From: Saccoglossus kowalevskii
Lineage: Eukaryota; Hemichordata; Enteropneusta; Harrimaniidae
Reading direction: 5' to 3'
Assembly: GCF_000003605.2 (NCBI RefSeq)
Contig: NW_003158724.1
Location: 705,304 to 755,162 of the forward strand
Length of the DNA stretch: 49,859 nucleotides
Position 1 is the first letter of the stretch, and every line of letters starts with the position of its first letter. The notes under the pieces were generated by a model. That model was not told the origin of the DNA and ran no database searches. It worked only from the letters and a program-made list of their open reading frames with translations. Made by a program: the position numbers and the translations under genes. Below are positions 1-49,859 of this stretch, in pieces.

Positions 1-3000
1 TCTTGGGAGAGGGCTCTTCTGAATAAACATCATGCTTTGATCACTACAAAAAACAAACCATGTAAATCAGTTCACATCGCTTTTTAAGTTGACCATCACA
101 GTATTGAGCGATGATCTACGTATCATAACATAGAATACCCAAGATCCTGTAGTTTTACAACGTACTCCACTGTCAAATAGGTGCGTAAAGTGTCATTATA
201 ATGGCAATATTTCAGCAGGATATCACACAAGCATGCCATGTAGTGAATTAAAGAAAATGTGTACTCAGTGTGGTTGTAGTACTCGCTTGCTACTACAGAA
301 GGGGAACCGCTCAATCCCATGGATTGCACCAAAGAATCATGGGACACTATTGTTTATGTTGTTTACAATGTTAATCTATCTGTTGTTATACATTGTTATT
401 TTAATCCAGAAAGTAAATTTGTTGTGAAATTAATCTTAACTGGAAGGTGCTCTGCAACTAACACTAGGCGTGTGTGTATTATACCATTCCTACTTGAGAA
501 TTGAGCTCAATGTAAATACGTATCCTGGCATGATAATGATAAGTAGGACGTGAAGTAATTCCACCCTAATACATAATAAAACAACATGGTAGTGGTTCAC
601 TTTATATAGATGACGTCACCGTGTAATTTTAACTTAAACAAATAATTAGTTATGTATTTTTTTGCACTACGTCTCAATTCGGTGTAGCAACAGGGATGAT
701 GTGTTACCAATGTCCACCACAGATTTCTAGCCGCAAAGCAAACTCTGACTCCAATCGGGCTCAATAACTTGGTAATAAATTCAATCGTCCATTATCACAG
801 ACCGTATAGTTTGTTTTCTATGCTATGTGGTTTTATTCAGCGCAGCGACGTCGGATACTACAGTAGCTTTTGTTAAAGCACGAATGAATCGAATCGTGGT
901 GGTGGAAATTTGCCAAGATATATTTCTCACTTGGCGCGTCTTTCCATACAAAATCGAGACCCAAATCAGAAAACGCATTAATTAAGTGTTATATTAATCC
1001 CTGAATAATTAAGAAATCGGTGGAAAATGTATATTAAAAGAGTAAACACTGATTTCAATTCATTACGTGGTAATTGACCTCATTATTATCATAGTTACAT
1101 TGTGAGCATGTGGCCCATCACTCCGATGAGATTATTGACAAAAAAAGCGTTATACAAATCTAATGAAAAACTGGGGTGCCGGTCTAGTACATGTACTCAT
1201 CATATCGTGATCATCAATGGATACCGAGTGTGGGCTTGCATGCATTGGTATTTGTTCTTAACCATCGCGCATGAGCAAGTGTTGGTGTAGGTTAAACATG
1301 GGTAAATACTACTCTAAATGAATACGTAGGGAAGATTTTTCAGCTGAACTGTGGCACATATTTGTTTGTACAATGTTCTGATTGTTATTTGTATACAGGT
1401 GAAGATGCCAGACTGTTTATTGTCTGAGGATAGAATAATGCGTTATGCATGACTCGTGGAAAGCTAACACATACCCTCACGATACATGTGTACCAATCTT
1501 TTCACAATACGACCACTTGTATTAGTTTATTAGAATCTATGAGAGCACAAAAGTTAGAAAGGATACACAAAATCAATCTAATGTCAATTACATTTATTGA
1601 ATTAATTCATCACGTCTTTTTGTTAAAAGCGTTCTTAATAGTTTTATTTTATTCCTCGATATCGATTCTACATGCCACAGTAACATAACCATCGCCAATT
1701 GTTGGAATCACGGGTTTATTATGAAATGAAGCAGGTTTGTGTTACCTTGCTTGTGTCCAGGGTGCGTAGAATTATGTCACTCGCTGTGTTGTTTGTGAGT
1801 TGTAGAGGGCGTATTGCACCATGTGAAATAATTCCAATCGCTACTTCCTTCGTCTTTACCATCTGTACTCGACAGATGTTGAAGTTGAAAAAAGTAGTGA
1901 GAAGAATGCAGACACTGAAACAAGACATGGGTGATGAGATGGTGCATCAATTGTGAAATATTGTAAACTTTGATCATCATTCGTTTCAGCTGTCTGGTTA
2001 TACGTGTGAGTATGTTTAAATTTCTATATCATCTGGTTTTAGTGGTACTTTCATGGTTGGGGTTCTGCTGAGCGGTCATTTCTATGGTTCACAAGAAGTT
2101 TCACCTAAAGCGTACAACGCACTGGGAGAGACTTGACAACTTCGTTGTTACTGGGAGAGGCAAGCATCCGAGGGGCTTAACCAAGCAGCGAATAATGATA
2201 CCGTATGCTTTATTTTGCGGCGTCTGAAGCTAAAAGCGGACAGAGGCTCGGATTTCAGTTCCCTTACGCCCTCAACGTTCGAATAAACAAACGTTTGCTC
2301 TATTACATTCAAAATATTTTTAATGACACAGACTTGGACTTAAAAAATACACATTACATTTTGTATCAGATGTGTACAAAAAATCGAACAACATTTGATG
2401 AAAGAGGCAAGCTAAGGTAGTGTATTCATTGTACCGGGGCTATTAGTCATAAAGTGCTTGTATATTTACTAGAATGTAGCCATCAAGGCATATCAGATGC
2501 ACGCTCTTAGTTCTATGATATAATTTCACAATATGACGAGAGCCTGCCGTGATTACAAAAACAAGACAAATTTTGAAAAAAAAAATGTGAATGAAATGTT
2601 TATGTTTTACCATAGACCCTCGCACCGCGCATATGCAACATATGTACTGATAACACTGTTTTTCCCACAATTCAATGCACTCTTTTAATGAAAATCACGA
2701 ATACGAGTTTTGACCTGGAGGAGACGTACACGTATTACCTTCCAATTACCAAAGAAATTACTTATAATTACACTTGGTCTCAGTTTGTACTCGTAGGTCT
2801 GCGCAACAATCAAAATTGCCATCTTTGTCGATATGAGTCCTCTATAAGTTTTGTAAAAGATAAACATTTCATCACGATTTTTTTCCAAAATCTGTCAATG
2901 TATTCTATTATGTTCCTCTCTGTGCCGTTTATGTAATTGACAATAGATGCTATATTGCGTATCTTTCATGTTGTTCCAAATAGGATATTCTATTCAAATA

Positions 3001-6000
3001 ACGCATGTTACATTAGTGCGGTCATCAGTTTATCGTCAGGTTCACGTTTTCGTTAAAGTCGACCATCCATGGCCGTCCCCACCACAGGGGTTCGACAACT
3101 TGACATGGCTGTTGAGGTAAAAGTAATAGTACCGGTAATATATAGTTATGTATCGCCAACTCCAACAAATCGTACGTTTGTAGAAGACTGAAATTATGTG
3201 CTACAAACATTTTCAAAACTCAAAAATATACATGACCACGTAACACTTCAACAAACAAAATTAATCGGTTTGTTGTGAGCAGGAAGCCACAAATCCATGA
3301 AAGTCTGGCTGGTCATAAATATTTAATGTGTTAAAATTGGTAGTCGCTGCCATATTAGTTGCTCAAACCAATCAAATTCAACATTACATTACAACATTCA
3401 AATTATCCTTACTGGTAATCATTATTGTCGATATTTATATAATCTCCAACCATTAAATGACTTACTGTCATTGGTGTCATTTTACAGTCCGGGCGGAGAC
3501 CGTGACTCTGCTTACATCATGTCATCCATTGCCCCCCGACATATTGCTAGACAATATGCAAGAACGCATTAACACGATTCCCGTGAACGTTATCTCGTTT
3601 GATTATGGGTGGTTACACATTAGTATGCGACTATGTGCTTAACCTGTCATTTTTAATCAGACAACGACCCAACTCACCATTGCCTTTTATAAAAGCTTCA
3701 GACGATGTATACCTTGCCATGGTTACATGCTTTAATAACTGACAAATAACATAACTCACGGTTATATTAGTTATATTCGTTATACACAGCTATGTTTCCA
3801 TCACGTTATTAGAACAAAATGGCATCCATACCACGCTAGACAAATTGGTAAGCGACTGGGCCAGTTATATACGTGTGTGTGCCTATCAGTTGCTTCTATA
3901 TCATTAGTGTCCCATATCACGTCGTTTATTGTATAGCGTCGTAACGATCATATTAATGAGATATGTACCCAACATTACGACAAATACATTCGCCATCGTG
4001 GAATTCTTTCGTTTTGGGGCAAAAATCTGAAAAAAATCAGATAAATATCAAGTATAATTCTTAACGAAATGTATTAATATGCACATCAATTATATTTTCA
4101 AAATTACTGAATACAAAAGAATTTTTCAGAAAAAAGATAATTCGCTATATTATCTATATTCGCTATATTTAGTTATTTTTTATCTTGAATTATGACTGGA
4201 AGAAGCTGAATGAAATTACAAACTATTTAGTGTGTTCAACAACTCATGTATGAACAATAACTTTAATAAATATGATTTCACTTGGTAAAAAATTACTATA
4301 TATTTGTCTGCGTAAAAACGAAAGAATTTTACAATGTCGAAAACGGAAAGACATCATCGTAGTGTTACCTGGGTATCACGTTCTCGACACAATGCAATCA
4401 CTATAAAAGTGAAAAGACTACCACGAAACATGACACTTATCCGGGTACTTGTCAACATTGTAAATTAATTTGTGTATAACAAATGCCTACAATGTTAAAA
4501 CACTAAGTTTTTTTTAAACAATATGCATTTCACGGTGTCTTTGGTGGCACAATTACTTCTAGCAGATGTATTGTTTATTTTTCTGAAATATAGGAAGTAT
4601 TACATATTAAATGGAAATGCGGACGCTGTAGTGGTGTTGCAACTATGCCAGGTGTAAAGTTTCAAACACTGAAAAAGCAGTGCAGTGAAGAGCATCCACC
4701 TGTGACGTGTTATGTTTGGATGTCAATAAGGTGGTCATGCTGCATGCGTTAGGCTGAATGTTTGTTGTCGTCACTGTTGATTTATTTCCAAATGAGATTA
4801 TCACAGTTTGCTTTACATACCAATAACTTCCCAACTACAACATCGTACAGAACACACATACGTCACATTCACGCAGTCTTAAATTCTTTCCTAGCGGCAA
4901 GACGTAATTGGGTGTACACATTGTCACGTGGTTTCTTTTATTTCGTCACTGGGTGTCAAACACTTGCAATGAAATAAATTAGAGAAAAACTAATAAGTTG
5001 ATAAAAGCTGGCCCATTAATACTAATAATTATTAACTCAAATTAATACCAGCAGTCGCGCGTGTTCAAACTTTCCCCGCTTTGTATATACGTTGCGTGGG
5101 GAAACACTTGAAGACGACGCCGTGTGACGCCGCGTGACGAATATGTTTAACCGTTAAACGCATATAGACGTAGTATATGTTTACTAATAACGACTCACAT
5201 TATGATTATTTTTATAATACAATATGATATTTATATAATACAATAATATTAACAATAATTGTTGTTCATAGCAATACCTAATGAACGCATGTCATCGTTT
5301 ACATTCATATTATTGCAGTTATTTACCAGGTTCCATGACGTCACTAAACAAATCTACCAAGCATTGGTGCTGACGTAAATTAATCCTTTGAATGCTATAT
5401 TGTTTCCCCTCGCAGTTTTTTTGGAAATGTTTGTATCAGGGAATATATCCGGGCGGGTAGCTTGTTAATGGAATAGCCTGTATTTATACGACTGAAAACT
5501 GGCAATCATCTAACAGAATGTCGGTTTGTTCGAACCATTTATCAGGCTGTTCATGTCAAGTTCGGAAAGTCTGTTTCTTGAACCCGTTTTTAATAAAAAC
5601 AGAACTGTCACTGTTAACAATAAGTGAAATGTGACTGTAACTAGATAAAGTACAGTTGAAAGAAACTACTTCAATAAAATGAAACAAGATATCAGTGACG
5701 TTTTTGTTGTACAGTGCGGCCAAAGGGTACCTATAGGGGTCAATTGGTCGCATTTAATGCGATTGCCAGACTTTATTTGTTGACTGCTACAACAATAAAC
5801 CGGTACCCACAATCAATACTGGCACAATTAAGACAGCACATACTTAACTCCAGCTTTTACACCGCCAATCAGACGTTCAGCCTTCCATATTTTATTGCGT
5901 ACTTCTGAAAGGGGCGAACTGAAATGTTACTAAGCTCTGATTCAATTTACTGAAACTACGGCGCCTGATTGAACTCTTCGCTGTACCGGTACAACATAGT

Positions 6001-6297
6001 GCATCAAGTTCTCTTCGCTGCCACTTCGGTCGTCTGGGCGTGACCAGATCCGTTGGTCCACCTGTAAACACCACACTCAGAGTTACGTTGCTTGGAAGCC
6101 GCTAAAAACTCCAAGTTAATCTACTCGCCATTGCAGTACATCAGCCAGTAAATCATTAACCTGTTTACGGCAGGTGTGTTTATACTAGCTACTTAGTTTA
6201 CTAGCGACTCGAGGATCGACAACGACAAAAATGTTCGTCGCTTATCATCGTGACAGGGTATTTATTCAAGGATTAGTGTAAGAGATCATTGAACAAG
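1..6297. other. Gene-free AT-rich stretch
   Basis: No reading frame here has convincing coding character. The open frames are all under about 90 codons, overlap each other on both strands, and lack splice-site partners or recognisable motifs. The sequence is AT-rich with scattered short runs of A and T. Base composition becomes more GC-rich from about 5.9 kb onward, approaching gene A, which would fit a promoter or 5' untranslated region. Confidence 0.5.
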
Positions 6298-6644
6298 GTA
6301 AGGGGTGACCGCCACGAGCAGCTGACAGTTTGTCGTCAACTCTGTGCGTGTGAGCCTGCATAATTTAATGTCGATACGTTGGTCTAAAACAAGGAATTGC
6401 CCGCTGTTTTCGTGGACTGAATAGTCAATTAGTCATCGCAAAAACTTCACAACATCGCTCGTTTCCACGGTGTTCGCCTAATTCTTCTTCGACAATTTAT
6501 TTTGTGTTAAGAACCGTTTACTGTTACCTTGGCTACAGTATTATACGAACCGTTAGAGACCAACTCGATCTACGTTACACTGTGAACCGGATGGATAGGT
6601 GATCGCAGGCAGGATTTATAATATCCGCCCTGTCATCATCAACA
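6298..6644 (+). promoter_or_regulatory. Probable 5' untranslated region of gene A
   Basis: This stretch directly precedes the gene A start codon and is more GC-rich than the DNA further upstream. A good splice donor (AAG followed by GTAAGG) begins at 6298, so the leader may contain a short intron; possible acceptors are seen near 6508 and 6612, but none has a strong pyrimidine tract. An in-frame TGA at 6600-6602 closes the reading frame upstream of the start. No clear TATA box is visible. The exact transcription start cannot be told from sequence. Confidence 0.3.
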
Positions 6645-7403
6645 ATGTCAGAGGTGTTCGAAAAATACAAGGAAGAGCATAGCGACAACTATCCGCTGTG
6701 CTGGTCGATGCAGTACGCACCGAAGCTATCGCATGTCAAACCTTCAGACCTGCCCAAGAAGAAACCCCGGCGAATGATGAAAGCCGAACGCAAAGTGAGG
6801 TTCTCGTTCATGGAGAGGGTGGATGAGGAAGACGAGGAGTCGACATTCAGGTTACCCCCTCTGGATGGACTGAGAGGGGGTATAGGGCGTGCGAGAGTGA
6901 GCCGCGGTATAAGTTATTTGATTCCGGCTAACGAGGGGAAAGTCTCAATACAGAACACCTATGATCCAGACTTGTCTGCGCTTTTTAAACGACCATACAA
7001 CGACGATGTGTCGAGTCTCAAGAAAACACTGCGACCAACATCCAAGTCAGTGAATCTGAGTTCTAATAACACACGGGTACTCCGAGGGGGCGGTGGCGTT
7101 GCAACCCTGGAACCTTTGCAAGGAGCAAGTGTTCGATTGAGGAGGAGCAGTATTCAAATTAACCCCGAAGTGAGAGAAATGCTGAACAGCTTTGCTAAGT
7201 GTGCGCCATACGACGATCCGGTCGAGCCGGATAACAGATCAAAGTTAATAGCGGCCAAAAAAAGAAGGGAGAGCAACCAATCCGAGCCTGCGTATCTCAG
7301 CGAGGCTAAAGCCGACATGATCTGGAAATGGTTGAAGAAGGAGAACGACGAGAGATACGAAAAACAGACTAATGCAGATGCCTGGATGTACGAACTGCCT
7401 TGA
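6645..7403 (+). CDS. Gene A: unrecognised 252-aa protein with a PP1-docking-like motif
   Basis: I do not recognise this protein. It is one uninterrupted frame of 252 codons from an ATG with A at -3, the first ATG after an in-frame TGA at 6600, so the start is well supported. Its GC content is clearly above its surroundings. Residues 38-53 form a basic patch ending in KVRF (50-53), which fits the RVxF motif that docks proteins onto protein phosphatase 1. An acidic run follows (DEEDEE, 60-65). The middle is polar and probably disordered, with RRSSI at 166-170 as a possible basophilic-kinase site. Residues about 215-242 are charged and likely helical (IWKWLKKENDERYEK). There is no signal peptide or membrane segment, so it is probably cytoplasmic or nuclear. 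The PP1 link is inference from a short motif only. Confidence 0.8.
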   Translation: MSEVFEKYKEEHSDNYPLCWSMQYAPKLSHVKPSDLPKKKPRRMMKAERKVRFSFMERVDEEDEESTFRLPPLDGLRGGIGRARVSRGISYLIPANEGKVSIQNTYDPDLSALFKRPYNDDVSSLKKTLRPTSKSVNLSSNNTRVLRGGGGVATLEPLQGASVRLRRSSIQINPEVREMLNSFAKCAPYDDPVEPDNRSKLIAAKKRRESNQSEPAYLSEAKADMIWKWLKKENDERYEKQTNADAWMYELP

Positions 7404-8038
7404 AGTCACGCATTTTATTCTGTATACTCAAGAATTTTTTCGCTGCATCAATCAGCGAAGCGGTTATATCGTGATGCTGCTGTTTGACTGACCTGATAAA
7501 CATCCAGGCTGCTTCTGAGTTCATTTTCTCGTTTCCATGGTGATATATTGAATTCAATTGGAAATAATTTCCGGTGAATAATTCAATATTGGAAAGTTAT
7601 TAAGTACAGAGCAATTGGTGCAATGACTGTGCCATGGTGCCATACGGACGAGTCGGAGTGCAATACAGCTAAAGTCGATACACGTTGAGATTCCCGATGT
7701 TTTGAATCGATCGGATGTTTTAAATATCCGGCATTGTTTTGGTTTAACAACGGAACTCGCCATGCCGACTATATAAACGCAAAAATAATATTCTACTATA
7801 TCAGAATTTTTATTATATAATTTTGCACTAATCAGTGTTTCAATATTTGTTTTTTTAATATACACGTGTTCCTTGTTTTAATCACTGCCTTTCAGTTGAT
7901 ATAGATTACTGCCGTGAATACACAATGTATAGAAGTACATTGTTTTTTGTGTTTTTTTTAAACATGTACTCCTGTAAATTATGATTTAGCAAATTTTTAT
8001 TAGTGACCTTGCTGTGTTTGAATACAATACGAAAAAAA

Positions 8039-8063
8039 GTGTGACATTAAAGAAATGTCACAC
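8039..8063 (+). terminator. Likely poly(A) site of gene A, in a hairpin
   Basis: A perfect 9-bp inverted repeat (GTGTGACAT at 8039-8047 and ATGTCACAC at 8055-8063) overlaps the poly(A) hexamer variant ATTAAA at 8046-8051, so that most of the hexamer lies in the loop. A GT-rich stretch (GGGTTTGGTGTG) follows at about 8093-8105, where a downstream cleavage element is expected. This would give gene A a 3' untranslated region of about 650 bases. No better hexamer with a GT-rich follower was seen between the stop codon and here. Confidence 0.4.
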
Positions 8064-8429
8064 AACGACATACTGCACGTCCCACCCTTGATGGGTTTGG
8101 TGTGTTTTTAATTAGTGTCGCGTCAAAACGGCTGTTTATTTGTCACAATCACTAACACAATGCTGACAAATCCGTATCAAATTACTGTGGATTGGCGACC
8201 ATGCAGTTGTCACTCTCTTGAGACATTCTATACATACCGTGACACTCAGATCTTTAAGGTGGACTTAGTACTCAACCTCGTTTACAACATCGCAATACTC
8301 TATCCATTGTGGCTCAAACCATAAGATATAAGCTCAACCCTTTGATCAACTGCCGTCTTTATTTCAACTAATAATATATATTCAAGCTATGCTGGTCATT
8401 GTCGATATCATGATTGTCTTTTTTTCAGC

Positions 8430-8641
8430 ACGCCGTAGCGTTCCAGTGTGGACAGGCTATTGGGCAAAACAAGCAATCGGCAGAGAATTCGCTGAATAGC
8501 GGCTCTGATCGAAACACTTGCGAAGTCGCCATAGCAAACGCTTTGGATACCAGTGACTTCGGGCACGATTTACCTGTATGTGGAGTAAATAAGAGAAGGC
8601 TTTATTTATATTATGAAACTAATTCACGACACGCAGAATAA
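8430..8641 (+). CDS. Orphan exon candidate
   Basis: A textbook acceptor (pyrimidine tract TTGTCTTTTTTTCAG) opens directly into a frame of about 70 codons ending at TAA 8639-8641. The first 150 bases are much more GC-rich than the flanks, which is exon-like here. The translation starts HAVAFQCGQAIGQNKQ and has no recognised domain. Possible donors inside it are GTATGT at about 8575 and GTAAAT at about 8585, so the exon could end there instead of at the stop. Gene A upstream ends in its own stop codon, so this would belong to another transcript or an alternative 3' exon. It may equally be chance. Confidence 0.25.
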
Positions 8642-10514
8642 AACAGATCAGTCGATATATATTTTTTTCTTGTTGTTCTGCATTTTAACATGATAGCTAA
8701 AGTGTGGTTGTGTTTCATCAATGACATAGCGTCGGGCATCCAGCTTATTTTATAAAACCAAGTAATATAACATTACGTTTACTTGGGGGAAAATTCTTAC
8801 AAATGCAAGAGTCGATAAGTTATTTCTAAAAAAACTTTGATCGATACTCTTAAAGCCTGTTTTCGTGCGACTGACAATTCGCTCCAGTGAGCATATCCGT
8901 GTTGTTTTGCCATAGCAACAAGCTAACAACTACATGCCTCATATGTCGATGTTTGGTATCGTGGTAACTGACACGCTCTTCCCCTGTGTGATCCTATGTT
9001 ACAAAATGAAAAATGTACATATATATACTAGTATATATAGGCACTGTTATGTAAACCCATACGTTTTAGTTGATATATTGAGTACTCTTGTTTTTGAATA
9101 ATCGACTCCCATATCTACACTATATATGTATATAATATAGAATGTAAATCTGTACGTTATGTTTAATTGAGTTAGTAGTTACATTTATTGACCTTGTCTT
9201 TCATGGCGCAACTAATGACGATGTGCACCTGGTAAGCATGACGCTGTGCACCTGGTGACGAATGTGTCAAACCCTCCGATATATTTATAAGCAATCAGTT
9301 GTGCATAACATGCATAAATTCCGTCATCTAAGTACAGTTTTCTGGACTGAATGAGTAATGTGAGCCGCTCATTCTATTGTGTTAGGCTCGGCGTACCGTT
9401 ACATAACAACTTAGTAGCAAGAGAATTCGCCTTGATAGTTTCAACTACTAATAGATCAAATGACTTAACGAGTGGTTATTGTACGTCACAGAAACACGTC
9501 CGGTCTCCTTTGATGTGTGCATACAACCGCCCGTTCCATTCTATATAGGGTCCCTCTATTTTTTATGTTACAATTAATTATATATTTTTTATCATACACA
9601 ATATAAATATATACAATCCCTGATAGAATGACCGCACTATTATATAACAGATTAAAAGTGTAGTGTTGTTATTTGAAAACAATGACAACTGATTAAGTTT
9701 TGATGGATTGTTAAAAATCTTTTTACATTATCACAACATAGAAATGGTCACTTCTGACAAGGTCAATAACACCACATACATCCCGAGTGTATGCACGGAT
9801 AACAACGTACTTAATTTTAAGTGTTCAGTCCGAAACAACCTGTTGATGGGAAATCGATATCAAAAAGAATGAAAGTCATTAACTTGGTTTTCTTCATCAG
9901 ATATATCATTCAATATTGCATTTAATTGTCTCCGATAAAAATAATGACGTCATCACTCTTAATGGAATGCCAGACACTTACACAATGTATGTTGAAGACA
10001 CAACAGCAATATATTGTGCGTTCACGAAACATTGATTTGTAATATTCTAGTATAACTTAAGTGAACACTGTATTGAAGGTCTCCGTGTATATGTGTGAAT
10101 ATACAGATCTATCATGATTATACATGTTAAGCGAAAATAATCAGTAGTGATTAGACTCATTAAAAATCGATTTTCCTGTTATTTATTACTTCAGTATCAG
10201 TCCGATATCAATGCCGAAACGCATGCTGGGAAATAACCATGACAACGCGTAAATAGTACAGTCATGAGTGTTAGAAGTCATTATTTACGGAAGATAAATT
10301 ACACAGTCTATGTACTCATGTCAATTGGCTGCGGTTCGGCGAACACACAATCTATACAAAATAACAAAGACGTAGCATTGTCCATTATTGCGTGATTACG
10401 TACTGTTAGTGTCCGTGTGTTAGTATTCAGGCTTACATCAGTTGAACACGAAGCGACCACGTGTCTCAGCTGTGTCGTTTTCAAATTCCACAAAAACAAT
10501 GCAGATCAGCGCGT
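8642..10514. other. Gene-free stretch
   Basis: AT-rich DNA with alternating TA-rich palindromes near 9018-9040. A short direct repeat, TGTGCACCTGGT at 9222 and again at 9245, is the only other structure noticed. Nothing coding is supported. Confidence 0.45.
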
Positions 10515-10676
10515 NNNNNNNNNNNNNNNNNNNNNNNNNNNNNNNNNNNNNNNNNNNNNNNNNNNNNNNNNNNNNNNNNNNNNNNNNNNNNNNNNNNNNN
10601 NNNNNNNNNNNNNNNNNNNNNNNNNNNNNNNNNNNNNNNNNNNNNNNNNNNNNNNNNNNNNNNNNNNNNNNNNNNN
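10515..10676. other. Assembly gap (162 N)
   Basis: A run of undetermined bases. The right edge lies only 22 bases from a 150-bp foldback, so secondary structure or repeat content may have caused the break. Confidence 0.99.
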
Positions 10677-10698
10677 GATCCACGCGGCATAACCTCAC

Positions 10699-10848
10699 CA
10701 CGCGTCGTTTGAAAACGATGCTTTATTAGTATTACGCTCTAGATACACGCGACGGAGTCCGTGAATAAACTAGTGACGCATTCTGGCTGCTTATTCGCGG
10801 ACTAGTATCTAGAAAGTACTAATGAACCTCGTTTTAAAACGATACGTG
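10699..10848. repeat. Imperfect foldback (150 bp)
   Basis: The two ends are reverse complements over 22 bases with 18 matches (10699-10720 against 10827-10848). Further in, TCTAGATA near 10738 faces TATCTAGA near 10806, and AGTCCGTGAATAA at 10756-10768 faces TTATTCGCGGACT at 10791-10803 with 12 of 13 paired. The whole segment can therefore fold as one long interrupted hairpin. It may be a small foldback or MITE-type element; no clear target-site duplication was seen. Confidence 0.6.
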
Positions 10849-13027
10849 AATGATGTCCATTACAATGTACATGATATACAGTACTAGTATATATATGTAC
10901 ATGTGTTTTGGTATATTAACCTGGTATGAACCAATATTTGCAACTTGTAAACTTCATTATTACCCTGTTCCTCTCATTATTAACATTAACATTGTTCATT
11001 TCAAATCTACGTTCATAAAACTATATGTGTGCAGTTTCGTGAGTGGTATACAGACCAGTTAATCCGCCCATTCTTCTGTTCGGTTATGTCTTAATGTAAA
11101 TAAATCAAAAGTTTCACCACGAATCGGGCAGAGTATCTCAATAGCGCCCTCAGTCAACGGTCTTGGTCTCCGTACTTGTCCGCCGATAGAGGACGTAATT
11201 TACGCACGACATAGTCACGCCGCAATGCTTAATTTGCTTGTTCATTTGTAAGGTAAATTTGAGATGCTACAATATTAAAAATATGGTTGAAGGTTGGATG
11301 AATTTTTTTCAGATATGATCGATATAATATTTCGTCAAGGAATAGAAAAGAACACTGTTTACTATTTTGAAAATTTTCAAAGTTTTCAATTTACCTTATT
11401 AGAATTTTAAAACTTCTTGCCGGTGCAATGTTGTTACATGATAATAAAGTACACATTATCAATGGACATTATTATCAAGCTCTCTTCTAAAGTCTTAGTG
11501 AGACAAATTATGTTCAGTAGACTTGTTTCACATCAACCGTTATAAAATTAATACACCATAGAGGGACTGTGTAGGAAATATTCTCCTCTGCAAAGGTATT
11601 ATGTCTATTTTATATAATGTTGCTCAAGAAAATTCTGAACTTGATATTTTCAAATGAATTTACACTTTTCGTTATTCTGTAAAAGAGTATTTACCGGCAC
11701 CCGCTGTTAATGTTAGTAAATAAATAAATCAATAAATAAATTAATTCCAGTTTCTAATTCTAATTAACCGTATAATGTCTGTGACCTCGTACAGTCTCCA
11801 CTTTTAATGATACGTCACACCAAACTATATTTTGCTGAAAGCTTTAGCATTTTGAGTCACGGTTTGCAGTGTCGTTTTCATAGGCAAATAATATATTAGA
11901 CACAGAGGGCGCCGTTCTTATGAAAATTCTTCGCTTCGGGTTGAAAAATATTCAAAATAATTGAAATGAACAATAGATATGAGTTTAAATGAAACACTTT
12001 GTTTAGACAGTGAGAATAGCAATAAATGCAATAGAATAAAACGCAAATTCACATGCATCTTGGGTTTACCGATACGTATAGGTAAGTTTAGTCACACGCC
12101 GGCGCACTCATGGTTTCATTGTTGTATTGAACGAATATGTTTACTGCCAAATCAGTTTTTCTACGATAGAAATAATATTATATTATTTCTATCACGATGC
12201 ATTTTAAGTCAAAATTATTAAAATACTCAAAAATAATCGTAGTTATACAAATTTTCACAGACTTTTTTAAAACTCGGAAACATATTTCACAGTTTAGAAT
12301 CAACCAATCAATCATAGTTACTTGTTACCAACGAACAGACAGGGAACACACTAGGTTTAACAGATTATACAATGATGAAACAGATATTTATTTAAATCAC
12401 AACGGTTACTAGTTCGCTATTTGTGGCTCATTTTAAATCCAACTGCCACTCAGACCACGGTTACTAGAACCATGCTCGGAGTGAAAACGGTTTAGTACCC
12501 AAGGACTCATTTGATAATATGTTCATATGTCTAATTTAAGAAAATTAATGTAATATATATTTTGATATATTTCAATCCGTTACCCTGTGCGTCCACCTTA
12601 TATTTCTATTGCGAAATGGTCAAATCAACATTGAAAATAACCATTATTAAATGCTGAATTCAATATTGTGAAACACTGACACCCATAACAACATTTTTGG
12701 TTTGTTCATATTTACACGATTTGTTGCAAAATTTGAATACCAAATCAGTAGATGCGACAAGACTAAGTGAAAGAGGTATTATGGTTGTATTTTTCAATCC
12801 AGAGGGATGTATCTATGATGAAATTGTTTTCGCTTATCTGTTAATCGACTTAATTAGCTGATTATTAGCGAATGGCTGTGTTATGTCTGGTATCGTTTAG
12901 GCAGGGGAGGTTTTGGACAGAACTTGGCTCAGTGATTTGGAACTAATTACGAGATAACCGTCGCTATTCGGACTACTATTTCTGACACTTAGTATTCGTA
13001 GTTATTAATGTAGTGAACGATTAAAGT
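10849..13027. other. Gene-free AT-rich stretch
   Basis: No supported gene. It holds a short AATA-type repeat around 11717-11750 and a near-perfect 29-bp AT palindrome (GATAGAAATAATA arms) at 12165-12193. Small open frames on both strands show no motif or splice context. Confidence 0.45.
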
Positions 13028-13340
13028 TGTTTTAGTTGGTCTTGGCGAGCACACCAGAACAGAGGCAGTGCAGTCCTGGAGAGTCTTGGGGCGAGTCAAA
13101 GCACAGTCTTGGGAGAGTCTTGGGACAGCCTTGGATAGTCTTGGGGACTTTTCCCCAGGGCGCTGTGTCTTATAGAGTACTCGACCGACTAAGACGAGAG
13201 TTGAAACGTATTTCGTTTAGAGCTTAAGTGACTTCCTCGATCCCGCACCTCAAGGGGACGCGATAGAGAGACGAGACGAGATTCCCCCCTGGCACGTGTG
13301 GAGAACCCAGAGAGAGTATTCCCCCCGTGATACATCCATC
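13028..13340. repeat. GC-rich block with tandem AGTCTTGGG units
   Basis: About 300 bases of GC-rich DNA stand out from the AT-rich background. Around 13085-13150 the motif AGTCTTGGG or a one-base variant occurs five times with spacings of roughly 15-35 bases. The sequence TCTTGGGAGAGG also occurs at the very start of the window. Just downstream, near 13392, TTGGGCGCGATGGGAATGG follows an AT-rich stretch, a layout reminiscent of a primer-binding site after a retrotransposon LTR. No LTR pair or polyprotein is present, so the origin is unresolved. Confidence 0.4.
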
Positions 13341-13649
13341 ATAGGCTATATTTGATTTTAGATTTGATCATTTTCCAATTTATACAAACGTTGGGCGCGA
13401 TGGGAATGGACCAGGCTCCGATTATGTTTCACCTTAGTGTTTTATGCGCTTTAAATAAAAACACACTCCAACTAAACGTTAAATGAACAAATAAAAAAAA
13501 CACGCTATTATGGGATGTCATTATTACTGCATGTTGAATGCAGCATACAATAATAGTTATTTTCAATGTTGATTTGACCATGATATTGTAATAGAAATAT
13601 GAAGTGCCTTTTACCGGATTATTTCTAGACCCGGTTTAAATTATGTATT

Positions 13650-13940
13650 ATGCTACAATATATGATAGACATGTTGGTTGGAAAGCGCAATTCGTGGAGG
13701 CAGAATACAGTGTACTGGAGTACTAGTCTAGCCACCGTCCCCCGACACCTGTTGAGGGACGGTGGTCTAGTCAAGTTGCTGCATTGCACTGTGACACACA
13801 AATGGAAATATACATGGACATACGGAGTTTGTAAGTCCAACCACACAAGGTCAAACATAAATTTAAGTACACAGTCTATCTGTGGGAACTGTTCTAAGTA
13901 TAATTGTTTGAAATGCGAAATAGTTGTTCATTGTGTATAA
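13650..13940 (+). CDS. Doubtful 96-aa reading frame with a C-x2-C-x4-C-x2-C cluster
   Basis: An ATG-initiated frame of 96 codons whose last third contains CGNCSKYNCLKC, a spacing used by small zinc-binding folds. The frame runs through a strong DNA hairpin (13726-13772), which is unusual for coding sequence. There is no splice or promoter support. It could be a fragment of a decayed element or chance. Confidence 0.15.
   Translation: MLQYMIDMLVGKRNSWRQNTVYWSTSLATVPRHLLRDGGLVKLLHCTVTHKWKYTWTYGVCKSNHTRSNINLSTQSICGNCSKYNCLKCEIVVHCV
13726..13772. repeat. Short strong hairpin
   Basis: CCACCGTCCC at 13732-13741 is perfectly complementary to GGGACGGTGG at 13756-13765, and the pairing continues outward through CTAG on both sides after a one-base bulge. 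The loop is 14 bases. The GC-rich stem is conspicuous in this AT-rich region. Confidence 0.6.
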
Positions 13941-13950
13941 TGTTAGAAAC

Positions 13951-14020
13951 GACATCAATGACGTTTGACGTCATCACCGTGGTATAACAAGCGACATCAA
14001 TGACGATTGGCGTCATCACT
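13951..14020. promoter_or_regulatory. Duplicated CRE-like motif
   Basis: The segment GACATCAATGACG, followed within a few bases by GACGTCATCAC or GGCGTCATCAC, occurs twice with a 42-base period (starts 13951 and 13993). TGACGTCA is the core bound by CREB/ATF bZIP proteins; the first copy has it intact, the second has one change. The pair lies about 0.8 kb upstream of gene B and could be a regulatory duplication. Factor binding is inference. Confidence 0.3.
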
Positions 14021-14696
14021 TTTAATCCGAAACAGCGTCACAAACAAACCAAACCAATAGATTACGTAACTGGATTAAAGGAAGGACGTACGTGGATATA
14101 AGAAACAACAACAATATTCAATGTGATGAGCTGTTTTTGTTACCAGTGTCGTGAATAGAAATAAAGCCCCCTAGAACTTCAAGAAAGTCAGCAATACAAA
14201 AGGCGTAACAGGCACTGGGAGTTTAATAAAATTATTTTTTATTAAATCACATGGATGAGTTATCAATGTGGCGTTGTGTAAAATATATAAGCGTTTGATG
14301 AATACAATGCTTCAAGTGAAGAGCTCTACGTATTTCATTGAGTGTTCCGGCACTAGCCTGGTTAGAATAGTACTTGTAGCAGGGTCTTAACTGGTTAAAA
14401 CTATTTTTGTAATTCATTCATTAACTCTCTTCTGATTTGATATGACATGAATTCATAGTTAAGACAATTGCCTAGCTTGTCGCACCCTGTTTTTAGTGGT
14501 CAATTTCAGTAGTTATAATTTTATATGGCTCATTTTTTGTTAATTACGACAAATACGATTTAGCTACCAGGACCTTTTAGATTCTTCAAATCATTCAATT
14601 AGTTTCACTGCACCGTTAATCACATCAGCGACCACATTGTCTTATGTTAATTGTCATCGCGATAATTTACCAACTACATACGTGTAATCGAATTCC

Positions 14697-14830
14697 ATGC
14701 AGCGAATAAGCTGTGAAGAAGACGTATAACAAGAACAGCCAGTCAACACTACTTCTGTATCTTTGACACCTTGAACCTTGTACGGGAGGAGCTGTACGGT
14801 TCACAGGACATGTGAATGCAGGATGTGTGA
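14697..14830 (+). promoter_or_regulatory. Cluster of short upstream reading frames before gene B
   Basis: Three short frames precede or overlap the likely start of gene B: a 10-codon frame at 14697-14729; a start-stop unit ATGTGA at 14810-14815; and ATG CAG GAT GTG TGA at 14816-14830, which overlaps the first in-frame gene B ATG at 14823. If they are in the mature leader, ribosomes would meet them first and gene B output, or use of the next ATG at 14880, could be limited. The transcript start is unknown. Confidence 0.35.
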
Positions 14831-15420
14831 AGAAGAAAAAAGAGTCGACGCTAGAGACAGTGTAGTAGAACGGGGGAAGATGAACAAGACGCGCAATCAA
14901 TCGTCTCTAACCAATCTACCACCGCTTGTGAACGAACCAAGAAAAAGTTTGGACATCTTGAATGGTGATTCTGAGCGAGACTGCGTTGAGCCACTCGCTT
15001 CCTCTCCTTCACTATGTCGTAGAAGACGGCTTTTAAGATATGTCTCAGCACCGGATACATTGCTTGACGCGGAAGGCAAAGCAGCGAAGACATCAAGTGA
15101 ATCGTCATCAATAAGATCAATAGAAAACTCATCGAGACTTCTTCGCCGACTGCTAAAGCAAACCGCGCCACAATCCCAAGACGAACAACCACCGTCACCT
15201 CGTATCCCAAAGAAGCACTTCTACGATTATAGATCGACCACGTCTTCGGAAACGTCGCCACTGGTGCCACGTAAAATAGTTTGTGGATCGTATGATTCGA
15301 CGGGGTTATCTCCCGTACCATCGCCGAGAGTGTCACGACGTGGAATTTCTACGCCGAACCAAAATCTTGAAAGTTTCCGACGAATAACACCTGTAAGAGC
15401 GTCTCGAACATTTTGTATGA
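14823..15420 (+). CDS. Gene B exon 1: unrecognised Ser/Arg-rich protein
   Basis: First coding exon of a two-exon gene whose protein I do not recognise (351 aa in all from this ATG). It ends at a consensus donor, GTAAGT at 15421, after one base of a split codon. Residues 1-199 are here. They are rich in serine, arginine and proline and look disordered: a short acidic-basic start, RRRR at 66-69, and several SP sites between 126 and 168. RYVSAP at 72-77 fits the R-x-x-S-x-P form bound by 14-3-3 proteins when the serine is phosphorylated. A second in-frame ATG at 14880 (residue 20) also has A at -3 and may be the real start. No signal peptide or membrane segment is present. GC content is well above the flanks. 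Confidence 0.75.
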
Positions 15421-16333
15421 GTAAGTACCAATATACTAAATGTGGGATTACTTTTACTAAAGAAGCCCAGTATTATGTACATGTATCAATGTGGTGCTCA
15501 ACAAATAACTAGAACAAGTTGTAAGCGTTTATTTTATTATTATTATTTTTATTTTATTTGAGGTAAGTATGTTGATTACACATGGATCAAACAAACCATG
15601 ATTACAACAAACATTCACACACAGCTTTGGATATAGTTTACATTTCAACGACTGTGTCTAGTATAGTACGTATATTAGTAAACAAGTTCTTTATAATCTG
15701 CATTGTAGTTAATGACGTCGTATTGTTGTTTCTTATCTCATTGTTGGTATTCACTTAGTACGAAGTATAGTTTCTATGACAAAAGTGTGCACGAATTTCA
15801 ATGTCAAAAGAAAATCATTACTAAATAAGTGTGTACTAGGTAGGCGTTCTGTGCTACAATGTACGACACAAAAACTCTCTAACTTCATATATAAAACCCT
15901 TAACGGTTGACGAAAATATTTGAATATTAATAGAAGAAGGAAAAGATTATAACAATAAGGTTATTACGAGGATACCTCAAAGTATGCACTCAGACAGTAC
16001 GCCGTCGCATCGTCCTCCGCTGCTCGTCGGTCGATACTCCCGCTGTACTGTCTTCGTGTATACTTTGAGGTATGCTCGTAATAACCTCATACTTGTGTAT
16101 TTACAACAAAATGACAATTGTAAGTTAGGTTTATTTAAGCTTCAAGGGTTGACTTTACTAGTACATGTACTATAAAAGTTGCGTTATAATAGTATTATCT
16201 ATGCATGAAGATAACAAAATTGTTTTTCTCTCTTTTCTCTAAAGTAGTTTGAATCTAAAGTTGTATTTTTTTCAATTGAGTTTGCTAATCGATTCGCTAT
16301 GAAGTTTACTTGTATTTTTATTTCTCTTTCAAG
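15421..16333 (+). other. Intron of gene B
   Basis: The donor GTAAGT and the acceptor TTTCTCTTTCAAG join with matching phase: the split codon becomes AGG (Arg 200), and the downstream frame stays open for 151 further codons. The intron is AT-rich and contains a long hairpin at 15958-16087, described separately. An unspliced transcript would read a few codons past the donor and stop at 15510-15512. Confidence 0.75.
15958..16087. repeat. Long intronic hairpin (43-nt arms)
   Basis: Arm 15958-16000 is the reverse complement of 16045-16087 at 39 of 43 positions, separated by a 44-base GC-rich loop. The arms begin AGGTTATTACGAG. The length and near-perfect pairing would let the intron RNA of gene B form a stem of about 43 bp. 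It could be a small foldback element, or the precursor of a small RNA. Confidence 0.7.
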
Positions 16334-16791
16334 GGAGTGCCCATAATGCGAACGCTAATGGGTCTAGCGTTATAGACATGCATGAATTGAACAACAAGCT
16401 GACTAGCTGTGGGATGAATGAACAAGCTGTGAATTCGCCCTACGTGTGTAATCACGTGACGTCGGGTAACATACGCTACAGGAACGAGGCGCTCAATGGG
16501 GAGGACTTTGACAAAATACCGACGAATAGTTCCGAAGAAGAAACATCAGCTGTAAAAGAGGAACATCTTGAGTCAAAGTCCAATATCTGTGAAACGTTGG
16601 ATGATAACTGTGTAAACGCACTTGAGACCCACGAGGAACATAAACAGTACGATAAGTTATCTGACACCAGAATACTAAACTGGTTGAGCGATATTGAAAA
16701 AGAGATGCATCATGGCGCGGGGGAATATGGCGTCCGCCTGCCGACAATAAATGAATTTGCATATAATCACGTGACATCTGAACGTGAATGA
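16334..16791 (+). CDS. Gene B exon 2: acidic C-terminal half
   Basis: Terminal coding exon, residues 200-351, ending at TGA 16789-16791. It continues exon 1 in phase through codon AGG. This half differs in character: it is acidic (SSEEET at 265-270 and further Glu/Asp clusters) and ends in a more ordered segment, RILNWLSDIEKEM at about 312-324 followed by RLPTINEF at 334-341. This tail is the part most likely to be conserved and useful for database searching. The function is unknown. The next gene (FGF) runs the opposite way, so the two are convergent with about 1.1 kb between their stop codons. Confidence 0.75.
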
Positions 16792-17935
16792 CAATTTTAA
16801 CTTATGTATGTGATGCTGAATTTAGTGTTGACAATTTTGACAATTAATTAATTAACGTTAAAACAATAGGGTCTCTTTAATATGATCACAGAAAGTTACA
16901 TAATCCTGTCAGAATGTAGAATTATTTCTAGTATTATTCCAAAAAAATACTCAAATAATCGAAAAGATAACTAGTTAGTATATATTTCGTGGAGCGTGTT
17001 TAAATTCCACAGTCATGCGCAGAATACACTCCAATCAAGAACTCACACTCTCTAGATGGTTAATTAATTGTTTTGTAATAGATAATGTAATTTAGTAACA
17101 TGTATATTTCTATGTAATGTTTCACTGTTTCATTGAGAGATATTACGTCGCCATTTCGATGACGTACTAAGGGTAGAAGACGACTGACTCACTGTCGCCA
17201 CAATACTTATTTCCTCCAGGGACTCTGCGAATAATACCATCATGGTTAACGGCGATTGGACTGACTTCGAAACGTTTCAGATCCAAGTCGTGTAGCGCCC
17301 TCTAGCACGAATAACCCCCATTACTTACGTTAATTTGCGTGGATGAACTACATACTTCACTATGACCCAACCATACCACAATACGCCCATGACAAATACA
17401 ATCGCAATGGTTTAGAATATGAATACGGGAATAAACGTGCGGTCTGAACAAAAATGATATAATATCAACTAATTACCACCTTGTGAATGCCATGTATAAA
17501 TATAGGTGGCAAAACAATTTAAATTTATAATCAATTTGATGAACATATTTTCGCTGTTCTTTAATCTATGGCCTAATTACTTTATAATTATCTCGAAATA
17601 ATACACAAATTTTACGAATAACTTGAAGACGAGCCCCAGCAGTTACAAACGACGCACCACCGCTAGTTGTTAGAAACACAATTACGTTTTGGACATATAG
17701 TTACGTAACCCCATAAACCTTTCTTGGGAATATTTTCTTGTGTAAATTACATTTATTTGAAAAGATATAATTTCCTTTTATCGGATTGTGCATTTTATCT
17801 ATTGGTAAATCATCGTAGACACTGTAATAAAAATGAGGATTTAAGACGCATGCATGGTATTGGTTTCAAGGAACGACGAAAGACCGATAATATAACCTGA
17901 CAGGCTATGATTGTGTATTTTCATTATGCCGATTC
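16792..17935. other. Intergenic stretch between convergent genes
   Basis: Presumed to hold the 3' ends of gene B (plus strand) and of the FGF gene (minus strand). It is AT-rich. I saw no AATAAA that stands out with a GT-rich follower for gene B, and nothing coding. Confidence 0.4.
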
Positions 17936-18190
17936 TTACACACGTCTGTCTGTCACTGGCAACTGTTGCAACCTCTGATTTTCGTGTGCAATTTGTATTT
18001 GCAGATTGTCGTCATTCAGAGCAAAGGCAGTGGTGACAATGGTACTCGTTTCTAATCCCATGTGAGAACCTCTGTACATTTCACCGTAAACATCGTGTGA
18101 TGCATTGGACGTGAGATAGGAACAGTTTTCAAAAAATGTTCTTTTATCTACAAACCGAGACAGCAGCGACATGCAATCCCCAATTGTAAT
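17936..18190 (-). CDS. FGF gene, candidate terminal exon (first choice)
   Basis: The minus-strand frame opens immediately after a TAG that can serve as an acceptor, in the phase 0 required by exon 2, and runs 84 codons to TAA at 17936-17938. Joined to exons 1 and 2 it gives 227 aa, a normal FGF length. The start ITIGDC could correspond to the acidic-Cys pair that precedes the last third of the FGF trefoil, and GSHMGLE could match the YVAL-type strand. Against it, the acceptor has a poor pyrimidine tract and the usual C-x-F-x-E-x6-Y signature is not visible. A rival exon is at 20797-20925. The coding exon itself is plausible; its place in the FGF gene is inference. Confidence 0.35.
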   Translation of the reverse strand: MTIGDCMSLLSRFVDKRTFFENCSYLTSNASHDVYGEMYRGSHMGLETSTIVTTAFALNDDNLQIQIAHENQRLQQLPVTDRRV

Positions 18191-18798
18191 CTATTTAGCT
18201 CATCTAAACATTTTACTATGGTTTCTATGACAACCTTTATGCATGAGCATCATTCATCGCACAGAACTATTTTTAGAAGATGAATACAAAAGGCAAAGGG
18301 CGATCTGATACTAAGGAATAAGAAAAACATAATTGGAAATCACCAAAATAGCATCTTAGTGACGGAAATTACAGCTTCCATAAGTCTTCTGTTATCTCAT
18401 TGATGCTTTTTATATCATTACGTCGGAGATTGAATTAACTCGAGATTCGACGGACGATAGTCTTGTCACATTTCTACTGCACATGCGCAGATAGAGTGAG
18501 ACTTACGGTTCTTATCGATGTCATCATCGTGTATGTATTATTTTACAAGCCTTAGAAGGCCACTGACAATTCACGTTATTATTTACACAGTTTAAATCAA
18601 ATGAATGGTAACCTTCTGTTTTGTTCCGATATGGATTGGCATCGAAATTACATCACGTTTCGTGCGAGAACACGATGTGGCTCGACGATACATTACACCC
18701 TGCCTACCGCACAAACCTAGACCGATTTTCTTGCTATTTGAGCGCAAGCGATGACGACTGCATATATCAACAACAGCAAATTACTAGTAGTTTAGTTT

Positions 18799-18991
18799 GA
18801 GACAAAAATTTGTTCTGAAAATGTAAAATAGATTAAATTAAATCACATAATGTATTAAAGCAGATAGCGAATTAGTTTATTTCTCGTAATTTATTCAATT
18901 TTTGATGTACATGTATAAGATGAGACAAAATGTTGTTCTGAAAATGTAAAATAAATTAAATCAAAACACATAAAGTATTAAGGCAGATATG
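18799..18991. repeat. Diverged tandem duplication
   Basis: Two similar segments of about 70 bases begin at 18799 and 18922 (period 123): GAGACAAAA, then GTTCTGAAAATGTAAAATA, then an AT-rich part ending at AAGCAGATA or AAGGCAGATA. The spacer between them is unrelated. It is non-coding. Confidence 0.6.
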
Positions 18992-20796
18992 AATATTTAC
19001 CAACTCACATTAATGTTATGACATTAATTCGCCTTGGCCCAAATGATCCGGTTCGAGAATGCATTACGTCATCATATATAAAACTAAATCTCATGCAGTT
19101 TGTCTATAAATCGTCACTTTGGCTTGTGGATAAAAACAGGGAAATAGCTAATGAAAACTTAGGTCGTATTATTTTTTAGAAAATACGTCTACAGACTTTT
19201 GTCGTGTCTTAAAGTAGACATCACCATCATGTAATTATGATGGGTAAGTGTGATGCCCTATGCAAGACAGTCGTTTTTACAATTGGTGTCATGCATCTCT
19301 TGCGTTCGCAGTCCGTCTCGCTAATTAGATGGCGTCATTCGTTACCATTTTGAACACGAACTACAGTGATCGGTGAAATGGCCAACTTCAACCTGGTTAT
19401 TGGCGAGTTTATGGCCACACGCAAAGAGATTGAATTATACATGAAGGAAATTGTATTTTGTATAATTCAAATAATTTAAATAATTTAAATAAAATCACAT
19501 TAGTTATTCTGCACGTTTTAAATAATTAAGAAGAACATCTCTGGTCACGTGAACAGTTATTATTATGAACATATGAATGATATCAAAACTTGTTTGGACA
19601 ATACAAATGTCCTGATTTCTTAATATACACCAACAGACATATACTAGTATCCAAGGCAACGTTGAATACATGGACGTTCAGAACGATTTAAATATCAGAA
19701 CGATTACAATGAATATACATCGTAAAGTAAACTCATGAGTTAAATCAAGGTGGGTCGTATGGTTATGCAAATTCCATCAATATGTCCGTTGATATTAAAT
19801 AACAGTGCATCGTTAGTTGTCCCATTTTCGCCTTGTTTTAACAAAGGAGAACCTAATGAAATAACTCGGAATTATTTACAGTCAATATACAGGACAGAAT
19901 AACGTAACACCCCCACCCCCACCCCCTTGAGCAAATAATTTGTTGTTAATTAGAAATTCAACTCGATTTACTTCCTGATGGCAATCAAGTTTAATATCAT
20001 TTTGTTGTGTATGTATTTATTCTCAGAATAAAGGTAAATGACGTCATACATCATAGGCCATGAATGAAATAAAATCTCGCGTGAGTACGAATCAGCATTT
20101 GATGCATTGTGAATGTCTATTTTCTTCGAAAGTCAGAAGACAAGCGAGAACAGGTAGCCTGATATTTAAAACATAACTGTTTTTTTCTGAAAACTCTAGT
20201 AATGTATTTTTATGAGATTATACATATCATAAATCATTTTTTTAATTAAATAAAATACATCTTCGCCAAGATTAACATTATTGTAATGTGCTTTGAAAAC
20301 AATTGTTTATTGTGGTTGAATGTGTATATATCATTTTAAAGGGTAATCTAGTCTCGGTTGTCAGGTGGGATGGTTTTCACACGTGTCAGCCAAGGCACTG
20401 TGATACAGTTTACATTACATATCAATAATTATTTGAGCCATGTACAATCTTTGTACAATACTCATCTACCCACCAATGCATTCTCGTGCACTGGTTCGAT
20501 GAATAATGTTGCGTTCTATTTTTCCAAAATCTCAAAACAGCAAGCGTGATAGCATACAGCTTAGCCATATATATAAACCCCGAATAACGATGTTTACACT
20601 TTATAAGTGTTGTATTGGCTTTAAAAAATGGTCACCTGAATAGTACATAGTTTTGTAAGAAGCAAAAACAAACAGTTATGACTTCAATTCCCTTCACAAA
20701 TACCAGCCACGCAACATTATAAGCTTTTGACCCTGTGTTTGAACTCGGGCCTAGAAGAAGTAAGCGACGTTGCAGTGATGTGCGCATGTGCTCTAT

Positions 20797-20925
20797 TCAT
20801 TCGCTGTCGTCCTGGTAACGGAGCAGTGCGATACGATGAACATCCATTACGGAAGACTGGTCGAACTCTGCATCGTTCTCTTTCACTTCGGAATAAGTTG
20901 TCTTGCAGGACATAGTTACGTCTGT
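20797..20925 (-). CDS. FGF gene, candidate terminal exon (second choice)
   Basis: After an AG at 20927-20926 the minus strand stays open for 42 codons in phase 0 and stops at TGA (20799-20797). The surroundings are more GC-rich than the introns. With exon 2 it would place a cysteine (TMSCK) at the spacing expected after the G-x-x-x-S of the FGF signature, and RIALLRY could be the YVAL-type strand. It would then lack the final beta strand, giving only 185 aa. Other frames across the same stretch are also open, so chance is a real alternative. Confidence 0.2.
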   Translation of the reverse strand, partial: TDVTMSCKTTYSEVKENDAEFDQSSVMDVHRIALLRYQDDSE

Positions 20926-22393
20926 CTACTGCCATTCATTGTCAAAAAATGTGAGCTGTTTTTGCATTTATAGTCGCTTTTCTTTATACGTCCACGTTTA
21001 TCAACTGAAATGTACCAGCTAGTCGTCGACCTGCTGTTCTGTGGGTGCTGATAGGACGAGTAAACACGGAAGCCATCTTCGATGCTCTCCTTGAATATAT
21101 TATCTTCTGTTATTAACTCCTGGGGGTTTGAAAGAGAAAGTACATTATTACACTATTACGCAATGCCTAAATATGGCCATGATTCATATAAGCTGGTTTC
21201 ATTGGATTACGCAATATAATGTGCAGCTTGTCACGTACACAATATCGTAAAGATAACAATATATGGCAATCTGTAGATTCAGCATTCACATTACGAATCC
21301 CCCTCCCCCACATACACACAACTTTAGTTACCAAAACAATCCCGACAAACGTCTTTGTTGGAGGGCCCATTTGATTATCCAGGGTATATACAAGGGTATA
21401 TTTGTAGTTGAATAACGCGTAATAACGCACTCCGTTGACAGTTGGCTCAATGAAACTATCTAGCTAAGGAATTGAAACATGAATAATCCAAGCAAGAAAT
21501 TAATTAATTGCCCGAACTATTTTACATAAAATATGGTTATATATGTCTTTGTTTACTTTTGTTATTTCAGTTGGTTTAAAAATGATAAAAATGTTTGGCG
21601 CTAATATTAACCATTGTGTTGTGTTGTGTTGTGTTGTGAACAAGCTCTGTGTTTATAACACGATTATTAGACCAGACCATATCATCTTTGTTACAGAGAT
21701 GATACAGGAGATTGTATTGTGTAGATTCTCGCGTTATTTCTCATTCGCGTTTACATTTACATAAATTTAAACATTTTGCGGGAGGCTATATTCCGCTCCG
21801 TGGTTTCTTCAACACCATGTTTTCACAGGGCTCACAGATGAAACTATTGACCAGGGCGTCATAAATATGCTAGCTGTCATCATATGAGGTATATTTAGAT
21901 CAATTAACTTCACTGTCGTTAACTCTGTGGTTTTGTAAACTGTTTCGCTTGTTATATTCTGTGAACCAACATTACCTTTTCGTTAGCAAATGAACGCACA
22001 CAAGATAAAATCGTGCTCCATTAAGCTTTGCATTTGAAATTCTCAAACATATTCGCTGCAGCTGCGGAATGTAACGAAAATGGGGGACTAAAGGATGACG
22101 CAATCATAGAAGGCCAGAGTGTATGTTTGATAAATCTTCTAAGTTATTCTACAATAATAGAAAGACATTGAAACGTCACATTAATCGTAGCCAATAAATA
22201 CGAGAGTATTAAATTAGACATGATGGGTTACGCACTAGCCAGCATAACGAAATAAGATAACGTTACAGGGACTTGGTTGTGTAATCGTGATCAGACTTGA
22301 CAGGTAGCATAAATCTTAGTGAATACACGGTTAGCCTGGATTCGTGTATGTAACCTTCCTGTCACGTAGGCGATACACTGAAATTCAGTCACA

Positions 22394-22447
22394 ACTAGAA
22401 ATCACGTGATATGACGTCACAATGTATTCATGAATACGATTTCTAGT
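22394..22447. repeat. Nested palindromes with E-box and CRE motifs
   Basis: Outer arms ACTAGAAATC (22394-22403) and GATTTCTAGT (22438-22447) are perfect complements. Inside lies GTATTCATGAATAC, itself a perfect 14-base palindrome, and the string CACGTGATATGACGTCAC, which contains a CACGTG E-box and a TGACGTCA CRE. It sits about 110 bases beyond the FGF exon 2 donor, inside the intron. It may be a regulatory site or a tiny foldback element. Confidence 0.5.
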
Positions 22448-22554
22448 AATTTGAATAACCAATACTACACGCGTTTATCGTTAGTCTGCTACACTGACCA
22501 GGCTTTACAAATGTATTGAAGAAAAACATTTTGTTTTGCATTTTATATACTTAC

Positions 22555-22658
22555 AGTTGAACTAAATTGTCCATTTTCATCCATTGCTAGATAAAATTGT
22601 GACGCCGTTCCCCTGATAACTACAGCTCCAACCATTGGCGTATAAAATTGGATATCGG
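22555..22658 (-). CDS. Fibroblast growth factor, exon 2 (104 nt)
   Basis: This exon encodes the middle third of the FGF beta-trefoil, a secreted ligand for FGF receptor kinases. It is bounded by a good acceptor (TTTCTATTCTCAG) and donor (GTAAGT) and is exactly 104 nt, the length of the second coding exon in many FGF genes. Entering in phase 1 it reads residues 109-143, including VGAVVIRG (118-125) and FYLAMDENGQ (130-139). These match position for position the VGLVSIRG and LYLGMNEKGE segments of FGF9-type proteins, while YLAMD resembles FGF1. The GxxxS at 138-142 starts the family signature. It leaves in phase 0. I cannot assign a subfamily. Confidence 0.93.
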
Positions 22659-25600
22659 CTGAGAATAGAAACAAAATATATTTTGACATTAATTTCATAT
22701 TCAACGCGTGTGAACTCTAAAGTTGTTTCATACTACATTTAAAGCGAGGCTATTACACATAGCGTCAAAGTCCAAAAAGTGATACTGTGATAGGTATTAT
22801 TAGTCTCAAATACAGTGGTACTGGCAATATTATATAGTTTCTGAGCCCACATTGTTTTTCAATAAAATTGCAAATAAAAAGGATTGGGTATTCTGATATC
22901 TTTTCCAGCAAAATATTATTTTTAATATAGAGTGGTTTGCATTCATATTTGGCACACATTTCTGTTGTAGTGTGAAACCTCAATGTCAGATGAATAACAT
23001 ACAAAAAACAACATAGTGACTGTTGTAACTGTACAGAATGTAGTTAGCGAATTTACATACATTTAACAGCAGATTTGCAGATACAAATGAAAAATGAAAA
23101 AATTCAATGGTCACTCGACTAGACCGATAATATTTTTTAATATATAAGTTTCAAAGCAATTGATTGAAATACTAGTATGTTCACGTTTCTTAAACACACG
23201 ACGGCGACATATATTGTATATGCAACTCCTGTACATCTACGCTACTGGGAAGGTGTGTGGGTATACTGTAAAGTGAATCAACGCAAAACACACAAACTAT
23301 TATTGCATTGAAATGCATTATAGTCGGGGTCAATATTAGTATAAAGAATTCGCGCTGAGTGACGTAATCTATATTAACTACGTAACCGTAGTCACTGTAA
23401 TATTTTCATTGAGCAATTGACAACTGTTACACAAATGGCAAACACATTCAAAACGTTGCAAGGAGTCACAGTCGTCACACTGCGCCATGGGTCCCATTCG
23501 ACGTATACAACGTGTATACAAGCATTGTTTTGTTTTTTACATAAATATCGAAGATCATCAGGATGAAGGTAGAGCTGCGAAGTATGGTAATAATATTCAA
23601 GCTCGTGGTCAACTGACACCGTGACGAATTGAATGACACTATTGTTAAATGTGTATATGCTACGAAATTAGTTTAGATTCACGTTATTGTATTACAAATA
23701 AACATTTAAATGGAAAATTACACGCAACCTTTTCCCCCAAGGCCATTTATTATTGCTCCCACAAGTGCACTACATATCAACGTCAGTTTGCAATTGATTA
23801 CGATTTAGATATACCGATAAGTTCTGTGTAGCGCTCACAAATACAATTCTACGACTACGGCATTAAATGAACTATTAACCTTTATCTCTTCCTATTTGAT
23901 TTATTTTAGTACTTTTCCTTAAAACGAAATAATACCCGCTAATGTATAATAAAATAATTTGCAATAGTAGAAGTTGGTACGTGCTCGATTTCGCAATCCA
24001 GTTTGCGTGGATATTTTTCGATGAGATATTCCATTTGATCGTGCTTTGCTACGTCAGCGTAAGCACCTTGGGCATTATATAGTCACGGTAGCTTTTATCT
24101 CGTTTAATTGTGTAATGCAGTATCAATCGATCATGTCAAAACAAGGTGTCATTAGATTTACCATCCATTGTGGACGAATCTTGCTCGTCAATTGGCGCGC
24201 AACAACATGTGGGTGAGTCAGTATTCTCGTCGTTTTTTTCCGGTAAATCACGATATTCACAATAATGCTATATTTAATCCCATTACTCAACGCTGAATCA
24301 CATGTGCGTACGAAAACACATGTCTCTAATAGTAGTATACGGATTCGACTTAAGAGCTCTAATGTCGTCAGGTCGTCTCCCGGGACAGTTTGATATATAT
24401 TTTCTAGTTATCCTTCCAACGCATTTTATTAGACGAAAGCATGACCCAATTTTACAATTTCAATGGAGCGTCTAGCTCTAGCTCAGAATCGACCTGTTTT
24501 TGTATACCATTAGCTGTTTCTTATTGTTTATACTGTATTAATTAATTAATTATTGATTGAATGTGATTGACAGACGAACGATGAATATCTTCAATATTTC
24601 AGAATAGAGTTCAAATTCAGCAAGTTATTGTTATTTCTTTCGTGTTAATGTTGGTAAAATATGAAGTGGAAAATTAGAAAATAATATTACTGGCGCCCAG
24701 TTATAAAGGTATTACGGAGATTTGGTTAGGCGCACCGACGTATGTCGGACCCATAGATTTTTCTAATACAAATTAGATAATAAATATATGCATATAGCAT
24801 TCCCGATATGCAATCACCCTGTCAGTGACAGGCATACACGTCTTTCTCTATCGGTTGGGGGGGGGGGTGAGGCAAACGACGATTTCAATGCAATCACATC
24901 GATATAAAATTGTAATTCATTCAACTGAAGTTGATTTCCATTCACAAATAAAAAGTACCTCGTTTCGCAAGACGTTACAGCGTTTATCGTAAATTCCAAT
25001 CAATGCGGATTCCTTGATTACGGGTGTTCAATAAAATCATTGATTACTCAACATTGGTGGGAAAAGGGTTTTGACAGGTGGTATTTATTTAGTATACTTA
25101 GGCTGTCAATAATCCCAACCTGGTGGTTTACCTAGTACGTACTCGTGCGTCCTTCTGTGTTCATTAACAAGTTCTACTTTTGCACATAATTTCTTCTAAA
25201 TTTCTTAGTCATCGATGACATCATTGACGATTTGAGCAACTTTTTAACTTAGTTCGTCCAAATACTCCAAAATCCATAACAATTTCCACCAATAGCAAAT
25301 AATAAAGGCTTCTACGCATGCGCCGAAGGCAGCAGTGATTCATACTATTGCAGTTATTTGAAAAGTGACCGTGTGGATATAGATTAAAATATATCACAAT
25401 TAGATAGCTTCTATCATCATTTTCAATGATTCAGACTTTTTTATTACAGAGTAAACTAAACCGCGGAATACTTAATTATGTTGCTCGAATGACACCGGTG
25501 TCCAAATTTAAATAGGGAAAACAGTAGTATCGATGGTGCATTCGAACCACCTTTTTCACAGGCTGCTCGTGATTGAAAGAATTAAATTGCTAATTATTGT

Positions 25601-25989
25601 TGTGTTTGGTAGATTCATGGCATACCAGCGTAATAGATTGGTTACTATAGTAACATCGATTATGATCATAGTAATGGTCGATTACATGCTATTTCCTTGC
25701 ATGCATAGCAGTTATACTCGACATATCGCATGATAAATAACGCATTTAACATCAAACAAACGGACTTGTAAAACAATCGATGTTCTTTTTTTTAGATTGT
25801 TACAACTATAAGAATATATTGCAATTAAGGTGTCACGTGACAGCGAGTCGAGTCCGACTAGAATTCAAGTCACCTTCACTCCTACCTATTACCGATGCGT
25901 GAACCGCCCTGGGATAAGAAAAATAAATATAAAACACACTGCGTTATGAATATCAGCGTGGCTATTAGTATGCACAGTAAAACACTCAC
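22659..25989 (-). other. FGF intron 1 (3.3 kb)
   Basis: A phase-1 intron between two secure FGF exons, at a position conserved in FGF genes. It is AT-rich. It contains an 11-G run at 24857-24867 and otherwise no structure I can support. Confidence 0.85.
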
Positions 25990-26314
25990 CATACATATTG
26001 TTCCTTTGATTTCCCGGTATGGTTCGGACAGTGCCATTCAATATTTGCAAACGGTATCTTGATGATCGGGTTATGAGTTGGTATACCCTAGGATTGGATG
26101 ACAGGTCCACGGTGATAGGTGATGTTGCCAGGGATAATTCCGTCTCCGTCAATGCCCGAGCTTCCCGATATCCCCAGTCATCCCCGGAACCATAAAAGTT
26201 ATCATACAGTAAACTACGTTGTCGGAAAAGTGTTGAAGAGGAGACCAATCGGAAATTGGACAAGAAAAGTAAAAATGCTGCGAGCGCAGCCAAGGCAGAT
26301 ATAAACGATTCCAT
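25990..26314 (-). CDS. Fibroblast growth factor, exon 1 (start and signal peptide)
   Basis: First coding exon of a secreted FGF. The ATG at 26314-26312 is the first after an in-frame TAA. Residues 1-27 form a typical signal peptide with a hydrophobic core (ALAALAAFLLFL). A linker follows, then the trefoil begins at about residue 77: VYQLITRSSRYRLQIL and then NGTV (93-96). This matches the LYCRT...HLEIFPNGT start of FGF9-type proteins, and NGT is also an N-glycosylation sequon at a site used in that group. The exon ends one base into codon 109 at a consensus donor (GTGAGT), the usual place and phase for FGF intron 1. It joins exon 2 through codon GCC. A TATA box lies upstream. Spliced exons 1 and 2 give 143 codons. 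Confidence 0.92.
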
Positions 26315-26444
26315 CGAAGTCGACGGAGAATCGGTCAACAGTTACGAGAATGGATGTCACTTGAAGAAACGATCGAACTAAAGGTCGGTATGCACTTCGT
26401 CTTCAGTTGCCGAGAATGTTAATAATTTATTTAAGCAATTTGGA

Positions 26445-26453
26445 CTTTTTATA
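26445..26453 (-). promoter_or_regulatory. TATA box of the FGF gene
   Basis: On the minus strand TATAAAAAG lies 131 bases before the FGF start codon. With the usual 30-base spacing, transcription would begin near 26420 and the leader would be about 100 bases, containing no upstream ATG in frame. On the plus strand the same bases read TTTTTATAG, 32 bases before a possible divergent first exon. Confidence 0.5.
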
Positions 26454-26484
26454 GTGTGTCCATAATGAATTAAGTATTTGGGGT

Positions 26485-26517
26485 ATGAGTGTACCAACCT
26501 ACGACCCAGCCGTCATG
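26485..26517 (+). CDS. Possible first exon of a divergent gene
   Basis: ATG opens an 11-codon frame (MSVPTYDPAVM) that runs straight into a good donor, GTGAGT at 26518. It lies only about 170 bases from the FGF start and points the other way, so the two would share a promoter region. It is short, so the match of ATG, open frame and donor could be chance. The nearest phase-compatible partner is 26937-27143. Confidence 0.2.
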
Positions 26518-26936
26518 GTGAGTCCTCAAATGTCTTAGCGCTGCTTCCGGTCGAAGAATATCATAGATTCTGATTCATCACTGTCATTGTACTGCTAGCC
26601 GTAGTATAGTATATTAACATCTTACAACTTGCGTTTCTGCGTGAATGGCTGGCACGAAATGTGAGAGTCGTTTTTCTTTTTTCACATTCTACCATATTTA
26701 CCAGTTTTGACACGATATCGGTCTGATCGCGTGCAACGCTCGTTTCTGTGACATTATATCCACCCTGTCCTTTAAAAAAAACGCGATTTCCACAGCTTTG
26801 TCAATCGACCGACAAGTGAAAGCACTGCGTCGTCAATTATAGGTTAGCCGTTAGTTGGTACCCTTATTTAAAATGTCATGTAGATGCTGCTACCAGTTAA
26901 CTAGTGCATGATTTGGATATGTTAATTACGGTACAG

Positions 26937-27143
26937 TTTACTAGCCACCACGGTGGAATGACTCGAACACTACACATAATACGCCGAAGGACACCGTCTT
27001 GCCGGTGCCTTATAATTCATTTCCAAATTGATGGTAGTCAGATTGCACATATAGTATATGAACGGTATAATGTTCAAATGCATGTCACGTGTGCAAATAC
27101 TATAGGACTAAGTGAAGCAGAATTCCTGGGACAACTGCATTAA
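26937..27143 (+). CDS. Possible second exon of the divergent gene
   Basis: After GTACAG at 26931-26936 the frame is open for 68 codons to TAA, in phase 0, which fits the 26485-26517 exon. The joined product would be 79 aa with no recognised domain. The pyrimidine tract before the acceptor is weak. The stretch is somewhat more GC-rich than its flanks. Confidence 0.15.
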   Translation, partial: FTSHHGGMTRTLHIIRRRTPSCRCLIIHFQIDGSQIAHIVYERYNVQMHVTCANTIGLSEAEFLGQLH

Positions 27144-27652
27144 TTCCAATTACTCAAGATAGTATATGCGGTAAATATAATAGAGCGCCCGCTACGCTGG
27201 GACTCTTCCAAAATATTATGATTATATCACCCGGTATTATATACTGGTATAAGTTGAAATACAAACTACGATATGGCGATCAAAAAGAAATAGAAATGGT
27301 ACAAAATTCCAAATAAATAAAACAATTTTAATCGAAATGTTTAACTGGGAGAATGACAACTATGCTGTGAGTGGTAAACAGGTGACAAAACAGACCCTAG
27401 CAACTACAGGAATCACCCTTTTGAGCACATTACGTAAGCTATTCCCGTCAATTCTAAAACAAAGTTCAACCAACTGTAAACAGGATAATAATAATAATAA
27501 TTAAAAAACAAATTGGGTTCATGCCAACATTTAAAATTTAACTTGCATGTGTAAAAACAAAAATGGCATACGAAAAATATTTCCAGTAGAATGAGGCATA
27601 AGGCATGTGGAAGTGGGGGTGTGGGTGGGTGTGTGTGTGTGGGGGGGGGGGT
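27144..27652. other. Stretch without gene, ending in a G/T-rich tract
   Basis: Holds an AAT-type repeat near 27486-27502 and, at about 27610-27652, a plus-strand G-rich tract of GT repeats and G runs, including 11 consecutive G. The tract abuts the first recognisable codons of a decayed LINE and may have expanded at or near its broken end. Confidence 0.5.
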
Positions 27653-28990
27653 GGCTAAGCCCACTGCTATATATATCAATGACATTAAAGAACATATAAA
27701 CATGGGGAAAACAACACGGTATCTCTGCGAAATAATACAATGCCGTGTTTACTGTACGCATATAAAATACTTCTACTATCAGAAAGCAATTCAGCCTGAG
27801 GTTTGCAGAAGGTAATAAACAGTCTTCAAATTTACTGAAAAACTGGAAATTAAAATGAATAAATCAAAAACCATGGTATTCAACAAAAGTGGCAAACTCA
27901 TTAAAAAATCATTTTTACATAGATGGTGTAAAATTAGATGGAATATCAACCTACACTTATCTTGAAATTAAATTAAAAACAAATTATAAATTTGATTTAG
28001 CACAAGAATATCTTGAAAATAGAGCTATGAAAGCATTCTTCATACGAAACAGTTATTATTCTCAGATACATATATACCAATAAAAACATACATTGAAATG
28101 TTTGATACCATGATCAAACTAATACGTTTATACTGTACAGAAATCTGGTTAGATAGCATAATTAAACACCAAAAGCTGTATATGAATATAATGTCCCCAA
28201 TCGAACAATTACACCTGAAATACTGCAAATACCTACTCAAAGTTAACAGCAAAGCAACCAATGTGGCATGTCTTTTAGAATTAGGAAGGTACCCAATAAT
28301 TGCAGCAGGTATAAAACAGATAATCAAATACTGGTCTGAAACTTTTCTGGTATATGGAGCATACAGTCTCGGCTTAGAACTAGAAAACTCTGGCATCTAC
28401 GAGTTATATTTCATCTACTCTCGCATCTCGTACAACTGGATCTCCGGTTTAAAACTTATTCCTAAAGATCTAGATATAGACCATTTGTGGCATGAAGAAA
28501 AATGGAAAACACGAACACAGAAATTATAGATAAAGTAATATTCGGAAACTAAAATCAAAATTTGAAAAAAAAACATTTTAAACATATTTTAGGTAATGAT
28601 AACAAAGAAAAAAATTACAAAAATAAATTGTGCGCTTTGAAAACTACTTACACGTATTCAATAATACCCATCCCAGGTCATCAATGACAAAATCAAGGAT
28701 TAGTGCTCACAGACTACAACTAGAGACTGGAAGATATAACAACACAGATATATCTGAGAGAAAAAGTATATTTTGTGAAAAGAACGCCATAGAGGAGGAA
28801 GACAATTTTATGATCTTTACGCAGGAGAAGGAAAAACAAATTTATCAACGGTTATCAAATACATAGAGAACTTTTTCAAAACCAGAGAAAAAAATGAAAA
28901 CAATATAGTCAGCTACTCCAAGATAAGGTCATATACATACATTAGTAAACCAAATAATTCACCAACACAAACGTCATAACCAATTTTCTT
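27653..28990 (+). pseudogene. Decayed LINE: reverse transcriptase to C-terminus
   Basis: A non-LTR retrotransposon fragment read across several frameshifts. In order: LSPLLYI then NDIKEHI (palm region, 27653-27700); CLLYAYKILLLSES (27746-27787), where the catalytic YADD box has become YAYK; GLQKVI; a stretch around NKSKTMVFNKSGKL; YIDGVKLD..STYTYLEI (the YLGI region); then two longer open pieces, IEQLHLKYCKYLLKV at about 28200 and SRISAHRLQLETGRYN near 28690. These are typical of the thumb and C-terminal part of animal LINE polymerases. The lost aspartates, in-frame stops and shifts make it inactive. The AT-rich tail near 28990 (AAATAAATATAAATAAA) fits a LINE 3' end. The 5' part is missing, as is usual for truncated insertions. 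Confidence 0.85.
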
Positions 28991-30914
28991 TTTTAAAAAT
29001 CACATAAATAAATATAAATAAACCATGCCTGTAACGCCCGAAATTATGAGTTACTGCTTATTAGCTTACTACTACTTGTAACTCGTATGTAGCGTATTTA
29101 TATATATTTACCGATCGCTTGCCAATGTATTAGTAAATATATTACATACATACGTACGTGTTATATATTCAAAAGTATATGCAATTGGGTTATTTTAACC
29201 AGGGATTTTTTTTGTTCGTGGGGGTTTCTGCACTAGTTTCTAGATACTCAATGCCCATAATGTGTATTATATAGCTCTATGATCACAGAGGCGTGTTTAG
29301 TAAGAACATATTAATACTAAGCAGAACAAGTGGTAAATCTTACTAAAGTAAGTTCTGTTGTGTTGCTTTTGAGTATAATTGTTGTCTTTTCTTCACTTGT
29401 GCAGCTGCTGATTATAAGTTTATAACATGATTAGTCTTATAAAATAAACATATGCATTTATTTTCGTGATGGATATTAGTGTATCTGTCCATACCTTTGC
29501 GAAAAGTCATCCAATTTCCACATTCTTCACATTTGAGTTAACCAAAACGCTGACCATCAATATATTCCACGATGTAAAGCAGTTCATATATTCATCTGTT
29601 GCATTTCGAAGTACACGCAGACATGTTTTCAAGCACATGTTGTGGACAAATGTCTCTATAATATTCAACGAATTGCGTAATTTTTTTTACTTTAGATTGT
29701 AAAATGACAAAAGGAATTATATAGTTAAAAATTACAGTAAATATTATTTTCGCGTCAAAGGTTCTGAAGGTTTCATGGCAGATCAAGGCAAATTCAATGG
29801 TTTGAATAAATTATACGTACTAGGTGCCCCCAATTAAAAAAATAAAGTATGGTGTATTGTAACCATTATTTGGACAAGGAAAGTAACATAGAGGTCACTC
29901 ACAATGTGTAACAAAAATTAAAATTTGCATAAATTCAAGAGTTGTATATAACGTAAACTCAAAATAAACTGTTGATAACGAGCCTTGGTGATAAGAGACA
30001 CTCGTGATCGTGAACCAGTGATAAGAGTTTGTAGATAGAAAGGAAAAGACAAATATTTTTCTATAAATATCTATAAAAAAAAACAACTCTCTACTCTCTA
30101 TGATCTAGGACACTAGTCATGTTTGAATGAATTACCAGAAAACAAGTTACTGTTGGTTGTATTCAACTATGAACAAGATAAAGTCACTTATGAGTTCTAG
30201 TTCAGTATGAGTATTAAGAACCTTGGCATAATTTATTCATAAATCGTTGAAGCTGAGAGTATTTTCAAGTTGAGTCTAATTATGATGAATGTAAATGTAT
30301 CAACACTTTTTATGCCAAACAAATGATATATTTATTTAAAACAATTATCACAACACACTCTGCTACGTTCTCTTATTGTTTTTCTTTGTTATATTATTGG
30401 GTAGTGTATGTCACATGGGTGTGTGGCCTTTAAGGACAATGAAACATATTATAGCCTGCAACACAACTGATATCGAAGATGAACATCGCAACTGTTATGT
30501 AGCGCCATCTGTAAGAAAGAAACATTCTATTATTTAAAGTATCAATCAAATGAAAACAACAGAAACAGAACAATTCCCATGCCAATATTTGAACATCTGT
30601 TTCGCATTCAGACAGCATCACAATCCAGAATATCGACGACGTTCGACGATGCTACCAACTTTATCTATTCTTTGTTTTGAATTTTGCATTTGTGTATTTT
30701 CTTTTGAATCATTCTGATATATATATATGTATTGCTCACCATCAACAATCTTAAGTGAGTGCCTTCACATTCAATAGGATAGTTATGATAGTACGGAGAT
30801 TATGTAAGTTGATTTCAGAAGGCCTCTATGCCACGTGTTTCTTCTATTATACTCGCAATGATATACTACATACGCCACAGATCTCAAACAACCAACCCCC
30901 AAAGATGGAGCAGT
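28991..30914. other. Gene-free AT-rich stretch
   Basis: No supported gene on either strand; only short overlapping open frames and TA-rich runs. Confidence 0.45.
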
Positions 30915-31000
30915 ATTCATTCATTCATTCGTTCATTCGTTCGTTCATCCATCCATCCGTTCATTCATTCATTCATTCATTCATTCATTCATTCATTCAT
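30915..31000. repeat. ATTC microsatellite
   Basis: About 21 units of ATTC, with interruptions (GTTC, ATCC) in the first half and a perfect array in the second. It produces artificial long frames rich in HSFI. Shorter relatives of the repeat occur at 45438-45458 and 48195-48210. Confidence 0.97.
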
Positions 31001-32449
31001 TTACTGTATAAACCAAGTTATACAACTGCATATAACCAGGTTATATAACATTTAATATATTAACCATTATCGTTACTCAACTCGGTCTCCTTGGAAATAC
31101 AAAAATAAAAATTTTATTAGTATAAATAGAATAAATAAATAAACTTAAATACAAATCTTTTTATTTACAAAAATACATTATAGGTGACAATTAACAGGAC
31201 ACCAAATTGCATTGAAATTTGAGATAAATAATTATATTTTATTTATTACGTGTATGTGCCCTACGGGTGAGTATTCTACGAAAGTTCCAAGGCCTTATTT
31301 AAATAATGCACGTATACACATGAATGCTTATTTCCACAATTTTCTGTGATTGTCGAGAAGGCTTATGACGAATGCCACGATAACAACATTTATCCACATA
31401 GTGTCAAAGTTATGACAAAATATGTTTTCGTATTTCGACTTGAATTTCTAGATTGTTCTGCTACAATAATTCTACAGAACTGATATTTAACTGAAGTTAT
31501 TGCAATGCACTGAACTATGGACGATGTCATCATTGAACAAAAAATACACAAAAGATACACTAAATGAATGTGGTATTTGCAATGGAAAGCTGTATCTACA
31601 TGTGATAAAATCTGTTCAGTATCATGCATACGTCAACTTGATTTGAGTTACTGTTTTCAAAATATTTTCGCATTGTGGTAACCAAACTTGCTATGTTTGT
31701 GGAAAGGAGCACCTTTACAATGACGTCATCGCCGCATTGCATTGTGGGATGTATGGCTATGAGTGACGATGGCGTTCGTCATGCACCCTCTCTAAAGCTA
31801 CCACTTCTTGTTAATAAATACACACATGTGTTTGATATTAATTATTTAAGTAGTATATATATATCAGTGGAAAGTGCATCACCCAAGTGCATCACCCAAT
31901 AACAAGTTCAATTGGAATCTGAATGGGTCTTGAGACGTTATTGAGATAACATCCAACGATTGACCAATTTATGCTAATTAGGTAATACATATGCACATAT
32001 TTCAACTCTAAACTAATTAGGTAATTGGATCATTCTAGGACATTTTTTGATAGGCAACTGTGGATGCATATTACACAAATGTATGCAAATCATGTAATTA
32101 ATATGCACAACTTTCAACCACAATTAATCATTGTGTTCACTACAGGTCACATGCATGATACGTTTCATGTTGAATTGTTCCTGGTAAACAGTAAAAAACC
32201 CCGAAAAATCGTTAATTGGAAATTTGGTAGTTAATATGCATGGTTTTAATTAATAAACACGTGCACATTTGTGGATCAGGCTTCACTAAAACATGTTGTG
32301 TTAATATTCAGATTAAAAATGCAATATGGACGAGAACATATATTTTTTTAATAATGTTGTTCAATACTCAAACTCGATTCATCGTAACATGCCGGACACA
32401 CAACAGTATTCGTTAGATGTAAAATCAAAATAATATGGGTGTGCATTGA
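31001..32449. other. Gene-free stretch with octamer and homeodomain-like motifs
   Basis: AT-rich and non-coding. A 13-base unit AAGTGCATCACCC is directly repeated at about 31872-31900. From 31970 to 32260 several TAATTA or CTAATTAGG cores and one ATGCAAAT octamer lie close together. In such AT-rich DNA these motifs are expected often, so regulatory meaning is only a suggestion. Confidence 0.35.
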
Positions 32450-33530
32450 TTTTTACTTTCAAGGTTCAAAAGTTCCTAGCTGCCTGACAAAGAAGACAAC
32501 TGGGCAGATGACAGATGTCCTGAGAGCACACAACACAGTTCAACTGTAATACATGTTAGATATTGCATCAACAGTTGCAGATCAATGGAAATCATGCTTC
32601 AACTATTCTAAATCCCAGATAATGTATCTTGAAAGGAAGCTACAAAGAAAGTAACAATTTGGTGATTACTAATAGTGACACTAAACATACAAATATTTAG
32701 GCATCATTATCTTAAGATCATTGAAAGATCATTCACATTTTATGAAAACTTTAAAAATACAATGAAAATATTATCATACAGTGAATCACTAGCAGTAAAG
32801 CAATATGATAAATCAACATACATCTACAATAGATTCAATTATGGTGATGGCATGTGGCAAAATATAATCATGCCATCAATTAACTGTGAATCTAGTGTAT
32901 GGCTCAGGCTGTCATGAAGTGCATTGAATAAAACTAATCAAAGAAACATCCAGTACCAATCAATCAAGTGTCCAGCAATCTGTATCGGAAGATTTATACT
33001 GGCTAGACATCAATTTTATCTATGATAAATCACGAATACAGTATTTGGACCAATTACAAATGATGGATACTACCAGGTGGACCAAAATAATATTCTCAAA
33101 ATTAAAACTAACTTAGAACTGGCCAAAAAATATATATTTACTAATGGTATGGATCACGCTATGGCGACGGGGTAAGTAAGCTTTGTAATGAAGGAAAAAC
33201 AAATATTTATCGCTTTCTATTACTTTACAAATCAACTAATCACTTGGGAATTAAATTTTATTCAGCACTGTCCGAAACAGTAGAGGAAAGTGGTGGGAAA
33301 CAAACTATTGTAGATAGATGTTTCTCAGGTGAATGTAATTTCAAATTTAATATTTTTTCATCAATGCTTTATAAGCAATAAATACAGAATTAATATATCT
33401 GATGAAATCTGAAACTTTTGCACCTGTCTATGGAAATTCAGAAATGAGAAACTGGAAGATTTACATGCTTGAGTGCTTTTGTATGTCCGTTTCAAGGGCT
33501 AATAAAATATTATTATTATTATAACTGAGC
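32450..33530 (+). pseudogene. Second decayed LINE fragment
   Basis: More degraded than the copy at 27.6-29 kb. The clearest match is YKYLGIIILRSLKDHSHFM (32688-32744), the YLGI region of a LINE reverse transcriptase; in another frame GDGMWQNIIMPSIN and SSVWL follow (about 32840-32905), like the region that normally reads LP..YGSEVW. Stops and shifts are frequent. Near 33500 the piece ends with ATAAAATATTATTATTATTATA, the simple tandem tail seen at many LINE 3' ends. Whether it is the same family as the first copy cannot be told by eye. Confidence 0.65.
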
Positions 33531-33595
33531 AGAATTTAGAAAATATCGCTAAAAATCTACTGTTTAATTTTCTATGGCTTAGCCGACCAGTCCAA

Positions 33596-33932
33596 NNNNN
33601 NNNNNNNNNNNNNNNNNNNNNNNNNNNNNNNNNNNNNNNNNNNNNNNNNNNNNNNNNNNNNNNNNNNNNNNNNNNNNNNNNNNNNNNNNNNNNNNNNNNN
33701 NNNNNNNNNNNNNNNNNNNNNNNNNNNNNNNNNNNNNNNNNNNNNNNNNNNNNNNNNNNNNNNNNNNNNNNNNNNNNNNNNNNNNNNNNNNNNNNNNNNN
33801 NNNNNNNNNNNNNNNNNNNNNNNNNNNNNNNNNNNNNNNNNNNNNNNNNNNNNNNNNNNNNNNNNNNNNNNNNNNNNNNNNNNNNNNNNNNNNNNNNNNN
33901 NNNNNNNNNNNNNNNNNNNNNNNNNNNNNNNN
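33596..33932. other. Assembly gap (337 N)
   Basis: Undetermined bases, starting about 65 bases after the 3' tail of the second LINE fragment. Confidence 0.99.
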
Positions 33933-36885
33933 CCGAAATAGTTCTAATTGTGTTTTAAGTACTCGGCTTATTCACAGTTGAGAAAGTTCACGAATCTATA
34001 GAAACAATACCCAATAATTGGGAACATGAACACTTCAAAACAATGAGTAATAAACTTTTTCTTTAATATGAATGAACGTGTCCAAATTTGTTGCCCTGTG
34101 ATACCGTTGTCACACCCCAGGCACATTCAGATAACCAGCAAAAAAATAGTGGAACAATTAAAAAAAACATCAATTTAAGGGAAACATACTTAATGGTTTG
34201 GTTGTTTAAACTCACATTTTATAAATCATGTGTAGACTAGTGTTTTTGGTTGAAACATTACATAAACAGTTAGGAAGAAAGTGTTTTAGTTACTCTCATT
34301 AACACAAGTATTTCTTATGCATTAGCACTTTGTGGAAAACGTATAGTCTTGTGTCTTAGGTTGAATAACACATTGTAGATGCTTTTGTTTTCTGATTAGA
34401 CTACGAGGTACTTCGCCACCGTATGGGAGTACATATAATTACTTCATCTACAATCTGGTGGTATTGATATGTTAAGAATTAATTAATAAAGTCGGAATAA
34501 TAAAATATGACACTATTTCTTGAAAGAGATATCATGATCACCTCGTTATACAGTGAATTGCGCCCCATTTGGTGCTCGTCTAGTCAAGCCAATGGCATAT
34601 ATTTGTGTATTTTCCTCCGACAAACACTTTTCCAAAAATACTAAACCACTACTGTTATGATTGGAAATACATAATATAAATGTTTTTAATTTAAACAGAG
34701 TGCTTTATTGAAAAACATGATAGTTCTTCCCAGATTTAGAGTGTGGCAGTGTCCACAATTACTTTCAGGAAGGTATGCAGCAGAGGATGATCTTTCCGTA
34801 TTTAAAACGTATTAATAATTAGTTAGGGGATGTAATGGAGGTAAATTAAATACATGAATATATGGTTATAACACAATAACTATGTAAATATGACTATATA
34901 CTAAAGTCCTGTTTTCAATTTCCAGGAGGGAAATATACGTGAAATGGGACACGACGTGCTTGTTCGAATATCGTTGTTTTTATTGACAGTGGTATACACA
35001 TCATATGCAGAAAGCGCTGACCAGTCATGGTAGTGTGTGATACACAGCCACGAAAAGCACTTTCAAATACACATATAAGCACATGCACGTGTGGAAACTC
35101 GGTTAAGGTGCGTCTGCTGCAATATTCGAGATGGTGTACGGTGAGCTTTCCGTGATGTGGGAATAATGAGGGCGCTACAACTTGATTCTAAAAAATCTTG
35201 CGCTGATTCTAAAACCAAAATGACAATTTAGTGAACAATTCAAAGCCATTTCAATCATATGACCGACTCCACCGTGCGTCAAATAACGCATTAACTCAGG
35301 GTCCTGTTAATTGCATTACATGCACTACCTCAAGAGACATTTGTGAAATCGTGACAATATATAAACCCTACCACAGTCCCTGCACCACAAATACACACAA
35401 CCTCTGCTCGAACGTGATTTATATAACGTTGGTAGTGTTACAGGTAATATGATGATTGATTTCTATGTGGTATTTTTACTGGGCATTACTAAAAGCATTA
35501 CAAAGTATTATTTAAAAAATGGTTTGATTAAAAAATATCTGCATAGTACTATATTTATCTTGTGAGTATATTTGATAGTTGTAATGTAATTTATTTGTAG
35601 GTTTAATAAAGGTAGACAATGTACAGCGAAACGTCACCTGAATACAATCTATATTCAACTAAACCGTTGTAGGAGTGTGATCTATGTACAAAGTTATCGT
35701 TATGAAACTCTGTGATCTGAATTTGTAATATTTAAAAAAATAGCCACCATCTTATACTTTCTAAATTATTGATTATATTTCATTACTCATTAGAGAGTTC
35801 AGTCGACTTCAATCTATAAACATCCTATATATATGACGCTATATAAATACATGCTTATTATTGATATATGAATATTATTTACATGTTACTAGAACCTGAT
35901 ATGAACATGCATGCATGCCATTCTCGCTTTGTTAACCGATGGCATTTCCAATTTGTATAGATGTAAGTGTAGAAACAACTCTCTTGTGTCCAGTGTTGTT
36001 AGCTACTTGTACATTGATTGTTTTAATTTAATTTGAATAGTGGGGGAAGTCGACATGATTTCACCATTAACAAATCATTCTCTAATTTTTACCATCTCTT
36101 GACCACTCAGAAGCCAGGACTACACCTTTACTATGGCTTCGCGGCTCAAAAAAAAACCTGTCAAAACACACAAACAAATTCAGGACAGCTTTATTAAAGT
36201 TTGTAGCTTATTGCCAGTAACACAATGGCTTGTCGCGTACCAGCTAAAACGCAGTCACTGAGAGACACATGTAGCAATCATAAACGTCACATACAGTGTC
36301 ACAGGAACAGAGCTTAGCTGAATATGGAAGTGTTTTTGTCATCATAATATTGAGAGCGAGTATCATTGTGTGCTGCAACGACGACTTACACATCACCAAG
36401 ACGAAAGACGCCCTCAATGACTGGTCATCAAACCACTCGCCATTTTCACCATATACGGCGCTCTTCGTCACGCTTGTTTATATCTACAACCGCTAAGTTG
36501 AACAAAATTTTCTGTCATTGTTTCAAGAAATAATCCATATGTATGTGTAATTCAGCAACAACTGATTAATATTATTTTGTATTGACTGTGTTATATTCAT
36601 ACAGGTTACACACCTTTAAACTACGTTATTTTAGCTGGAATTAATTTTCGATGAAAAGACATTTTGACTGTTTCGTATGAAGTTTATTTTCTCTGACTTG
36701 TGAAAACAGTATTTTCAGTATTTTATTTACATTGATTCGTCCCAAGTAAAAATAAATTCAAAGAGAAAATAAACTCCGAAATCAAGTATTCTGCCATTCT
36801 GGGACCTGATCTCAGTCATGCAAGGACACATTTCATTCAAACGTGGTATATCTATTGAACATAATGGGTCCATGCCATTTTCTTT
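33933..36885. other. Gene-free stretch
   Basis: No exon or RNA gene could be supported. A diverged piece around 36630-36775 contains GGAATTAATTTTCG and, inverted, AAAATAAATTC and AAAATAAACTCCG, resembling the ends of the small element found at 39766 and 47382; it may be an old copy. Confidence 0.4.
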
Positions 36886-37163
36886 CAGATCGGATTAAAA
36901 ATGGCCGACTGGTGGCCATTTTGTTTTAACAAATGCAGTTTCGGGGTCGCCATTCCGGAACTGAATCTCCGTCGGGCGTGCATATATATCATAAAAAACT
37001 TGGTATATCGATGTCAGTTTTTCTCCAGGTTTGATTCAAAGTGGATGACTGATGGCAATTTTGTTTTAAAGTTGTTTTGGGGGACACATTTCGTAACACA
37101 TTTGCACATGCATTTGTTTCAGACTCGGATTCAAAATGACTGATCGTCATTTTCGTGTTAGAA
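36886..37163. repeat. Three dispersed copies of a 44-base motif
   Basis: Related segments start at 36886, 37026 and 37120. Each has the plan CAG, GGATT or TGATT, AAAATGG-like, GACTG or GACTGAT, then CATTTT or AATTTTG. Each is preceded by a pyrimidine-rich stretch, so that TTTCAG or CTCCAG looks like an acceptor. The spacing is irregular (140 and 94). This is a repeat family, not an exon array: the frames do not stay open in common. Confidence 0.5.
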
Positions 37164-38139
37164 ATGCATTATGAATGTCATGGGCAAAATAAAGGAATGA
37201 ATCGCACAAATAAACTAGCTCTACTGACATGTCTGTCACATAATTATGTGGTATTAATGTTGACAGTCACTAAAACCGGACGGGGACATCATGCAAAGGA
37301 AAATCCTTACTTTATTCAAAATGTTTAGAATTGTTGACATAATCATACCAATATATACTACACAATAATTGGAGAAATACCCGGGGGAGGGGGTTCTCTG
37401 AATAAAATATTGTACGCAAGCGGAAGTAAAAAAAAAAAAAAACGCGTAAAAGGGGTGTTCTTCATATTAGTTACTTGACGCGTGTACCGGATGTAACTTA
37501 GAAATATAGTGTGTGGAAAAAGGAATCTCATGAATTCATGTTACCTCAACTTGGAAACAGTATGATTTTAGTATGCATATATGGTAGGGTATCTATTTTA
37601 AGTTTCTGCACTTGAAAAAGCGTTATAATTTCACAAAAATAAGTACGTGTTTAGAGGCTTTTTTAAAAAAGCAATACTTCAGCATGGGTGCCAGGTCTCC
37701 CCTGGAGAGAAATACTGATTGATTTCATATTATTACAAAACAGCTACATTACTCAAAGTGTTGCCACAGGAAATATGGCTACATTGTATGCAATATAGCT
37801 ACATCATTAGCAAAATAGTTTCTCATACTGCAATATATTATACATGTAGTAGCCGTTTCTCGTGGGCACAGTACACTTATAACTAAGTAAAATACCATCC
37901 CGATGTGCGGCACATTTATGTCAAATGCTGCTCGTGAGAATTAGTTATATAGGTATACAAGTATCGATAGACACTGAAAAAAAAAAAACACAAATATAAA
38001 TTTAGTTTTTATCTCTTGGGAAATCTCAAGATATGAAATATTCGACAGATCAGACAGGGTGACAGCGCCCCCAACGAATGGATCATCTATGTCTCGTATT
38101 TTTATTAAGTCCATTAATCTATACCAAGGGATTGGTCAG

Positions 38140-38240
38140 TTACTTCGGCCTAGGGGGGGGGGTCGGTGGATCAGTAGGGCAGGTTATCCTGTTTTTGATT
38201 GTGCGAATAGGGGGGGGGGTCACCCTGTTTTTGATATCAT
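38140..38240. repeat. Imperfect duplication with two long G runs
   Basis: TAGGGGGGGGGGTC near 38151 and TAGGGGGGGGGGTCAC near 38210 are each followed, at different distances, by CCTGTTTTTGAT (38187 and 38223). The pair looks like two diverged copies of a unit of roughly 40-60 bases. The G runs could form G-quadruplexes on the plus strand. Confidence 0.5.
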
Positions 38241-38620
38241 GTTTTCCAGAATTCACACACGCGCTCATGCATAAATTTTTACAAATTTTATTTCAGAACA
38301 AACGATAAAAAAGTTAATCGTACAAATGTGTTCTTAATAATAACTATTACCTATAAATGTGTTGATGCGAGAAATGTTATAGGCTAAATATTTTGAGGTT
38401 AAAGTTGCCAAATAAATAACAGATTATGCAATGCGGCTAGAACCCCAATTATACAGTTAAGTTTTAAACACATCCCAAGTCCATGTGCTGCTGATATCAG
38501 ATTATTTTAGTTAAAGTCTGAAGTCACTATTGTATAAGATATTTACTGGATTTATCCAATTATAACAGGAGACGGAAAGACAACACAGCAATTAGTACAA
38601 AGAGCAGTGACAGTTTTTGT

Positions 38621-38986
38621 TCAGCAAATCAAAAAAGTTAAATTTGTGAAAATGCTGATATATAAATTAAAATAAATGATGACAAAATAAATAAATAGTT
38701 TTTTTGTTTTTTTAACTTTTAAATATGCATATTTTGCTCTGTAAAATACCAAAATCCAACACAAATTTAAGCAAAAATCAAAGTTTCCTTTGTTTTCATA
38801 AGCACAGACTGTACTTCGGGTGTAAAGCTTTCCTGGTCTTATAAGATATGAAAGATATTTTAAATCCAACTTAGTTTTCAAAGAGTTCAAACCGCCTAGA
38901 TTCAAATCCTCTTTTCCTATCTTATAAGGGTGTTTATCGAGTAAGTACTCCACAGCTTTGCTTTTATTTACTATCTTTAGCAGCAT
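38621..38986 (-). CDS. Doubtful 121-aa minus-strand frame
   Basis: An ATG-initiated frame (MLLKIVNKSKAVEYLLDKHP) lies in otherwise stop-rich AT DNA about 4 kb beyond the end of the CCDC142-like gene on the same strand. The first 70 residues have a mixed, globular-looking composition; the remainder is hydrophobic and AT-driven. No domain is recognised. It may be the remnant of an exon or of a transposon, or chance. Confidence 0.15.
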   Translation of the reverse strand: MLLKIVNKSKAVEYLLDKHPYKIGKEDLNLGGLNSLKTKLDLKYLSYLIRPGKLYTRSTVCAYENKGNFDFCLNLCWILVFYRAKYAYLKVKKTKKLFIYFVIIYFNLYISIFTNLTFLIC

Positions 38987-39765
38987 AGATTTCCCTCCTT
39001 CCTGCAGCCTTTTCTGTAGTCATTTTTTGGCTTTATGCTTCCCCTCCCCTCCTAAGGTCTATTAAATGCAAACGCTAAAAAATTATGTCAAAATTATGGC
39101 AAACCATGATATTTTCAATGCACATATAATACATTTTGTAATCATGTCAGAGCCAAAACTGTTAATGTTTCTTTTGGAGCTTTTTCTTTAAGTAAAACGT
39201 CTTGTATGACGATACACCACTACTATGGCAGCATGAAGCAAACAGAGTTCAGAGCACTATCATACAAAACAAAACAAAAGCATTTCATGTAAAACCATTT
39301 GGCATATTTTATTTCCATTCTAATAATTACACTTACAAATTTCCATGTTTCCCAGTAAAATGAAATAGATAATTACAGTGGCTCAAAGATAACAAACCAA
39401 TGAACACAAAAATAAATGTATATGACTAAAATAACTGATGTACCATAAGATTACAAAAAAGGTCTAACTTTGACAGGTTTATATTCATAGACAATATATG
39501 GATTAATTTAATATTTAAAAAAAATAAGCATCAGTTGATAAACTCACTCTGTAGACATATATACAGTTCATCAAAGCATCTTTCAGAATTTCAACAGAAA
39601 TACAATCTGATACTACACTTTTAAAAATAAAACTATCCTCTGGTAACGGTTAGCGAGATCTTTTGTCACACCAATCAACCTGTCTGCAGAGTTTAAAATG
39701 TGAGAGTTGAAGATAGCACATTGCAAAATAGTACTACAACTGAGCACATATACATGTATGACACA

Positions 39766-39948
39766 TACTGTAATATACTTTATTTTTGTTTGGAATTAAT
39801 TTTCGATATAAAATCCAGCGAATATACATTTTTTCCCTATATTTTACATTCAGCTCATCAGAAATCAGTGAAAATAAATTCCATACAAAACACCCAAAAA
39901 GCCTTTTCAGTGAAAATTAATTCCAGCGAAAATAAAGTATTTTACATA
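39766..39948. mobile_element. MITE-like element, copy 1 (183 bp)
   Basis: The ends are imperfect inverted repeats: TACTGTAATATACTTTATTT at the left and, at the right, AAAATAAAGTATTTTACATA. The interior (CCATACAAAACACCC, AAAAAGCCTTTTCAG) is nearly the same as the copy at 47382-47569, in the same orientation. The size, terminal inverted repeats and lack of coding capacity fit a non-autonomous DNA transposon. Confidence 0.7.
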
Positions 39949-40379
39949 AGCATATAGGCCATATTTTACATAAAAAAAATGGGATGAAATAACAAAAATA
40001 ATTTTCAGTGGAAAAAACAAATCTTGCTAGTATTACAGTGCTCTTATCCTTCAAATAATACTCTCATAAATTCATTTTACTACTTTTCATAATTTAAAAA
40101 GATTAAATTTTCCTAATATATGTACAAAATCCATATTTATATACAATTTATATAAAAGTCACGATTCCCCAAAATGACTACATATTACAGACATACACAA
40201 TTCTTTAATAAACTAAATCATATTTACTCACAAAATATCTCAGAACCATGACAATTCTGTTTGCTAATTGTGGGTTTGAAAGATAAACCTGGACATTAGG
40301 TTAAGCCTAATAACATGATTACCAATATCAAAGGAAAGCCCACCTAATTAATACTACATTGGAAACACAAAGATATAAG

Positions 40380-40512
40380 GTCACAGTAATTTAGGAACAC
40401 AAAGTTAAGAAGTCACAGTAATTTAGGAACACAAAGTTAAGGAGTCACATTAATTTAGGAACACATAGTTAAGGGGTCACAGGAATTTAGGAGCACACAT
40501 TCAAGGAGTCAC
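40380..40512. repeat. 32-bp minisatellite, about four units
   Basis: Units begin GTCAC at 40380, 40412, 40444, 40476 and 40508, exactly 32 bases apart. The consensus is GTCACAGTAATTTAGGAACA followed by CAAAGTTAAGGA. Later units diverge progressively, and the fifth breaks off after GTCACATG. Confidence 0.92.
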
Positions 40513-42752
40513 ATGTACCAAACTGTCAGAGGTAAGAAGACCCCAGTAATTGATACACAAGGTAAAACCGAGATAAAACTAGTCTACTACATAATAATCT
40601 CTTTCATCAGTGTAAACAGCAATTTTATTTTTATCTTTGGCAAAATGGAGAAACTAATAATGTCCTTCAACATTTTAACTTGTTAGTGATAAGTATTACT
40701 GCCCAAATAAGTATATCAATGTAAACAGTACTCCCCCATAAAAATGTATCAAGAATTTATTTCACTACTAATAAAATAAATTTCTACTTCAAGATTTAAA
40801 ATATAATATAAAATATTGTGACATCAGTATACAGAGGAAAACAAACTCATTTTACTGAAAAATAAATATTGCGTAATATTACATCACTATCTTACTGTAG
40901 TAAAAAAACAAGTATACAAATATAAATGAAAAAACAGGGTCTGATATTTCCTGGAGTTACAATCGGTTGGCATCACTGTATCTAATCTGCCAATGCAAAG
41001 TTGTGAGTTCTGTGGGTGGCCCTCTCAATTGCGATGAGCAGGTCTTACACTGTGACAAGCTCATTCTACAGACCTTGTATCAAGACATTACACTAGCTTG
41101 TAATAGCTCAGTTCTATTATAACATGACATACGTACCAATAATAAACATACCAACACATCAATAGACATTTTCCTCTGTCAAACAGAAAACCTCAATTTA
41201 CATGTATTACAAATATATCAAAACAATACTGTCCATGAATCTATATTTCAGGTTTAAAGTAACTTTTTTACTTTAAGTGTTGTGCATTCAGTTGTGCAGT
41301 AACAGTATCTTTTGTATGTTTCTTTGTATAAATGCTAGGACCTATTTGGCCCTTGCCACGCTAGTACTGGGTATAGAAACTCACAGATACGGTGATACAG
41401 GTGAAGAGTTTTATAACATTATGAAGCTGATAGTAATAAATATAAAATAATTAGAATCATGATTGACATTATTGGCACATATTTTATTGTTGATTGATAA
41501 TTGCAGCATTGGGTAAACTTACTATTATGGAGTTAAACATCAGACTAAACATGAAAATAACACAGCAATCAGCAACACATCCATTCAGGCCAGGATAGTA
41601 TACGAGTAAAATGAACTATGGATTGAGTCACAATGATGCTGCAAACCAGGAAAAGATCAAATATTTACTGAATAGCAAAATAATTATCAAAATAAATCAA
41701 TGAAATGAATTGCAAATAAATTAATCAAATAGTGATGCAATCATGACAGAAATCACATATGAATGGAATGATTAAATCATTATTAAATAGCGAGCCAAGA
41801 AATTAGTCAAATGGTGTTTCAATGTAATTTACATTATTTCTAATCGATTATATAAACTAGCAAATCGTTAAAATGGCCAGGTATGTTGAAAGTTGTGTAG
41901 TTGACTGGATGGATGTAAACGACAGTTCAATAACCAACAACATGGACTATATGACTGTCATTGAACTAATCATTCAAAACAAAGAATCATAAAAACAAGT
42001 GACCATTAAATACTAAAAACTTCATTCATGGTTATTGGTTAAGTATCATTACACAAATAATAATTAATAATAAAAATAAATCAATGATTAGTCATTTACT
42101 GATATATATTGTAATTAAATTATGAATAATTCATTTAAATTATTAATAAACTCTACCACTTAAAGACCATTTTGCTAACCTTCACAACCAGCAATCCAGT
42201 TTTGAAAGTTTCTTGTCATTAGATAATGTAAATGAGTCACTGATAATGAATTGTCATTAGATTCTATATTGCACTTACAATACAGCTGTATTTTGTTACA
42301 CATGTGCTCATCATTAGAAAGCTATAGGTCCTAAATCATGTGGTATTTTCATTCAACATACAAAAAAATCATTTATCAACATTTTATAAAATGTCCATCT
42401 GCAACTTATTCCATCACTGGGACTAATGAATAAAATACAAAGCCACCCAAGTTAGATTTTTCCCACATGTTCAAATATTAAATAAAATTATTTTACAAAA
42501 CAAAAAATTCCAACTAAAATAATCCACTCAGTTGAAATTACCTGCTTACACAAGAAAACCTTTCGATAAAATAACAATCACTTCTAATATATGTTTGACA
42601 AAAAAAAATGTTTTCTCGATGAAAAATATTTATTTATAGTAAAAGTAACATCAAATATATAAAACTATTGCCGCTGTATTGTTGTCGCAATTTGAGTTAA
42701 TCAAGACAACCAAAGATAGATCATCAGGGATCTCATCTCATCTTTCTAGTAC

Positions 42753-42758
42753 TTTATT
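42753..42758 (-). terminator. Possible poly(A) signal of the CCDC142-like gene
   Basis: AATAAA on the minus strand, 411 bases after the stop codon at 43169. Other hexamers exist in this AT-rich DNA, so the choice is uncertain. Confidence 0.25.
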
Positions 42759-43168
42759 ACACTGGAATAAAACAGATGTCAAACTATCTGTCATTGTACA
42801 TCATGTAATGATAAAACTAAGAAATGTCTTGTTGAATAAAGCAACTAAACAATAGATAAAAAGTCAATTTCCTTCAAAATTATGCCACTTATAAATATTA
42901 TAATAGTTAAAAACTGTACAAAATTATTAATATATGTACCCATGTGTGGTGTTTTTGTAAATAAAATATTTGGTACACGCCATCCTGCAGTGTACTCTGA
43001 ATAAATATTCAATCAATCCTTGTTTCATACCATACAGAGGACAGAATCCAATATTGGTTGGCTCATTGAGCCATACATGTATTTTCCTGGAGATAATAAA
43101 TAACAATATGGTGGCTACTTTGTATAAAATTAGATCCAACGCAATTCACATAATGACAAGGACGCGAC

Positions 43169-43425
43169 TTAAGAGTCATTCGGTGAAGGATTTAAACAGC
43201 CAAGAGGAATCTTCCATCTATTTCCAGTATGAACTCTCAACATTAACCACTCATCCCGACGAGGAACATAGTATGCCCCATCATCAAGGGTACCTTCTAA
43301 GACATCACTACCACTGGCATCACTACTACTCCCGACACCATCAGTTGGTGGTAAAAGCAGAGAATTGCCTGATAAACTGTTACGGTGGGATTCAGTTGCA
43401 GTAGTGCTTGTGCTGTACTCTGAAC
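43169..43425 (-). CDS. CCDC142: CCDC142-like gene, last exon
   Basis: Encodes the final 84 residues plus stop (TAA 43171-43169). The acceptor TTTGTTACAG is good, and the first two bases complete a Cys codon split after the previous exon. A serine-rich linker leads to the tail EWLMLRVHTGNRWKIPLGCL followed by NPSP, which resembles the end of vertebrate CCDC142 (a W-L-x-L-R-x-H ... R-W-x-x-P ... C-L pattern, recalled, not aligned). The CCDC142 family is found in animals, has coiled-coil character and a poorly known role. Plus-strand frames over this interval are shadows. Confidence 0.8.
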
Positions 43426-45047
43426 CTGTAACAAAGAATTACCCAATAGTTACCTACAGAATATTAATTAAATATAATCTCAGATGGTCGGTCTACTTTA
43501 AACTGTAAATGTGTTATTGTAAAATCTGTATTAGAAGCTGCGGCTTCTATTGAAATGGTACAATGCAACGGAGGAAATGTGATTAGAGCATCTACACATG
43601 TGAAATGATGAGTTTTCGCTTCCCAATTGTTCAAAAAGATTGAGTGCCACTTTTATTATATTCTATTAATACAGATTTTACGGTATTCAATATTCTGGTA
43701 TTTCATAAAAACTGGGCATATTCAGAATAGGAATATTGACTATTTCTATATCAACATTATTTCTGAAACAGGGTATCACTCTGAGACATACATGTACCTG
43801 CCTTCCCAGGCAAGTCAGTCTGTATATCAATGTTTAATTTATTGTCAATTAAATTACAATGAATACAGTTCACCAATACAACATTTCATTAAACCACACG
43901 ATTGGAATTGACGATTCACAGAGAGAGGGGTTAAAATATTAATGGAATTATTAAAGCATATAGTAATATGCAAGCAGTTATTACAGCACTCATTCAACTT
44001 AGAGCCCAGGGTACTTAGCTCACAAAATCATGTTTTTTAAGGAGGTTGGGCAATTAATTGAGCATCCCACTCGAATAATTTACGGTGCAAAATTATTAGC
44101 CAGGGTCTGTGGAAAAACGATCATTTATCTTCATTGAATATTTTCAATTGTACGAAAAATCTTGATGCAAAGCAATTTCTGTTATAAAGTTTTCTCACAC
44201 GATTTGACCTACAACAACGTCCTTTGATCTAATGGGTCATGTCTGTTATTAACCAATCAGGCAGTTTTGTACTAAAGGCATTCTGGCAATGCAATGTGGA
44301 AGTGAAATATAAATGTCGAAGTACGATTAGTCGATAGTGATTTTGGCAAAAAACGGCATGATTTTGTTCTAAAAAATGATAATTAGCAATTTGTGAACTG
44401 AAAATGGAATGAATACCATCACTGTTGAAGCGTAGTTTACGAACAGTTATCGTGGTCTACACATTCGCACAATATTCACGGTGGTTGATATCCACGGTGT
44501 ATTATATAAATTTGATTGCCGGTAATTCAGAAAAGTCAAACAATGCACAATGACCAGGTTTTATGACTGAAAAGTCAAATTTGAAGCATTTTGGAAGGGA
44601 TGGGCGCTCAGCCGAACGTGAACCAGTCATCTGAAATGCCTCAAAAATTAATGGGCGCTTAGTTGAGCATGGCGCTGAGTTGAACGAGTACGGTATTTGC
44701 ATTTAGCAGTAATATTCAATAATATTAAAAATGTAATCATCAATTCCAATTAATCATTCACATCATATGCATAATGCAGAGGTTAAAACTGAAGCAATGA
44801 TAATAAGGAGACAAGTAGAACAATGAAGTCATACAATATAAAAACGCATGCTCAGGTACATTTATGCAGCGTTATCTTCAATTTTGATGATTATCTTGAT
44901 GAGAGAGACACCAAAACATCACACTTCAGTAAACAATTGTATGTACATGCACTTCAAGTCTCCTTGAAGAAAGGAATATTACAACATCTAGAGAATAAGA
45001 CAGATAAGAATGAGAAGAAGGCAGCCTACATGTGAACTTTAACTCAC
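43426..45047 (-). other. Last intron of the CCDC142-like gene, with repeats
   Basis: A phase-1 intron with good splice signals at both ends. It contains related direct repeats: GGGCAATTAATTGAGCAT ... ACGGT at 44048-44086 and GGGCGCTTAGTTGAGCAT ... ACGGTA at 44653-44695, plus GGGCGCTCAGCCGAACGTG at 44602. These look like pieces of a DNA-transposon end. Confidence 0.6.
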
Positions 45048-45250
45048 AGCAATCATCTTTGTGGTCACGTCTCACTTTGGTTCTCCTTCGTGGCTGCTGC
45101 TTCAGTAATTGTACAGCCCCCTCCATATGTTTGAATATATCTAAAGAGAGAACACTTTGCTGTGTCTCCATGCTCAAACCACTCATGTCTGAGGAGATCC
45201 ACTGACGAACGTAGTTGAAGTCAAGATGTAATTGGTGGGCTCCATATAAA
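45048..45250 (-). CDS. CCDC142: CCDC142-like gene, exon with conserved core
   Basis: 203 nt with acceptor TTAATTCCCAG and donor GTGAGT. It completes a split Ser codon from the exon before and gives 67 further residues: LYGAHQLHLDFNYVRQWI, then SMETQQSVLSLDIFKHMEGA, then VQLLKQQPRRR. A small-hydrophobic-Gln-Leu pattern with DF..VR, followed by LSL..F and an alpha-helical end with LL.QQP, is what I associate with the CCDC142 family domain. It ends with DDC and one base, and the next exon adds another Cys, giving a Cys-Cys pair as in vertebrate homologues. The coding call is very secure; the family call is from memory. Confidence 0.85.
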
Positions 45251-45773
45251 CTGGGAATTAAAAACAAATATGAAATGCAATTTTCAATATTTATCCCAAA
45301 ACAAGGAGCACCAAATAAAGACTAGATAACTCAATAAATGAAGTAAAATTAACATAACAAGATTAAAAAGAATCTACTTTCTGTCTTTCTATGTATTTCA
45401 CTGGATACTATATATTACATAAACAAGAGATTAGCATAAATGAATGAATGAATGAATGAGAGTTTGTTGTACTCAAAATGTGACCATAATAAATGCTCTA
45501 AGGCTCAAATGTGCTCCTATTGGAGTTGTGCTTTTAACAAAGATGTTAATACTTGTGGGCAGGGGTTGTCTAGACTGGATAACAATGTCAATTTCAGTTC
45601 TATTGCTATTTCAACAGGTCATAGCATACTGATATATTTACCTAATCTTTGAAAGAGTAAATCTAATTTGAAGCTGTATTTTCAGACACATGACTAGAGG
45701 ACCATTCTGAGTATTGCGTTTCCATGAATGTACAAATTGAATTTGGTTCAGCATGTAACATAAAACAACTCAC

Positions 45774-45951
45774 CTAAACTTAATTTTTTCTTTAAGTATA
45801 TGATTCATCCATGCTTCTAGCATAGCGACGACAGCTAATGTAACAGCTGAGATTTGAGCTGCAGTTTTAAGTTTGCTGACACCGTCAGTAACAGGTTCCA
45901 GGATGGTTTCGACCGATGACTCAACATACGCATTAGGTTCAGCAGGATATT
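45774..45951 (-). CDS. CCDC142: CCDC142-like gene, exon with long helix
   Basis: 178 nt between acceptor TTTTCACTTTAG and donor GTGAGT. Phase fits on both sides: two bases complete a Glu codon from the exon at 47866-47980, and AG is carried into the next exon to make Ser. The 58 whole codons read an acidic start and then a long helix, VSKLKTAAQISAVTLAVVAM, followed by LEAWMNHILKEKIKF. The LEAW...IL...IKFS stretch continues into LYGAHQL in the next exon and is the best family marker in the window. No membrane segment is claimed: the hydrophobic part is short and amphipathic. Confidence 0.85.
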
Positions 45952-46235
45952 CTAAAGTGAAAATATATATGATTAACTTTTTTTTATTTTTTCAATACAT
46001 AATTGATTCTAGAAAAAAATAAGTTGTTCAATCAATCTGATTAAAATAAGATCCTAGTTGGGCTTCTTTTATTTTTATTCCATTTAAATAAGAATTCAAT
46101 TATCCATTATTCATAGTTTTTGTATTATTTATTTTATTTTCCACAGTTTTGATATTTGTGAAACCCCACAGAGCAAATAATTAAAGTAACATAAAATAAG
46201 ATATATGTAATAAACAAGCAGCCTATCGGCTGAGA

Positions 46236-46908
46236 TAGCTCCGCTGTTAGCAATGCACATTTCAATTAAAGAACTGAAGACATCATTAGAAAATGAACAA
46301 TATGAATAGTATCAAAGCAATCGGACTTATAGTTTTTAACAAGTCGAAAATATCACTTTTTACCAAAAAATTACAAAAATATTCACCAAAATAAATTAAT
46401 TAGAGAATTGAAGATATCATCACAAAACGAACAAATCTGAGAGAGGTCCACATGTAGTACCTATATATGTAATATCAAAGCAATCGGACTTACAGTTTTC
46501 AACAAGAAGTCGAAAATATCACTTTTTACCAAAAATGACAAAAATATTCACCAAAATTAGAGAATTAAAGATATCATTACAAAATAAACAAATCTGAGAG
46601 AGGTCCACATGTAGTACCTATATATGTAATATCAAAGCAATTGCACTTGCGGTTTTTAACAAGAAGTCGAAAATATCACTTTTTACCAAAAATGACAAAA
46701 ATATTCACCAAAATTAGAGAATTGAAGATATCAACATGAAATGAACAAACCTAAGAGAGGTCTACCCAAGGTACATATACACCAAGTATCAAAGCATTCA
46801 GGCTTGTAGTTTTCAAGAAGAAGTCGAAAAAGTAAAACATTGACACGGACGACGACGGACAATCACTCATATGATAAGCTCCGCTCGACAAAGTCGACAG
46901 CGGAGCTA
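46236..46908. mobile_element. 673-bp element with inverted ends and 157-bp tandem units
   Basis: The ends are perfect 12-base inverted repeats, TAGCTCCGCTGT (46236-46247) and ACAGCGGAGCTA (46897-46908). Inside are four tandem units beginning at about 46272, 46406, 46563 and 46720. Three of them are full 157-bp periods; the first is shorter (134) and lacks the GAGAGAGGTCCACATGTAGT block. The last unit runs into ACGGACGACGACGGACAATC and then a hairpin, AGCTCCGCTCGAC facing GTCGACAGCGGAGCT. It has no coding capacity. It looks like a non-autonomous transposon in which an internal unit has been amplified. Confidence 0.8.
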
Positions 46909-47381
46909 AAAATACTAACACTAAAAATAAAATATATGAAATTTAAAAAACAAACAAGATATATAATGAATTGGACTTCAGTTTGTTCACATTTATAATT
47001 GAAAAGCAAGAATATATTCCTTCTCTGCATGGTGGTAAAGTACTTTGTGTACATCAATAATGAAACCAAATTTAAAAAATGCATGAAATATTGAATTGTA
47101 ATACGAGAGCTGATAATTTGTATATGACAATATGTGCAATGCATTATGGGAGAAAACTTCCCACTGTATACAATTGAAAACTATAATTATCATCCTAAAA
47201 ACTGAATAGATTATACATTTTTTTAAATGTTATATGTTTAAATATTGGGTTTCATATCAATAAGAGTATTAGAAATAAAAACTATGACATTTTGGACTCT
47301 CGAAAAATCGTTGGGCGACCCCAAATTTTTTTTGTATGCTGATGACATGTACCCACAGTAATGAAAATATGATGAACAAGA

Positions 47382-47569
47382 TACTGTAGAATACTTTATT
47401 TTCGCTTGGAATGGATGATTCTGTGAAAATAAAATCCAGTGAATATGCTTTTTTTCCTATATTTCACATTAAATTCATCAAAAATCAGTGAAAATAAGTT
47501 CCATACAAAACGCCCAAAAAGCCTTTTCAGCGAAAATTAATTCCAGCGAAAATAAAGTATTCCACAGTA
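47382..47569. mobile_element. MITE-like element, copy 2 (188 bp)
   Basis: Left end TACTGTAGAATACTTTATTT and right end AAATAAAGTATTCCACAGTA are inverted repeats that pair over about 28 bases with very few mismatches. The interior matches copy 1 at 39766-39948 closely, including CCATACAAAACGCCC and AAAAAGCCTTTTCAGCG. The ends are better preserved than in copy 1, so this insertion may be the younger one. Confidence 0.75.
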
Positions 47570-47865
47570 CATAATTTTTAATTTGGCTCAAACCTTCTCC
47601 ATATCCAAACTTATTCTATGCTTAAACTGTACAACCCGTGCAGGTCCTGGAGATCTGGTTGTTAAAAATATGGTGATAATGGTGCAGCAGATCTTACTGA
47701 GAGACTCATAGATGCAGGAAGTAAATAATACTTAGAAACACTTCCCCCTCTCTAAATTGTGCTCAAATTACCACACGTCATTTCATCTCATTCCATTATT
47801 ATCTTTACCATGCAGTGTGTGCACATAGGTAAATGTTCACAAATATGTAAATAAAACACTCCTAC

Positions 47866-47980
47866 CTTGATTGCTTCTCCTTCTCCATACTTTACCAAAG
47901 GGCATCGCTTGTTGCCAGTATTCCATTGACATTCGTGTACAGTCTTGGGCAAATAACTTACTAGATGTACTTGAAAGATT
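47866..47980 (-). CDS. CCDC142: CCDC142-like gene, fourth exon from the end
   Basis: 115 nt bounded by acceptor CTTGTTTTTCAATAG and donor GTAGGA. It enters at a codon boundary and gives 38 residues, LSSTSSKLFAQDCTRMSMEY followed by WQQAMPFGKVWRRRSN, then one base that completes a Glu codon with the next exon. The AMP.G..WR motif fits my memory of the CCDC142 family. Together the four exons give 753 nt: the last 250 residues and stop of the protein. The N-terminal part lies upstream, mostly outside the window. Confidence 0.75.
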
Positions 47981-48989
47981 CTATTGAAAAACAAGCATGC
48001 ATGGCACAGTCCCCATTAGTTATATAGTTTGAATATGTGATACAACCTTCCAACTTAAGCTGCTATTCAGTAGTTGGTTGTTTCGACATCATTTCTGTGA
48101 TAATGATGACATGTGCACGGAAGTCTTCATTCAACAATTGTAATTCATTAAAGCTTGTAAATCAGAGTTTTAAATCACTGTATAAAATATTTAAGTATGA
48201 ATGAATGAATATACCAAAATTGAACAAAATCTATTCATGCAACCCTAAGATCCAGTTTCAAACTCAAACTTTACCTTGATGTTACAACTGCAATGGCTAT
48301 TCAAAATGAATGATTGTGTGTACGCATAACATGATGTATTAAATACATACATGTATGTCAGCGGTATGGCTCTAGAACAACATTTTTCAAAACAACATGG
48401 CTGCCAGTCGGCCATGTCAAATCAAATCCAAGAATAAAATGATACATGTTAGTTCCATAAGTTGTATATGTAGTAAGAACAAGTAGGAACAACATTTGCC
48501 AATGTATACTCATTTGTCTGACTTAGAATAGAAACTAATAAATAAAATACAATTCACTGTAGTCACATTAGCATGTTATATTTTTTGAGTTTTTTTTTCA
48601 AGTTACAACAGTTTTATCAGTATGTGAGAAGTTTTAATATCTGTAGAAAATTCTCATGTATTTCATGATATAAAAGCAGCTGACTTGTGAAAAAATTTGC
48701 AGTGACGTTTTACAAAATTTTGTTCATGCGTATATTTCATGAAATGTCTAGCAAGGACAGTTTGTATGAACCTTTTCAAGCAAGATGCTAGAAATTGGTG
48801 ATACTTTGTCTCTATGAACCTAACCTCGTTTTTTAAACATCATAAAAATATTGCATAATGATCATTCCATATTTGTAATTCACAATTAGTAATAAGATAG
48901 GATGCAGAAATCCAGTGCAATACCACAAAATTATGTCACATTGTAACTTATATTTAGATATAAAGTGACACATGTATAATGTGTATTAC
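47981..48989 (-). other. Intron or gap in the CCDC142-like gene model
   Basis: The exon at 47980 needs a partner ending in phase 0, whereas the next exon candidate upstream (48990-49050) ends in phase 1. A small exon with a length of 3n+2 would be needed in between, and I did not find one. A 22-base candidate near 48270-48291 (AG before CCATTGC, donor GTAAAG) has the wrong length. Confidence 0.4.
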
Positions 48990-49050
48990 CAGTACTGAAG
49001 AGAAGATCAACAAGTATATCATATAACCATTTTAGCTTATCAAAATTATA
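48990..49050 (-). CDS. Possible further exon of the CCDC142-like gene
   Basis: 61 nt with acceptor TTTCCAG and donor GTAATA. In the only open frame it reads YNFDKLKWLYDILVDLLFST, a plausible amphipathic helix, and ends in phase 1. The strand and helical character suit a CCDC142-type protein, but the phase does not match the next exon directly, so either a small exon is missing or this is chance. Confidence 0.3.
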
Positions 49051-49627
49051 CTGGAAACAAACACAAATGATCTGACTAGGCTAGCAACATGTGATTTTCT
49101 GCCCCTATTTACCTCATCTGGGTTATACTATAATTGGAACATGATTGAATATAGTGATGGTGAATACATTATTAATAACTACCGGATTCGGCTGATACCC
49201 CGCCCATCCTAAACCCCGCCCATAGGCGATGTTTCAAATAGTGGGCGATGTTTTGGTTCACACATTGCCTGACTGAACCAACAAACATTTTTACAGACCC
49301 CAATTTTCCCGTCCGACATCTTGTATCGAGCGCGCTATTTCAAATATGACGCTAAAATAATTCACTGTGAAGCCGAAAAGCATTAAAAACTTCAATAAAA
49401 CCAATGCTGTATACGAATTGTTGTTGCGCATTATTGAAACAGCTAAAGTAGCAGAAAAACCTAAATTTATTTTATACATGTATCAGTAACATTCAAAGTA
49501 CATAAAATTCTGGTATGGTATTAGTAGTGATTATGTCTATGACATACATTTACAAAAAAAAAAAAAATGTTATGCTAATTTATTTGTTTTGTGTTTCGGC
49601 CTACAACCCTATGTATTCACAATCAGC
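49051..49627. other. Stretch without gene
   Basis: AT-rich, with a short GC-rich part at 49195-49260 containing the repeated string CCCCGCCCAT (about 49199 and 49214) and two copies of GGGCGATGTTT or AGGCGATGTTT. It precedes the LINE reading frame and may belong to its 5' region. Confidence 0.4.
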
Positions 49628-49859
49628 ATGAAAATAAAAAATCTACCAATTGGCAGTTCCAATCTTACAGTTGGTAGTTGGAACATTCATGGGTTAGGTG
49701 ACAAGACTGAAGAAGTTGATTTTTTATCAATTTTGAAAAGATTTGACATTTTATGTTTACAAGAAACTTGGTTAGGTGTTAGTAGTAGTAGTAATGTATT
49801 ATATATCGATAGATACAGTAATTTTAGATCCGATAGGAAAAGAAAATCACCAAAAAGTA
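49628..49859 (+). mobile_element. LINE ORF2 start: endonuclease domain, cut by window end
   Basis: An ATG at 49628 opens a frame with no stop up to the last base (77 codons and one base). VGSWNIHGLGDKTEEVDFL (from about residue 16) and FDILCLQETWLG are the first conserved blocks of the apurinic-type endonuclease in LINE ORF2 proteins: the Asn of SWN and the Glu of QET are metal-site residues. No frameshift is seen, so this copy could be young. The enzyme nicks target DNA to prime reverse transcription. The polymerase would lie beyond the window. Family assignment (CR1, L2, Rex1 or another) is not possible from this piece. Confidence 0.9.

Follow-up and report, generated by a model that had tools for sequence, protein, structure and literature searches.

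Genes of the FGF family typically encode a secreted ligand of FGF receptors that also binds heparan sulphate; most FGFs, though not all, carry a signal peptide and are secreted. As a rule, the middle coding exon of vertebrate FGF genes measures about 104 nt and lies between a phase 1 and a phase 0 intron. Among hemichordates, Table 1 of Oulion et al. 2012 (PMC3420111) lists six FGFs for Saccoglossus kowalevskii: one is of the FGF8/17/18 type, three are of the FGF9/16/20 type, and two, a hypothetical protein and Fgf-Sk1, have no orthology entry. Its text adds that one S. kowalevskii gene had earlier been shown to be an FGF19/21/23 orthologue. Two further papers give five FGF ligands for Ptychodera flava (PMC6091094) and describe Fgf-Sk1 as an anterior marker (PMC3856589).

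The gene described here lies on the minus strand of the window, by which we mean the whole stretch of 49,859 nucleotides that was analysed (C4771:705304-755162). We conclude, with a probability of about 0.95, that it is a hemichordate gene, most likely of S. kowalevskii, whose three exons code for a presumably secreted FGF ligand. It is an ordinary member of the FGF family with a normal architecture. Like two of the six FGFs in the survey table of PMC3420111, all of which belong to the same family, it stands without an orthology assignment.

Two of the three coding exons had been proposed in a first-pass annotation made from the sequence alone, and both are found exactly where it had placed them. 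The splice sites bear out its description of exon 2, which measures 104 nt, starts in phase 1 and ends in phase 0, and the two introns, at the lengths given in the table, are of kilobase size as it had supposed. The third coding exon, which it had not found, has now been located. When the three exons are spliced, a single open frame of 210 codons plus a stop codon results, with a coding sequence that spans 26314-20916 on the minus strand. Exon 1, which sits in a stop-to-stop frame at 26341-25889 (minus strand), holds the start codon, which lies in a weak context (T at -3), and encodes a hydrophobic signal-like N-terminus, a pro-region and the beginning of the FGF core. The product of exon 2 is (A)DIQFYTPMVGAVVIRGTASQFYLAMDENGQFSST, in which intron 1 interrupts the codon of the first Ala, and the product of exon 3 runs from ELITEDNIFKES to SSHFLTMNGSRQT, comprising 67 amino acids within a 78-amino-acid open frame.

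Features of the FGF gene in the window and of one related locus (window positions unless stated otherwise)
Feature	Position	Strand	Remarks
FGF exon 1, coding part	25990..26314	-	325 nt; ends in phase 1; donor GTGAGT
Intron 1	22659..25989	-	3,331 bases; GT-AG (GTGAGT/TCTCAG)
FGF exon 2	22555..22658	-	104 nt; phase 1 to phase 0; acceptor TCTCAG, donor GTAAGT
Intron 2	21120..22554	-	1,435 bases; GT-AG (GTAAGT/CCCCAG)
FGF exon 3	20916..21119	-	204 nt including stop codon TAA; acceptor CCCCAG, frame kept
AATAAA, polyadenylation-like, nearest downstream (candidate)	20306..20311	-	pattern match
Open frame without family match	17937..18157	-	seems to have set the lower limit of the first-pass gene
Second FGF-like locus on C2167	about 165202-165721 of that contig		exon 2 of 104 nt

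The 210-residue protein scores 76.9 bits (E 1.7e-21; cut-off 24 bits) with the Pfam FGF family (PF00167), and the match covers positions 1-122 of the 124 in the profile. Exons 1 and 2, joined and taken alone, reach 37 bits (E 3.9e-9), in agreement with the earlier claim that they encode an FGF; residues 76-141 of their product span profile positions 1-65. Exon 1 by itself has no match in Pfam, and exon 3 by itself scores 28.9 bits. The first-pass annotation had held that none of the plain open reading frames reveals the gene; since exon 3 alone exceeds the Pfam cut-off, the plain open frames do show it. Nor is the alignment to other FGFs free of gaps, as had been stated: the exon 1 part is interrupted by small gaps, and one residue is deleted from the part encoded by exon 3.

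As a control for chance, a separate profile made from nine vertebrate FGFs was run on 2,260 frames of the window. The exon 3 frame scored 27.7 bits and the exon 2 frame 24.5 bits, while the next-best frame of the window reached 6.4 bits, the reversed window 6.9 bits at most, and 20 order-2 Markov windows 10.7 bits at most. A chance match to the FGF family is thus rejected. Furthermore, among the best 60 of 119 matches to sequences in the PDB, the protein scores 48.7 bits with an FGF consensus, 45.9 with FGF13, 44.8 with an FGF7/FGF1 chimera and 42.6 with FGF9.

The hydropathy of the protein is highest at residues 4-19, with a mean of up to 2.58 over 13 residues. The precursor contains three N-glycosylation sequons and one cysteine (residue 195), and the predicted pI from residue 28 on is 9.2. 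The hydrophobic N-terminus, the sequons, the cysteine count and the pI all fit a secreted basic ligand, though they are no proof of one. Splicing of the two GT-AG introns in the animal would yield a 210-residue precursor in which a signal-like segment at the N-terminus and a pro-region of about 50 residues precede a single FGF core (residues 76-200). By analogy with the rest of the family, the mature ligand would be secreted, would be retained by heparan sulphate through the basic part encoded by exon 3, and would adopt the beta-trefoil fold, as suggested by its sequence similarity to solved FGFs, and bind and activate FGF receptors wherever it is expressed.

The protein departs from other FGFs at three places: an Asn stands where FGFs have a nearly constant cysteine, the loop ahead of a conserved Tyr is shorter by one residue, and Ser takes the place of the second Gly in the G-x4-G stretch. 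The G-x4-G stretch has a role in heparan sulphate binding. Given these three changes, the function of the gene could have drifted; we would guess that the lost second Gly and the short loops make for weaker heparan sulphate binding. The nearly constant cysteine belongs to the xCxFxE stretch of the PROSITE FGF signature. In its strict form, this signature matches all ten vertebrate rows of our alignment and not one of the six models tested from this genome (0/6), and is hence a poor test for this genome. The cysteine itself is present in five of the eight FGF loci and in 10/10 vertebrate rows; it is absent from the window gene, from C2951 and from the second C2167 locus.

The eight loci come from Pfam FGF scans over the 572 Mb assembly. 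At an E-value of 0.001, loci were found on C1514, C2951, C2659, C3698 and C2167, and no exon of the window gene was picked up. At an E-value of 10, the scan added C4067, a second place on C2167 and, from the window gene, exon 2 only (21.9 bits, under the cut-off). The total, with the window gene included, is at least eight, a lower bound because the scan at 0.001 had missed the window gene. All seven sister loci score above the Pfam FGF cut-off as modelled, four of them without an exon 1; their exon borders were chosen as frame-keeping AG and GT sites. C4067, which is one of those modelled without exon 1, reaches 61.5 bits, below the window gene. A search of the assembly with the window protein (E up to 10) returned its own three exons and two weak places, with the first C2167 locus at E 0.23; C1345 (E 9.7) was dropped as an FGF locus, its frame looking unlike an FGF.

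All eight loci have, at the corresponding place, a middle exon that begins in phase 1 and ends in phase 0. This exon measures 104 nt in C2951, C2659, the two C2167 loci and the window gene itself, 107 nt in C1514 and C4067, and 125 nt in C3698. The 104-nt exon had been called a hallmark, which holds for five of the eight loci and fails for the other three (107, 107 and 125 nt). A literature search for a second exon of "104 bp" in FGF papers found none.

Some of the sister loci can be assigned to subfamilies. C2659 matches FGF18 at 80.8 bits and forms a branch with FGF8 and FGF18 (support 99/98); on this placement it is an FGF8/17/18 gene. The best PDB match is FGF9 or FGF20 for C1514, C2951 and the first C2167 locus, while for C3698 the matches to the consensus FGF and to FGF9 are about equal. 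On these matches, C1514, C2951, the first C2167 locus and, less clearly, C3698 are likely hemichordate relatives of FGF9/16/20. The window gene resembles this group in having an FGF core and a phase 1/0 middle exon, which is of 104 nt in two of the four loci as in the window gene. In contrast, its PDB match is weak and singles out no subfamily, with FGF9 below the consensus, FGF13 and FGF7 chains, and its protein has neither the RPVDP-type tail nor the cysteine and is one residue shorter ahead of the conserved Tyr. In a PDB comparison of six loci, in which exon 1 was left out of the query for two of the other five, the window gene has the lowest best score (48.7 bits, the other five lying at 79.4-117.9), and it is again the lowest of the six with the vertebrate-FGF profile (68.3 bits, the next being 82.0). 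Of the six loci that were compared with solved FGFs, it diverges most, judged by these scores.

Could this divergent gene be an endocrine FGF of the FGF19/21/23 type? In a 16-row tree it stands beside FGF19/21, at a support of only 27/33 and with the longest end branch (1.76); it also has a DG..VY.S..H stretch in common with FGF19/21, and the part of PMC3420111 cited above does assign one S. kowalevskii FGF to FGF19/21/23. Once two more sister loci are added (18 rows), however, the window gene moves away to pair with the second C2167 locus (62/79), where the end branches of both C2167 loci are slightly longer than its own. Moreover, it retains the basic stretch KRGRIKKSDYK, which argues against an endocrine FGF. 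When it is held with FGF19/21 in the 18-row tree, the placement is neither supported nor rejected (p-AU 0.40). We therefore regard an FGF19/21/23 identity as unlikely. The window gene also falls outside the FGF8, FGF18 and C2659 branch (held there, p-AU 0.37, not rejected) and is not with FGF9/FGF20 in the best tree (held there, p-AU 0.25, not rejected). In total, eight alternative placements, five in the 16-row and three in the 18-row tree, were not rejected by AU tests (p 0.25-0.44). On these trees, no subfamily is supported for the window gene.

The locus with which it pairs, the second one on C2167, shares several of its peculiarities: the cysteine is missing, the loop ahead of the conserved Tyr is shorter by one residue, and both have, in the alignment, a gap of two residues in the basic loop that follows the last Gly. 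A like gap is found close by in the first C2167 locus. In its last exon, the second C2167 locus reads in two frames, and because of this frame break it may be a pseudogene or carry an assembly error; the stretch examined yielded no exon 1 for it. It did not come up in the search with the window protein (E up to 10), and the highest identity of the window gene to any row of the 18-row tree is 32%, to FGF4; both results count against a close tie. We offer, as a tentative and rather doubtful suggestion, that the two represent a hemichordate-specific, fast-evolving FGF type, one among the at least eight loci here as against the six surveyed in 2012. Such a type would have lost the common cysteine, a residue ahead of the conserved Tyr and, going by the alignment, two residues of the loop that binds heparan sulphate, and the use of heparan sulphate or of receptors would therefore have been altered.

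The same observations might be read as decay, the window gene being then an FGF-derived pseudogene or a gene degenerating after duplication. Its best PDB score is the lowest of the six, the common cysteine is gone, and the sister locus on C2167 carries a frame break. Nevertheless, its three exons are open, its four splice sites are canonical, the phases are kept, and the stop codon comes just past the end of the FGF core, all of which makes decay very improbable. A different 3′ end is less probable still. The first-pass annotation had drawn the gene down to 17936, where there is an open stretch of 72 residues that might serve as a further or different 3′ exon. The coding sequence stops well before this, at 20916, and exon 3 already takes the FGF profile to position 122 of 124 and ends in a stop codon. 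The downstream frame has no family match in Pfam (best E 0.23), and frames of at least 72 residues are common by chance, numbering 88 in the window and 48-78 in each of ten Markov windows. It was hence rejected as a part of the FGF gene, and an additional or alternative 3′ exon is scarcely to be expected. The complete three-exon FGF gene is thus the reading that we retain.

With regard to the surroundings, nine flanking frames, a small part of the 134 frames of at least 70 residues in the window and 20 kb on either side, were compared with Pfam; none exceeded its cut-off, the best being TMEM71 at 19 bits against 27. Rfam, tRNA and plasmid searches gave no match.

The species assignment draws on the mitochondrial contig C4830 of the same assembly (17,037 bases; genes named from translations), in which cox1 lies on the opposite strand and ND2 precedes ND1. 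Aligned with COX1 of the vertebrate type, its cox1 has ATA at Ile in six of eight sites and at Val in the other two, AAA at Lys in its one aligned site, and TGA at Trp in 5/7. The cox1 frame contains neither AGA nor AGG; over the twelve frames counted there is a single AGG, located in a cox3 frame that overlaps the atp6 frame. For the S. kowalevskii mitochondrion, PMC3121625 describes an inversion of cox1, a transposition of ND1 or ND2, AUA as Ile, AAA as Lys and AGG without an assignment; the ATA and AAA assignments are concordant in PMC2697986. Compared by published description rather than by a sequence match, C4830 agrees with PMC3121625 in the inverted cox1, in ND2 before ND1, and in ATA as Ile and AAA as Lys, and on this agreement we take the genome to belong to S. 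kowalevskii or to a near relative.

The assembly holds at least eight FGF loci, as against the six in the survey table of 2012 (PMC3420111). The window gene may be one of those six, perhaps one of the two without an orthology entry. Given that eight loci stand against six listed, it could also lie outside that list. In itself it is an ordinary ligand gene. Hemichordates are a key outgroup for the number of FGF types in the deuterostome ancestor, and a complete model of a divergent gene, together with at least eight loci in one genome, bears on whether FGF diversity arose within chordates or earlier.

The second FGF-like locus on contig C2167 of the S. kowalevskii assembly has an exon 2 of 104 nt, and it shares with the window gene both the missing cysteine and the shortened loop. 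Its last exon is broken and then continues in another frame; the locus is either a pseudogene or the product of an assembly error. At the FGF-like locus on contig C4067, exon 2 is 107 nt long, and the stretch FLPRAVDPQKVP in the last exon resembles the tail of FGF9. A first exon was looked for at this locus but was not found in the 20 kb examined.

Features of the FGF-like loci and of the window
Feature	Sequence	Position	Strand
FGF-like locus	C4067	343674-343094	-
Second FGF-like locus of contig	C2167	about 165202-165721	
Last exon of FGF9-like gene	C1514	72867-73202	
Tandem array, 157-base unit, 3.3 copies	window	46310-46830	
Tandem array, 32-base unit, 4.7 copies	window	40364-40513	
Long open frame, coding-looking	window	14775-15512	+
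Long open frame, coding-looking	window	16303-16791	+
Long open frame, coding-looking	window	6603-7403	+

The three long plus-strand frames of the window may be exons of neighbouring genes; one of them gave a weak match to TMEM71 (19 bits, cut-off 27). Elsewhere in the assembly, near-identical repeated stretches were observed behind cox2 on the mitochondrial contig C4830 (about 6243-6879), where three open frames have most of one peptide in common.

Finally, the last exon of the FGF9-like gene on contig C1514 contains a long, very basic insert, RRRKENKRRKDSRRKRKKHRKEKKRDRKDRK, flanked by two core strands. This insert might confer strong binding to heparan sulphate, or might serve as a cleavage site.
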